This document shows positions 1 through 50,015 of a stretch of DNA of 50,015 nucleotides, piece by piece. Both the position numbers and the translations under genes were made by a program. The notes under the pieces were generated by a model that was not told the origin of the DNA, ran no database searches, and was given only the letters and a program-made list of their open reading frames with translations. This DNA is from Azovibrio restrictus (GTDB lineage: Bacteria > Bacteroidota > Bacteroidia > Chitinophagales > Chitinophagaceae), in assembly GCA_029255605.1 (NCBI GenBank), contig JANLJF010000063.1:1-50015 (forward strand). The letters run 5' to 3'. Position 1 is the first letter of the stretch. Every line of letters begins with the position of its first letter.

Positions 1-992
1 TTACTCATCTCCAGCATTCTGTCTATAGGCTTTTTGGCTGCAAGACGAACATCTTCAGGCATCAATATTTCCGGCAGCTCATATTTAATACATAAATACA
101 ATTTTTCAAGTGTATTTAGTTTCATATGAGGACAGTCGTTGCATGCGCATGCATTATCGGGTGGAGCTGCAATAAAAACTTTATCGGGCGATTTCTGCAT
201 CATCTGATGCAGGATACCCGTTTCCGTAGCTACTATAAAACCCTTCGAATCGTCCTCCTGCGTATATTTCAGCAATTGAGTAGTAGAACCTATAAAATCT
301 GCAATCCTTAATACAGGCTCTTCACACTCCGGATGTGCTATCAGTTTTGCTTCAGGATGCCTTTCTTTCAGCCTGGTGATTTTTTCAAGAGAGAATATTT
401 CATGCACCATACATGCACCGTTCCACAACACCATATTGCGCCCTGTTGTCTTATTGATATAAGCACCCAGATTCTTATCAGGAGCAAATATTATCTTCTG
501 CTCTTTAGGCAAACTATCTACGATGGCCTTAGCATTGGATGATGTACATATTATATCACTCAAAGCTTTTATACCCGCAGAACAGTTGATATAGGATATA
601 ACTATATGGTCAAGATGCTTTTCCTTGAATAGTTTGAATAATGCAGGGGGGCAGCTATCGCTTAAAGAACAACCCGCATTCAGGTCTGGCAACAACACCT
701 TCTTACCGGGATTCAGGATCTTTGCTGTTTCAGCCATAAAATGCACACCGGCAAAGACAATCATATCAGCATCTGTCTTTTCAGCCATTTGTGCCAAGCC
801 CAGGCTATCGCCAATATAATCTGCAATATCCTGTATATCGGGCTCCTGGTAATAATGCGCGAGTATTATGGCATTCTTCTCTTTCTTCAGCCTTTCTATC
901 TCAGCAAAAATATCCATCGACGGATCGACCTCAATATCCAGGAAACCTCTTTCAATCAATTTTTCTTTGGCAACATCTAAATTCACATCCAT
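1..992 (-). CDS. nadA: Quinolinate synthase NadA (C-terminal end cut by window edge)
   Basis: Condenses iminoaspartate with dihydroxyacetone phosphate to make quinolinate, the precursor of NAD; cytoplasmic [4Fe-4S] enzyme. Read on the minus strand from ATG at 992-990, the frame stays open for 330 codons to the window edge. The three conserved cluster cysteines are visible in their usual contexts: AGCSLSD (Cys about residue 108), WNGACMVHE, and the C-terminal [10 protein letters not shown] motif. The last residues ([10 protein letters not shown]) match the usual NadA C-terminus, so only a few codons are missing. The TTA at positions 1-3 is not the stop: it is out of frame. No clear TAnnTTTG promoter is seen; the upstream region is the candidate replication origin. 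Identification is secure. Confidence 0.97.
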
Positions 993-1042
993 AGTAGTAG
1001 TAAAATATTTTTTTTAAAAAAAGGATTATTATCAATTAGGAG

Positions 1043-1370
1043 TGTGGATATGGGGAAACAAAATTGTTATTCCTATTGCAAATTAACCGTTTTTATTTAG
1101 TTAACTGCTTATTAGTTCATTATCAACACTTACAAACCGCTACAATAAGGGATACCCACATAAAATGAGCATTTGTGGATTACAGAGGTGCTTTATAAAT
1201 AACCGATGGGAATATCGTAGAACGATGTTGAAAATCGAATTGATTTCAGGAACAAAAAATATCATTTCACTTATCCACAATCATAAAAAGGGATAAACTG
1301 ACATTTTTAAATCTGCTTTTCACAACTATCCACAAAGCTGGTCTAATAACATTAATTTATTAATAGGTCA
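1043..1370. other. Candidate chromosomal replication origin (oriC): DnaA-box cluster plus AT-rich segment
   Basis: The 523-bp gap between divergent nadA and the PpiD-like gene holds no plausible gene but several DnaA-box-like 9-mers (consensus TTATCCACA). I see one perfect box at 1271-1279 (+) and four with a single mismatch: 1043-1051 (minus strand, ATATCCACA), 1120-1128 (TTATCAACA), 1174-1182 (minus strand, TAATCCACA) and 1326-1334 (CTATCCACA), plus a weaker one at 1152-1160 (ATACCCACA). Immediately downstream, about 1348-1368, lies a run almost entirely of A and T (ATTAATTTATTAATA) that could serve as the unwinding element. Many Bacteroidota have an origin away from dnaA, so the absence of dnaA here is not decisive against it. 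This is inference from motif density; no skew calculation was done. Confidence 0.65.
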
Positions 1371-1479
1371 GTTTTACTTTTCAGTTAAATAAACTTAAAT
1401 GCAATAAGTAAAATTGTAATATCACGCATTATAGCTGCATTAAATTCGTATCAACACTACATAATCTCATTTTTTCGTA

Positions 1480-1487
1480 TAAATTTG
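1480..1487 (+). promoter_or_regulatory. Bacteroidota -7 element (TAAATTTG)
   Basis: Exact match to TAnnTTTG ending 28 bases before the ATG at 1516. No good -33 TTTG is evident at the usual distance, so strength is uncertain. Confidence 0.5.
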
Positions 1488-1515
1488 CCGTCCTTGTAAT
1501 AAACAGTTTTTAAAC

Positions 1516-3687
1516 ATGTCTGTAATTCAGAAAATAAGAACCAGGTACGCAAAGCTTGCCGGGTTTGTAATTGCACTATCACTGGTAGGCTTCATTTTAA
1601 TGGATGCATCTAACGGTCCGTTGGGTAGTTTGTTTGGTAGAGATAATGCTGTAGCAAAAGTTAATGGTGATAAAATAGACGTTAAGGACTATTCATTGAA
1701 AGTGAAAGACTATGAAGTAATATATGGATATACTTCAAAAGGCCGCGCACTGGATGATGCAACGCGTGCTCAAATTAACCAGCAGGCGCTTAACGACCTG
1801 ATTAATAATAAACTGATAGCAGAAGAATGTGAAAAACTGGGTATCACCACTACACCAGATGAAGAAAAAGAAATGATTTATGGTGCAAATGCTGATCCTA
1901 TTATTCAACAATACCAGATACAAGGCCAGCCTATCTTCCTGAATCAGCAGTCTGGCATGTTCGATCCGCAGATGGTGAAAGGTTTTGAACAACAGTTGCC
2001 GCAAATAGACCCTACTGGTAAACTGGCCGAAGAATGGGAAACAATAAAAAACTATGTGAAAAACAGCAATGCATTGAGAAAATATAATGCGTTGTTCACT
2101 AAAAATGTAACGCTGCCTTCTTTTGTTTACAACAGGGATCAGAAAGATAAATCTGAAATGGCCAATGCACGTTTTATAAAAGTGCCTTACGCTACTATTG
2201 ATGATAAATCAGTTGCGGTAAAAGATGACGAACTGATAGACTACATGAAAAAGCATGAGTCTATATATAAGATAACACAACCTATACGCAACCTGGAATA
2301 TGTAGCATTTGATGTGCTGCCTACTGCTGAAGATACGGCCCGCGCATTAGGTGCACTCAATCAACTTAAAACGGACTTCACAAATACAACAGATGCAGAG
2401 AGTATTGTTAACAGGAATTCTGATGAGCAATACAATCCGGCTTTTGTAAATAAAAAGTCTTTCATGTCTGCTTACGCAGATACTATTTTGAGACTACCTG
2501 TTGGTACAGTATATGGTCCGTATTTTGAGAACGGTAGTTACAAAATGGTAAAAGTTATAGATAAGAAAGTATTGCCCGATTCTGTAAAAAGCCGTCACAT
2601 ACTTGTACGTACAGAGGCTCAAGGCCAGGCGATATCTGCAGATTCTATAGCTAAGAAAAAAATAGACAGTGCCATAGCTATGGCAGCTACCGATTTTACG
2701 GGTGCCGTTACAAAATATAGCGAAGACGAGGGTAGTAAACAAACAGGTGGTGAATACACTTTTACGCTGCAACAAAAGCAAGGCTTGTCAAAAGAGTTTG
2801 GCGATTTTATATTTGATGGCAAAGCCGGCGAGAAAAAACTGGTGAAAGTTGAGAACGATAATTATGCAGGCTACCACTACATAGAAATATTGGAACAAAG
2901 CGGTATAGAAACTGCAGCAAAATTGGCAATAATAAGCAAAACACTGGCCCCCGGTGATAATACTGAAAATGCTGTGTATGCGAAAGCTTCAGAATTTGCT
3001 GGCAAAAATGCTACACAAAAAGCCTTCGACGAAGCCATCAAAAAACAAAACCTGAATAAAAGGATAGCTGATAACATTAAAGAAAATGATTTCAGCATAC
3101 AAGGTATAGGCAATAGCAGGGAAATCATCCGTTGGGCATATGAGTCTAAAATTGGAGATGTATCACCAGTATTTACGGTGAGCACTGCTGCAGGTACACG
3201 TTATGTGGTAGCAAAACTTGCCGGTGAACAGGAAAGCGGCCTGATGAAACTGGATGCCAACACACGTCCTTCCATTGAAATGATGGTAAGGAATGAGAAG
3301 AAAGCTAAAATGATACAGGATAAGTACAAGTCTGCAACATCATTAGAGCAAATAGCTGAGATGGCTAAACAACCGATTGTGCAGAGTGATTCTTTCAATG
3401 CATCTTCTCCGTTTATCAACACAATAGGGTACGAGCCTAAACTGGTAGGTTACATTTTCTATAAAGACTTTAAAACCAATACACTTTCTCCGGGTTTCAA
3501 AGGCCAGGAATCTGTGATCTATACGAACGTACTGCACAGGTTTACTATGCCATCAAAAGAAACACCTGAAATAGCTAATCAAATGCGTATGATGATGGGT
3601 ATGCAAATGCGTAACGCGGTAGCAGGGTCTTTTGCAGAAACGCTGAAAAGAAAAGCTAAAATATCTTACAATGTAGCCAATCTATAA
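1516..3687 (+). CDS. PpiD/SurA-like membrane-anchored peptidylprolyl isomerase
   Basis: Periplasmic folding helper for outer-membrane or secreted proteins. The 723-residue product has a short cytoplasmic N-terminus, one membrane segment at about residues 14-33 (ending in FILMDA), a SurA-N/PpiD-type helical chaperone region (about 45-200), and one parvulin-type rotamase domain at about 356-460 beginning SVKSRHILV, with the family's DEGSKQTGGEYTF signature. The C-terminal 250 residues are a second, degenerate parvulin-like or substrate-binding region. The size and architecture fit PpiD-like proteins of Bacteroidota rather than soluble SurA, which would have a cleaved signal peptide. It is monocistronic: a promoter match precedes it and a terminator hairpin follows at 3711. 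Start ATG 1516 puts the membrane segment at the expected place. Confidence 0.93.
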   Translation: MSVIQKIRTRYAKLAGFVIALSLVGFILMDASNGPLGSLFGRDNAVAKVNGDKIDVKDYSLKVKDYEVIYGYTSKGRALDDATRAQINQQALNDLINNKLIAEECEKLGITTTPDEEKEMIYGANADPIIQQYQIQGQPIFLNQQSGMFDPQMVKGFEQQLPQIDPTGKLAEEWETIKNYVKNSNALRKYNALFTKNVTLPSFVYNRDQKDKSEMANARFIKVPYATIDDKSVAVKDDELIDYMKKHESIYKITQPIRNLEYVAFDVLPTAEDTARALGALNQLKTDFTNTTDAESIVNRNSDEQYNPAFVNKKSFMSAYADTILRLPVGTVYGPYFENGSYKMVKVIDKKVLPDSVKSRHILVRTEAQGQAISADSIAKKKIDSAIAMAATDFTGAVTKYSEDEGSKQTGGEYTFTLQQKQGLSKEFGDFIFDGKAGEKKLVKVENDNYAGYHYIEILEQSGIETAAKLAIISKTLAPGDNTENAVYAKASEFAGKNATQKAFDEAIKKQNLNKRIADNIKENDFSIQGIGNSREIIRWAYESKIGDVSPVFTVSTAAGTRYVVAKLAGEQESGLMKLDANTRPSIEMMVRNEKKAKMIQDKYKSATSLEQIAEMAKQPIVQSDSFNASSPFINTIGYEPKLVGYIFYKDFKTNTLSPGFKGQESVIYTNVLHRFTMPSKETPEIANQMRMMMGMQMRNAVAGSFAETLKRKAKISYNVANL

Positions 3688-3710
3688 AGATTGCTTACTA
3701 CAGTATTTAT

Positions 3711-3739
3711 AAAAGCGGCTGCCACAGGCAACCGCTTTT
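3711..3739 (+). terminator. Terminator hairpin after the PpiD-like gene
   Basis: AAAAGCGG (3711-3718) pairs with CCGCTTTT (3732-3739), with an inner GCC/GGC pair, 24 bases past the stop at 3687. The 3' arm ends in a short T run. The TTTG at 3737-3740 could double as a -33 element of the next promoter. Confidence 0.7.
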
Positions 3740-3763
3740 GCATTTATAGTACCAGAGTAATCG

Positions 3764-3771
3764 TAATTTTG
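3764..3771 (+). promoter_or_regulatory. Bacteroidota promoter -7 element (TAATTTTG)
   Basis: Exact TAnnTTTG match ending 24 bases before the ATG at 3796, with TTTG at 3737-3740 as a possible -33 element (spacer 23). Confidence 0.55.
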
Positions 3772-3795
3772 CAACAGAGGGAAAAGATATCTAAA

Positions 3796-4320
3796 ATGGA
3801 ATTGATAAAAAATAAAGTAGCCGAGAGTGGTATTATAACGCTGGACCTAGCCAGCTATATGCTGAAAGAAGGTCAGGTTGCAACGTTTGATATAAAACCA
3901 TTTTTATTTCGCGAAATGATACTGCGCGAAAAGGATTATCGTGCATCTCTGCAAACATTTGACTGGGAAGCATTCCGCAATAAATATGTAGCTATATTTT
4001 GTTCTGCAGATGCGATAGTGCCTGTGTGGGCATATATGCTGGCAGCTACTTATTTAGAACCAGTAGCCCAGGCAGTATATTTTGGTACAGAGGCCGAAAT
4101 GCAAAAATTTTTCCTGCTCAGCAATATTGAAAAGATAGATAAAACAGAGTTTGAAGATAAGCGTGTGGTAATAAAAGGTTGTGGCGACACAGCCATACCC
4201 GATGCTGCTTATGTAGCCATTACCCAGCATTTAAAACCTGTAGTAAAATCGCTGATGTACGGAGAACCGTGCTCTACTGTGCCGGTGTATAAAAAACCGG
4301 CTACAAAACCAGCAGGTTAG
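3796..4320 (+). CDS. DUF2480 family protein
   Basis: Conserved protein of unknown function, 174 residues, typical of Bacteroidota. Recognised from the family pattern: N-terminal ELIKNKVAESGIITLDL, central FCSADAIVPVWAYM, and C-terminal VIKGCGDTAIPDAAYVA followed by MYGEPCSTVPVYKK. Three cysteines lie in conserved-looking contexts (FCS, GCG, PCS), which could suggest metal or thiol chemistry, but nothing is known that I can cite. An in-frame upstream TTG at 3691 exists, but it lies within the terminator-promoter region, so ATG 3796 is the better start. The 3' end overlaps the convergent DtxR-type gene by 20 bases. Confidence 0.88.
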   Translation: MELIKNKVAESGIITLDLASYMLKEGQVATFDIKPFLFREMILREKDYRASLQTFDWEAFRNKYVAIFCSADAIVPVWAYMLAATYLEPVAQAVYFGTEAEMQKFFLLSNIEKIDKTEFEDKRVVIKGCGDTAIPDAAYVAITQHLKPVVKSLMYGEPCSTVPVYKKPATKPAG

Positions 4321-4963
4321 AAGCTATTTTTTCTGAAAGCTGCAGTTCCTTTCCGTTTTCATTCATTACCAGCATGCTATTATCATAAGGCATGCGCTCT
4401 ATTATAGTCAGCTTGCTACCAATGCGTATCTGGAAACGTTCCAATTGCTGAAGGAAAGGGGAAGAAGTATCTCTTACCGCAACTATTTTACAATTGTCAT
4501 TTACATTTTTATCTATCAGCATCAGTGCAGTAGATGCAGGTATATCCCCATTCGGCTTGGGTATAGGGTCGCCATGAGGGTCATATTCAGGGAAGCCAAG
4601 AAACTCGTCCAGCCGCTCTATCAGTTTTTTAGAATGTATATGTTCCAACTGTTCAGCTACTTCATGCACTTCATCCCACGAAAAATGGAGTTTACTATAC
4701 AGGAATGATTCCCACAACCTGTGTTTGCGCAGTATCTGCAGTGCTGCTTTACTACCGCTTTCAGAGAGTTGAATTTTCTTGTACTTCTCGTAATGTATCA
4801 ACTCTTTTTCAGAGAGTTTTCTTAACATATCTGTAACGGTTGCAGGCTTGGTTTGCATGCGTTCAGCTATTTCATTTACAGATACTTCACCCGCTTCGTT
4901 TCTGTGCTGTATGCTGTATATAGCCTTCAGGTAATTCTCCTCCGTATACGTAAGTAGATACAT
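4301..4963 (-). CDS. DtxR/MntR-family metal-dependent transcriptional repressor
   Basis: A metal-sensing repressor for iron or manganese uptake genes. The 220-residue product has an N-terminal winged helix (residues about 1-65: YTEENYLKAIY, then EIAERMQTKPATVTDMLRKL as the recognition segment), a metal-binding/dimerisation domain (about 66-140, with HEVAEQLEHIHS carrying the typical Glu and His ligands), and a C-terminal FeoA/SH3-like domain (about 150-218). The full three-domain length matches IdeR/DtxR rather than the shorter MntR. Whether it senses iron or manganese cannot be read from the sequence; feoB at 24.9 kb is a possible target. No neighbouring transporter is co-directional. The end overlaps the DUF2480 gene by 20 bases. 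Confidence 0.93.
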   Translation of the reverse strand: MYLLTYTEENYLKAIYSIQHRNEAGEVSVNEIAERMQTKPATVTDMLRKLSEKELIHYEKYKKIQLSESGSKAALQILRKHRLWESFLYSKLHFSWDEVHEVAEQLEHIHSKKLIERLDEFLGFPEYDPHGDPIPKPNGDIPASTALMLIDKNVNDNCKIVAVRDTSSPFLQQLERFQIRIGSKLTIIERMPYDNSMLVMNENGKELQLSEKIASNLLVL

Positions 4964-5062
4964 GCCTGAAAGTTAATAAACATGTGGGAATGTCGCCATT
5001 TTTTATTAGTTTCGTTAGCATCCCAATAGCATAGTGGAAACGAAAAAGTGAAAATTTCCGAC

Positions 5063-5770
5063 ATGAGAATTGCCGATAAGAAAGCTATAGTATTACTACT
5101 GATTTTATTGCTTCAAGTTTGCTACGCATCAGCACAGGAAGGCATAAAAGAATCTGAAAAACCGCGCAACCTGAAAGTGCTGCGCGAATATGATGATGGC
5201 CGTGGTAACATGGTGCGCGAGATACAATACTCGCAAGGGTCGATGCGCGTTACAGAAACGATATATATCCCAAAAGTAAAAACGGGCATTAATGTACGCG
5301 TGGCTATCAGCCCCGATACTGTGAACAAAGATTCTGTATGGCTGCTTGTTGACAAAACAAAATACCTGGTACAGGTATATTATAAAAAGAGACCTATACG
5401 TGGATACCGTGCCGTATTTGGGCCCAATCCCAAAGTAAATAAATGCATGGAAGGCGACCGCTGCACTCCCGAAGGCTGGTTTAAAATTGCCGATAAAAGG
5501 AATAGCAGCAAGTACAACAAGTTTATGTTATTAAACTATCCTAATGAAAAAAGTTACGAGCAATTTAAAAACCTAAAAGAGAAAGGCACCATACCGGCCA
5601 ATGCACGTATAGGTGGCGATGTAGGTATACATGGCATATGGCCCGGTGGCGATGATATGATAGAAATGGGAGTAGGCTGGACCGATGGCTGCATAGCTAT
5701 GAAGAATAAAGATGTAGACGACCTGTATAAATGGGTACACGTAGGCATGCGTGTATACATCAGGAAGTAA
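5063..5770 (+). CDS. L,D-transpeptidase (YkuD domain), exported
   Basis: A periplasmic peptidoglycan enzyme expected to form 3-3 cross-links or attach proteins to peptide stems. The 235-residue product has an N-terminal signal peptide (charged MRIADKK, hydrophobic IVLLLILLLQV, then ASAQ) and a YkuD domain from about residue 90 to the end. The catalytic motif is intact: His190 in GIHGIW and nucleophile Cys210 in TDGCIAM. ATG 5063 is chosen over an in-frame GTG at 5048 because it gives a compact signal peptide. The 3' end overlaps the convergent deacetylase-like gene by 11 bases. The specific substrate is unknown. Confidence 0.93.
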   Translation: MRIADKKAIVLLLILLLQVCYASAQEGIKESEKPRNLKVLREYDDGRGNMVREIQYSQGSMRVTETIYIPKVKTGINVRVAISPDTVNKDSVWLLVDKTKYLVQVYYKKRPIRGYRAVFGPNPKVNKCMEGDRCTPEGWFKIADKRNSSKYNKFMLLNYPNEKSYEQFKNLKEKGTIPANARIGGDVGIHGIWPGGDDMIEMGVGWTDGCIAMKNKDVDDLYKWVHVGMRVYIRK

Positions 5771-7061
5771 GCCCTGCCATCTTTTCTAAAAACCGGGCAT
5801 AGTGTTGTGCCCAATTTTTCCATTCGGCATCTATACCCAAAGAAAAATTGTGGAACACGGTTATTAATCTGCTATTGGCAGCAATGAGGTATTGAGCCAT
5901 TTTTTCTAACCGCTCAAAGGCTACGTCAGCACGCAGATGATTTTCATAATGTGCGGTGCTATCCATAAAACAGAATGGATGTACTATTAATGCTGTTTCT
6001 TGTTCATTTTCCAGGTCGTACCAATAAAACGGTTGTGCGCTGCCACACCTGAAGCCAAGATGCGTACCATAGCCCATACTGAAATCTGTAGTAATGCCAT
6101 TTGCCAGCAGTTGGCGGTAAGTAGTCGGTAAAAACATCCGTACAAAATGTTGCCGCGAAATGTTTATAGGTTTACCAATGATGCCTTCCAGCGTGCCTTT
6201 CTCTGCTATCCAGGCATACTTATTATCGTTGGTATAATAAGAGGGATGTATGCCCACTGTACCTTCTGCTGCAAATCCTTTTATCAGTTTTTGCATAGCA
6301 GGGTGCAACGGGTGAATGTTCTTATCGAAAGGAGTGGTATCCAAACTTGCCAGTATAAAATACAGCGGCGCATAATGGTGCTTGCTATGCAATCCCTTTA
6401 AAAATTGAAAACTATCATAGGGATCTAACTCATTCCGCATTACAACTTCCAGCCGCTCAGATACTTTCAATAATTTGCCGCGCACCATATCACGCGCTAT
6501 ACCGCCCAGTGTTCGCTTCCATCCTTTATGCTTGTAAGAATAGGCAATGTCAATATCGTAAGTGGGCAGGAAAGAAAAAGGAGGCGTTTCTAAAGAAAGA
6601 TCTGTTTTCTCTTGCAAAAGTTTTCTGAAAGCTGTCACCCACTCATCTGCTATGGGGCGTTCCAGCAAGTGGTGCTTATATAATAAACTGTCTGTTGCCG
6701 GGTATCGGCCGTGTTTATCGGCCTTGTAAGGATAATATTCCTCGTAGCGCGATAGCAGGAAAAACAAGGCACTGAAAATATCAAATGGCAAAGTGGATAG
6801 TTCCTGCATTGGATAAAGCGTAGGAATATTTTGCCATGCACCGATAGCTACTTCGTGCTGCTGAATATCTTGCTGCCAAAGCAGTCCCGCATCTGGGATG
6901 CAAATAGCATTCGGTATTATTTTCCCATAACTGATATGCGCTGCATCTGCATTTTGTGTGAGCATGTAAGTACACCGCAGCTGTTCGCCAAACAACCATT
7001 TCAAAACATACTGTAGCCGGTTGCTATCTGCTGCACAGTATATGATAATGGGTGTTGACAT
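5760..7061 (-). CDS. Polysaccharide deacetylase-like protein (DUF7033 plus NodB-like region)
   Basis: A predicted carbohydrate esterase-type protein, 433 residues, without a signal peptide. The N-terminal third (about 1-160), with FDIFSALFFLLSRYEEY, resembles the DUF7033 domain that precedes polysaccharide-deacetylase domains in Bacteroidota. The second part starts with PTYDIDIAY (about 166-174), equivalent to the NodB TxDxD metal motif, and later contains GIHPSYYTN, equivalent to the HxxxH region. The activity is inferred from the fold family only; the substrate is probably a surface glycan. It starts 17 bases after lutB, so the two are probably co-transcribed. The 3' end overlaps the L,D-transpeptidase gene by 11 bases. 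Confidence 0.8.
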   Translation of the reverse strand: MSTPIIIYCAADSNRLQYVLKWLFGEQLRCTYMLTQNADAAHISYGKIIPNAICIPDAGLLWQQDIQQHEVAIGAWQNIPTLYPMQELSTLPFDIFSALFFLLSRYEEYYPYKADKHGRYPATDSLLYKHHLLERPIADEWVTAFRKLLQEKTDLSLETPPFSFLPTYDIDIAYSYKHKGWKRTLGGIARDMVRGKLLKVSERLEVVMRNELDPYDSFQFLKGLHSKHHYAPLYFILASLDTTPFDKNIHPLHPAMQKLIKGFAAEGTVGIHPSYYTNDNKYAWIAEKGTLEGIIGKPINISRQHFVRMFLPTTYRQLLANGITTDFSMGYGTHLGFRCGSAQPFYWYDLENEQETALIVHPFCFMDSTAHYENHLRADVAFERLEKMAQYLIAANSRLITVFHNFSLGIDAEWKNWAQHYARFLEKMAGLTS

Positions 7062-7078
7062 GTAATGGGTATAAAAAA

Positions 7079-8452
7079 TTAAGCTTTACGTTCTTTCCAT
7101 AGTTGCGCAAATGATTTCGGTGCGAATTGTATATCACCTCTGCCATCGCCCCAGCTATGGCTGAAGAGTTTATTCACTACTTTGTTTTTGATACCTGCAC
7201 CTGCGCTATTCATTAGTCCACGGTTCAGCATGGCCAGCTTCCACATTTTCCATCCTGCATTTTCTGAAAAGCTATTCAATCCCTCGCTTGCCGCAATATG
7301 GCGGTTCTCCAGCAGCATCTCGTGTATGTTTATTTTTACCGGGCAAACTTCTGTGCAATTGCCACAAAGGCTGCTGGCGTAGCTCAGGTGTTTATACTCT
7401 GCCATGTTTTCCAGGTGCGGTGTTATTACCGAACCTATGGGGCCGCTGTAAGTAGCACCATATGCATGCCCGCCAATGTTTTTATATACCGGGCAAGCAT
7501 TCAGGCAAGAGCCACAGCGTATGCAATACATGCTTTCGCGCACCTCGCTGCGTAGCAAGTTGGTGCGGCCATTATCCAGTAGTATCACATACATTTCATC
7601 CGGCCCATCTGTTTCATCAGCAGTACGCCCACCGGTAAAGATGGTATTGTAAACCGTAACACGCTGCCCGGTACCATAAGTAGCCAACAGCGGCCAGAAT
7701 ACATGCAGGTCATTTACGGAGGGCAATACTTTTTCAATACCTACAATAGCTATATGCGTTTTTGGGAAAGCGGTGCTAAGCCGTCCATTGCCTTCATTTT
7801 CGCTTACACATACAGCACCGATGTCTGCTATCAGGAAATTGCCACCGGTAATGCCTACTTCCGATGAAGTATATTTTTCACGCAGCATTTTCCGGGCTAC
7901 CTGCGTCAATTCCGATGGGGTAAGGTGCGGTTCGGTACCCAGCTTTTCGTGAAAGAGTTTAGCAACATCTTCCTTACTCTTATGCATGGCCGGTGTTACG
8001 ATATGATAAGGCGCTTCGCCGTCCAGCTGTTGTATGTATTCACCCAGGTCGGTTTCTACCGATTCAATATTATGCTTCGCCAGGAAATCATTCAGGTGTA
8101 TCTCTTCCGTCACCATCGATTTCGATTTCACTACCCGCTGCGTATTCTTTCCTTTGCATATCTGCAGTACGGCCTGCAGCACCTCGTCGGCATTCTCTGC
8201 CCATATCACCTTACCACCCCGCGCGATAAAGTTTTTTTCAAAAGTTTCGAGGTGCGTATCCAGTTGCTCTATAGCACGCCACTTTATATTTTTAGCTTTC
8301 TGGCGTGCCAGCTCCAGTTGGGCGTATTGTTGCTTGCCTTTCACTACAGCATCTGCATACTTCTGTATATTGAAAGTAAGCTTGCGCTTATGCTCCAGGT
8401 CGCCGGCCTTCACCTTGCTTTTAGCGATAAATTCAGATATGTTTCCTGACAT
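7079..8452 (-). CDS. lutB: LutB-type lactate-utilisation iron-sulfur protein (LUD domain)
   Basis: The iron-sulfur subunit of the LutABC L-lactate oxidation system. The 457-residue product has a LUD domain (about residues 60-295, with EVGITGGNFLIADIGAV) followed by two 4Fe-4S ferredoxin motifs, CIRCGSCLNACP and CGNCTEVCP, and a C-terminal DUF3390-like tail. Size and order match LutB/YkgF. ATG 8452 is preferred to an upstream in-frame GTG (8464), because that GTG overlaps a TAAGTTTG promoter element. Neither lutA nor lutC is adjacent. A polysaccharide-deacetylase-like gene follows after 17 bases. Confidence 0.93.
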   Translation of the reverse strand: MSGNISEFIAKSKVKAGDLEHKRKLTFNIQKYADAVVKGKQQYAQLELARQKAKNIKWRAIEQLDTHLETFEKNFIARGGKVIWAENADEVLQAVLQICKGKNTQRVVKSKSMVTEEIHLNDFLAKHNIESVETDLGEYIQQLDGEAPYHIVTPAMHKSKEDVAKLFHEKLGTEPHLTPSELTQVARKMLREKYTSSEVGITGGNFLIADIGAVCVSENEGNGRLSTAFPKTHIAIVGIEKVLPSVNDLHVFWPLLATYGTGQRVTVYNTIFTGGRTADETDGPDEMYVILLDNGRTNLLRSEVRESMYCIRCGSCLNACPVYKNIGGHAYGATYSGPIGSVITPHLENMAEYKHLSYASSLCGNCTEVCPVKINIHEMLLENRHIAASEGLNSFSENAGWKMWKLAMLNRGLMNSAGAGIKNKVVNKLFSHSWGDGRGDIQFAPKSFAQLWKERKA

Positions 8453-8463
8453 AACGGGTAGCA

Positions 8464-8471
8464 CAAACTTA
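8464..8471 (-). promoter_or_regulatory. Bacteroidota -7 element (TAAGTTTG) for lutB
   Basis: Exact TAnnTTTG match on the minus strand, 11 bases upstream of the chosen ATG at 8452, implying a leader of only a few bases. It decides the start codon against the GTG at 8464. Confidence 0.55.
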
Positions 8472-8490
8472 ATAAAAAGCGTATAGTATG

Positions 8491-9345
8491 CTATGGTTGT
8501 TTTAGTGCGCCGGCAGCTAATAAAACTTTAGCGGCTTCGGCTATTATTTTTTCTTCCTGCCTTTCGGGCGAATAAATTTCAAAGTATTTCTTTTCAGGCA
8601 GTGTTTCCATATAGAAGGATGAACGTAATATAGGCACCCGTAATTGTGCTACGGATACACCCGCTGCTCCCATGATATAGAATACATGTTCGTTTCTTAC
8701 AGAACCATATCGTTGCATAGTGCCGTTTTTATTATAGCGGCCTATTACTATATCATTCAGGTATATCTTTTGATTCATCACTTGCAATGCCTTAGGCGCA
8801 CCGGGTACATCATATGGAGATACATTGTAGTTGCGGTATTTCCCTTCGTCTATTGTTTTCTTGCTTATGTAATGATTAGACTTGCTTAATGATTTCAGCA
8901 TCGTTTCCATAGCCTCGTATTGAAATGCGCCATTTTTCAGCACATCATATTGTATAAGCTGCCTGGAAAAAGTTTCAAAAAAGTATGGATACACCTCTAT
9001 GTTTATTTCGGCGCCATAATCCGGCAGCTTTATGTTGTAGTAATATTCCAGGTAGGCATATTCGGGAGATGAAAGTACTCTTGCAGTTATGTAGATGACT
9101 TCATGCCCATCCGGCAGGCTGATGACCATATCTTTAAAATCTTCCCCTTTCGTTTCCGGGTTAAGCGGCAGCGGATCGTAATCGCCCTGTCCAACTATCG
9201 GGATAGTAGGTGCTTTACTGCCAAATGTTTTATACTTCGCATATACTTTCCCATCATGAAAAACCTGTCCATAATCCGGAACGTCATTTTGTGCGCTGCA
9301 CATCGCAGGAAACGACAGCAGACATATAAGAATGAAACTGCGCAT
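8491..9345 (-). CDS. Hypothetical secreted or periplasmic protein
   Basis: I do not recognise the family. The 284-residue product has a clear signal peptide (MRSFILICLLSFPAMCSAQ, predicted cleavage after SAQ) and then a mixed, aromatic-rich mature region with no lipobox Cys and no C-terminal type IX sorting domain. It contains no obvious catalytic motif. It has its own promoter match and is not overlapped by neighbours; the convergent or divergent context gives no functional hint. Start ATG 9345 is fixed by the signal peptide. Confidence 0.85.
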   Translation of the reverse strand: MRSFILICLLSFPAMCSAQNDVPDYGQVFHDGKVYAKYKTFGSKAPTIPIVGQGDYDPLPLNPETKGEDFKDMVISLPDGHEVIYITARVLSSPEYAYLEYYYNIKLPDYGAEINIEVYPYFFETFSRQLIQYDVLKNGAFQYEAMETMLKSLSKSNHYISKKTIDEGKYRNYNVSPYDVPGAPKALQVMNQKIYLNDIVIGRYNKNGTMQRYGSVRNEHVFYIMGAAGVSVAQLRVPILRSSFYMETLPEKKYFEIYSPERQEEKIIAEAAKVLLAAGALKQP

Positions 9346-9361
9346 AGGCTTAGTTATATAT

Positions 9362-9369
9362 CAAATATA
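9362..9369 (-). promoter_or_regulatory. Bacteroidota -7 element (TATATTTG)
   Basis: Exact TAnnTTTG match on the minus strand, 16 bases upstream of ATG 9345. The same octamer precedes the PagL-like gene at 10579-10586. Confidence 0.55.
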
Positions 9370-9399
9370 CGATATCTGATATGCGAGAGGCACGGTATG

Positions 9400-10536
9400 T
9401 CAAAACCCCATGCCTAACCCCACTTCCACCAATTCAGCCTCGGTACCATGGGTTTTAAGATAAGCGTGTGTGCTAAGCTCTTTTAGAATACCTTTTTCAT
9501 TTTGTATCAGGTATATATTTCCGCCCAGTTTTTCGTATATCTTATTCTTAGATAGCTCGTTATGTTTCAGGTAATACCCAACTTGTAACACGACACCCAC
9601 CCTGCCAAACAGGAACTCATTACCTATGAACAAGCTGCTCTTCCAGGAATTTTGGGCTTCCTTTCCGGGATTTATCTCGTTGTTCTTTTGGAAACGGTAC
9701 ACATGGGTATAGTAGGCATAGTCTACACCCAGCAATAGTTTGTTCTTACTCAGGTAGCGCTTGCTGGCAAAAAGAGAGGCAAGATATACGGGGTACATCG
9801 GCCCGTTCGATGCAGATATTTCAGTTCCGGCCAGGCTCAAGCGCATTTGCACCAATACTCTGTTTTTTAGTTTCGGAAGGGTTTTAACAATACGTTCCGG
9901 CCTTGATGTAACAGGGAAATATCGCAAGCCGACGTTAACACCATATTTGTTGATGCCCAGGTTCGGGTGCCTGAGCGTGGCGTTGGATATATGGGCAAAG
10001 TTGACACCTACCTGCATATCCAGATGTTCGTTCACATGATACCTAAGGTCAGTAGAGAAATAGGAGTAATTGTTCATGCGGCTGCCGATGGCGGTATTCA
10101 AAGTATCCCAGCCCGGCACACGTTCAAAGCGCTTGGTGATATATGCAATACCAAAGCCTGCCTTGGCGGTCCATTCCACTTTCCTCCCCCTGATGATAGG
10201 TATCTGCAAATTAGGATACAGGCTTACAGCGCGGCCGTAAACGGAATCATTATCATAACGGGTATAAGCTACCGCCATACCAAGCAGCGGGTAGTGCCTG
10301 CGCTGATGCCATGTTTTGCGTCCATCGGTTTGTTGTATAAAGTTCAGCTCTACGCCGGGTATATAATTAGAGAGGTCGGCCCGCATTTTTGCAGAATGCT
10401 TAAAGCCATTGGCAGCCATATAATTGGCCTCAATACCCAAACCTGCCCAGGGTTTATTTTCCTGTGCACGGCCAACAGAAAATGTGGCAGCCATACATAA
10501 CATGGTCAATAGGCAGCGCCGCATACGATAACTCAT
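9400..10536 (-). CDS. PagL-like acyloxyacyl hydrolase (lipid A 3-O-deacylase candidate), outer membrane
   Basis: PagL-family enzymes remove the 3-linked acyl chain from lipid A in the outer membrane. The 378-residue product has an Ala-rich signal peptide ending SVGRAQ and many amphipathic beta-strand stretches. The key motif NFAHISNATLRHPN carries the His and Ser of the PagL catalytic site (HxSN). Classic PagL is roughly half this length; longer versions labelled acyloxyacyl hydrolase are known in Bacteroidota, and the C-terminal half here may be additional barrel strands. ATG 10536 is chosen over the longer open frame to 10701, because the extension runs through the divergent promoter and into the DUF502 gene. 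Confidence 0.78.
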   Translation of the reverse strand: MSYRMRRCLLTMLCMAATFSVGRAQENKPWAGLGIEANYMAANGFKHSAKMRADLSNYIPGVELNFIQQTDGRKTWHQRRHYPLLGMAVAYTRYDNDSVYGRAVSLYPNLQIPIIRGRKVEWTAKAGFGIAYITKRFERVPGWDTLNTAIGSRMNNYSYFSTDLRYHVNEHLDMQVGVNFAHISNATLRHPNLGINKYGVNVGLRYFPVTSRPERIVKTLPKLKNRVLVQMRLSLAGTEISASNGPMYPVYLASLFASKRYLSKNKLLLGVDYAYYTHVYRFQKNNEINPGKEAQNSWKSSLFIGNEFLFGRVGVVLQVGYYLKHNELSKNKIYEKLGGNIYLIQNEKGILKELSTHAYLKTHGTEAELVEVGLGMGF

Positions 10537-10550
10537 TGAAACTGTGAATA

Positions 10551-10569
10551 ATTGGCTAAATAAGCCAAT
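10551..10569. promoter_or_regulatory. Perfect inverted repeat in the leader of the PagL-like gene
   Basis: ATTGGCT (10551-10557), spacer AAATA, AGCCAAT (10563-10569). It lies between the minus-strand promoter element at 10579 and the ATG at 10536, so it could be an operator or an RNA hairpin in the 5' leader. Function unknown. Confidence 0.45.
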
Positions 10570-10578
10570 GGTTGTAAG

Positions 10579-10586
10579 CAAATATA
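10579..10586 (-). promoter_or_regulatory. Bacteroidota -7 element (TATATTTG) for the PagL-like gene
   Basis: Exact TAnnTTTG on the minus strand, 42 bases upstream of ATG 10536. Divergent partner of the element at 10608. Confidence 0.5.
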
Positions 10587-10607
10587 GTTTTCCCCCCGCC
10601 AAACATG

Positions 10608-10615
10608 TAACTTTG
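10608..10615 (+). promoter_or_regulatory. Bacteroidota -7 element (TAACTTTG) for the DUF502 gene
   Basis: Exact TAnnTTTG, 15 bases before ATG 10631. It supports that start over an in-frame ATG at 10544. Confidence 0.6.
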
Positions 10616-10630
10616 ACATCATTTTTTACC

Positions 10631-11221
10631 ATGCGCCGCTTAGCTGCCATACTTTTCCGTTCGTTTCTGCAGGGCTTGCTGATACTCAGTCCCATAGCCA
10701 TTACGGCCTATGTTATATACATAGTGTTCGATAGTGTGGATAGCCTTGTGCCATGGGTGCCGCGTGGATTAGGTTTCCTGCTTATCATATGTGCGGTAAC
10801 TTTTATCGGTTACATGGGTACGCGCTTCTTCCTCGGCAAGATGCTTTTCGATGCATTCGATCATCTGCTGCAGCACATACCGGGTATCAAATACATTTAC
10901 TCTTCCATAAAAGATGTGATGGGGTCCTTTGTGGGCGATAAAAAAAGGTTTAACAAACCGGTATGGGTTTGTATCAATCATAATCCCGAAGTTTGGCGCA
11001 TCGGGTTCATGACCCAGAAAGACCTTAACTATATGGGCATGGGCGATAAAATATCTGTTTATCTGCCGCATGCCTATGCCGTTTCGGGCTATGTGATAAT
11101 TGTGGAAATAAGAAATATAAAACCGGTTACGGAAATGACAGCCGCCGAGGCAATGAAGTTTGCCGTGAGTGGTGGTATTACAGGATTGGAAGAAGCAGAT
11201 AAAACCTATGACAGGAAATAA
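10631..11221 (+). CDS. DUF502 family inner-membrane protein
   Basis: Conserved membrane protein of unknown function, 196 residues. It has two membrane segments (about residues 10-35, LLILSPIAITAYVIYIVF, and about 45-68, LGFLLIICAVTFIGYMG) followed by a cytoplasmic domain of about 120 residues with the family pattern IPGIKYIYSSIKDV and YLPHAYAVSGYVIIVE. The motifs match DUF502. It reads into serC with a small overlap or a 4-base gap depending on the serC start, so the two are probably co-transcribed. The start is placed at 10631 because it directly precedes the first membrane helix and follows a promoter element. Confidence 0.9.
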   Translation: MRRLAAILFRSFLQGLLILSPIAITAYVIYIVFDSVDSLVPWVPRGLGFLLIICAVTFIGYMGTRFFLGKMLFDAFDHLLQHIPGIKYIYSSIKDVMGSFVGDKKRFNKPVWVCINHNPEVWRIGFMTQKDLNYMGMGDKISVYLPHAYAVSGYVIIVEIRNIKPVTEMTAAEAMKFAVSGGITGLEEADKTYDRK

Positions 11222-11225
11222 ACGC

Positions 11226-12290
11226 ATGCTCAATTTCAACTCCGGCCCTGCAGCCCTGCCCGAAAGTGTTTTGCAGGAAGCTGCAAAGGCGGTGGTGAAC
11301 TACAACGATACAGGGTTGTCAATACTCAGCATCCCGCATCGCGGCCATTTATTTCAGGCCATACTTGATGAAAGCCGCCAGTTGGTTCATGAGCTTTGCG
11401 GACTTGATGATAGCTACGAAGTATTGTGGATGCATGGCGGAGGCCGCCTGCAGTTTTGCATGGTGCCCATGAATTTCCTATCGCCCAAGCATGCTGCAGG
11501 CTATATAGATAGCGGCCATTGGTCGAAAGAGGCAATGGACTATGCACGCCATTACGGCGATATCGTGATGCTATCGTCATCGGCCGAAGACAATTATTAC
11601 TGCCTGCCCGAATGGCCAGAAGTCATTTCCAAAGCTCTATCCTACGTACATGTTACTACCAATAATACCATATACGGCACACAATGGCCCAAGCTGCCAA
11701 AGATAGCAGCACCCTTAATTGCCGATATGAGCAGCGATATTTTCAGCCGCGCTATAGATTATACAAACTGCAGCATGTTTTACGCCGTTGCACAAAAAAA
11801 TATTGGGCCGGCAGGGGCAACACTTGTAGTCATTAAAAAAGACCTGCTGAAAAAAGCCGGTCACGATTTGCCGCCCATGCTCAGCTATACGGCACATGTA
11901 AATAAAGGTTCGGTACTGAATACGCCGCCGGTATTTGCCATCTATGTTTCGATGCTGATGCTGCGCTGGACGAAGGAACGTGGAATAGCAGGTATAGAAG
12001 CAGAGAACAATGCCAAGGCAGCAGCTTTATACCAGGAAATAGACCGCAACGCCTTATTTTACGGTGTAGCTAAAAAAGAAGACCGCAGTAAAATGAATGC
12101 CTGCTTTGCAGCGCATAATAAAGCACATGAAAAAGCTTTTATAGAATTCTGTGCAAAGGAAAACATTACGGGTATAGAAGGTCACCGCTCGATAGGCGGA
12201 TTAAGGGCATCGCTTTACAATGCTGTATCTCTTGACGATGTGAAACAACTGGTAGCTGCGATGCAGGCATTTGAAAAACAACATTCTTAA
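11226..12290 (+). CDS. serC: Phosphoserine aminotransferase
   Basis: A PLP enzyme converting 3-phosphohydroxypyruvate and glutamate to phosphoserine (serine pathway; also used in pyridoxal phosphate synthesis in some bacteria). The 354-residue product begins with the signature NFNSGPAALP, contains GGGRLQF, HVTTNNTIYGTQW and the cofactor lysine Lys191 in AVAQKNIGPAG, and ends with GLRASLYNAV. ATG 11226 is favoured because AGGA lies 9 bases upstream and the family N-terminus starts here; ATG 11208 is an alternative that would overlap the DUF502 stop by 14 bases. The DUF1015 gene follows after 25 bases; in many Bacteroidota serC, serA and a DUF1015 gene cluster, but serA is not between them here. 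Confidence 0.95.
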   Translation: MLNFNSGPAALPESVLQEAAKAVVNYNDTGLSILSIPHRGHLFQAILDESRQLVHELCGLDDSYEVLWMHGGGRLQFCMVPMNFLSPKHAAGYIDSGHWSKEAMDYARHYGDIVMLSSSAEDNYYCLPEWPEVISKALSYVHVTTNNTIYGTQWPKLPKIAAPLIADMSSDIFSRAIDYTNCSMFYAVAQKNIGPAGATLVVIKKDLLKKAGHDLPPMLSYTAHVNKGSVLNTPPVFAIYVSMLMLRWTKERGIAGIEAENNAKAAALYQEIDRNALFYGVAKKEDRSKMNACFAAHNKAHEKAFIEFCAKENITGIEGHRSIGGLRASLYNAVSLDDVKQLVAAMQAFEKQHS

Positions 12291-12315
12291 CGATAAACAC
12301 AAACCAACATACTAA

Positions 12316-13557
12316 ATGGCAAAGATTACCCCCTTTAAAGGATTAAGACCTAAAAAAGAATTGGCAGATAAGGTAGCCACCCTGCCCTACGATGTAGTAA
12401 GTGTGGAAGAAGCGCGTGCATTTAAAAATAACCCGTATCACTTTTATCATGTTACCCGTTCTGAAATAGACTTGCCCGCAGGCATAGATGTACACAGCCT
12501 GCAGGTATATGAAAAAGCAAAAGAAAACCTGGACAGCATGGTGGAAGATAAAATCATGTTCCAGGATGATGAGCCTTGCTATTACATCTATCAGTTGGTA
12601 ATGGATGGCCGTTCTCAAACAGGATTGGTTTGCGGTTCGTCAATAGACGACTACAACAAAGGCATTATAAAGAAGCATGAGTTTACACGTCCTGAAAAAG
12701 AACTGGACCGGATTAATCACATCAAGAACACACGTGCACAAACCGGCATTGTGTTCCTGGCATACAATGATAATGAAGACATCAATAAAATAATAGAAGA
12801 CTGGAAAGCAAGTCATCAACCTGAATATGATTTCACGGCTGATGATGGCATTCGTCATACCGTGTGGGTGGTGAACGACTATCCTAAAGTATCTACCATT
12901 ACGCAGATATTCGACCAGCAGGTGCCGGCTACATACATAGCTGACGGCCATCATCGTGCTGCATCAGCGGCACGTGTAGCTGAAGAGATGAATGAGAGCG
13001 GCCTGAATATAACAGGTGAAGAATCATTCAATTATTTTATCACCTGCATCTTCCCTGAAAGCCAGCTGAAAATAATGGACTACAACCGCGTGGTAAAAGA
13101 TCTGAATGGCATGAGTGCTACAGCGTTTCTTGACGCATTGAAAAAAGACTTTGAAGTATCTACACCGGTAAAAGAAGCGATAAAACCTGCACAGCCGCAT
13201 GAGTTTGGCATGTACCTTTCCGGCAACTGGTATAAGCTGACAGCGAAACCGGGAACATTCACTACAGACCCTATAGGAGTATTGGATGTAAGCATCATGC
13301 AAAACAACATCCTGTCGAAACTGCTGAACATTAACGACCCACGCACCGATAAACGTGTAGATTTTGTAGGTGGCATCCGCGGACTGGGCGAATTGGAAAA
13401 AAGAGTGAACAGTGGCGATATGGCAGCAGCATTTTCTTGCTACCCTGTCAGCCTGCAGCAGCTATTTGCTATTGCAGACAGCGGCAACGTAATGCCACCA
13501 AAAAGCACCTGGTTTGAACCTAAGGTGCGCGACGGATTAGTGGTACACCTGATATAA
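12316..13557 (+). CDS. DUF1015 family protein
   Basis: Conserved cytoplasmic protein of unknown function, 413 residues, the usual length. Recognised by the N-terminal ITPFKGLRPKKELADKVATLPYDVVS, the central YIADGHHRAASAARV (about residues 207-221, with an HH pair), and C-terminal FSCYPVSLQQLFAIADSGNV with PPKSTWFEPK. It lies 25 bases downstream of serC with no terminator between, so it is probably in the same transcript, which hints at a role linked to serine or amino-acid metabolism (inference from neighbourhood only). It ends with a strong terminator. Confidence 0.92.
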   Translation: MAKITPFKGLRPKKELADKVATLPYDVVSVEEARAFKNNPYHFYHVTRSEIDLPAGIDVHSLQVYEKAKENLDSMVEDKIMFQDDEPCYYIYQLVMDGRSQTGLVCGSSIDDYNKGIIKKHEFTRPEKELDRINHIKNTRAQTGIVFLAYNDNEDINKIIEDWKASHQPEYDFTADDGIRHTVWVVNDYPKVSTITQIFDQQVPATYIADGHHRAASAARVAEEMNESGLNITGEESFNYFITCIFPESQLKIMDYNRVVKDLNGMSATAFLDALKKDFEVSTPVKEAIKPAQPHEFGMYLSGNWYKLTAKPGTFTTDPIGVLDVSIMQNNILSKLLNINDPRTDKRVDFVGGIRGLGELEKRVNSGDMAAAFSCYPVSLQQLFAIADSGNVMPPKSTWFEPKVRDGLVVHLI

Positions 13558-13563
13558 ATTATA

Positions 13564-13593
13564 AACAAAGGCGCTATTTACAGCGCCTTTGTT
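13564..13593. terminator. Strong intrinsic terminator after the DUF1015 gene
   Basis: Perfect 12-bp stem AACAAAGGCGCT / AGCGCCTTTGTT with a 6-base loop, starting 7 bases past the stop codon at 13557. Confidence 0.88.
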
Positions 13594-13663
13594 ATTATAG
13601 ACAAGTATTATCGCAGCGTGCCTGTAAAACACACAATTTTGTAACCGATACAATAACAGAACT

Positions 13664-14653
13664 ATGGAATATAGAAGAATGGGTAAAACCGGCTTGCAAC
13701 TGAGCACATTATCTTATGGCTCTTGGGTTACATTTGCCAAGCAGATAGATGATGGCATATCAGACAGGCTGATGGGTATTGCTTATGATAACGGCATCAA
13801 CTTTTTCGACAATGCAGAAGTATATTCCCGCGGCGAATCGGAACTGATGATGGGCCGTGTGCTGAAAAGCAAGAAATGGGACCGTACGTCCTACACCGTT
13901 TCCAGCAAGGCTTTCTTTGGCTGGCGTGGGCCGGACAATAAGCCCAACCAAACCGGCCTTAGCCGTAAGCATCTTACCGAAGCGTGCCATGAAGCGCTGC
14001 AACGCCTCCAGCTAGACTACCTTGATCTATTCTTCTGCCATCGCCCGGATAAGAACACGCCGATAGAAGAAGTGGTATGGACCATGAATACGCTGATACA
14101 ACAAGGTAAGATATTATACTGGGGCACCAGTGAATGGAGCGCGGCCGAAATAATGGAAGCCCACATGGTAGCACGCGAGCTGCGCCTGATAGGCCCTGCC
14201 GTAGAACAGCCGGAATATAATCTCTTCAAGCGCCAGAAGGTAGAAGTAGATTACTATACTATTGTCAAAAACATAGGCATGGGTACGACCATCTGGAGCC
14301 CATTAGCTTCCGGTCTGCTTACAGGTAAATATAATGATGGCATCCCTTCAGATTCACGTCTGGCGCTGGAAGGTTTTGAATGGCTGAAAAATAAGACCAT
14401 CAGCGATGATAAACTGCAGCGCGTACGCAATCTGGGCACGCTGGCAGCAGACCTTGGCACTTCCCTGGCAACGCTGTCTATAGCATGGTGTATCAGTAAT
14501 CCTAATGTTACCACGGCCATACTGGGTGCTACCAAAGAAGCCCAGCTGATAGAAAACCTGAAAGCCTTGGATATAGTACCAAAGCTTACGGCTGAAGTGA
14601 AGCAACGTATAGACGACATCATGGGTACCAAACCCGAAATGCCGCAATACTAA
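13664..14653 (+). CDS. Aldo/keto reductase (Kv-beta/YghZ-like)
   Basis: NADPH-dependent oxidoreductase of the AKR superfamily, 329 residues, TIM barrel. The catalytic tetrad is intact: Asp49 and Tyr54 in FFDNAEVY, Lys82 in VSSKAFF, His126 in DLFFCHRPD. MEYRRMGKTGLQLSTLSYGSW at the N-terminus and the cofactor-binding C-terminus (AILGATKEAQLIENLKA) resemble the voltage-gated potassium channel beta-subunit-like group (AKR6/AKR14). The substrate is unknown. It stands alone, between a terminator and a convergent gene. Confidence 0.93.
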   Translation: MEYRRMGKTGLQLSTLSYGSWVTFAKQIDDGISDRLMGIAYDNGINFFDNAEVYSRGESELMMGRVLKSKKWDRTSYTVSSKAFFGWRGPDNKPNQTGLSRKHLTEACHEALQRLQLDYLDLFFCHRPDKNTPIEEVVWTMNTLIQQGKILYWGTSEWSAAEIMEAHMVARELRLIGPAVEQPEYNLFKRQKVEVDYYTIVKNIGMGTTIWSPLASGLLTGKYNDGIPSDSRLALEGFEWLKNKTISDDKLQRVRNLGTLAADLGTSLATLSIAWCISNPNVTTAILGATKEAQLIENLKALDIVPKLTAEVKQRIDDIMGTKPEMPQY

Positions 14654-14655
14654 TA

Positions 14656-15039
14656 TTACTTTTTACGAGCGGCTGTTTTACGGCTGCCCGATTTTTTAGC
14701 GCTGCTCTTTTTAGGAGCGGCGCTTTTCTTTGCTGCCGTTTTCTTTCGGGCGGTCTTTTTAGCTGCAGCTTTTTTAGGCGCCGCTTTTTTGGCTGTGCTT
14801 TTTTTAGCAGCGCTTTTCTTCTTAGGTGCAGCTTTCTTTGCTGCCGTTTTTTTACGGGCGGTTTTCTTAGCAGGCACTTTTTCACCCGCTTCACGCGCTT
14901 CAGACAAGGCTATGGCAATCGCCTGCTTACGGCTTTTCACCTTACGGCCGCTACCGCCGCTTTTCAGGTCGCCTTCTTTATACTCGTGCATCACCTTCTC
15001 TACTTTACTTTTGCGGCTTCCGCTTTTTTTAGCTGGCAT
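14656..15039 (-). CDS. DUF6496 protein with histone-H1-like Lys/Ala-rich tail
   Basis: 127-residue basic protein. Residues about 14-55 match the short DUF6496 region (VMHEYKEGDLKSGGSGRKVKSRKQAIAIALSEA, split here only by my reading). The rest is a low-complexity tail built from AAKK, PAKK and ARKK units, like eukaryotic histone H1 tails and bacterial Hc1/HctB or AlgP. This suggests nucleic-acid binding (inference). The stop lies 2 bases from that of the convergent aldo/keto reductase. A longer minus-strand frame inside (14619-14894) is a shadow produced by the repeat. Start ATG 15039 gives the conserved MPAKKSGSRKSK beginning. Confidence 0.87.
   Translation of the reverse strand: MPAKKSGSRKSKVEKVMHEYKEGDLKSGGSGRKVKSRKQAIAIALSEAREAGEKVPAKKTARKKTAAKKAAPKKKSAAKKSTAKKAAPKKAAAKKTARKKTAAKKSAAPKKSSAKKSGSRKTAARKK
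14663..14875 (-). repeat. Degenerate Lys/Ala-codon repeat encoding the H1-like tail
   Basis: Imperfect short tandem units dominated by GCN and AAR codons (seen on the plus strand as GCTTTTTT, GCCGTTTT and similar). It is coding, and prone to slippage and length variation between strains. Confidence 0.7.
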
Positions 15040-15156
15040 AGTCGTTCGTTTTTAAATGGTTAGTAATAACAATCATATATAAAAACTAAGCCATCGTATC
15101 GGGTAACGGCAAGGTTTTAGTATATATAGATCGTTGAGAGAAAAACAATTGATCCT

Positions 15157-16104
15157 ATGTCCTTTGTAAAAAGCTATTTTAAACTATTAAAAGAAGCCTT
15201 CAGTGAATTTTCTGCAGACAATGTGGTGAAACTGAGTGCATCACTGGCATATTATACAGTATTTGCCATTGGCCCGCTGCTATTGGTCATCATATCACTT
15301 ACAGGTCTTTTCTTCGAAAAGGAAGCAGTTACCGGTGAGCTGTATAACCAGATAAGCAACCTTGTGGGTAAAGATGGTGCCGAACAGGTATTTACCATCA
15401 TCCGCAATATGCAGGAGCAGCAAACCGCTGCCAGGTATAGCATCATTGGTTTTGTGGTGCTGATATTTGGTGCCACCGGTGTGTTTGCAGACATACAGGA
15501 TTCTATTAATTACATCTGGTCTATACGTGCTAAACCCAAAAAAGGCTGGCTGAAATTTATCACTAACAGGCTGTTGTCTTTTTCATTGATAATAGGTATC
15601 GGGTTTCTTATGATAGTTACTTTGTTCATTAATACACTTACCGATCTGTTTACCGACAGGCTTCAAAGGTTATTTAATTCTGAACTGGTCATTCTTTTCC
15701 AGATCATCAATCTTGGCTTGTTGTTTCTGGTGGTCTCTTTCCTGTTCGCTGTTATCTATAAGGTTTTGCCAGATGCCCGCATCCGGTGGCGGGATGCTTT
15801 TGTAGGTGCAAGGTTTACCGGGTTGATGTTTCTGATAGGTAAATTCCTGATAGGTTATTACCTCGGCACATCTTCCATCGGCAGTACTTATGGTGCGGCA
15901 GCATCTATCATCATTGTGCTCTCATGGGTATATTACACGGCTATCATATTATATTTCGGGGCAGAGTTTACCAAAGTATATGCGCTGAATAAAGGTGGTG
16001 GTATTGAGCCGTACAGCAATGCTGTATTTATAATCAAACGTGAGGCGAAGGAGTTGGATATACACCGCACGATTGATGCCAGTAACCAGCCCAAAGCCCG
16101 TTAG
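15157..16104 (+). CDS. YihY/BrkB-family inner-membrane protein
   Basis: Polytopic membrane protein of 315 residues with about six membrane helices, homologous to YihY (formerly annotated RNase BN; the true function is unclear). Family features include LSASLAYYTVFAIGPLLLVI near residue 27, the GATGVFADIQDSINYIW segment near 110, and the C-terminal YGAAASIIIVLSWVYYTAIILYFGAEF. The stop codon interlocks with that of the convergent flippase gene (TTAG, 16101-16104). No operon partner. Confidence 0.92.
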   Translation: MSFVKSYFKLLKEAFSEFSADNVVKLSASLAYYTVFAIGPLLLVIISLTGLFFEKEAVTGELYNQISNLVGKDGAEQVFTIIRNMQEQQTAARYSIIGFVVLIFGATGVFADIQDSINYIWSIRAKPKKGWLKFITNRLLSFSLIIGIGFLMIVTLFINTLTDLFTDRLQRLFNSELVILFQIINLGLLFLVVSFLFAVIYKVLPDARIRWRDAFVGARFTGLMFLIGKFLIGYYLGTSSIGSTYGAAASIIIVLSWVYYTAIILYFGAEFTKVYALNKGGGIEPYSNAVFIIKREAKELDIHRTIDASNQPKAR

Positions 16105-17537
16105 CCTTTCTGTGTAAAAAGCTTCAAGCCTTCCGGCGATATAAAGCGGAAAATGAACATACCGGCAATACTTATCATACCGAAGACGGCTAACTGTACC
16201 ATCCAATTAACGGGCGTCAACTTTATAGAAAAAGCGACTGCAAACGACAGGATTAAAAAACCCGCATGAGCCGCTATCCATTTGGTATTGCGCGGCAACT
16301 GCAATTCTCTGCTTGAAAATATGATGTAACAAACAGCCAGTATACTTTGGGTAATGCAGGTGGTATAAGCTGCACCCACCGCTCCGTGCATGGGTATCAA
16401 CACCATATTTAAACCTATGCTGATGACAACGCCTGCTATGGATATTTTATTCATCAGCGCTATATCGCCATTTGCCGTCAATAGGGTAGAATATACATAC
16501 ATGATACAGAAGGCAGGGAAGGTAGCCATCAGCCAGCCAAACACATCACCTTCATACATGCCCGCATCTTTATATAGCAACTGCATGATCTCTGTACCAA
16601 AAAAGAAGGCAGCTACCAATAAGGTAAATGCAAAAGGCATCAGCAGGTTCACGCTCAGCTTGATGATAGATTGCACATTCTGTTTTTCTACCAGCATTTT
16701 GCCAAACAAGGGGAGCAGTATGCCGGCAAACAATAAACCGAACATATTGCTGACATCCAACAGCCGGTAGGCCGATGCATAGATGCCGGCTTCATTTTTT
16801 CCCGCTATCCGTTCTACCAGCACCATATCAAAGCGCATATGTATACCCATTAAAAACACTAGTAAGGCATAAGGAATACTCTTTTTTACCAATGCTTTTA
16901 TTTCTGATACATCGAACGATAGAGAAGGTCGCACATGTGCTATACGGTACAGTGCTGCAAAACCTATGATGGCTGTTACCCCGTAGCATACTACCTGTGC
17001 CGCTACAAACCATTCTATCCTGAAATCGTTTGCTGTCAGCGGGCTGAAAAGCAGGAACCCGCAAAGCCCTATCATCAGCAGGCGGTCGGTAACAGATAAT
17101 ACGCCATCTATCTTAAAGCGGTGCAGTGCTGCTACATTGCTGCGCAGATATAGTACCAGCGAGCTTAGCGCCTGTATCATTAATACCCCACATAGCAATG
17201 TCAGCTCCCACCCACAGTAGCCCGATATGAAACCGACTGTTAATACTATTGCACTGTAAACAATGGTAAGCACCAGCCTTGTAGTAAGCATGGCGGGGAA
17301 CAGCGTTTTTATCCTGCCCGGGTTTTGAGATACCAGGTTGGTATTATAATTATTCAGCCCGAAATCGAGCAATATCTGGAATATGATACAAATATTTAAT
17401 AAAGGCTGGTAAGTACCATAAGCTTCATGGCCTACCCGGTTTTGCACCGTCCGGTCTATCATAAAAACCCATATAGGTTTCACCAGCAGGTTCACTGCCA
17501 GTACGAAAAACAGGTTTTTTACAAAAAAGCGGCGCAT
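16101..17537 (-). CDS. Polysaccharide flippase / MATE-like lipopolysaccharide biosynthesis protein
   Basis: An inner-membrane protein of 478 residues with roughly 12-14 hydrophobic segments and the N-terminal RRFFVKNLFFVLAVNLLVKP typical of the Wzx/polysaccharide-transport MOP superfamily. It probably moves lipid-linked oligosaccharides across the inner membrane. Conserved-type segments include NAGIYASAYRLLDVSNMF (with Arg) and GVVISIGLNMVLIP. Divergent from a GT4 glycosyltransferase 55 bases away, so the two probably serve the same surface-glycan pathway. The substrate is unknown. Confidence 0.88.
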   Translation of the reverse strand: MRRFFVKNLFFVLAVNLLVKPIWVFMIDRTVQNRVGHEAYGTYQPLLNICIIFQILLDFGLNNYNTNLVSQNPGRIKTLFPAMLTTRLVLTIVYSAIVLTVGFISGYCGWELTLLCGVLMIQALSSLVLYLRSNVAALHRFKIDGVLSVTDRLLMIGLCGFLLFSPLTANDFRIEWFVAAQVVCYGVTAIIGFAALYRIAHVRPSLSFDVSEIKALVKKSIPYALLVFLMGIHMRFDMVLVERIAGKNEAGIYASAYRLLDVSNMFGLLFAGILLPLFGKMLVEKQNVQSIIKLSVNLLMPFAFTLLVAAFFFGTEIMQLLYKDAGMYEGDVFGWLMATFPAFCIMYVYSTLLTANGDIALMNKISIAGVVISIGLNMVLIPMHGAVGAAYTTCITQSILAVCYIIFSSRELQLPRNTKWIAAHAGFLILSFAVAFSIKLTPVNWMVQLAVFGMISIAGMFIFRFISPEGLKLFTQKG

Positions 17538-17573
17538 GCCCGTTATTTAAGATGGGTATTGGTTGTAAAAGTA

Positions 17574-17581
17574 TATTTTTG
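17574..17581 (+). promoter_or_regulatory. Bacteroidota -7 element (TATTTTTG)
   Basis: Exact TAnnTTTG, 11 bases before ATG 17593, giving an almost leaderless transcript. Confidence 0.5.
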
Positions 17582-17592
17582 TCGCCATAGCT

Positions 17593-18720
17593 ATGCGCAT
17601 TGCTGTAAATACAAGGTTACTGTTACAAGGAAAACTGGAAGGCATAGGTTGGTTTACGCATCAGACACTGGAACGAATGGTGCGCAAACATCCCGAACAC
17701 GAGTTCATCTTCTTTTTCGACCGTCCGTACGACCCTTCTTTCATATTTGCCCCCAATGTTACGCCCGTGGTCATTCCACCGCAGGCCCGCCATCCGTTAT
17801 TATTTTACATGTGGTTTGAATGGGGTGTACCTTATATGTTGCGCAAATACAAGGCCGATGTCTTTTTATCGCCTGATGGTTATATGTCACTCAGCACCAA
17901 AGTGCCTACCTGCCTTGTTATTCACGACCTGGCTTTTGAGCACTACCCCGAGCATTTTGTGCGCAGCCATAAAATGTACTGGCGCCATTACTCGCCGCGC
18001 TTTGCCCGCAAAGCCGCCCGCATTGCTACTGTATCTACTTATTCAAAAGATGATATTGTAAAGCACTACGGTATTAACGCGGATAATATAGATGTAGTAT
18101 ATAACGGTGCACACGCCGAATATCGCCCGCTAAGCTGGCAGGAGCGAGAAGATGCCAAAACTAAATATGCCGATGGCTGCGAATACTTTGTATTTGCCGG
18201 GGCATTGCATCCGCGTAAAAACATTGTGAACCTGCTGAAGGCATTTATTGCCTTTAAAAAGCGCCAGCGCAGCAATATGAAACTGGTAATAGTAGGCCGC
18301 TATGCATGGAAATATGAAGAGGTAGTAGAGATGCGAGAAGAAATGCCCTTTAAAGATGATGTGAAATGGGTGGGCTATATGCATGTGGATGAATTATCTA
18401 AAGTAATGGGCGGTGCTTATGCTTTAGTATATCCATCTTTGTTTGAGGGCTTTGGTATACCCATACTGGAGGCGCTGAAATGTGAAGTACCGGCTATCGT
18501 AAGCAATACATCGGCCATGCCGGAAGTGGCAGGTGACGCTGGCTTGCTGGTAGACCCTACCGATGTACAGGATATAGCAGCCAAAATGGAAATGCTGCAC
18601 AAGGATGAAACCTTGCGTAAAAAATTGATTGAGGCATCGAAAGAGCAGGTAAAGAAGTTCAGCTGGGACCAGTCTGCCGACCGCCTTTGGGATTGCCTGA
18701 TGAAGTGTGTAGGGAAGTAA
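17593..18720 (+). CDS. Glycosyltransferase family 4 (GT-B fold)
   Basis: A retaining glycosyltransferase of 375 residues, cytoplasmic or membrane-associated. The N-terminal Rossmann half opens with MRIAVNTRLLLQGKLEGIGW; the C-terminal nucleotide-sugar-binding half contains FVFAGALHPRKNIVNLLKAF, and the E-x7-E-type motif in YPSLFEGFGIPILEALKC, followed by VSNTSAMPEVAGDAGLLVDP. It is closest by motif to mannosyl/rhamnosyl-type GT4 enzymes; donor and acceptor cannot be told. Divergent neighbour of the flippase. The stop is followed at 2 bases by the convergent 18723 gene. Confidence 0.93.
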   Translation: MRIAVNTRLLLQGKLEGIGWFTHQTLERMVRKHPEHEFIFFFDRPYDPSFIFAPNVTPVVIPPQARHPLLFYMWFEWGVPYMLRKYKADVFLSPDGYMSLSTKVPTCLVIHDLAFEHYPEHFVRSHKMYWRHYSPRFARKAARIATVSTYSKDDIVKHYGINADNIDVVYNGAHAEYRPLSWQEREDAKTKYADGCEYFVFAGALHPRKNIVNLLKAFIAFKKRQRSNMKLVIVGRYAWKYEEVVEMREEMPFKDDVKWVGYMHVDELSKVMGGAYALVYPSLFEGFGIPILEALKCEVPAIVSNTSAMPEVAGDAGLLVDPTDVQDIAAKMEMLHKDETLRKKLIEASKEQVKKFSWDQSADRLWDCLMKCVGK

Positions 18721-18722
18721 GT

Positions 18723-19520
18723 TTAATTAGGTGCCGTATGCCTGCTGCCCTGTATGGGTTTTTTCTCTTTTTCATAGCGCAACTGTTCCACATTCAGCTT
18801 TTCCAGCACCAGTTGTTCCACTGTGGTTTGGTGCACGATGTATTTGTCGGGTATGCGTTTCTGGATGGCCGTATATGAGTTAATAATAAGCCGCCCTTCT
18901 TTATCTATACCCACCAGAGAAACCTCTGCCGCGCGTTTCAGGTTTTTATATAATAGCAAGTAACGTTTGCCCTGCAACTCATATTTACTATCTATAATGA
19001 TTCGGTACTTGTCTGCACCCTGTTCTTTATAATAGCCTCTGAAGGTTTTTTCATCAATACTCAGTATCATATCATCCTCTGCCTCTTCGTTCAACACACT
19101 GGCATCTCTGTAAAACTCGCCGCCAGGATAAGAGGCAGAGTCGCTGTACAGCACCTTGCGCATACTTACCGCCCGCCAGTATCCTAGCAGGTTTCTCTTG
19201 AATTTTATTTGCGTATTTGTGTCCAGTTGGGCGTAAGGCATAGGGCATTGTGTGCAGTACAGCGTCAAAATGCCATCTTTTTCCCCGGGTACTTCTTTCA
19301 ATTGCTTTGCCACATCGGGCGGCATCATTTTGCGAAAGGTGTTATCGAAGGCTTCTTGTGCGCCCTGGTCGGCAAAGAGTTCATACTCGTCGGGCGGCAG
19401 GTCAGTGTATTTGCGCGGGGTATTAGCCAGTTTCGCTACATCACGCACCGTTTGTGCGTGGGCAGAAGCGGAGGCCAACAGCAGCAGGCAGCCCAATATA
19501 TATCTGCATACATTCATCAT
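18723..19520 (-). CDS. Hypothetical exported protein
   Basis: I do not recognise the family. The 265-residue product has a signal peptide (CRYILGCLLLLASASAHAQ, cleavage after AHAQ) and a soluble mature domain with a CTQC motif (CxxC, about residue 91) that could be a redox or metal site, and an Arg/Lys/Glu-rich C-terminus. Its ATG overlaps the antiporter stop in an ATGA arrangement (19517-19520), so translation is probably coupled and the protein may work with the antiporter. A second Met follows directly; either start gives the same signal peptide. Confidence 0.83.
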   Translation of the reverse strand: MMNVCRYILGCLLLLASASAHAQTVRDVAKLANTPRKYTDLPPDEYELFADQGAQEAFDNTFRKMMPPDVAKQLKEVPGEKDGILTLYCTQCPMPYAQLDTNTQIKFKRNLLGYWRAVSMRKVLYSDSASYPGGEFYRDASVLNEEAEDDMILSIDEKTFRGYYKEQGADKYRIIIDSKYELQGKRYLLLYKNLKRAAEVSLVGIDKEGRLIINSYTAIQKRIPDKYIVHQTTVEQLVLEKLNVEQLRYEKEKKPIQGSRHTAPN

Positions 19521-20728
19521 ATTACCTCTTCGCTTTTGTCATGGTATTCCGCCTTGTTTTCTTTAAAAAGCAGCAACCCTATCATCATGAGCAGGCTCGA
19601 AACGGCTACTACAAAGAACAAGATACCACTATTTAAGCTACCCAGGCTTTTTTCCATAGGTATGCTGTAGAAAAGCAGTATTGTTACCAGCCCCCGCGGC
19701 ATCAGGAACAATTCAGGGAATAAATTGGTTTTCAATATCAATCGCAGATACAGGAAACGCGCAAATAATAATATCACTATGATAAGCGAGCCTAACTGCC
19801 ACACATCGGGTAATATCAAAACTTGCAGGTTAATACTATATCCAAAGAGTATAAAGAAAAAAGTACGTATAAGGAAAGATGTTTCTGCTGTGATGGAGCG
19901 CATGAATAGCAGTGTACTTTCAATATTTTCCTGGTCCAGCCAGCGTTTCATGGGGCCGAAAGTAAAAAGAGATGTATTATTGAACACCAAGCCAAACACC
20001 AGTACAATAAGCAGGGACGGCAGATGTATCATTTCACCAAGCGAATATATGAGTGATAGCACGGCAAAAAGCAGGAAGAATTTTACATGTATGCGGCTTT
20101 TGGTAAGGATATATATCATGAGTACCGTAGCAAGGATAGATATTATAACAGCCAGTAACACATTGCCCCCAAATATCATGGCCGATTTCAGGCTCAGGAT
20201 ATTTTTCATAATCATGTAGTTGAAAACCAGTATGCCTATGATATCGGAAAATGAAGACTCGTATATGATAAAGTCTTTTTTATCCTCCGGCAGGTGACTG
20301 GTACTGGGTATCACGATGGCACTGCTGATAATGCTCATTGGCACAGCATAAAGAAAGGAATTTTCAAACGGCACATCCACCCATTGCATCACCAACACGC
20401 CAATGCCCAATTCCGAGAAGAGGAAGATAAATAAGGCAGACGAAAACGAATCACGTATCAGCTTTACTTTTTGCCGGGTTATTTTCAGGTCCAGCGCTGC
20501 TTCCAGTATGATCATAATGATACCTACAGCACCCAATATTTTTACCAGCTTGTTTACTGCTGGCTCGTTGTACCACAGGTGGGCACTAAATTGTTTTATC
20601 GCAATACCTGTAGCTATCAGTAATAATACAGAGGGAATATTGGTCTTTTTGCTAAACAGACTGAACAGATAGCTGACGATAACAACCGTGCTTAATAGTA
20701 TTATGATAGTATATGTTCCTAACGCCAT
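19517..20728 (-). CDS. Cation:proton antiporter (CPA family)
   Basis: A Na+/H+ or K+/H+ exchanger of the CPA1/NhaP type, inner membrane, 403 residues with about 11-12 helices. Visible features are the opening TM YTIIILLSTVVIVSYLFSLF, LLLIATGIAIKQF, and ESSFSDIIGILVFNYMIM, which sits where the family has its ion-binding acidic residues. There is no cytoplasmic RCK/TrkA-C domain after the last helix, so it is a core-only antiporter. The ion specificity is unknown. It is first in a two-gene unit with the exported protein at 18723. Confidence 0.9.
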   Translation of the reverse strand: MALGTYTIIILLSTVVIVSYLFSLFSKKTNIPSVLLLIATGIAIKQFSAHLWYNEPAVNKLVKILGAVGIIMIILEAALDLKITRQKVKLIRDSFSSALFIFLFSELGIGVLVMQWVDVPFENSFLYAVPMSIISSAIVIPSTSHLPEDKKDFIIYESSFSDIIGILVFNYMIMKNILSLKSAMIFGGNVLLAVIISILATVLMIYILTKSRIHVKFFLLFAVLSLIYSLGEMIHLPSLLIVLVFGLVFNNTSLFTFGPMKRWLDQENIESTLLFMRSITAETSFLIRTFFFILFGYSINLQVLILPDVWQLGSLIIVILLFARFLYLRLILKTNLFPELFLMPRGLVTILLFYSIPMEKSLGSLNSGILFFVVAVSSLLMMIGLLLFKENKAEYHDKSEEVI

Positions 20729-20892
20729 TGGTAGTGAAAATAACCAATTAATAATTACGGCTCAAATACGCATAAATAAACATACCACACTTCTTGCAAA
20801 TCAAATATTTAACCTGAGTAACACATAATTGTTGTAATTTTTGAGAAATCATTTCAAAGTTCTCACATTTGTAGAGGCGAAAAATAAGCTGA

Positions 20893-22203
20893 ATGGCACT
20901 TGAGATATTTATTACCATTTTTTTGGTGTTGCTGAATGGGTTTTTTGTGGCGGCAGAATTTGCAATAGTAAAGGTGCGTACCTCGCAGGTAGAATCACGC
21001 CCCGGCTCTGCCAGGATCACTAATGTAGCCCGCAACATCCTCAACAATCTTGATGGCTATCTCGCTGCTACCCAGTTGGGTATCACACTGGCATCGCTGG
21101 GCCTTGGTTGGGTGGGCGAAGATGTGGTAACCAAAATGATATTGGCCCTGATGGCCAAGCTGAATGTAAATATTACTGAATCTACTGCGCATCAGATAGC
21201 TGTACCTGTGGCATTCGCCACTATTACCATCCTGCATATCGTATTTGGTGAACTGGCACCAAAATCTATAGCCATCCGCAAGCCTGCGCCTACTACTTTT
21301 GTTGTGGCACTGCCATTACGTGTATTTTACTTTGTCTTCCGTCCTTTTATATGGCTGCTTAACGGATTCGCCAATACGATATTAAAACTGGTGGGGATAC
21401 AACCTATACACGAGCATGACCTGCATACAGAAGAAGAACTGAAGATAATAGTAACCGAAAGTCAGAAGGGCGGCGTGATAGATGAAACGGAAAAAGATCT
21501 TATCCATAATGTGTTCAATCTTAGCGAACGTAAGATAACCTCGCTAATGACACCGCGTAACGAAATAGTATGGATAGATGTTAATGACGACATCAGCATT
21601 ACTAAAGACAAAATCATCAACAACAGGCATAATGTATACCCCATATGCAAGGATGATATTGATACGATACTTGGGTTCATCTATACAAAAGACTTGTTGA
21701 CAGAACACTTTGAAGAAACCCTGCAACAGCTGGAAAGTTTCAAACGCCCTGCATTCTACATACCGGAATCCAACCGGGCATACCAGGTATTAGAGCGTTT
21801 CAAAGAATCTCGCATTCACCAGGCATTGGTAGTAGACGAATATGGTTCTATAGCCGGTATCGTTACGATTAATGACATTTTCGATGCCTTAGTAGGCGAT
21901 ATATCTGAAACCAACGAGTTTGAGTATGATGTAACGGTTCGTGATGATGGCAGCATGCTTATAGATGCACAGATACCGTTTGTTGAGTTCCTGCAACGTC
22001 TTGATATAGCATCTTCCGAAGAAGATGAGGGAGATTTCATCACACTTGCCGGCTTCATCCTGGAAAAGATGAAAAAGATACCGGCAACCGGTGAGAAGTT
22101 TAGATGGAACAATTACGAGATAGAAGTAATGGATATGGACAAGAGCCGCATCGACAAAGTACTGGTTCAGAAGTTGGAAGAAGAGCAGCAGCAGGAGGAA
22201 TAA
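20893..22203 (+). CDS. CNNM/hemolysin-family membrane protein with CBS domains
   Basis: A CorB/CorC-type inner-membrane protein of 436 residues, linked in characterised members to magnesium or other divalent-cation efflux. Domains: DUF21/CNNM transmembrane domain (about 1-185, with LLNGFFVAAEFAIVKVR and LGWVGEDVV), two CBS domains (about 205-330, from SLMTPRNEIVWIDV through VVDEYGSIAGIVTINDIFD), and a CorC_HlyC C-terminal domain (about 345-425). All parts are complete. The older name hemolysin is historical. The 3' end is 6 bases from the convergent lipocalin gene. Confidence 0.93.
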   Translation: MALEIFITIFLVLLNGFFVAAEFAIVKVRTSQVESRPGSARITNVARNILNNLDGYLAATQLGITLASLGLGWVGEDVVTKMILALMAKLNVNITESTAHQIAVPVAFATITILHIVFGELAPKSIAIRKPAPTTFVVALPLRVFYFVFRPFIWLLNGFANTILKLVGIQPIHEHDLHTEEELKIIVTESQKGGVIDETEKDLIHNVFNLSERKITSLMTPRNEIVWIDVNDDISITKDKIINNRHNVYPICKDDIDTILGFIYTKDLLTEHFEETLQQLESFKRPAFYIPESNRAYQVLERFKESRIHQALVVDEYGSIAGIVTINDIFDALVGDISETNEFEYDVTVRDDGSMLIDAQIPFVEFLQRLDIASSEEDEGDFITLAGFILEKMKKIPATGEKFRWNNYEIEVMDMDKSRIDKVLVQKLEEEQQQEE

Positions 22204-22209
22204 TGATAC

Positions 22210-22725
22210 CTATGGGCACTGCTTTGTTACTTTTAGCTTAGTAATGTCAAAACCTTTTGCCTTCACCCTTTGCACAATGCCGGTATATACATCCGGGTCC
22301 ATAGCAGGTTTGCGGCTTAGTATCCATAAATATTTTCGGTTGGGGTGCCCTACTACCGCGTAGCTGTAATCATCGGCCAGGTCTATGATCCAGTACTTAC
22401 CTGTAAATGGCCAAAAAAAGCTTACAGCGAGTTTTGCATTCGTTTTTTTATCCTTCACGGTAGCCGTACCCGTGCTTTCTTTTATTTTGCCATCTACCTT
22501 GCAGCTATTCTGTACACGTACTTTGCCATTACTTTTCAGGTTATATTCTGCTACCGAGCAGCTGCAACCTTTCTGAAACCGTTGCGGGAACGAAGCGATC
22601 TCATGCCACTTGCCCATATATTTATTTATATCTACATATGGTACTGTTTGCAACATTTCTCTTGCAGTAGCCTTCACGCCTAATGCCAAGGCAATAGCCC
22701 CGCAGAACATAAGTAACCTTTTCAT
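22210..22725 (-). CDS. Lipocalin family protein (Blc-like)
   Basis: A small beta-barrel carrier of lipophilic molecules, 171 residues. After a signal peptide (MKRLLMFCGAIALALGVKA) comes the lipocalin motif VDINKYMGKWHEIASFPQRF (GxW), CSCSVAEY, then FWPFTGKYWIIDLADDYSYAVVGHPNRKYLWILSRKP, as in bacterial lipocalin Blc. There is a cysteine in the signal peptide but no convincing lipobox, so it may be soluble periplasmic instead of a lipoprotein. ATG 22725 is chosen over the open frame to 22782, because the extension precedes the signal peptide. Confidence 0.93.
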   Translation of the reverse strand: MKRLLMFCGAIALALGVKATAREMLQTVPYVDINKYMGKWHEIASFPQRFQKGCSCSVAEYNLKSNGKVRVQNSCKVDGKIKESTGTATVKDKKTNAKLAVSFFWPFTGKYWIIDLADDYSYAVVGHPNRKYLWILSRKPAMDPDVYTGIVQRVKAKGFDITKLKVTKQCP

Positions 22726-22886
22726 AAATAACAGCTTTATAATAATAGTTAAAACATCATGCCGATATAAATGTTTAGCCATTGATACTCAAAAATTTAT
22801 AATATTATAAATAAAATGTTAAAAACAAGCCAACACTTTTTGCAATATGTACTGTCTTTATAAATCCACAACCTACACTCTTGGGT

Positions 22887-24791
22887 ATGAAATACATCAG
22901 GCTATGTTTGCGGCAGGCGATATTATTTGCCCTGCCTTTCTGTGCCTATGCGCAAAACCTGGTTCCCAATCCCAGTTTCGAAGATTTTAATTATTGCCCA
23001 AACGGCATATCAGCAATTGATTATTCACCGGGATATACCAGTTTCCCGTCTGTAAAAAGCTGGGTAAACCCATTAAAACGTACCTCGCCCGACTATTTTC
23101 ATACCTGCGCAGCGCCCAATAGCGGGGTACATGTGCCCGAAATAACATTTGGCCACCAACGCCCGCATACAGGTAATGCATTTGCAGGCATTATAGCCTG
23201 GGAAGAATATGCTACCGGTGGTGGTTTTGGTGAATATCTGCAGTGTAAATTAACCGCCCCGCTGAAAGCAGGAGAGAAATATTGCGTGAGCTTTTTTGTA
23301 AGCCCTAGTATCTCTAAAGACATTGCGCGCAATTACATAGCTATCGATGAAGTAGGCATCAACTTTGGTAAAACCCAGGCGTACAATGCTAGTAATGAAT
23401 TCCTGTCTTTGCCATATGATATTGTGACGCCATTTAGCACTTATCTAACCGATAGTAGTGCCTGGATACGGGTATCGGGCATATATGCTGCTAAAGGCGG
23501 TGAAGAATGGCTGACAATTGGCAGGTTCAACAATACCGGACTGCCACCTAATAGTGTACAGGCTTACCCCGCTACGCCTGACCCTAATATGGATTTCAGG
23601 GCATATATATATGTAGATGATGTAAATGTATCCTTGATAACAGCTGCCGATACCATCGTTTCTGTTCAGGATTCCAGTTATTGCGATACGACTGCCTTGC
23701 CCATGACACTCGCCAGTTCTGGTTATGATGGCAATTTCATCTGGAACACCGGCGAAACCACCAGGAAAATAGTAGCCACAACACCGGGTATATATTGGTG
23801 TAAATCCATAGCCGACTGCAAAGTGTATTACGATACCATAGTTGTAAAGTATGACCCTAACCTGCAATTGGATTTAGGTAAAGAAATAATCAACTGCACC
23901 AATGGGCCGGTTATGATAAAGGGCGGGGGCAGGTACCATACATACAAATGGAGCACCGGCGAAACCACATCGGCCATTACTGTAACACAGCCGGGTACGT
24001 ATTGGCTGATGGCTGAAAATAACTGTGGTAAGCAGCAGGATACTGTAAAGGTATATATACAATCGCCTACAGACCCGCCCGCAGTACGCGATACCATGAT
24101 ATGCCAGCTGGTAAATGATGCCTTATTGAATGTAAAAGGCGACAACCTGCAATGGTATACCCACCCGATGGCACTAATAGGCAGCCCCATACAACCTTAT
24201 GTATACACCAAAGAAGTAGGCACCTATACCCTATACGTGAGCCAAACCTGGGGGAAATGCGAAAGCGAAAAAGTACCCGTAAATATTGACGTTAAATATC
24301 AGCCACGACATACACTGGAAGATAGGATCGATATGTGCCAGCAAGACCTGAAATATATTGGCGATGAATACCCCGGTGTAAAATATGCCTGGAATACGGG
24401 AGAAAATACCTGCTGCATCCTGCCGAAATATGAAGGGCTTTATCGTGTAGCTATTACCAATGAGTGCGGCACATATGTGGATTCAACACGTGTATCTTAT
24501 TCATTATGCGACAAATGTATTTTTATACCTAATGCATTCAGCCCCAATGGGGATGGTATCAATGATAAGTTTGTGCTGAGCCAAACCTGCGCAGTAAGCG
24601 ATTTTCATTTGAGAATATATGACAGGTGGGGTAAAATGGTATTTGATACGAAAGATATACGCCGCTCGTGGACCGGTACCATAGAAGGCGAATATGTGAA
24701 TGCAGGCGTATATGTATATATCCTCGAATACCGTTCTGCAGGAACGAAGCTGGATAAATTCCTGAAAGGGAATATTACCGTGCTGCGTTAG
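22887..24791 (+). CDS. Type IX secreted protein with Ig-like repeats and gliding-motility C-terminal (CHU_C) domain
   Basis: A large cell-surface or secreted protein, 634 residues. A signal peptide (ending FALPFCAYAQ) is followed by NLVPNPSFEDFNYCP, a common beginning of Bacteroidota surface proteins, an adhesin-like N-terminal domain (about 20-255), and at least three similar Ig/PKD-like units, each containing W-[NS]-T-G-E-[TN]-T (near residues 288, 356, 506). The C-terminal 90 residues (CIFIPNAFSPNGDGINDKF to the end) are the CHU_C gliding-motility-associated domain (TIGR04131), a type IX sorting signal. ATG 22887 is preferred to the upstream TTG 22881. The binding partner is unknown. Confidence 0.93.
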   Translation: MKYIRLCLRQAILFALPFCAYAQNLVPNPSFEDFNYCPNGISAIDYSPGYTSFPSVKSWVNPLKRTSPDYFHTCAAPNSGVHVPEITFGHQRPHTGNAFAGIIAWEEYATGGGFGEYLQCKLTAPLKAGEKYCVSFFVSPSISKDIARNYIAIDEVGINFGKTQAYNASNEFLSLPYDIVTPFSTYLTDSSAWIRVSGIYAAKGGEEWLTIGRFNNTGLPPNSVQAYPATPDPNMDFRAYIYVDDVNVSLITAADTIVSVQDSSYCDTTALPMTLASSGYDGNFIWNTGETTRKIVATTPGIYWCKSIADCKVYYDTIVVKYDPNLQLDLGKEIINCTNGPVMIKGGGRYHTYKWSTGETTSAITVTQPGTYWLMAENNCGKQQDTVKVYIQSPTDPPAVRDTMICQLVNDALLNVKGDNLQWYTHPMALIGSPIQPYVYTKEVGTYTLYVSQTWGKCESEKVPVNIDVKYQPRHTLEDRIDMCQQDLKYIGDEYPGVKYAWNTGENTCCILPKYEGLYRVAITNECGTYVDSTRVSYSLCDKCIFIPNAFSPNGDGINDKFVLSQTCAVSDFHLRIYDRWGKMVFDTKDIRRSWTGTIEGEYVNAGVYVYILEYRSAGTKLDKFLKGNITVLR

Positions 24792-24855
24792 TTTCATTAT
24801 CGGGAAAAAATTGGTAACCAGTTGCTAAACTGCCTGTTGCCTGCTGCTAAATGGT

Positions 24856-24863
24856 TAACTTTG
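24856..24863 (+). promoter_or_regulatory. Bacteroidota -7 element (TAACTTTG) for feoB
   Basis: Exact TAnnTTTG, 13 bases before ATG 24877, so the leader would be under 10 bases. Confidence 0.6.
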
Positions 24864-24876
24864 CGCTCTCTCTTCA

Positions 24877-26985
24877 ATGCGTAAAGCGTACACCATAGCA
24901 TTGGTTGGTAACCCCAACAGCGGGAAAAGCTCCCTTTTTAATGCCCTTACAGGCCTTAACCAAAAGGTAGGCAACTTCCCGGGTGTGACGGTTGATAAAA
25001 AAACCGGCAGCACGCATCTTTCCAATAACACCACCGCACACGTCATAGACCTGCCCGGTACCTATAGTCTGTACCCAAAAAGTGCAGATGAACAGGTTAC
25101 CTACGAGGTATTGCTCAACCGCAATAATCCCGACAGGCCCGATATGATTGTGGTGATAGCCGATGCTGCCAACCTGAAGCGAAACCTGCTGTTCTGCTCT
25201 CAGATAATGGACCTGGGCCTGCCTGTTATCATAGCCCTCACGATGAACGATATAGCACGCAAAAAGGGCATCAGTATTGATATCAACGGCTTGGAAAGGC
25301 TGATGGGTGTACCCGTTGTGGCCATCAACCCGCGAAAGAACAAAGGAATCACCCAGCTAAAAAAGACCATAACAGATTATACTGCCGGCAGAAATATTAC
25401 GTCTGAATTTATAGATGTAAAAAAACTGACGGGCGATTGGATAACGGAAGTAAAGGAATTGTGCAATGTGGAAAGCAACTATGCCGCCCTGCATATTGCT
25501 TGCAATTACCTGGAGCTGCCGCATCTTAACGCTGCTCAAAGGATTCGAATCGGGGCTTTGCTGGATGAAGTTGCTTTTCATAAAGCCAAAATACAGGCCG
25601 ATGAGGTCATGCAGCGGTACCAGCGCATAGGCACCATCATGCAGCAATGCGTGGTAGAGGTAAACCCGCTTACACGTACGATACTTAGCGAACGCATTGA
25701 TAAAACATTATTGCATCCGCTGTGGGGCAACCTGATATTGCTAGCTGTACTGTTCCTGTTATTTCAAAGCATCTTCTGGCTGGCAGCATACCCTATGGAT
25801 TGGGTAGAGCAAGGCTTCAGCGTGCTGTCTGGCTGGCTGGACGGGTTGATGCCGGATGGTTTTGTAAAAGACCTGCTTATAAATGGTGTGCTGGCCGGTA
25901 TCAGCGGGGTTGCTGTTTTCATACCGCAGATAATGATACTCTTCGGGTTCATCACCATATTGGAAGATAGCGGTTATATGGCGCGTATCAGCTTCCTTAC
26001 CGATAGGCTCATGCGCAGTGCGGGGCTGAATGGCCGTAGCGTAATGCCGCTGATAAGCGGTATGGCCTGTGCCGTACCGGCCATTATGGCGGCACGCACC
26101 ATTCAAAACCGTAAAGAACGGCTGATAACCATCATGGTAACACCGCTGATGAGTTGCTCAGCCCGCTTACCCGTATATACCATACTCATAGGCCTTGTGA
26201 TACCGGAGAAAAAGTTTTTCATCTTCAACATGCAGGGCCTTGTACTGATGGGGCTTTACCTATTGGGCTTTTTCATGGCGCTTATCGTTTCTAAAGTGAT
26301 GAGCCTGGTGATAAAAATGAAGGAGAAGACCTACTTCCTGATGGAGCTGCCCGTGTACCGCGCACCGCGCTGGAAGAATGTAGGCATTACCATGATAGAA
26401 AAGGCAAAAGTGTTTGTGACCGATGCCGGTAAGGTTATCATGATCATTTCCATACTCCTGTGGGCATTGGCTACTTACGGCCCACCTGCGCAAATGGATA
26501 AGGTAACCGAAAAATATGCGCTACTGAAACAGCAGAACCCTACACAGGCAGAAGACCTGGGGCGGGCCGAGCAAATGGAAAAGCTGGAGCATTCCTTTGC
26601 AGGCATTGCCGGCCATGCTATTGAGCCCGCTATCCGCCCGCTGGGATACGACTGGAAGATAGGTATCGCACTTATCACTTCTTTCGCCGCGCGCGAGGTA
26701 TTTGTAGGCACCATGGCTACGCTATATAGCGTAGGTTCTGAAGATAACGACGCTACCCTACGCGAAAAAATGCGAAACGCTACACGTGCAGATGGTACGC
26801 CGGTTTACACTCTGGCAACAGGCCTGTCACTCACCATATTCTACGTTTTTGCCATGCAGTGCATGAGCACCCTGGCCATAGTAAAGCGCGAAACCCGCAG
26901 CTGGAAGTATCCCGTCATCCAGTTCCTGTACATGTCGGCCATAGCATATCTCGCTTCTTTGCTGGTGTACCAGCTATTTTCTTAG
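24877..26985 (+). CDS. feoB: Ferrous iron transporter FeoB
   Basis: The main ferrous iron importer, inner membrane. The 702-residue product has an N-terminal G domain (G1 GNPNSGKS residues 11-18, switch I around VGNFPGVTVDKK, G3 DLPGTYSL, G4 TMND), a helical spacer (about 180-270), and a transmembrane core with two Gate motifs (GCACAVP-like SGMACAVPAIMAARTI and MSCSARLPVYTILI) plus the FeoB C-terminal segment. Length is normal. No separate feoA is seen next to it. The DtxR-type regulator at 4301 could control it (inference). The G4 Asn-x-x-Asp reads as MND, slightly different from the standard NMxD spacing, worth checking by alignment. Confidence 0.97.
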   Translation: MRKAYTIALVGNPNSGKSSLFNALTGLNQKVGNFPGVTVDKKTGSTHLSNNTTAHVIDLPGTYSLYPKSADEQVTYEVLLNRNNPDRPDMIVVIADAANLKRNLLFCSQIMDLGLPVIIALTMNDIARKKGISIDINGLERLMGVPVVAINPRKNKGITQLKKTITDYTAGRNITSEFIDVKKLTGDWITEVKELCNVESNYAALHIACNYLELPHLNAAQRIRIGALLDEVAFHKAKIQADEVMQRYQRIGTIMQQCVVEVNPLTRTILSERIDKTLLHPLWGNLILLAVLFLLFQSIFWLAAYPMDWVEQGFSVLSGWLDGLMPDGFVKDLLINGVLAGISGVAVFIPQIMILFGFITILEDSGYMARISFLTDRLMRSAGLNGRSVMPLISGMACAVPAIMAARTIQNRKERLITIMVTPLMSCSARLPVYTILIGLVIPEKKFFIFNMQGLVLMGLYLLGFFMALIVSKVMSLVIKMKEKTYFLMELPVYRAPRWKNVGITMIEKAKVFVTDAGKVIMIISILLWALATYGPPAQMDKVTEKYALLKQQNPTQAEDLGRAEQMEKLEHSFAGIAGHAIEPAIRPLGYDWKIGIALITSFAAREVFVGTMATLYSVGSEDNDATLREKMRNATRADGTPVYTLATGLSLTIFYVFAMQCMSTLAIVKRETRSWKYPVIQFLYMSAIAYLASLLVYQLFS

Positions 26986-27088
26986 AAACCAATTGATAAT
27001 AGCTCGTTAAGCAGGCGGTATCCGTATGTAAATGCATAACACTTTTTTACCTTCGTGCATTCCTAATCCCTGAGTTTTAAACCATACG

Positions 27089-28135
27089 GTGAACGATATA
27101 AAACATTTCTTTAAAAACCTGTTTGAGCATTCAGACTTTCGCTCGTTTTGGCGTAGCGGTAGCTGGACAAAGTTCCACGGGTGGTTGTATATCATCAGCG
27201 ACCTGATGGTATGGTCGGCCTATTTTGTCATACCCCTGCTCATATTGTTCTATGTTGTTACCAAGCGTCAGAAGGTACGGTTTAATAAACTCTATTTTCT
27301 CTTTGCTGCCTTTATACTTACCTGCGGTGCTACCTATTTTGTAGATGCACTTATGTTTTGGATGCCGGTATACAGGTTCAGTGCCTTGATGCGCTTTATA
27401 ACAGGTGTTATCAGTTGGGTAACGGTATTCTACGTGTTTAAAATGTTGCCGGTAGCATTTTCACTCCGCTCGCAGGAAGACTTGGAAACCGAAATAAACA
27501 ACCGAAAAAAGGTAGAGGAGAAAATAAAAGAAAAGAATGCCCTGCTGCTGGATGCAGAGAAAATAGCCAAACTGGCTTATATACAATGGGATGTGATGAA
27601 TGAGAAAGTAACCATGTCGGAAGCATCGAAGTATATATTCGATATGCCGGAGGATAAAGAATTCAATCATTCCAACTTTACCCAACTGATATACCCTGAA
27701 GATGTGAAGCACCTGGAAAAGATGATAGATACCATCTTTATCAAAAAACTGTTCCCCGATTTCTATTGCCGCATTGTAACCGGGAAGAATGAAGTGAAGC
27801 ACCTGCTGGTGCGCGGTGAAGTAACGCTGAACAATGATGGCCTGATACATACCATAAACGGTACGCTGCAGGATGTAACAGAGCAGCGTCTGTACATACA
27901 AAAAATACAGCTTCAAAACCAGAAGCTGAAAGACATAGCCTGGATACAATCGCACAAAGTGCGCAGTCCAGTAGCCACAATTATGGGATTGATACAGCTA
28001 TTCAATAAACAAAATGCGGCAGACCCTATTAATGAACAAGTGCTGGAAGGCATTATGGAAGCCGCCGAGAACCTGGATGAAGTGATAAAGGAAATAAACG
28101 GCAAAACCGAAACAATACATGAACTGGAACAATAA
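27089..28135 (+). CDS. Ethylene-receptor-like membrane sensor with PAS domain and DHp-like helix, no ATPase domain
   Basis: 348 residues, GTG start. The N-terminus (about 33-120) has three membrane segments that closely resemble the ethylene-binding domain of plant ETR1 and its cyanobacterial homologues: WLYIISDLMVWSAYFVIPLLILFYV, then FAAFILTCGATYF, then a third helix. In ETR1 the copper ligands are Cys65 and His69 in CGATH; here Cys79 is kept but the His position is Tyr83. Next come a coiled segment and a PAS domain (about 155-270, ending GTLQDVTEQ), then a histidine-kinase dimerisation helix with SHKVRSP (His289), as in the H-box of HisKA. The protein ends there: there is no HATPase catalytic domain. 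It could be a signalling partner that is phosphorylated by another kinase, or a ligand-sensing regulator. An alternative start at a later Met would remove the first helix. Confidence 0.85.
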   Translation: MNDIKHFFKNLFEHSDFRSFWRSGSWTKFHGWLYIISDLMVWSAYFVIPLLILFYVVTKRQKVRFNKLYFLFAAFILTCGATYFVDALMFWMPVYRFSALMRFITGVISWVTVFYVFKMLPVAFSLRSQEDLETEINNRKKVEEKIKEKNALLLDAEKIAKLAYIQWDVMNEKVTMSEASKYIFDMPEDKEFNHSNFTQLIYPEDVKHLEKMIDTIFIKKLFPDFYCRIVTGKNEVKHLLVRGEVTLNNDGLIHTINGTLQDVTEQRLYIQKIQLQNQKLKDIAWIQSHKVRSPVATIMGLIQLFNKQNAADPINEQVLEGIMEAAENLDEVIKEINGKTETIHELEQ

Positions 28136-28160
28136 AGGCAGCCAACCGGCTGCCTTTATT
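28131..28160. terminator. Bidirectional intrinsic terminator between the ethylene-receptor-like gene and the isc operon
   Basis: Perfect 13-bp stem AATAAAGGCAGCC (28131-28143), loop AACC, GGCTGCCTTTATT (28148-28160). The TAA stop at 28133-28135 lies inside the 5' arm. T-rich on both sides, so it may serve the convergent iscA-like transcript too. Confidence 0.9.
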
Positions 28161-28185
28161 GTTATTATAAAACTGCTTATAATTA

Positions 28186-28512
28186 TTATACAGAGAAACT
28201 TTCACCACAACCACAGGTGCGGCTGGCATTGGGGTTGCTGAAGTGAAAGCCTTTACCATTCAGGCCATCTGAAAATTCAAGTGTAGTATCGCACAGGTAC
28301 AGGAAGCTTTTCAGGTCTGTTACCAGTTTTATGCCATGGTCTTCAAATACCTGGTCGTTGGGCTGAGATTCATTATCAAAATCGAGCTTGTACGACAGGC
28401 CGGAACAACCCCCACCTACTACACCTACCCTAAGAAAGTATGTATCATCCAATTCAGCGTCTTTACGCAGTTGGTGAATCTTTTCTTTTGCCTTCTCACT
28501 AATATATATCAT
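28186..28512 (-). CDS. iscA: A-type iron-sulfur cluster carrier (IscA/ErpA/SufA family)
   Basis: Carries assembled [Fe-S] clusters to client proteins. The 108-residue HesB-like product has the three conserved cysteines: Cys36 in GGGCSGLSY and Cys100/Cys102 in the C-terminal TCGCGESFSV. The length matches the family. Third gene of the isc operon, 97 bases downstream of iscU. Whether to call it IscA, SufA or ErpA cannot be settled by sequence alone; the operon context favours IscA. Confidence 0.93.
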   Translation of the reverse strand: MIYISEKAKEKIHQLRKDAELDDTYFLRVGVVGGGCSGLSYKLDFDNESQPNDQVFEDHGIKLVTDLKSFLYLCDTTLEFSDGLNGKGFHFSNPNASRTCGCGESFSV

Positions 28513-28609
28513 ACAATAAGATTTATGGAAGTGGCTGATTTATTACCTTCTCACCACCCTTAACCCACTAATGCTAAACCACTTATAAGCTTGATTGTCC
28601 TGATTGTTA

Positions 28610-29026
28610 TTAATGTTTTTTCTCTTCAAGCTCCAGTGCAGGCATACCGTTTTTTACGCGGTAGTCGTTGATAGCCGCTTTGATAGCATCTTCGGCCAAT
28701 ACAGAGCAGTGAATTTTTACAGGAGGCAGGTTCAGTTCTTCTACGATATCCATATTATCTATCGTTAGCGCCTGGTCTACAGTTTTGCCTTTCAGCCATT
28801 CTGTAGCCAGTGATGATGACGCGATAGCAGAACCGCAACCGAATGTTTTGAACTTAGCATCGCTGATAACGCCGGTTGCTTCGTCTACCTCTATCTGCAG
28901 GCGCATAACGTCGCCGCATTCAGGGGCACCTACCAGGCCGGTACCAACGTTGTTTTTGCTTTTATCAAGCGTACCCACATTCTTGGGGTGTGTATAGTGA
29001 TCTATTAATTTTTCTGAATATGCCAT
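28610..29026 (-). CDS. iscU: Iron-sulfur cluster scaffold IscU
   Basis: The scaffold on which [2Fe-2S] and [4Fe-4S] clusters are built, using sulfur from IscS. The 138-residue product starts MAYSEKLIDHYTHPKNVGTL and has the cluster residues Cys37 and Asp39 (GAPECGDV), Cys64 (FGCGSAIASSS), and His106/Cys107 (PPVKIHCSVLAEDA). The LPPVK motif that binds the HscA chaperone is present, although hscA/hscB and ferredoxin are not in this window. Between iscS and iscA-like genes. Confidence 0.97.
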   Translation of the reverse strand: MAYSEKLIDHYTHPKNVGTLDKSKNNVGTGLVGAPECGDVMRLQIEVDEATGVISDAKFKTFGCGSAIASSSLATEWLKGKTVDQALTIDNMDIVEELNLPPVKIHCSVLAEDAIKAAINDYRVKNGMPALELEEKKH

Positions 29027-29062
29027 GATTATATTGTTTTTAATTGGGGTGTGTTGTAGTGA

Positions 29063-30283
29063 TTAATGGTGTGCCCACTCTATCGAATTAAGGTCTATAC
29101 CTTCTTTGAACATTTCCCACAGCGGGCTCATTTCGCGCAGTTTCAATACTGTTTCCGATATAGCTTTGATGGTATAATCAATTTGTTCATCGGTAGTGAA
29201 ACGGCCCAGGCCGAAACGTAGTGAGCTATGTGCCAGGTCATCGCCCAGGCCCAGTGCTTTCAGCACATAAGAAGGCTCCAGCGATGCTGATGTACAAGCC
29301 GAACCGCTCGAAAGGGCGATATTTTTATTAAAGCCCATCATCAGGCCTTCGCCCTCTACATATTTAAATGATATATTAGCTACGTGTGGTAGGCGATGTT
29401 CACGGTTGCCATTCACATACGCTTCTTCCAGTTGCATCAGGCCGGCTTCCAGCCTGTCGCGCATTTTGCTCAGGCGTTGTCCTTCGGCTTCCATTTCGTT
29501 CATGCATATTTCGCATGCTTTACCAAAGCCTACTATGCCCGGCACATTCATAGTACCGCTACGCATGCCACGCTCGTGGCCACCGCCATCCATCTGGGCA
29601 GTTACCTTTACACGCGGGCTTTTACGGCGTACATATAATGCGCCCACGCCTTTAGGGCCATACATTTTGTGTGCACTGAAGGCCATCAGGTCTATGCCAT
29701 CGGCATTTACATCCACAGGTACTTTACCCACAGCCTGGGTGCCATCTGTAAAGAACAGTACACCATGCTTACGGGCTATTTTGCTTATTTCACGGATGGG
29801 CTGTATTACGCCTATCTCGTTATTGCCATACATAATGGCTATCAATATCGTTTTATCTGTAATGGCTTTTTCCAGCTCATTCAGGTCTATCAGGCCATCG
29901 GAAGCTACCGGCAGGTAAGTAACCTGTCCACCCAGTTTTTCAATATGCTTGCAGGTATCCAACACAGCTTTGTGCTCTGTAGTGCAGGTAATGATATGGT
30001 TACCCCTCGATGCATACATTTCAAACACACCTTTTATTGCAAGGTTATCCGCTTCTGTAGCACCGGAAGTGAATATGATTTCCTTAGGATCCGCACCAAT
30101 AAGTTTAGCTACCTGTTCACGTGCATAATCTACAGCTTCTTCAGCGGTCCACCCAAAAGAGTGGTTGCGGCTGGCAGCATTACCAAATTTCTCGGTGAAA
30201 TAAGGCAGCATGGCATCCACTACACGTGGATCACATGGCGTTGTAGCATTATTGTCCAGATATATGGGCAATTTTAATTCCAT
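29063..30283 (-). CDS. iscS: Cysteine desulfurase IscS
   Basis: PLP enzyme that takes sulfur from cysteine for Fe-S assembly and other thio-products. The 406-residue product starts [20 protein letters not shown], has His104 in [12 protein letters not shown] lysine Lys206 in [11 protein letters not shown], and the sulfur-carrying Cys330 in [11 protein letters not shown]. These positions agree closely with E. coli IscS (Lys206, Cys328), indicating group I. First gene of iscS-iscU-iscA; a promoter element lies 29 bases upstream. No IscR regulator gene is adjacent. Confidence 0.97.
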
Positions 30284-30312
30284 AATATTTATAACCCTCT
30301 GTTTAATTTCAA

Positions 30313-30320
30313 CAAAGTTA
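30313..30320 (-). promoter_or_regulatory. Bacteroidota -7 element (TAACTTTG) for the isc operon
   Basis: Exact TAnnTTTG on the minus strand, 29 bases upstream of the iscS ATG at 30283. No IscR-like site was identified by eye. Confidence 0.55.
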
Positions 30321-30394
30321 AGCCAATTGTGCTATTTTGGGGCAATAAATAGCATATTAGCTGTTAATATGTCTATTTGTAAAAGCTATCTCAA

Positions 30395-30796
30395 ATGTTG
30401 CGTATAGAACACTTAGGTATTGCAGTAAAAGATCTCGCTGCCTCCATTCCACTTTTCGAGCAACTGCTTAATACTCCGTGCTATAAGACAGAAACAGTGG
30501 AATCAGAAGGTGTAAATACCGCTTTTTTTAATATCGGCGAATCGAAAGTAGAGCTGCTGGAAGCTACTAAAGAAGGCAGCCCTATAGAAAAATTTATATC
30601 TAAGAAAGGCGAAGGCATACACCACTTAGCCTTTGAAGTAGAAAATATTGAAGCAGAAATGAAGCGACTGGCTGCACTGGGTTTTGAACTGCTGAATGAA
30701 GCACCTAAAAAAGGTGCAGATAACAAACTGGTTTGTTTCCTGCACCCTAAAACCACCAATGGCATGCTGGTAGAGCTATGCCAGGAAATACGTTAA
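30395..30796 (+). CDS. mce: Methylmalonyl-CoA epimerase
   Basis: Interconverts (R)- and (S)-methylmalonyl-CoA in the propionyl-CoA/succinyl-CoA pathway. The 133-residue product is a single VOC/glyoxalase-fold unit with family motifs IEHLGIAVKDL, FFNIGESKVELLE, GEGIHHLAFEV (metal His), and HPKTTNGMLVELCQ (metal Glu). The length matches the family. It is divergent from the isc operon by 111 bases and its stop interlocks with that of the convergent Wzz-like gene (TTAA, 30793-30796). No mutase is in this window. Confidence 0.93.
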   Translation: MLRIEHLGIAVKDLAASIPLFEQLLNTPCYKTETVESEGVNTAFFNIGESKVELLEATKEGSPIEKFISKKGEGIHHLAFEVENIEAEMKRLAALGFELLNEAPKKGADNKLVCFLHPKTTNGMLVELCQEIR

Positions 30797-31668
30797 TCTT
30801 TGAATTTTATAGCCGGTATCACAAAGGCTGACAGGACTGTATATAAGAACAGGCCTAAAGCAATGCCGATGGCCAAAAATATTACGATTGATTTTTGGGC
30901 CGCAGTAGATACGATGGCATCATCTATCACTACCAGGCCCGATGGCATCCGTTGTTTACGGAGCAATTCTTGTTTACGCTTATACAACTCATAAGAAAAC
31001 TCAAGGGTGGAGCTGGAGGATTTCTCGGCTTTATCATCAAGGGTAGTGGTAGTAGCATTGCCAACTATAATGCCCTTGCGGCTAAGACTATCGATAGCAC
31101 GCATTTCTTTATCTATATAGTCCAGCTCTTCCTGGTTTTCCAGCAATTTCACACGTTTTCTATCGGCCATATACTCGTTACCGGTTTCAAGGAATAACAT
31201 GATACCATCCTGTAGCTTTCGTATTTTGCTGCTATCGTCCACCGTGATGTTCACCACAAAAGGTATGCGGTCTGTATTCAGGTCTTTACGCAGGTCTTCA
31301 CCAAGTATGTTCGTACCTTCAATATGTGCCAGTGTTTTAGCTGTTTCTAAAGGCACCTGCAATATAGTAGCTACTTTATCATATTGTTTTCTGCTGACCA
31401 GTGTATTTATTTTTGCTAGCCTGTCGCCATATATTTTACGTACCAGCTCATCATACATCACAGTAAAAGAAGCCTTGTAATAACCGGCATCGCTACTGTA
31501 TTTGATAAGCATAGGTGTAATGCCTATCATCATACATACAATGAACAATACAATATTCCTGCGGATACTTACAAAGAACAGGTGTATCAGCTTTATGGTC
31601 TTATAGTATATAGATTGGGTTTGCGATTGAAAATCTTTATCAGAATTGCCTGCTGGCGTGGTTTGCAT
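30793..31668 (-). CDS. Wzz-like chain-length determinant / membrane protein
   Basis: An inner-membrane protein of 291 residues with Wzz-type topology: a short cytoplasmic N-terminus, first helix at about 40-58 (NIVLFIVCMMIGITPMLI), a periplasmic coiled region with Leu/Glu/Lys heptads (about 70-250), and a second helix near the C-terminus (about 262-282, SIVIFLAIGIALGLFLYTVL). Such proteins set polysaccharide length. It lacks a kinase domain and has a Ser-rich SSSSTLE stretch before the second coiled segment. Start ATG 31668; a longer frame to 31707 begins in a non-ATG codon. It is likely linked to the nearby glycan genes. The name is by topology and family resemblance, not by a strong motif. 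Confidence 0.75.
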   Translation of the reverse strand: MQTTPAGNSDKDFQSQTQSIYYKTIKLIHLFFVSIRRNIVLFIVCMMIGITPMLIKYSSDAGYYKASFTVMYDELVRKIYGDRLAKINTLVSRKQYDKVATILQVPLETAKTLAHIEGTNILGEDLRKDLNTDRIPFVVNITVDDSSKIRKLQDGIMLFLETGNEYMADRKRVKLLENQEELDYIDKEMRAIDSLSRKGIIVGNATTTTLDDKAEKSSSSTLEFSYELYKRKQELLRKQRMPSGLVVIDDAIVSTAAQKSIVIFLAIGIALGLFLYTVLSAFVIPAIKFKD

Positions 31669-31885
31669 AGCGTGTATTTGTGGTAAAAATAAAATGTATT
31701 TACACAATGTTCAAAAAACATACCGATTCGTCGGGAAAAATTGGCCCGATATGTGCTGATATAGCTAGAATACCGTATTTTTATTGTTCGCTGTTTATCA
31801 ATTGCCATTCTTTATACCCTTCCGTTAATACCTAAGTTTATCCTTTGCCCATACTTTTTTTCTGAAGCTTTAAAGAGCTAGGACT

Positions 31886-32815
31886 ATGCAGGCACCCCAG
31901 GAAAAACCGATTGTAAAAGAAGCTATTCTTAAAACGCTTCAATACTTCCATTATTTTAAACACCCGCTATATCCCGAAGAAATTTTCAGGTTTCTTGGTA
32001 CGGATATCTCTATAAAAGCATTGTTACCACTACTTGGCGAAATGGTAGCAGATGGTTTGATATATACGCATCGCAATTATTATATGCTGCAGAATGACGA
32101 AACACTGGTAGACAGAAGAGAAGAAGGTGCCTGGCGGGCTCAGCAGTTGATGACTAAAGCATCTAGCTCTGCCAGACTTATTGCCCGTTTCCCTTTTGTA
32201 AAAAGTGTTTGTATATCAGGATCTTTATCCAAAGGGTACGCGAATGAAAAATCAGATATCGACCTGTTCATTATTACAGATGAAAAGCGCCTGTGGATAT
32301 GCCGCACTTTTCTGCATCTGTTCAAAAAATTTACATTCCTATTGCGCAGGGAACATTCGTTTTGTATGAACTATTTCATAGACGAGTCGCGATTGCATAT
32401 AGAAGAACAAAACATTTTTACTGCTACAGAGCTGGCCACACTTTTGCCTGTATATAATAAGGCAACACATGGCGAACTGATCAGTGCCAATAAATGCTGG
32501 CTGGTAAAAACATTCCCTAATGCTTGCTGGGATGATGAAACGCCCTGTATAACAGAGGATCATAATAGCTTTATGAGAAGTATAGCCGAAGGACTGTTGA
32601 ATGTACTAATGCCCCGGCAGGTAAACCTGCTACTTATGAAGCTAACCGATAGCTGGTGGCGCTACAAATGGAACCGTCGCAATTATCCCATGCACGAATA
32701 CGACCTGGCAATGAAAACGAAATGGTATGTATCTAAAAACCATCCACTCAATTATCAGAAGAAAGTACTAAAGGAAATGAAATTTCAACCGGCACAGCTT
32801 ACACCGGTTACTTAG
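31886..32815 (+). CDS. Nucleotidyltransferase-domain protein
   Basis: 309 residues. A small helical N-terminal part is followed by a Pol-beta-type nucleotidyltransferase core, with SGSLSKGYANEKSDIDLFIIT (Gly-Ser pair at about 112-113, then DxD), the metal-binding pattern of that superfamily. A helical C-terminal region of about 150 residues is rich in Trp, Tyr and Arg and is not recognised. The substrate is unknown: candidates are sugar phosphate, protein or antibiotic. It is divergent from the Wzz-like gene and its end overlaps the convergent methyltransferase by 8 bases. ATG 31886 is the first start in frame. Confidence 0.75.
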   Translation: MQAPQEKPIVKEAILKTLQYFHYFKHPLYPEEIFRFLGTDISIKALLPLLGEMVADGLIYTHRNYYMLQNDETLVDRREEGAWRAQQLMTKASSSARLIARFPFVKSVCISGSLSKGYANEKSDIDLFIITDEKRLWICRTFLHLFKKFTFLLRREHSFCMNYFIDESRLHIEEQNIFTATELATLLPVYNKATHGELISANKCWLVKTFPNACWDDETPCITEDHNSFMRSIAEGLLNVLMPRQVNLLLMKLTDSWWRYKWNRRNYPMHEYDLAMKTKWYVSKNHPLNYQKKVLKEMKFQPAQLTPVT

Positions 32816-33512
32816 CCCGGCACCACCATTGCAATACACTTCGATTGAAAAAACCGGGGTATAATTTTTTATAGCCTGCTTTTTTCAGGTCTTTTACGGA
32901 ATGATGAAAATAGTATTGGCTCATTTGCGGGAAACCTATACTGTTGTAATATGCTTCACTGCGCTGGCGTGCTGCGAGCGTATCATCATAAAATATAGAA
33001 TCGACCAGGTGTATTTCGCCATTTGTACGTAACATGGGAAGCAATCGTTCTGTTAACATGTATAGATCAGGGAAATACTGACAGCTGGCGCTTAAAAGTA
33101 TTATATCTGCAGGTGCTATGGGCAATGCATCTTTCATGATGTCGGCATAATACCATTTAAGGGTATTATTAGTACCAAACACTTTTTCCGCTTGTTGAAG
33201 CTCTGTCAGGTTAAGGTCTACCCCATGCATGCTATATCCCTGTTCGTATAAAGCATGCGTCATCCAGCCATTGCCGCAGCCTATATCTATAATGGTAGCA
33301 GCTTTATCATTAAACCGCGCATGCAAGTATTTTAGCAGGCGTTCCAGGTTTTGTTTGCGTATATCCCACTCTTGCTTATATGGGCTAGTTGTATCGGCAT
33401 CGGGTAGTTGCAACAATGCACTGTCTGGTATCACACGGCCTTCTTTATCCCTTACCTGTATATAGAGAGATTCATTTTCAGCATAAAGTGAAGGGTCGCT
33501 TATAATAATCAT
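32808..33512 (-). CDS. Class I SAM-dependent methyltransferase
   Basis: Transfers methyl from S-adenosylmethionine to an unknown acceptor. The 234-residue Rossmann-fold product has motif I IIDIGCGNGWMTHAL and motif II-type GVDLNLTELQQA, then DIILLSASCQYF. ATG 33512 overlaps the last base of the upstream gene's TGA (TGATG), so translation is coupled; an upstream in-frame codon at 33560 would lie inside that gene and is rejected. The pair with the next gene, behind the radical SAM enzyme, looks like a tailoring operon. The specific product is not known. Confidence 0.85.
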   Translation of the reverse strand: MIIISDPSLYAENESLYIQVRDKEGRVIPDSALLQLPDADTTSPYKQEWDIRKQNLERLLKYLHARFNDKAATIIDIGCGNGWMTHALYEQGYSMHGVDLNLTELQQAEKVFGTNNTLKWYYADIMKDALPIAPADIILLSASCQYFPDLYMLTERLLPMLRTNGEIHLVDSIFYDDTLAARQRSEAYYNSIGFPQMSQYYFHHSVKDLKKAGYKKLYPGFFNRSVLQWWCRAK

Positions 33513-34324
33513 CAAATCAAAAAAGGTTTGCGCATAGTAATGATATAGTGGTCTGCCCAACGATTAAAAGGTGCTTTGGTGTATATAGCATTCTCTGCCT
33601 TTTCAAGCATTCGGAATAATTGCGGGTGCTTTTCCTTAAATCCCTCTATGTATGGTGGAGGTACAGTAATTGACAATCCTTTTACACCGCATAATTCATA
33701 ATCCTTCATTCTACTGATAATAAAAGAAGGATTGTAGTAATAGCAGTCGAAATGTATACCTTCCAGGTGAGCGGAGGTGCCCCCTTTTTTAAATCGCCTA
33801 AAAGCTGTTTTGAAATACCCCCTGAAAAACATAGTCATCTCCCACGGACATACAACAGGCATAATGACCAGGCTAAAATAACCACCGGGTTTTAGCAGCC
33901 TGTTTATGTCGGCTAAGATTTTTCCAAGTTGGTCTGTACAATTTAACCCACCAAAATTAGAGAACACATAGTCGAATGGGGCACTATACTTTAGGCTTTC
34001 CAATTCATTGAATGAGCATTGCTGTGTTGTTATGCTGCCATGAAGTCCATAATGTTCAATTTTTTGTTCCAGTTGTTGCAGCATGCCGGGGGCATTGTCC
34101 GTTGCCATTACTTTGTGCCCCCGCTTAGCAAAGAAAACAGAATCTATGCCTGTACCGCAATTTAATTCCAGCATACAGGAAGAAGGTTGCATATATGACA
34201 AAACTTCAGCACGCACACGCTTGCGCATCCAACCAATGATACTATTTGCGTCATCTATATCATCAAACATCGGCGCCTGGCGCGAAAAAGCAGCACTGAC
34301 ATTTTGCTCCTGAGCATCTTTCAT
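33512..34324 (-). CDS. Class I SAM-dependent methyltransferase (UbiE/COQ5-like)
   Basis: 270 residues. Motif I is MLELNCGTGIDSVFFAKRG, then MATDNAPGMLQQLEQK, FDYVFSNFGGLNCTDQ, and LLKPGGYFSLVIM, all in the order expected for small-molecule methyltransferases. The C-terminal 80 residues, with FKTAFRRFKKGG and PPPYIEGFKEKHP, are specific. Starts 1 base after the radical SAM gene's stop and ends coupled (TGATG) to the second methyltransferase, so the three form one operon. Start ATG 34324. The acceptor is unknown. Confidence 0.88.
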   Translation of the reverse strand: MKDAQEQNVSAAFSRQAPMFDDIDDANSIIGWMRKRVRAEVLSYMQPSSCMLELNCGTGIDSVFFAKRGHKVMATDNAPGMLQQLEQKIEHYGLHGSITTQQCSFNELESLKYSAPFDYVFSNFGGLNCTDQLGKILADINRLLKPGGYFSLVIMPVVCPWEMTMFFRGYFKTAFRRFKKGGTSAHLEGIHFDCYYYNPSFIISRMKDYELCGVKGLSITVPPPYIEGFKEKHPQLFRMLEKAENAIYTKAPFNRWADHYIITMRKPFLI

Positions 34325-34325
34325 C

Positions 34326-35777
34326 TTAAACCAACTTAAATAATAACCGTTTTTCCTTTTGTTGTTTTAATAAGTAGTAAGGCAGTTTCGCTATGGTGTA
34401 TAGCTCTTTCAAGCCGGCTATCTTTTTATTAACTATTACTTTTTGAGCCATATCCTTTACTATTAGCGTTCTGTAAAAAGCATGAACGTAGCGGTGTAGT
34501 TGTTTATAGAAGTCAGGCTTATATGTATTTTCAAACATCAGGGCCAATTCATCACTATCCGTCCAATTGGTCTTATTGCCTAGCTGTGCTCTTACTTTAT
34601 CATAAAACTTTGTTCCGGGCAATGGATAAGATACTGATATACCAATGTCTGAAGGAAGAAAGCGTTTTATCATATCCAATGTTAGCTGGATATCTTCCAG
34701 CTTTTCGTCCAGGTAGCCAAATTGCAGGAAAAAGGCCGGCTTGATACCATGATGTTTTAATAAACGGGTAGCCTCGCCTATTTGTTCTATAGTGGTGCCC
34801 TTGTCCATGGCATCCAGTATTTTTTGTGAACCACTTTCGGCACCCATCCACACATTATCGCAGCCCGCATCAGCCAATGATTGTATCTGTTCATCTTTCA
34901 GTAACAGGTCGGCGCGCGACTGTATCTTGAATTTAAACTGCAGTCCTTCTGCTTTCACCAGCTCGGCAAAGCGCTTCACCCATCCTGGCTTCAATCCAAA
35001 TATATCATCGCAGAACCAGATGTGATCAAAATGATATTTATTGTATAATTGTTTTAATTCTTTTACTACATTTTCCGGCGAGCGGGCGTTGTACCTGTTC
35101 CCATATATAGGCTTTGCGCACCAGTTGCATTTATAGGGGCAGCCACGTGTAGTGCCCATATTCATAGAAAAGTAGCCGCTGCTTTGCAGCCATGCCTGCC
35201 TGTATTTCTCTACATCTACCAGGTCCCATGCAGGAAATGGCAGGCTGTCCAGGTCTGTCTTTACCGGCCTTGCAGCAGTGCGTACGGTATGCTCATCTTG
35301 CTTGTAGACTATACCATTGACGCTTGCCCAATCTTCCTTTCCGGCTTTCAACATATGCGCTATTTCCAGCAAGGTGTTTTCTGCTTCGCCAATAATAATG
35401 CAGTTGGCGCTATGATCCAGGTATTTATCAAAGTGGTCGGTAGAGTCTGAAGAAGATACGATCACCTTACAACCATATTGACTGGCCATTTCACTCATCC
35501 GGAAAGCAGCCTCACGCATATTGGTAAGGCACATCTTTGTCAAGTAATTAAAGCCATCATCATATATAGCCAGTATATCCGGCTTTACTGATAGCAAAAC
35601 CTGCTCCAGTGTTTCCGGCCCTTCCGCAAACATCACATCGTGCAGGTACACATCATAGCCATGTTCCCTGAGCAGCGCAGCAGCATATATAGTACCTAAT
35701 GGTGCATATGGCTGCATGATGCGCCACTGCTTAGGGTCGTATCGTAAAAAGTAAGAGTGCGTAAATAATACCCTCAT
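34326..35777 (-). CDS. B12-binding radical SAM enzyme
   Basis: A cobalamin-dependent radical SAM protein of 483 residues. The N-terminal domain (about 1-140, with PYAPLGTIYAAALLREHGYDV and IIIGEAENTLLEIAHMLK) resembles the B12-binding domain; the radical SAM core has the cluster motif TTRGCPYKCNWCAKPIYG (CxxxCxxC) and the family's WFCDDIFGL segment. The C-terminal region is helical. Such enzymes methylate or rearrange unactivated carbons (e.g. in phosphonate or natural-product pathways), and some modify lipids. It heads the operon with two methyltransferases, which supports a methylation or tailoring role (inference). The substrate is unknown. Confidence 0.88.
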   Translation of the reverse strand: MRVLFTHSYFLRYDPKQWRIMQPYAPLGTIYAAALLREHGYDVYLHDVMFAEGPETLEQVLLSVKPDILAIYDDGFNYLTKMCLTNMREAAFRMSEMASQYGCKVIVSSSDSTDHFDKYLDHSANCIIIGEAENTLLEIAHMLKAGKEDWASVNGIVYKQDEHTVRTAARPVKTDLDSLPFPAWDLVDVEKYRQAWLQSSGYFSMNMGTTRGCPYKCNWCAKPIYGNRYNARSPENVVKELKQLYNKYHFDHIWFCDDIFGLKPGWVKRFAELVKAEGLQFKFKIQSRADLLLKDEQIQSLADAGCDNVWMGAESGSQKILDAMDKGTTIEQIGEATRLLKHHGIKPAFFLQFGYLDEKLEDIQLTLDMIKRFLPSDIGISVSYPLPGTKFYDKVRAQLGNKTNWTDSDELALMFENTYKPDFYKQLHRYVHAFYRTLIVKDMAQKVIVNKKIAGLKELYTIAKLPYYLLKQQKEKRLLFKLV

Positions 35778-35866
35778 GTCCGTTCGCGCTTAATGTATAA
35801 AATTAAGATTATACAATGTTTCAAACGGAAGGCAATAGATGAAAAAGGAAAATAAAGCTCCGAACC

Positions 35867-36781
35867 CTACCAATCTCCCCTTTTTACATAAGATCTGATG
35901 ATCTTCTTTAGGGGGATGATACTCATTTTATTATATTGCCATGATTGGATGAAGGCCATGCGTGCCTGTTGCGGTTGCCTGTATTTCATATAGCCAATGC
36001 CTTTACTGATGCTCACCACAAACATTACATGATTGGCAAAAGCAGCGGATAAGCGGCCATCATGCTTATAGCGCTGTATCGTTTCAATATGTTCATCATA
36101 ATCGGCCACCCAGTTAAAGTTGGTATTGTTGCCCTCGTGCAATCGTCTTTTAAGCAGGGGCGTGTATATGACTACCCCTTTATGTTTTGATGCCAGGTTC
36201 GTAATGAAGCTATAATCTGTAAATGCCCTGTTTTCGCGAAATAAGGAAGTAGCATCTATCAATGTGCGCCATGCCATTATGGTTTGTATGAATACAAGTG
36301 TTTCGCCCTTGCACATAGATTTAAAAAAGTCTGCACAAACATTGCCATGCTCAATCGTATAAAATGTGTCTTTTATACTACCGTCTGCATCATTAAAATT
36401 ATAGCCGTTTGTAAACGAATAACCGGCTTCAGGATAATTCTGCATAACGGCTATCTGAGTAGATAGTTTATGTTCCGGCCATAGGTCATCTGAATCCATA
36501 AACGCTACTAAGACCCCTTTTGCTACCTGTATGCCTTTGTTTTTTAAAGTACCAGTTATCCCCTTTCTGCCATCATTATAATACTGTATGCGGCTGTCCT
36601 GCTGCATCAGCTGCAATACAATTTCTTTTGTGTGATCATCAGAGCCATCATCCATTATCAGCAGTTCCCAATTGGTATAGGTTTGTTTCTGTATGCAGTG
36701 TATTGTTTCCGCAATATATGCTGCCCGGTTGTAAGTAGGCATAATGATACTAACTAATGGATCGCGTGTTTGCTGGCTCAC
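35867..36781 (-). CDS. Glycosyltransferase family 2 (GT-A fold)
   Basis: An inverting glycosyltransferase of 304 residues. The nucleotide-binding start PLVSIIMPTYNRAAYIAETI, DDGSDDHTKEIV, and the metal motif in VLVAFMDSDDLW (DxD) are complete, followed by the acceptor half. There are no membrane helices, so it is cytoplasmic or peripheral. It lies downstream of the GT8 gene (9 bases) in the minus-strand run and likely acts on the same glycan. The donor and linkage cannot be told. Confidence 0.92.
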   Translation of the reverse strand: MSQQTRDPLVSIIMPTYNRAAYIAETIHCIQKQTYTNWELLIMDDGSDDHTKEIVLQLMQQDSRIQYYNDGRKGITGTLKNKGIQVAKGVLVAFMDSDDLWPEHKLSTQIAVMQNYPEAGYSFTNGYNFNDADGSIKDTFYTIEHGNVCADFFKSMCKGETLVFIQTIMAWRTLIDATSLFRENRAFTDYSFITNLASKHKGVVIYTPLLKRRLHEGNNTNFNWVADYDEHIETIQRYKHDGRLSAAFANHVMFVVSISKGIGYMKYRQPQQARMAFIQSWQYNKMSIIPLKKIIRSYVKRGDW

Positions 36782-36790
36782 TGATGATGT

Positions 36791-37690
36791 TTATCTCGTT
36801 AGTTTCTGGATCTTGTGGGATATTCTCTGCATGTTTTTATCGATCCATTTCGTTATCGACCCATTCTCGGCAAAATGCTTGTATGCAGTACGGTTCAGGT
36901 ATTGTAGAAAAAGGGGCTTAAAAGGATGGGTGCAGGCATAGGTCCATGGTTTATTGCTGGTAGTGTAGTGAATGATGACAGGGTTATTTAAAATTTCGTC
37001 GGCATCCATGCCGTATCGCTGTGCCAGCCGCTCTTTACTTAAGTGATAAAAGCCCGTCTGGTGATTCCATTGGGGTACTATATACTTTACATTGGTATAA
37101 AACAACTCATTCAATGCATCCTGGTCAAACATCAGGTATTCTGATTTTCGCCGGTCAATATTCTGAATCAGGAATTCGTGATATTTGTTACTACGCCAGG
37201 CAGCGGTGTTAAAAACAATAACGCCGGCATTAAAATAATCATACTGATCTGGTATGCCCAGTCGTTCTGTTTTATGTGGCACTACTTCTTTTACAGCCAT
37301 CAATGCTTTGCCATCAAATGGTTCTTCCAATAGTGGTTTTACACTTCCATTCACTATTATATCTGCATCCAGGAATAGTAACTTATCTGTTTCGTTTTGC
37401 AATAAATGCGGTGCGTATACTCTGTAATAGGTAGCCACTGTAAGATAAGCAGATATATAATAGTCATCTATACCCACGGCAGCCATGGATACCCAGTTTA
37501 TCTCGTGATTATACGATGTGGCAAGTGTTTCCAATGCCTGCATTTCTGCAGCAGATAAAGAGCGGTAAAGTATATGTATCTTGAATAAAAGGTCTTTGTT
37601 GTTTTCAAAAAGAGAAAATAACATTATATAGACAGGCACATAATAAATGCTATCTTCTGTAGTGGTAGCTATGTGATAACGCTGTTCCAT
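36791..37690 (-). CDS. Glycosyltransferase family 8 (LgtC/glycogenin-like)
   Basis: A retaining glycosyltransferase of 299 residues. Key parts are YYRVYAPHLL, DKLLFLDADIIVNGSVKPLL (DxD), DYFNAGVIVFNTAAWR, FDQDALNELF and VIIHYTTSNKPW (His). All are typical of GT8 galactosyl/glucosyltransferases of LPS or capsule. ATG 37690 overlaps the last base of the corA stop TGA (TGATG), coupling the two genes even though corA is a transporter. An upstream TTG (37699) lies inside corA and is rejected. Confidence 0.92.
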   Translation of the reverse strand: MEQRYHIATTTEDSIYYVPVYIMLFSLFENNKDLLFKIHILYRSLSAAEMQALETLATSYNHEINWVSMAAVGIDDYYISAYLTVATYYRVYAPHLLQNETDKLLFLDADIIVNGSVKPLLEEPFDGKALMAVKEVVPHKTERLGIPDQYDYFNAGVIVFNTAAWRSNKYHEFLIQNIDRRKSEYLMFDQDALNELFYTNVKYIVPQWNHQTGFYHLSKERLAQRYGMDADEILNNPVIIHYTTSNKPWTYACTHPFKPLFLQYLNRTAYKHFAENGSITKWIDKNMQRISHKIQKLTR

Positions 37691-38799
37691 CAAAACCAAC
37701 CCTTCCTTTTGAAGTATATGAGCATGAGTAACGGTATGGCAAGCATGACGGTAACGGTTATATAAAAACCATCGCGTTGGTGGGCAAGTGGTATTACATC
37801 GAAGTTCATGCCGAAGATACCACCTATTACGGTAGCAGGTGCCATTAGCAGCGCCAGCATGGTAAAGGCTTTCATTACTTCGTTCATGCGCAAGTTTATC
37901 TGGCTCATCGATAGGTCTTGCAGGTTCATCAGCATATCCCGGTGGTTCTCCACATATTCTATGGCCTGCGTTATGTGGTCCAGTACGTCTTTATAATATT
38001 TCTCATGACGCTCTTCCAGCAGGTCGCTTTCACTATGCAGGAAGCTATATACCAGTTCGCGAACGGGCGATATGGAGCGGCGCATCATCATTACTTCCCT
38101 ACGCAGGATACTTATTTTTTCCAGCGCACCCTTTTCTTTTTGCAACAGCAGGGAGTCTTCCAGCTTTTCTATACGGTCGCTTATTTTTTCTATTATACCA
38201 AAATAGCTATCCACTACCGCATCTATCAGGCTATAGCACAGGTAATCTGACGAGCGTTGGCGTATCTTGATATTACCGCTACGTATCTTTTCCCGCACAG
38301 GGTCAAACACATCTCTTTCCGGGTCTTCCTGGAAGGAGATGACAAAATTGGTGCCCAGTACAATGCTTACCTGTTCGGCCTCTATCTCACCGGTCCCTTC
38401 ATTATAATACAGCATTGGCAACAGGCAAAAGATCACGTTTTCTACCTCATCCATCTTGGCACGCTGGCCGATGCTCAGTATGTCTTCTACCACCAGGGGG
38501 TGCACATTATAATGCGCTGTCAGCTTTTCTACCGCCTGCTTTTGCAGTCCATCCACATTTATCCATGTCACACGGCCATTGTCCAGGTATATGCGGCAGG
38601 CTTTTTCATCGGGCAATTGCCGTTCTTCCAGGTCTTTTTCGTTGAAATCGAAAACAGTGTAAACTGGTGCTGTGTCTGCCTTACGTACACGCTCAGGCCT
38701 GCCGGGATTGAAGACCGCTATAGGGCGGCGCTTTTCCTGGTTCCAGGCCCATTCCGGCAATAGCTTGCTCAGTGCTTTTACCCTTCGTGCTACAGACAT
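37690..38799 (-). CDS. corA: Magnesium/cobalt transporter CorA
   Basis: A pentameric divalent-cation channel. The 369-residue product has a large cytoplasmic N-terminal domain (about 1-300), then two C-terminal helices with the signature GGIFGMNFDVIPL (Gly-Met-Asn) between them and a short basic tail (KRKGWF). A full-length match to CorA. Its stop is coupled to the start of the GT8 gene, so it shares a transcript with the two glycosyltransferases (35867-38799). The link between them may be chance operon arrangement. Confidence 0.95.
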   Translation of the reverse strand: MSVARRVKALSKLLPEWAWNQEKRRPIAVFNPGRPERVRKADTAPVYTVFDFNEKDLEERQLPDEKACRIYLDNGRVTWINVDGLQKQAVEKLTAHYNVHPLVVEDILSIGQRAKMDEVENVIFCLLPMLYYNEGTGEIEAEQVSIVLGTNFVISFQEDPERDVFDPVREKIRSGNIKIRQRSSDYLCYSLIDAVVDSYFGIIEKISDRIEKLEDSLLLQKEKGALEKISILRREVMMMRRSISPVRELVYSFLHSESDLLEERHEKYYKDVLDHITQAIEYVENHRDMLMNLQDLSMSQINLRMNEVMKAFTMLALLMAPATVIGGIFGMNFDVIPLAHQRDGFYITVTVMLAIPLLMLIYFKRKGWF

Positions 38800-38889
38800 T
38801 CGTTTGGTCTATTATTGGGCTAATTTAGTATTTGTTATTATGTTCGCATCACAATAACATCTGCAAATATTAAGAACCATATATAATCT

Positions 38890-39567
38890 ATGAAAAAACT
38901 TTTCACATCGGTACTTTCTTTATTAGTGGCTTTTACCCTTTCTGCATCAGCACAATCGGTGAATAAGAACAAAGTAGTGATAGAAACAGAATACGGTAAG
39001 ATAGTACTGGCACTGTATGAGAATACACCGAAGCATACAAGTAATATGCTGAAACTGGCTAAAGAAAAATTTTATGATAGCACATTGTTTCACCGGGTGA
39101 TACCCAACTTTGTGATACAGGGCGGAGACCCACTTTCTAAAAAAGCAACTGCGGGCCAGCCTCTGGGCGAAGGCGATAATGGCTACCGTGTGCCTGCCGA
39201 GATAAATGAACTGAACTTTCACCAGCGCGGTGCAGTAGGTATGGCGCGTGATGGAAACCCTGAAAAAGCATCGAGCGGCTGCCAGTTTTATATTGTTACG
39301 GGTAAAACATATACGGATGAAGAACTGGATAGGATAACAGCAGGTACCAAACGTGTTTTCACACCGGCGCAGCGCGCTATCTATAAAACAAAAGGCGGCA
39401 CACCGCACCTGGATGGCGGCTACACCGTATATGGCATTGTAGAAGAAGGTATGGATGTGGTAGACAAAATATCGGCTGAACCTCGCGATCAGCGCGACCG
39501 CCCCAATAAAGACATTAAAATGATAAAGGTGCGCGTTAAGAAGAAGAAATTCCTCGGCATATTCTAA
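38890..39567 (+). CDS. Cyclophilin-type peptidylprolyl isomerase, periplasmic
   Basis: Prolyl isomerase for exported proteins, 225 residues. A signal peptide (LFTSVLSLLVAFTLSASAQ) is followed by a cyclophilin domain (about 30-215) with VVIETEYGKIVLALYENTP, FYDSTLFHRVIPNFVIQGGDP and SGCQFYIVTG, which are the active-site strands. It ends with a Lys-rich tail. Start ATG 38890 fits the signal peptide. The next gene begins 2 bases after its stop, so they form an operon. Confidence 0.95.
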   Translation: MKKLFTSVLSLLVAFTLSASAQSVNKNKVVIETEYGKIVLALYENTPKHTSNMLKLAKEKFYDSTLFHRVIPNFVIQGGDPLSKKATAGQPLGEGDNGYRVPAEINELNFHQRGAVGMARDGNPEKASSGCQFYIVTGKTYTDEELDRITAGTKRVFTPAQRAIYKTKGGTPHLDGGYTVYGIVEEGMDVVDKISAEPRDQRDRPNKDIKMIKVRVKKKKFLGIF

Positions 39568-39569
39568 CA

Positions 39570-40352
39570 ATGGTATTAATGAAGGATTTGAAGGGATTGA
39601 AAAATTTACTGGATGAAAAAGTAAGGCTGTACAACCAGCCTTCTTTTATTTCCGGCGACCCCATTTGCATACCACATAGCTTTACGCACAAGCAGGATAT
39701 AGAAATAAGCGGCCTGTTTGCTGCCGTACTGGCATGGGGCAATCGTACCACCATCATCAACAATTGCTGTAAACTGATGCAGTGGATGGATAATACACCG
39801 CACGATTTTATCCTGAACCATCACGATACCGACCTGAAGAAGATGCTGGGCTTTGTGCATCGTACCTTCAATGCTACCGACCTGTTATATTTTATCCATT
39901 TCCTGCAATGGCATTACCACCAGCACGATAGCCTGGAAAAAGCTTTTGTGCCGGGTAAGGCCTATGAGCACAATACAGTAGAACAGGCACTTATCCATTT
40001 TCACAATTACTTCTTTTCGATAGAGCACCCGGAGCGTACCCGTAAGCATATAGCTACCCCTGCCCGGAAATCGGCCTGCAAGCGCATCAATATGTACCTG
40101 CGCTGGATGGTGAGAAGGGACAAACAGGGCGTGGATTTTGGCATATGGAAAACAATTCAACCACGCCACTTAGTTTGTCCGCTTGATGTGCATGTAGCCC
40201 GTGTGGCAGCGCGTTTACAGCTTATCGATAACGATAAGTCGAACTGGCAAAATGCGCTGGAGCTTACATATGGCTTGCGCCGTTTGAATGTTGATGACCC
40301 TGCTATATACGATTATGCACTGTTTGGCCTTGGTATGGCCGAACGGTTTTAA
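39570..40352 (+). CDS. TIGR02757 family protein (DUF2400)
   Basis: Conserved helical protein of unknown function, 260 residues, found mainly in Bacteroidota. Family patterns: SGDPICIPHSFTHKQDIEISG, VLAWGNRTTIIN, ACKRINMYLRWMVR, LVCPLDVHVARVA, GLRRLNVDDPAIYDYALFGLG. The PLDVHVARVA and NVDDPAIYDYALF segments resemble the end of DNA glycosylase (HhH-GPD) domains, so a nucleic-acid role is possible but unproven. ATG 39570 follows the cyclophilin stop by 2 bases (an internal ATG 39579 is an alternative). Its stop interlocks with the hom stop (TTAA, 40349-40352). Confidence 0.9.
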   Translation: MVLMKDLKGLKNLLDEKVRLYNQPSFISGDPICIPHSFTHKQDIEISGLFAAVLAWGNRTTIINNCCKLMQWMDNTPHDFILNHHDTDLKKMLGFVHRTFNATDLLYFIHFLQWHYHQHDSLEKAFVPGKAYEHNTVEQALIHFHNYFFSIEHPERTRKHIATPARKSACKRINMYLRWMVRRDKQGVDFGIWKTIQPRHLVCPLDVHVARVAARLQLIDNDKSNWQNALELTYGLRRLNVDDPAIYDYALFGLGMAERF

Positions 40353-41602
40353 ACTACAGCCAGTAATTCTTCAGCTACGCTTTCTTTTTCTTCCACGCCA
40401 TCTGCAAAGGCATCAGGCAGTACTACCAGCGATGTGCCTTTTTTCTTCCACCAGTTGTTATCTACCAGCTTGCTGAACTTTATAACACCTATCACATAGC
40501 AACGTTTCTCGCTGCTGCTCCATTCTTCTATTCTTTCAAAGCGCTCATGCGGCACCTGGAATAAACCTTCGAAACGTACATACACACGCAGCAGGAAATC
40601 ATTGGTCAATACCGGACGGTTACTGCTATGCAGCTTCTTATATTCATACTTGTAGTCATAGCGCAGTGCCGATATATCACTCAGCACAGCCGATGCTGTC
40701 GGCAAGCTGCCTGCACCCTTTCCATAAAAGAACTGCTTATCTGCAAACCCGCTTTCTATGATAACGCCGTTATACTCATTGCGCACATTATAAAGCTGGT
40801 TGGCTGGGTCTATAAACTGTGGCAGCACAAAAGCCGCTACTTCACCATTGTCCAGCTTTTTAGCCTGCGCTACCAGTTTTATCTCGTAGCCTTTCTCTTT
40901 AGCAAAAGTGGCATCGTGGCTGTCCAGGTTTTGTATGCCGGTGTGTACTATCTTTTTAGGGTTTGATACAATGCCATAAGCATGGTTCAGCAGTATCGAC
41001 AGTTTATTTACCGCATCAATACCTTCTACATCCAGTGCGGGATTGCTTTCTGCAAAGCCTTCTGCCTGTGCATGCAGCAGCGCTTCGTCAAAGCCTATCT
41101 TATCCTGGAACACACGTGTGAGGATAAAGTTGGTAGAGCCATTTACAATACCGCTGATGCTTTGCAACAGGTCGTTATCATAATACTCTTCCAGGTTGCG
41201 CACCACCGGTATACTGGCACAGCATGCCGACTCGTACAGGAAGGGCACATTGTGCTTAGCTTGCAGGTCCAACAGTTCCTGCAGGTGTTCGGCTATCATT
41301 TTTTTGTTGGCGCTTACTACCGCTTTGCCTGCGGTCAGCGCATGTTTTACTATATGGTAAGCCGCATCTGCATCGTCTATCAATTCTACTATTACATTTA
41401 TCTCTGCATCTTCCAGCAGTGCCGTAGCATCTGTGGTAAATAAAGACGCAGGCGCAGCGCGTTTCTTTTCAGGATGTTTGATACACACTTGCTTTATTTC
41501 TGCATTCAATGAAGGTATTTGTTGCAATACGGTATACAGGCCGGTACCTACAACACCAAAGCCGAAAAGGCCGATCGTTAATTTCTTTTGTGGAATAGAC
41601 AT
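40349..41602 (-). CDS. hom: Homoserine dehydrogenase
   Basis: Reduces aspartate semialdehyde to homoserine, the branch point to methionine and threonine. The 417-residue product has the NAD(P)-binding motif TIGLFGFGVVGTGLYTVL, catalytic region VSANKKMIAEH, GIVNGSTNFILT and AEGFAESNPALDVEGIDA, and a C-terminal part that lacks a clear ACT domain (the last 100 residues are divergent). ATG 41602 is used; a TTG 15 bases upstream is rejected. Second gene of the SAM-riboswitch-controlled unit, 54 bases downstream of the PLP enzyme, so it should be turned down when SAM is abundant. Confidence 0.95.
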   Translation of the reverse strand: MSIPQKKLTIGLFGFGVVGTGLYTVLQQIPSLNAEIKQVCIKHPEKKRAAPASLFTTDATALLEDAEINVIVELIDDADAAYHIVKHALTAGKAVVSANKKMIAEHLQELLDLQAKHNVPFLYESACCASIPVVRNLEEYYDNDLLQSISGIVNGSTNFILTRVFQDKIGFDEALLHAQAEGFAESNPALDVEGIDAVNKLSILLNHAYGIVSNPKKIVHTGIQNLDSHDATFAKEKGYEIKLVAQAKKLDNGEVAAFVLPQFIDPANQLYNVRNEYNGVIIESGFADKQFFYGKGAGSLPTASAVLSDISALRYDYKYEYKKLHSSNRPVLTNDFLLRVYVRFEGLFQVPHERFERIEEWSSSEKRCYVIGVIKFSKLVDNNWWKKKGTSLVVLPDAFADGVEEKESVAEELLAVV

Positions 41603-41656
41603 TTTTGAGTGTTTCAAGTTGTTTAAACAGTTGGCTATTTACAGCCGTTAATTGAT

Positions 41657-42838
41657 CTATTGAAATGTAGCAACACTCTCTGCCGCTACGGTTTGTTGTG
41701 CTTTCACCAGTGCCTGGTCTATATCTTGTATCAGGTCTTCTACATTTTCCAGGCCTACGCTCAGGCGCACCAGGCTATCGGCTACGCCACTGGCACGGCG
41801 CTTTTCAGCAGGTATCGATTTGTGGGTCATTTGTGCAGGGTGGCACAGCAGGCTCTTCACACCGCCCAGGCTTTCCGCCAGTTTAAAGTATTTGGTATTA
41901 CATACCACAGCTTTTGCAGCTTCTTCTGTATCCACTTTCAGGGTAAAGGATATAACACCACCAAAGCCACTTTGCTGTTTGGCAGCTATATCATGATTGT
42001 GGTGCGTAGCCAGGCCGGGATAGTATATCTTGTCAATTGCCGGGTGGTTAGCAAGATATTCCGCTACTGCCTGTGCATTGCGCGAGTGTTGCTGCACGCG
42101 CAGTTCCAGTGTTTCTATACCGCGTATCACCAGCCAGCTATCGTGCGGAGACAGTATCGCGCCGCACGCATTTTGTATGAATTTTATCTGGTCACCCAAG
42201 TCTTGCGTAGCAGATATGACAATGCCCGCTATCAGGTCGCTATGGCCACCCAGGTATTTGGTAGCGCTGTGTATTACAATGTCGGCACCCAATGCTATAG
42301 GCTGTTGCAATACTGGTGATGCGAACGTGTTGTCTACGCACAGCAGTACATTATGCTGCTTGGCTATTTTGGCAATGCTTTCAATATCGCTGATCTTCAG
42401 TGTAGGGTTGGTAGGCGTTTCCAGCCATATCAGTTTGGTTTGCGGCGTGATGGCATCCAGCACGTTGGCTACATCTGTAGTATCTACATAATTCACCTTG
42501 ATGCCAAACTTGGCGTATATATGTGTGAACAGGCGAAAGGCGCCGCCGTATATATCATCTACGGCCAGTATCTCATCTCCGCTTTGCAGCAGCTTTACTA
42601 CCGCATCGATGGCAGCAAGGCCGCTGGCAAAAGCAGAGGCTCTCTCTCCACCTTCCAGTTGGGCTACAATTTTTTCTAGTGTTTCACGTGTGGGGTTGTT
42701 GCTGCGTGCATAGTCAAATCCTTTATGCTCACCCGGTGCTTCCTGCACAAAGGTGGATGTTTGATAAATGGGAACAGCTATGGAACCTGTTAGTGGATCT
42801 ACGGGAATGCTGTGGATAATCTTAGTTGCGTTGCTCAT
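41657..42838 (-). CDS. Cys/Met-metabolism PLP enzyme (cystathionine gamma-synthase or O-acetylhomoserine sulfhydrylase type)
   Basis: A PLP enzyme of 393 residues making or breaking C-S bonds in methionine synthesis. Landmarks: ATKIIHSIPVDPLTGSIAVP, YARSNNPTRETLEKIVAQLEGG, LVETPTNPTLK-type LIWLETPTNPTLKI, PLP lysine in HSATKYLGGHSD, and ESLGGVKSLLCHPAQMTHKSIP. The exact reaction (cystathionine gamma-synthase, gamma-lyase or O-acetylhomoserine sulfhydrylase) is not decidable here; the riboswitch and the adjacent hom point to the biosynthetic direction. ATG 42838 is preceded by a SAM-I riboswitch; an upstream frame (to 42940) lies in the leader and is not used. Confidence 0.93.
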   Translation of the reverse strand: MSNATKIIHSIPVDPLTGSIAVPIYQTSTFVQEAPGEHKGFDYARSNNPTRETLEKIVAQLEGGERASAFASGLAAIDAVVKLLQSGDEILAVDDIYGGAFRLFTHIYAKFGIKVNYVDTTDVANVLDAITPQTKLIWLETPTNPTLKISDIESIAKIAKQHNVLLCVDNTFASPVLQQPIALGADIVIHSATKYLGGHSDLIAGIVISATQDLGDQIKFIQNACGAILSPHDSWLVIRGIETLELRVQQHSRNAQAVAEYLANHPAIDKIYYPGLATHHNHDIAAKQQSGFGGVISFTLKVDTEEAAKAVVCNTKYFKLAESLGGVKSLLCHPAQMTHKSIPAEKRRASGVADSLVRLSVGLENVEDLIQDIDQALVKAQQTVAAESVATFQ

Positions 42839-42942
42839 TTTATTTCCTGGTTTTTTGTTGTTACGAATGTTATCGTTTCGATACGAATCCGTTACCAGGA
42901 AAGACATTACCGGGAGTGCTTCAGCATTGCATAGGTGCAATA

Positions 42943-42973
42943 AAAAAGCTCTCCCGATAAATCAGAAGAGCTT
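42943..42973 (-). terminator. Rho-independent terminator of the SAM riboswitch expression platform
   Basis: On the minus strand AAGCTCT (42973-42967) pairs with AGAGCTT (about 42955-42948), followed by a T run (seen as AAAAAA on the plus strand at 42943-42949). It sits between the aptamer and the start codon at 42838, as expected for transcriptional attenuation. Confidence 0.8.
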
Positions 42974-43018
42974 AGCTATATTAAGGCCATGAGGCCGGTA
43001 TCACTAATTTGCGTCTGA

Positions 43019-43130
43019 CTTATCTGCCCCACATTGCTGTGGGATGGAATTAGCACCAGTTCTCAATGCATTGCACTGAGGAGGTTGCTAAGGTATCATC
43101 GGGCCATAACCCTCCACCTTTCTTGATAAG
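43019..43130 (-). promoter_or_regulatory. SAM-I (S-box) riboswitch
   Basis: Read on the minus strand it has the conserved S-box core: CTTATCAAGAAAGGTGGAGGG, GCCCGATGATACC, GCAACC, then GGTGCTAATTCC and the closing GATAAG. P1 pairs CTTATC (43130-43125) with GATAAG (43024-43019). A TATCTTTG promoter element lies about 22 bases upstream and a terminator lies downstream before the ORF. SAM binding should end transcription of the PLP enzyme and hom genes early. This is a well-known RNA family; here only the exact regulatory target is inferred. Confidence 0.93.
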
Positions 43131-43151
43131 AGATGTTGTAAAGAACTGGTG

Positions 43152-43159
43152 CAAAGATA
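43152..43159 (-). promoter_or_regulatory. Bacteroidota promoter for the SAM-riboswitch transcript (TATCTTTG)
   Basis: Exact TAnnTTTG on the minus strand, with TTTG at 43184-43181 as a -33 element (spacer 21). The transcript would begin just before the S-box P1 stem. Confidence 0.65.
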
Positions 43160-43290
43160 TACGTGCACTTTTCAAACTTCCAAATAATTTTTTTTCGCGC
43201 TACTGAAAAATGGTATGTTAAGCATATACCGCATACCGGTGTAATTCCACATTTTACAGTAACTTCGCACCCCATCCGGCCCATAAAAAA

Positions 43291-44049
43291 ATGGATATAC
43301 CTGAAGGTAAAAAAATTTATTTCGCATCCGATTTTCATCTCGGCATACCCGACAGGTCCACAAGCCTTGCGCGTGAAAAACGAATATGCCAGTGGTTGGA
43401 TAGCATCAGGGCCGATGCACATCAACTATACCTTGTTGGCGATATTTTTGATGCCTGGTTTGAATACAAACGAGTAGTGCCTAAAGGGTACACCCGCTTT
43501 CTGGGAAAGCTGGCAGAGCTGAGCGATACTGGTTTGCAGATAGAAGCCTTTACCGGTAATCACGACTTGTGGATGCGTGGCTATTTTGAAGAAGAACTGA
43601 ACATACCGGTACATCACGAAGCTATTGAACGCACCTTCAACGGTAAGAAATTCCTGATAGCACATGGCGATGGCCTTGGCCCCGGGGACCACGGTTACAA
43701 GCTTTTGAAAACGGTACTGCGAAATAAAGTGTCGCAATGGTTATATCGTCGCATACATCCTGATACCGGTGTAGGCATGGCAGAATGGTTTAGCCAGCTG
43801 GGCCCTAAGCACGGTGTGGAAGATGACCCGTTCCAGGGTCCTGAAAAAGAATGGCTGGTGCAGTTTGCGTTAGAGAAACTGAAACATGAACATATCGATT
43901 ACTTTATATTCGGGCACCGGCATATCGCTATAGAATACCCACTGCCCGGCAATAGCTTGTACGTGAACCTTGGTGACTGGATAAAATTTGATAGCTACGG
44001 CGTTTTTGATGGTAAACAACTTTCATTACAGTATTATAAAGCGAAATAA
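43291..44049 (+). CDS. LpxH-like UDP-2,3-diacylglucosamine hydrolase (calcineurin-type phosphoesterase)
   Basis: Cleaves UDP-2,3-diacylglucosamine to lipid X in lipid A synthesis. The 252-residue metallophosphoesterase product has ASDFHLGIP (metal), YLVGDIFDAWFEY, FTGNHDLWM, FLIAHGDGLGPGD and IFGHRHIAIEYPL, i.e. all five phosphoesterase blocks. It is close to the LpxH group used by Bacteroidota, although an LpxG-like alternative is possible. The context (SixA-like and APH-RapZ genes) gives no extra proof. Start ATG 43291 follows a weak TAACTTCG (1 mismatch). Confidence 0.87.
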   Translation: MDIPEGKKIYFASDFHLGIPDRSTSLAREKRICQWLDSIRADAHQLYLVGDIFDAWFEYKRVVPKGYTRFLGKLAELSDTGLQIEAFTGNHDLWMRGYFEEELNIPVHHEAIERTFNGKKFLIAHGDGLGPGDHGYKLLKTVLRNKVSQWLYRRIHPDTGVGMAEWFSQLGPKHGVEDDPFQGPEKEWLVQFALEKLKHEHIDYFIFGHRHIAIEYPLPGNSLYVNLGDWIKFDSYGVFDGKQLSLQYYKAK

Positions 44050-44057
44050 AACAGTAT

Positions 44058-44558
44058 ATGGAACGTACCCTTGTTATGATAAGGCATGCAAAATCGAGCT
44101 GGGCAAACCCTTTGCAAAGCGATTTTGAACGCCCGCTGAACGATAGGGGAGAGCACGACGCCCCCATGATGGGCGAGCGCCTGAAGCAAAAAGGCATCAT
44201 ACCCGACCTTATCATATCCAGCAAGGCCAAACGTGCCAAACAAACCGCTAAAAAGATAGCGGCTGCCATAGGTTACAATGATGAAAAGATACGCTGGTAC
44301 GAGAGGCTGTATCACTGCATCCCATCCGTGTTTGAAGAAGTGCTGTATGAAGTGGGCGATGATGTGAAGACTGTTTTCATCGTAGCACATAACCCCGGCA
44401 TTACCGATTTTGTAAATGAACTGTCTGATAAATTTAAGATAGATAATATGCCTACTTGCGCTGTAGTAGGCGCACACTTACAGGCCACAGAATGGAATGA
44501 GTTTAACAGCGTTGAAAAGACAGTATTTTTATTTGACTACCCCAAGAATGTAATATGA
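44058..44558 (+). CDS. SixA-like histidine phosphatase
   Basis: A histidine-phosphatase superfamily protein, 166 residues. It begins with the catalytic MIRHAKSSWANP motif (RHAKSSW), then FERPLNDRGEHDAPMMGERL and the second His in FIVAHNPGITDFVNEL. SixA removes phosphate from histidine-containing phosphotransfer proteins; a small-molecule phosphatase role is also possible. It overlaps the APH-RapZ fusion by ATGA (44555-44558), so the two are translationally coupled and probably work together. Start ATG 44058 is 8 bases after the LpxH-like stop. Confidence 0.9.
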   Translation: MERTLVMIRHAKSSWANPLQSDFERPLNDRGEHDAPMMGERLKQKGIIPDLIISSKAKRAKQTAKKIAAAIGYNDEKIRWYERLYHCIPSVFEEVLYEVGDDVKTVFIVAHNPGITDFVNELSDKFKIDNMPTCAVVGAHLQATEWNEFNSVEKTVFLFDYPKNVI

Positions 44559-46027
44559 CCCCGGTAAAACCCACGCAATCGATCAGTACATTAGAAAAAT
44601 TATTTGAAGACCATTTTGGAAAGAAAGCCGAGAGCATAAGCATGTTGCCTGTGTCCGGCTCAGACAGGCGCTATTACCGTATTTCATCGGGCGATACTAC
44701 TGCTATCGGCACCTACAATGCCAATATCCAGGAAAATAATTCCTATTTCTATTTTACCGACCTTTTTCGCAAGCACCAGATACTGGTGCCCGAAATATAT
44801 GCTACAGCCAAAGATCGTAAGCACTACCTGCAGCAAGACCTCGGTGCTACTTCTTTGTTTGATGTGTTGATGAAGGAAGGGCATACCAATGAGGTGCGCC
44901 AGTATTTTCATAAAGCATTGGAACAGCTGGCAAAGCTGCAATGGATAGCCGGCCGCGAAGCCGATTTCTACCAGTGTTTCAGCACTCGTCGCTTTGATGA
45001 AAAAGCCATCATGGCCGATCTGTTATATTTCAAATACTACTTTGCCGACCTGCAAAATATCCAGTATGATAAAGGCCTGCTGTTTGATGAAATGGAACAG
45101 CTGAGTCGTGAGTTGGGCCGCATACAGCCGCAAATGCTGATGTACCGAGACTTTCAGAGCCGTAACATCATGGTGTATAATGGCGAGGTGTACTTTATAG
45201 ATTACCAAGGAGCCATGCAGGGCCCGCCGCAGTACGATATTGCATCCCTGCTATGGCAGGCAAAGGCTAAACTGCCTGATAACTGGAAGGAGGATCTGCT
45301 CAACGGATATATCACCAGCCTGGGCAAGTTGCAAAACAGCCGTGTGGAAGAAGTACACTTCCGTCGCGGATATTTGCAATTTGTATTGCTGCGTTTGCTG
45401 CAAGTGCTGGGTGCTTACGGCTTCCGTGGTTTGCTGCAGCATAAGCCCCATTTCCTCAGCAGTATTGGTCCGGCGCTGAAGAGCCTCGATGGTCTGCTGT
45501 CCAACAATCCGCAGTTGCCTGCATATCAGGAGATACGTAAGTTGCTGGAGCGTATCTCATCGGCAGATATGCAGCAACGATACACACAACCTGCAAAAAG
45601 CGAAATGGTAAAACTACAGGTGAATATCTGCAGCTTCTCATATAAAAACGGTATACCTAAAGACAAGGGCACACATGGTGGTGGCTATGTGTTTGATTGC
45701 CGCGGCTTGCTAAATCCCGGTCGCTATGCGGCGTACAAGCACTTTACAGGGCAGGATGAAGTGGTAAAACAATTCCTGGAGCGGGAAACCCGCATGCCTG
45801 AATTTTTAGCACAGGTATATGGCCTGGTATCACTGAATGTGGATGACTACCTATCGCGCGGTTTTGAAAACCTGAGCGTGGCCTTTGGCTGCACCGGTGG
45901 CCAGCACCGCTCTGTATATGCTGCAGAAGCGTTAGCAGCTTACATCAGGAATAAATACAACATCGAGGTTTCCGTTACCCACCTCAACAAAGAGAAATGG
46001 GTACTGCAACCTGAAGCAAGCGCATAA
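44555..46027 (+). CDS. APH/AmgK-like kinase fused to a RapZ C-terminal domain
   Basis: A 490-residue two-domain protein. The N-terminal ~340 residues form an aminoglycoside-phosphotransferase-type kinase, like the cell-wall sugar kinase AmgK (LPVSGSDRRYYRI, YLQQDLGATSLFDVL, catalytic MYRDFQSRNIMV, FIDYQGAMQGP). The C-terminal domain (about 351-485) has SFSYKNGIPKDKG, YVFDCRGLLNPGR, TGQDEVVKQFLE and the very characteristic FGCTGGQHRSVYAAEALA, matching the RapZ C-terminal GlcN6P-binding domain. The RapZ P-loop half is absent, replaced by the kinase. A role in amino-sugar or peptidoglycan recycling is inferred. Start ATG 44555 overlaps the SixA-like stop by 4 bases. Confidence 0.88.
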   Translation: MTPVKPTQSISTLEKLFEDHFGKKAESISMLPVSGSDRRYYRISSGDTTAIGTYNANIQENNSYFYFTDLFRKHQILVPEIYATAKDRKHYLQQDLGATSLFDVLMKEGHTNEVRQYFHKALEQLAKLQWIAGREADFYQCFSTRRFDEKAIMADLLYFKYYFADLQNIQYDKGLLFDEMEQLSRELGRIQPQMLMYRDFQSRNIMVYNGEVYFIDYQGAMQGPPQYDIASLLWQAKAKLPDNWKEDLLNGYITSLGKLQNSRVEEVHFRRGYLQFVLLRLLQVLGAYGFRGLLQHKPHFLSSIGPALKSLDGLLSNNPQLPAYQEIRKLLERISSADMQQRYTQPAKSEMVKLQVNICSFSYKNGIPKDKGTHGGGYVFDCRGLLNPGRYAAYKHFTGQDEVVKQFLERETRMPEFLAQVYGLVSLNVDDYLSRGFENLSVAFGCTGGQHRSVYAAEALAAYIRNKYNIEVSVTHLNKEKWVLQPEASA

Positions 46028-46056
46028 AAAAATGCCGGCTCAACGCCGGCATTTTT
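46028..46056. terminator. Bidirectional intrinsic terminator (APH-RapZ / clpP)
   Basis: AAAAATGCCGGC (46028-46039), loop TCAAC, GCCGGCATTTTT (46045-46056). It begins just past the APH-RapZ stop and lies 22 bases below the convergent clpP stop. A/T runs on both sides allow use in both directions. Confidence 0.9.
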
Positions 46057-46078
46057 CTTTAATATACCCTTGAAAGGG

Positions 46079-46786
46079 TTATTTGCTATCTGTCTCGTTT
46101 GCTTTGCGTGGGTTGCGTTCCAGCACTTCATCCACCATGCCATATTCTTTCGCTTCTGCAGCAGTCATCCAGTAGTCACGGTCACTGTCTTTTTCCACTT
46201 TGCTGAATTTCTGTCCGGAATGGTTGGCAATGATATCATACAGCTCTTTCTTCAGCTTCGCTATCTCACGTGCAGTGATCTCGATATCACTTGCCTGTCC
46301 TTCTGCACCACCCAATGGCTGGTGTATCATGATGCGGCTGTGCTTCAGTGCCGTACGTTTTCCTTTAGTACCTGCGCACATCAGTACGGCTGCCATGGAG
46401 GCACCGATACCGGTACAAATGGTAGATACATCGGGGTTGATGATCTGCATCGTATCGTAAATACCTAAGCCAGCATATACGCTACCACCCGGGCTGTTGA
46501 TATACATCTGCACATCGCGGTTGCGGTCTGTGCTTTCCAGGAACAGTAATTGCGCTGTTACGATATTAGCCACATAGTCATTGATAGCCTCGCCCAGGAA
46601 GATGATGCGGTCCATCATCAGGCGAGAGAATACGTCCATAGAAGCTACGTTCAGCGGGCGTTCTTCAATGATATATGGAGTAAGTGCCGCAGGCGCTTTA
46701 TACAGGGCAGATGTATAGTTGTGCAGTGTTGCGCTGCTGATACCGTGGTGCTTCACGGCATATTTCTGAAATTCGTTTGGATTCAT
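46079..46786 (-). CDS. clpP: ATP-dependent Clp protease proteolytic subunit ClpP
   Basis: Serine protease core of the ClpXP/ClpAP complex. The 235-residue product has DVQMYINSPGGSVYAGLGIY, nucleophile Ser130 in TGIGASMAAVLMCAG, His155 in RIMIHQPLGG, and an Asp in the DSDRDYWM segment. It has a longer N-terminus (about 35 residues) than E. coli ClpP, common in Bacteroidota. It stands alone: no clpX is next to it in this window. ATG 46786 gives the full-length form; a processed N-terminus is expected. Confidence 0.96.
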   Translation of the reverse strand: MNPNEFQKYAVKHHGISSATLHNYTSALYKAPAALTPYIIEERPLNVASMDVFSRLMMDRIIFLGEAINDYVANIVTAQLLFLESTDRNRDVQMYINSPGGSVYAGLGIYDTMQIINPDVSTICTGIGASMAAVLMCAGTKGKRTALKHSRIMIHQPLGGAEGQASDIEITAREIAKLKKELYDIIANHSGQKFSKVEKDSDRDYWMTAAEAKEYGMVDEVLERNPRKANETDSK

Positions 46787-46958
46787 AAATCGTATTTTTG
46801 AGTCTGCTTAATTGTATGATTTGGTTAAAACAATTTTCAATCCATGTTAAATATAGTGCCATAACGGCATATTAATTACGACAAATAGCCAAATCAGCCG
46901 ATAAGAAATGATTATTTTACATCTTATGACATTTTACAACAATATAAATACTCCATAA

Positions 46959-47351
46959 ATGGCGAAGCTGACACAAGAAGAATTGCTGGATATCTTTCAC
47001 GCGGTGAAGAAAGAAGTGAAACCTTATGAAAAAGGCTCGGTAAAAGCGCGCATTGATATAGAAGGCAAATATGACCTGTGGAGTGAGAAAGCAGTAGAGG
47101 CATTCGGCCGAAAATATCCCGCTATGGCTTTTGCCTCCATTATACTTCAAAGTACTTATGTAGGCTTTTACTTTATGCCCGTATATGGCAGTGAAAAAGT
47201 AAAAGAACAGATACAACCCGAACTGCTCAAAACCTTGAAAGGTAAAGCCTGCTTTCATATCAAAACAACGGATAAAGAATTGATGAAGCAGATAAAAGCC
47301 GCACTGAAAGTGGGCTACGATGGATATAAAAAACAAGGCTGGGTAGAATAA
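46959..47351 (+). CDS. DUF1801-like small cytoplasmic protein
   Basis: 130 residues. The pattern ILQSTYVGFYFMPVYGSEKVK, LLKTLKGKACFHIKTTD and a C-terminal GYKKQGWVE resembles the DUF1801/YdhG fold, whose function is not settled (a possible iron or heme-related small domain). No signal peptide and no membrane helix. The GSCFA gene begins 9 bases after its stop, so they probably share a transcript. The family call is by resemblance and moderate. Confidence 0.75.
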   Translation: MAKLTQEELLDIFHAVKKEVKPYEKGSVKARIDIEGKYDLWSEKAVEAFGRKYPAMAFASIILQSTYVGFYFMPVYGSEKVKEQIQPELLKTLKGKACFHIKTTDKELMKQIKAALKVGYDGYKKQGWVE

Positions 47352-47360
47352 ATTATTGTG

Positions 47361-48335
47361 ATGCAACTGATACTGAACCTGGATATACCGCCGTTGCCGC
47401 GGCCCATTACATATACTGATAAGATATTGCTGATAGGCTCTTGCTTTACCGAGAATATGAGCGAGCGCTTGGTGCAGCACAAATTCAAAACCCTGTCAAA
47501 CCCGCATGGTATCCTGTTCAATCCCTTGAGCGTGGCACACAGCCTGGATAGCTATATAGATAATGTACAGTACCGCAAAGAAGACTTGTTTTACCTGAAC
47601 GAACTGTACAATAGCTGGAATCATCATACACGCTTTTCACATACCAGTGCCGATGCAGCTATAGCGGGCATTAACCAATCGCAGCAGCAGGCGGCCGGTT
47701 TCATTAAGGAAGCCAATTGGATCATCATTACCCTTGGCTCGGCGTTTCAGTATTACCTGGTAGATGGCAATCGCCCGGTAGCCAATAATCACCGCGCGCC
47801 GGCACAGTGGTTTCAAAAAAAGCTATTGACAATAGAAGAGATAACTACAAACCTGCAGAAAACACTGCAACGCTTACATACCATCAACCCATCGGCACAA
47901 GTCCTTTTCACCATCAGCCCTGTGCGCCACATCCGCGATGGTGTGGTAGATAACAATCGCAGCAAAGCGCGCCTGATAGAAGTGGTGCACGCCCTTTGTC
48001 AATCGCACGCGTTTGCTCATTACTTTCCTGCCTACGAGCTTATTATAGATATACTGCGCGATTATCGCTATTATGATATAGATATGGTGCACCCCAACTA
48101 CCTGGCTACCTCTTTTGTATGGGAGCATTTTGTAAAATCGTGCATCAGTGCAGATACGCAAAAGGTTATGAAAGAAGTGCACGATATAGCCATTGCCCGC
48201 GCACATAAAACCCGCTTTCCTGATACGGAAGCACATGCAAAGTTTAAAGCCAGCTACCTGGCTAAAGTTGAGGATATACAACAACGTTACCCATACCTGG
48301 ATATGGACGAGGAAAAGGCCTATTTCTCTGCCTAA
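47361..48335 (+). CDS. GSCFA domain protein
   Basis: 324 residues with the name-giving motif ILLIGSCFTENMSERL near the N-terminus, followed by NPHGILFNPLSVA, IITLGSAFQYYLV, FTISPVRHIRDG and the C-terminal DMVHPNYLATSFVWEHF. This is an SGNH-like hydrolase family found almost only in Bacteroidota; Ser in GSC and the Asp/His near DMVHPN would be the catalytic residues (inference). The substrate is unknown. ATG 47361 is preferred to the GTG 3 bases upstream. The stop interlocks with the small gene on the other strand (CTAA). Confidence 0.93.
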   Translation: MQLILNLDIPPLPRPITYTDKILLIGSCFTENMSERLVQHKFKTLSNPHGILFNPLSVAHSLDSYIDNVQYRKEDLFYLNELYNSWNHHTRFSHTSADAAIAGINQSQQQAAGFIKEANWIIITLGSAFQYYLVDGNRPVANNHRAPAQWFQKKLLTIEEITTNLQKTLQRLHTINPSAQVLFTISPVRHIRDGVVDNNRSKARLIEVVHALCQSHAFAHYFPAYELIIDILRDYRYYDIDMVHPNYLATSFVWEHFVKSCISADTQKVMKEVHDIAIARAHKTRFPDTEAHAKFKASYLAKVEDIQQRYPYLDMDEEKAYFSA

Positions 48336-48478
48336 TACGTAATAGCTTTATTGACTTTTGTTTTCACCTTACGCGCTTTATCTTTCGAAAGCTGTTTAAG
48401 TATCAATGCCTTGTTTTCAATAAGCAAACCGCCAATAATGCCCACAAGGCCATAAGTCAATAACCGGGATGTTTTCAT
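48332..48478 (-). CDS. Small basic protein of 48 residues with one membrane segment
   Basis: Read on the minus strand from ATG 48478, it is MKTSRLLTYGLVGIIGGLLI, then a Lys-rich tail ending KVNKAITY. The N-terminal 20 residues form one hydrophobic, Gly-rich helix, followed by an amphipathic basic helix, a pattern like small YtxH-type membrane proteins. It is flanked by the GSCFA gene (stops interlocked in CTAA) and bactofilin upstream. It could be a real small gene; no homologue was searched. Confidence 0.5.
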   Translation of the reverse strand: MKTSRLLTYGLVGIIGGLLIENKALILKQLSKDKARKVKTKVNKAITY

Positions 48479-48534
48479 ATACTTGTCTGTTTGGCCTATA
48501 GCTTATAAAAGTTTTGCCATGGCAACCACATTGT

Positions 48535-48563
48535 AAAAAGGGAGCCAATCAGCTCCCCTTTTT
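48535..48563 (-). terminator. Intrinsic terminator downstream of bactofilin
   Basis: AAAAAGGGAGC (48535-48545) pairs with GCTCCC(C)TTTTT (48552-48563) around a 6-base loop, with one bulge. Located 17 bases past the bactofilin stop on the minus strand. Confidence 0.8.
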
Positions 48564-48579
48564 ATAAAGAATTTAAATA

Positions 48580-49002
48580 TCAGTTTTCCTGCATTTCATA
48601 GGCCGGTTTCTTATTGCCCGCAGCCTGCGTTGCCTGTTCCGATGTCATTTTACATTGGCCATTGAATACGGAACTGGGGTCTATCTGCAGCTTATCGGTC
48701 TGGATATTGCCGTTGATGCTCGATTTCGATTTCAGGCACAGCATGTCTTTAGCTATCACATTGCCATTTACCGTGCCGAAGATATCGGCATTAGTGGCAT
48801 GCAGGTCGCCTTGTATAATGCCGGTTTCGCCCAGCACCACTCTTGCTTTGCAGTAAACATGGCCTATAATATTGCCATCTATACGCATATCCCCGTTCGA
48901 TTCTATATCACCCGTCAGGGTAGTACCCATTGCTATCATGCTTACAGACCCGGCAGGCCCCTCTGCCCTTGCGCCGTGCTTATCCCTGTTTTTTGTAAAC
49001 AT
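48580..49002 (-). CDS. Bactofilin (polymer-forming cytoskeletal protein)
   Basis: A beta-helical filament-forming protein of 140 residues that organises cell shape or surface machinery. The bactofilin core (about 28-115) shows TLTGDIESNGDMRIDGNIIGHV, then GETGIIQGDLHATNADIFGTVNGNV and SSINGNIQTDKLQIDPSSVFNG: repeated six-residue hydrophobic turns. Both N- and C-terminal tails are short and disordered, as in the family. Start ATG 49002. It lies between a small gene and yidC, suggesting an envelope context. Confidence 0.93.
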   Translation of the reverse strand: MFTKNRDKHGARAEGPAGSVSMIAMGTTLTGDIESNGDMRIDGNIIGHVYCKARVVLGETGIIQGDLHATNADIFGTVNGNVIAKDMLCLKSKSSINGNIQTDKLQIDPSSVFNGQCKMTSEQATQAAGNKKPAYEMQEN

Positions 49003-49048
49003 AAGGTTACTTTTAAATGAATGAAAAAATGGTATAATCCTTATACGA

Positions 49049-49159
49049 ATGCCGCAAATTAGGGTTATTATAGCATGTGTGATAACGGTTGTTTTTTACT
49101 TGTCCGTTACCATTTTCATTATCAAGGATTTAGGCTCTCCTTTTAGCGAGATAGGATAA
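49049..49159 (+). CDS. Possible 36-residue single-span membrane protein
   Basis: An ATG-started frame reads MPQIRVIIACVITVVFYLSV and then TIFIIKDLGSPFSEIG. Residues 5-26 are a clean hydrophobic helix with a short polar tail. It lies in the 240-base gap between divergent bactofilin and yidC. I found no ribosome-binding site or TAnnTTTG element, and short frames like this occur by chance, so it is only tentative. Confidence 0.3.
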   Translation: MPQIRVIIACVITVVFYLSVTIFIIKDLGSPFSEIG

Positions 49160-49216
49160 ATATATAAATTAATTGTTTATAATCCCTGTTTTTTCTATGC
49201 TTCTCGTTCTATTTCC

Positions 49217-49224
49217 TACCTTTG
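49217..49224 (+). promoter_or_regulatory. Bacteroidota -7 element (TACCTTTG) for yidC
   Basis: Exact TAnnTTTG, 19 bases before ATG 49244. Confidence 0.55.
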
Positions 49225-49243
49225 CCGCTCATTTTTCCCATTC

Positions 49244-50015
49244 ATGGATCGTAATTCAATTATTGGGTTTTCCTTGCTGGCTTTGTTGCTGATAGGCTAT
49301 ATCTCCTACAACCAGTACTCCCAAAACAAATTTTTAGAGCAAAAGCAGGCCGACTCTGTAGCCTATGCCAAGGCCCATCCTAAGCCGAAGATAGATACGG
49401 TAGCCACAAAAGCACAAATGGCTGCAGCAGTGGCAGATACGCTGAATGATTCCATTCGCGCTGCTATGCCACCGGCTCTGCGCGGTACTGCCGTGCAAAA
49501 GGTGAAGCTGGAAAATAAAGACCTGGCACTGGAAATAAGCACCAAAGGTGCCTACCCTGTAAGTGCGCAGCTTAAAAAATACCAGACATCAGGCAAGCAG
49601 CCTTTATACCTTTTCAATGGTGAGGGCAACGAACTAAGTGCCGTACTGCCATATAACAACAATGCTACTGCTACAGCCGACCTGTACTACACGGCAACCG
49701 AAGGCAATGCCCCTAATGGCGACCGTACACTTACCATGTCTGGCGACCTGGGCAATGGCAAAAGCGTACAAATAATATATACCCTGCCGGCCGAAGGCTA
49801 TATGATAGGGTATAAAATGATATTGAATGGTATGCCGGCTGCTGCTTTAAACCTCGACTGGAAAACCAGCGCACAGCATACAGAGAAGGATATCACTACA
49901 GAGCGTACCAATAGCCAGGTGTACTATCGCTATGCCGATAAAGAGCATGACTATTTCAGCTTTATCAATAAGGATAAAGAAACACTGGATAAACCGGTGC
50001 ACTGGGTAGGCTTCC
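49244..50015 (+). CDS. yidC: Membrane protein insertase YidC (N-terminal part, cut by the window edge)
   Basis: YidC inserts and folds inner-membrane proteins with or without SecYEG. Only the first 257 residues are present: an N-terminal membrane anchor (SIIGFSLLALLLIGYISYNQ), a Pro/Ala/Lys linker (about 35-80), and the start of the large periplasmic beta-sandwich domain (LENKDLALEISTKGAYPVSAQL, ending at WVGF). The insertase core should follow outside the window. Domain content and the N-terminal form are typical of Bacteroidota YidC. Start ATG 49244 is directly supported by a promoter element 19 bases upstream. Confidence 0.95.
   Translation, partial: MDRNSIIGFSLLALLLIGYISYNQYSQNKFLEQKQADSVAYAKAHPKPKIDTVATKAQMAAAVADTLNDSIRAAMPPALRGTAVQKVKLENKDLALEISTKGAYPVSAQLKKYQTSGKQPLYLFNGEGNELSAVLPYNNNATATADLYYTATEGNAPNGDRTLTMSGDLGNGKSVQIIYTLPAEGYMIGYKMILNGMPAAALNLDWKTSAQHTEKDITTERTNSQVYYRYADKEHDYFSFINKDKETLDKPVHWVGF

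Follow-up and report, generated by a model that had tools for sequence, protein, structure and literature searches.

The non-coding gap between nadA and a ppiD-like gene at the left end of this contig holds a cluster of DnaA boxes, and the question that it raises is whether replication of the chromosome begins there, as the initial annotation had proposed. Our computational analysis indicates that the segment at about 1001-1334 is very probably the oriC at which this bacterium begins to replicate its chromosome, a reading that draws added support from parS sites nearby and from the way in which the cluster follows nadA in genomes where nadA and ppiD lie apart. Three outcomes had been named in advance as counting against an origin here (a GC-skew minimum elsewhere, equally dense clusters at many other gaps, or boxes that are not conserved in close relatives), and none of them clearly emerged. 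The features to be read from the sequence are a cluster of boxes that is conserved and that remains beside nadA, the parS motifs in its neighbourhood and a skew that appears broadly centred on the same place.

The DnaA-box cluster and the adjoining A/T run

The window, by which we mean the whole 50,015 bp stretch of DNA that was analysed, is an entire contig (C63) of an assembly of 163 contigs that amounts to 3.27 Mb and is 99% complete; the closest named relatives are Chitinophagaceae bacterium LGM1, Flavipsychrobacter and Taibaiella. The left flank of the gap is formed by nadA, which is truncated by the contig start but whose full-length copy in a near-identical relative (L171) matches NCBIfam nadA, and the right flank by a gene whose product combines a SurA-like N-terminal domain with a PPIC-type rotamase. 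As first described, the two genes diverge from the region (Table 1). A block situated directly 5' of ppiD is kept in nearly all of 15 aligned gaps, poorly so in that of locus L242, and is probably the ppiD promoter; at 1480-1487 it contains TAAATTTG, which we take to be the Bacteroidetes -7 motif TAnnTTTG.

Table 1. Features of the nadA-ppiD gap and its flanks (positions in the window)
Feature	Position	Strand	Basis
nadA (quinolinate synthase), truncated by contig start, left flank	3..992	-	Pfam NadA, E 9.7e-123
Pure A/T run, candidate DNA unwinding element	1001..1022		Read directly; A/T-rich block recurs in 15-gap alignment
DnaA-trio-like repeats TTG ATA ATA ATC CTT TTT TTA, upper-strand NTN	1015..1035	-	Home-made score
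DnaA box ATATCCACA, one mismatch	1043-1051	-	Motif scan
DnaA box TTATCAACA, one mismatch	1120-1128	+	Motif scan
DnaA box TAATCCACA, one mismatch	1174-1182	-	Motif scan
DnaA box TTATCCACA, perfect	1271-1279	+	Motif scan
DnaA box CTATCCACA, one mismatch	1326-1334	+	Motif scan
Conserved block, probably ppiD promoter, contains TAAATTTG	1465..1503	+	15-gap alignment
ppiD-like gene, right flank	1516..3687	+	ORF; Pfam SurA_N_2, E 3.4e-24; Rotamase_3, E 2.6e-14

Counting as a DnaA box any match to TTATCCACA on either strand with at most one mismatch, a motif scan of the window finds one perfect and four one-mismatch boxes within 292 bp of the gap (1043-1334), exactly where the initial annotation had seen five such boxes on both strands of some 300 non-coding bases. 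Its judgement that this density would be rare by chance is also correct, as the 523-bp gap, when shuffled by dinucleotides (or plainly, as a fallback), contains 0.21 boxes on average, and none of 3000 such shuffles reaches five. Box abundance, by comparison, is unremarkable: the whole window contains 19 boxes against a mean of 14.8 expected, which is no enrichment, and the genome-wide count gives 998 such sites where the reversed pattern has 984, which is background level. Since neither the window nor the genome is rich in boxes, the cluster itself is the signal, and it is only the clustering of the boxes that is special, not their number. Elsewhere in the same genome, 20 other stretches (387 kb) have a maximum of two boxes per 300 bp or so. 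The nadA-ppiD gap is in this respect what is looked for in a DnaA-dependent oriC, a non-coding cluster of boxes beyond chance.

An A/T-rich element beside the boxes is likewise expected of an oriC, and the run noted previously is indeed pure A/T, lies just to the left of the start first given to the region (1043), and belongs to a block that recurs in the 15 aligned gaps; the origin unit is thus better drawn as extending from about 1001 to 1334. Published searches for a basal unwinding system (BUS) look for a box, a spacer of up to 16 bp and then at least three DnaA-trios, according to the passages available of PMC8287927, a trio being 5'-CTA-3' on the strand complementary to 3'-GAT-5' in those of PMC8235120. 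Reading along the - strand of the window, one passes from box 1043 to CTCC, then through triplets with T in the middle and on into the A/T run; the trio-like repeats come after a 7-nt spacer. Box, spacer and at least three trios are present here as judged by a home-made score that was devised after the alignment had been seen and that allows spacers of 2-7 nt only. By this score the window gap reaches 10.5, a value attained by none of 40 shuffles of the same gap, and the mean over 40 gaps is 5.8 against 0.95 for shuffles; 18 of the 40 gaps score above every one of their 40 shuffles, and in seven there is no candidate. The cleanest form of the trios is that of L173, AAATCCACA-GTC-CTA ATT ATA ATA ATC, adjoining a TTATCCCCA box. 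From its sequence, a DnaA-trio/AT-rich unwinding element fits at 1001-1051, and melting beside nadA appears plausible.

Conservation of the cluster and its association with nadA

Divergent nadA and ppiD genes less than 1 kb apart are found in 13 of the 15 genus genomes, that of the window included, and in 14 of the 22 genera of the family that were sampled; the distance is 3-4 kb in three more genera, and the remaining five lack the arrangement. Outside the family, none of 23 genomes of the same order has the two genes as divergent neighbours. A locus of this group's type is present in L235, a record titled as a Phycisphaerales MAG, which is probably mislabelled or a mixed bin.

Among 80 named loci, nadA is located upstream of ppiD in 42 (within 1.1 kb in 40, and at 1.9 and 3.0 kb in the other two), and these gaps contain 153 boxes in 29,560 bp (5.2 per kb) compared with 166 in 534,002 bp (0.31 per kb) elsewhere in the same loci. 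At least three boxes are present in 32 of the 42 gaps, and one or two in the other ten. When 40 gaps were pooled, adding that of the window and leaving out L171, which is a near copy of it, as well as L186 and L213, whose gaps exceed 1,100 bp, 149 boxes were counted; shuffling gave 8.8 on average and never more than 14, and the reversed pattern gave 15. As a further control, 15 boxes occur in the 23.2 kb upstream of ppiD in 29 loci in which nadA was not found and at least 800 bp of upstream sequence is present; this set leaves out nine more such loci (of 38 in all) with a shorter upstream part, among them L178, whose contig is cut and which has five boxes in 547 bp. The gap of L242 is an unusually strong version of the origin, with 11 boxes, eight of them perfect, in 528 bp.

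Conservation extends in part to individual positions. In the 15-gap alignment box 1043 is matched with at most two mismatches in 12 gaps and with at most one in five, box 1120 has no more than one mismatch in 12 gaps, and box 1174 in 11; boxes 1271, the perfect one, and 1326 are kept by position in two gaps each. Other positions of the alignment average 0.19 rows, the largest value being 6. The boxes are therefore conserved in relatives as an origin would lead one to expect, in that the clusters are kept and three of the five boxes are kept by position as well. The nadA gap of the complete genus genome CP075895.1 (G004) has just two one-mismatch boxes, and the relatives that are exceptions to a cluster at the same locus are G015 and G025.

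Genomes in which nadA and ppiD have become separated are informative as to which gene the boxes accompany. In G032 the two genes are 107 kb apart, and 11 boxes, five of them perfect, occupy 300 bp upstream of nadA, beside mnmG and parS; the 20-kb stretch around ppiD contains no group of three boxes. Similarly, the upstream region of nadA contains three to six boxes in G033, G035, G017 and G019, in all of which the gene is apart from ppiD, and no boxes lie upstream of ppiD in G015, G019 and G025. The box cluster belongs to nadA. G015 and G025 (loci L021, L019, L049 and L059), which stand for two genera, have no cluster upstream of either gene, with none or one box upstream of nadA, and their origin may have moved or may use divergent boxes.

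The cluster is also uncommon when other regions are considered. In 100 stretches taken from G004, G018, G032, G028 and the G011 contig, at least four boxes per 300 bp occur in five, four of which are the nadA region and the fifth a cluster beside a pdxH-like gene; dense clusters at many gaps, one of the adverse outcomes mentioned above, were thus not clearly seen.

parS sites, GC skew and the position of dnaA

Nearness to parS is a further criterion for an oriC, and a search with the pattern TGTTNCACGTGNAACA, allowing up to one mismatch, identified parS-like sites at distances of 3-17 kb, measured from the gap or, for G032, from nadA, in eight of nine relatives, namely G004, G007, G011, G013, G018, G023, G028 and G032; in G035, the other relative tested, no convincing parS was found near the gap. 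Groups of five sites are present in G013 and G023. Two sites are located in and just upstream of mnmG in L171, about 3 kb from the gap, and those of G032 are just upstream of mnmG. G004 has one parS-like match only, at a distance of 6 kb, and the single one-mismatch match near the gap in G018 may be due to chance, the reversed control giving more matches there. The parS sites of the bacterium itself are on a different contig, C48, which aligns just beyond nadA in G011, and it is by this synteny only that we infer them to be near the window gap.

The GC skew points to the same region at coarser resolution. In G004, where 40 stretches covering about 0.8 of 3.32 Mb were sampled, the cumulative curve reaches its lowest point +28 kb from the gap but is flat from about -450 to +60 kb, and the skew has positive values out to about +1.2 Mb on the side of nadA and negative ones from about -1.6 Mb. 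G028 passes from -0.052 at 1.20 Mb through -0.007 in the gap stretch to +0.059 at 1.44 Mb, and G032 from -0.036 in the nadA stretch to +0.031 at 2.45 Mb, its ppiD stretch still being at -0.033; the sign change in both is at or within about 75 kb of nadA. The skew of G018 is too weak to place a minimum, that of the G011 contig (146 kb, about 95% DNA identity to the window) is weakly negative on both sides with no local switch, and that of the window is mostly weakly negative, again without a switch. As to the expectation of a cumulative minimum at this locus, the relatives give a mixed picture: G028 and G032 agree with it, G004 has its sampled minimum nearby but in a flat valley, G018 is ambiguous and G011 does not show it. 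The resolution of the skew in favour of the locus is tens to hundreds of kb, which does not single out the gap itself.

An origin away from dnaA and next to nadA was part of the original proposal, and the gene positions bear out the distance from dnaA: dnaA of this bacterium is on contig C67 and the window is C63, and dnaA is 0.41-1.94 Mb from the gap or nadA in five one-contig genomes (G004, G013, G018, G028 and G032). An origin at dnaA was considered and is rejected, given that nine of ten dnaA loci, including its own, hold at most one box per 300 bp. L063, the dnaA locus of G023, has four one-mismatch boxes within 300 bp, which are perhaps an autoregulated promoter.

From these elements we infer DnaA binding, melting at 1001-1051 and bidirectional initiation at the gap. 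DnaA made from the distant gene would bind the clustered boxes, and a filament of it would extend leftwards from the nadA-proximal box 1043, over the trio-like repeats and into the A/T run; the duplex would then melt, allowing the helicase to be loaded, and two forks would set out, one to each side. For segregation, the region would be marked as well, by sites for ParB that lie a few kb past nadA.

Alternative readings and comparison with known origins

The least improbable alternative is that DnaA regulates promoters in the gap, those of nadA, ppiD or both, or that the gap is a titrating site resembling datA or DARS, with the origin elsewhere. The gap does contain two divergent promoters, and boxes cluster also beside pdxH, upstream of an exopolysaccharide-type operon, so that a cluster is not always an origin. 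However, neither promoter control nor titration sits well with a cluster that stays upstream of nadA without ppiD, that is adjoined by trio-like and A/T-rich elements, and on which parS and skew centre in several relatives, and we regard this explanation as improbable.

The pdxH cluster is found on contig C125 (L277) of the bacterium's own assembly, where four boxes lie in 276 bp, about 137-412 after the stop of a pdxH-like gene (a name given from its sequence alone), and in G004, where four boxes lie in 155 bp (L087:13278-13432) between the pdxH-like gene and the exopolysaccharide-type operon, at 2.669 Mb. At least three boxes are present in the 600 bp following this gene in 11 of 13 genus genomes tested, and a head-to-head pair around a perfect box is conserved in several of them. 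This degree of conservation, together with the four boxes of G004 compared with two in its nadA gap, might suggest that the origin of the genus is here and not at nadA, but the cluster is absent from G003, G013 and G032, genomes that do have boxes in the nadA gap or 5' of nadA, and in G004 it is 0.80 Mb from the nadA gap at a point where the sampled skew has no sign change, the sole parS-like match being close to nadA instead. We therefore think it most improbable that the pdxH side is the genus origin, and as a family-wide origin it is rejected on its absence from three genomes and the constant sign of the G004 skew. The pdxH cluster is best read, from its sequence, as a DnaA-bound regulatory site, or as a conserved promoter that coincides with box-like repeats; a DnaA-titrating or DnaA-regulated site is possible.

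It is scarcely conceivable that the boxes of the nadA gap came together by chance within A/T-rich non-coding DNA (72% A+T in the near-identical relative), even with one-mismatch sites at background level genome-wide, and this is rejected on the shuffles of the window gap and of the 40 pooled gaps, the reversed-pattern control and the window and genome counts, and is contradicted by the conservation in relatives.

With the nadA gap as the probable origin, one might speculate, although we think it rather unlikely, that the genus has a two-site DnaA circuit, in which an origin at nadA, mnmG and parS has been kept through rearrangement and the pdxH site serves to titrate DnaA, to recharge it, or to tie exopolysaccharide expression to replication; the pdxH site may then have let the origin boxes weaken, as in CP075895.1. 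The boxes of the proposed second site are conserved and more strictly spaced than those of the origin, from which they are about 0.8 Mb away in G004.

An origin beside nadA would provide a zero point for chromosomes in a group that is largely uncultured and whose origin does not adjoin dnaA, and genome maps and coverage-based estimates of growth rate could be oriented by nadA, mnmG and parS instead of dnaA. The related origins, which vary in the strength of their boxes, form a set for testing which elements an origin needs, that of L242 being a good candidate for bench work, and the pdxH site is a second DnaA-box site that can be tested as a regulator. In literature searches, none of the matches listed dealt with an origin next to nadA in these bacteria; DoriC may already list the nadA locus for this family.

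Several known systems offer comparisons. The predicted oriC of Yersinia pestis KIM+ lies between gidA and mioC, like that of E. coli, as given in the passages available of PMC10225481. The locus described here resembles this mnmG/gidA-side oriC in its TTATCCACA-type boxes on both strands, its adjacent A/T-rich DNA, its distance from dnaA and the closeness of mnmG, which is about 3 kb beyond the gap in L171 and about 2 kb from the cluster in G032; it differs in that its immediate neighbours are nadA and the ppiD-like gene and in that several members of the genus have fewer and weaker boxes. The order of elements on the - strand, in which box 1043 and a short spacer precede the NTN repeats and the A/T run, is like that in the basal unwinding system of B. 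subtilis and others, as outlined in the available parts of PMC8287927 and PMC6669920, although the trio run of the window is shifted by one base, most of its trios are not CTA, and a sister group (e.g. L191 and L192) has its candidate on the other strand. The criteria by which Ori-Finder and DoriC catalogue origins, as given in the passages available of PMC10225481, are those used here, namely an intergenic position, a box cluster, a skew minimum and lineage-specific indicator genes. The probable oriC is of the ordinary bacterial kind, and both its distance from dnaA and its nearness to mnmG/gidA are familiar from E. coli and Yersinia.
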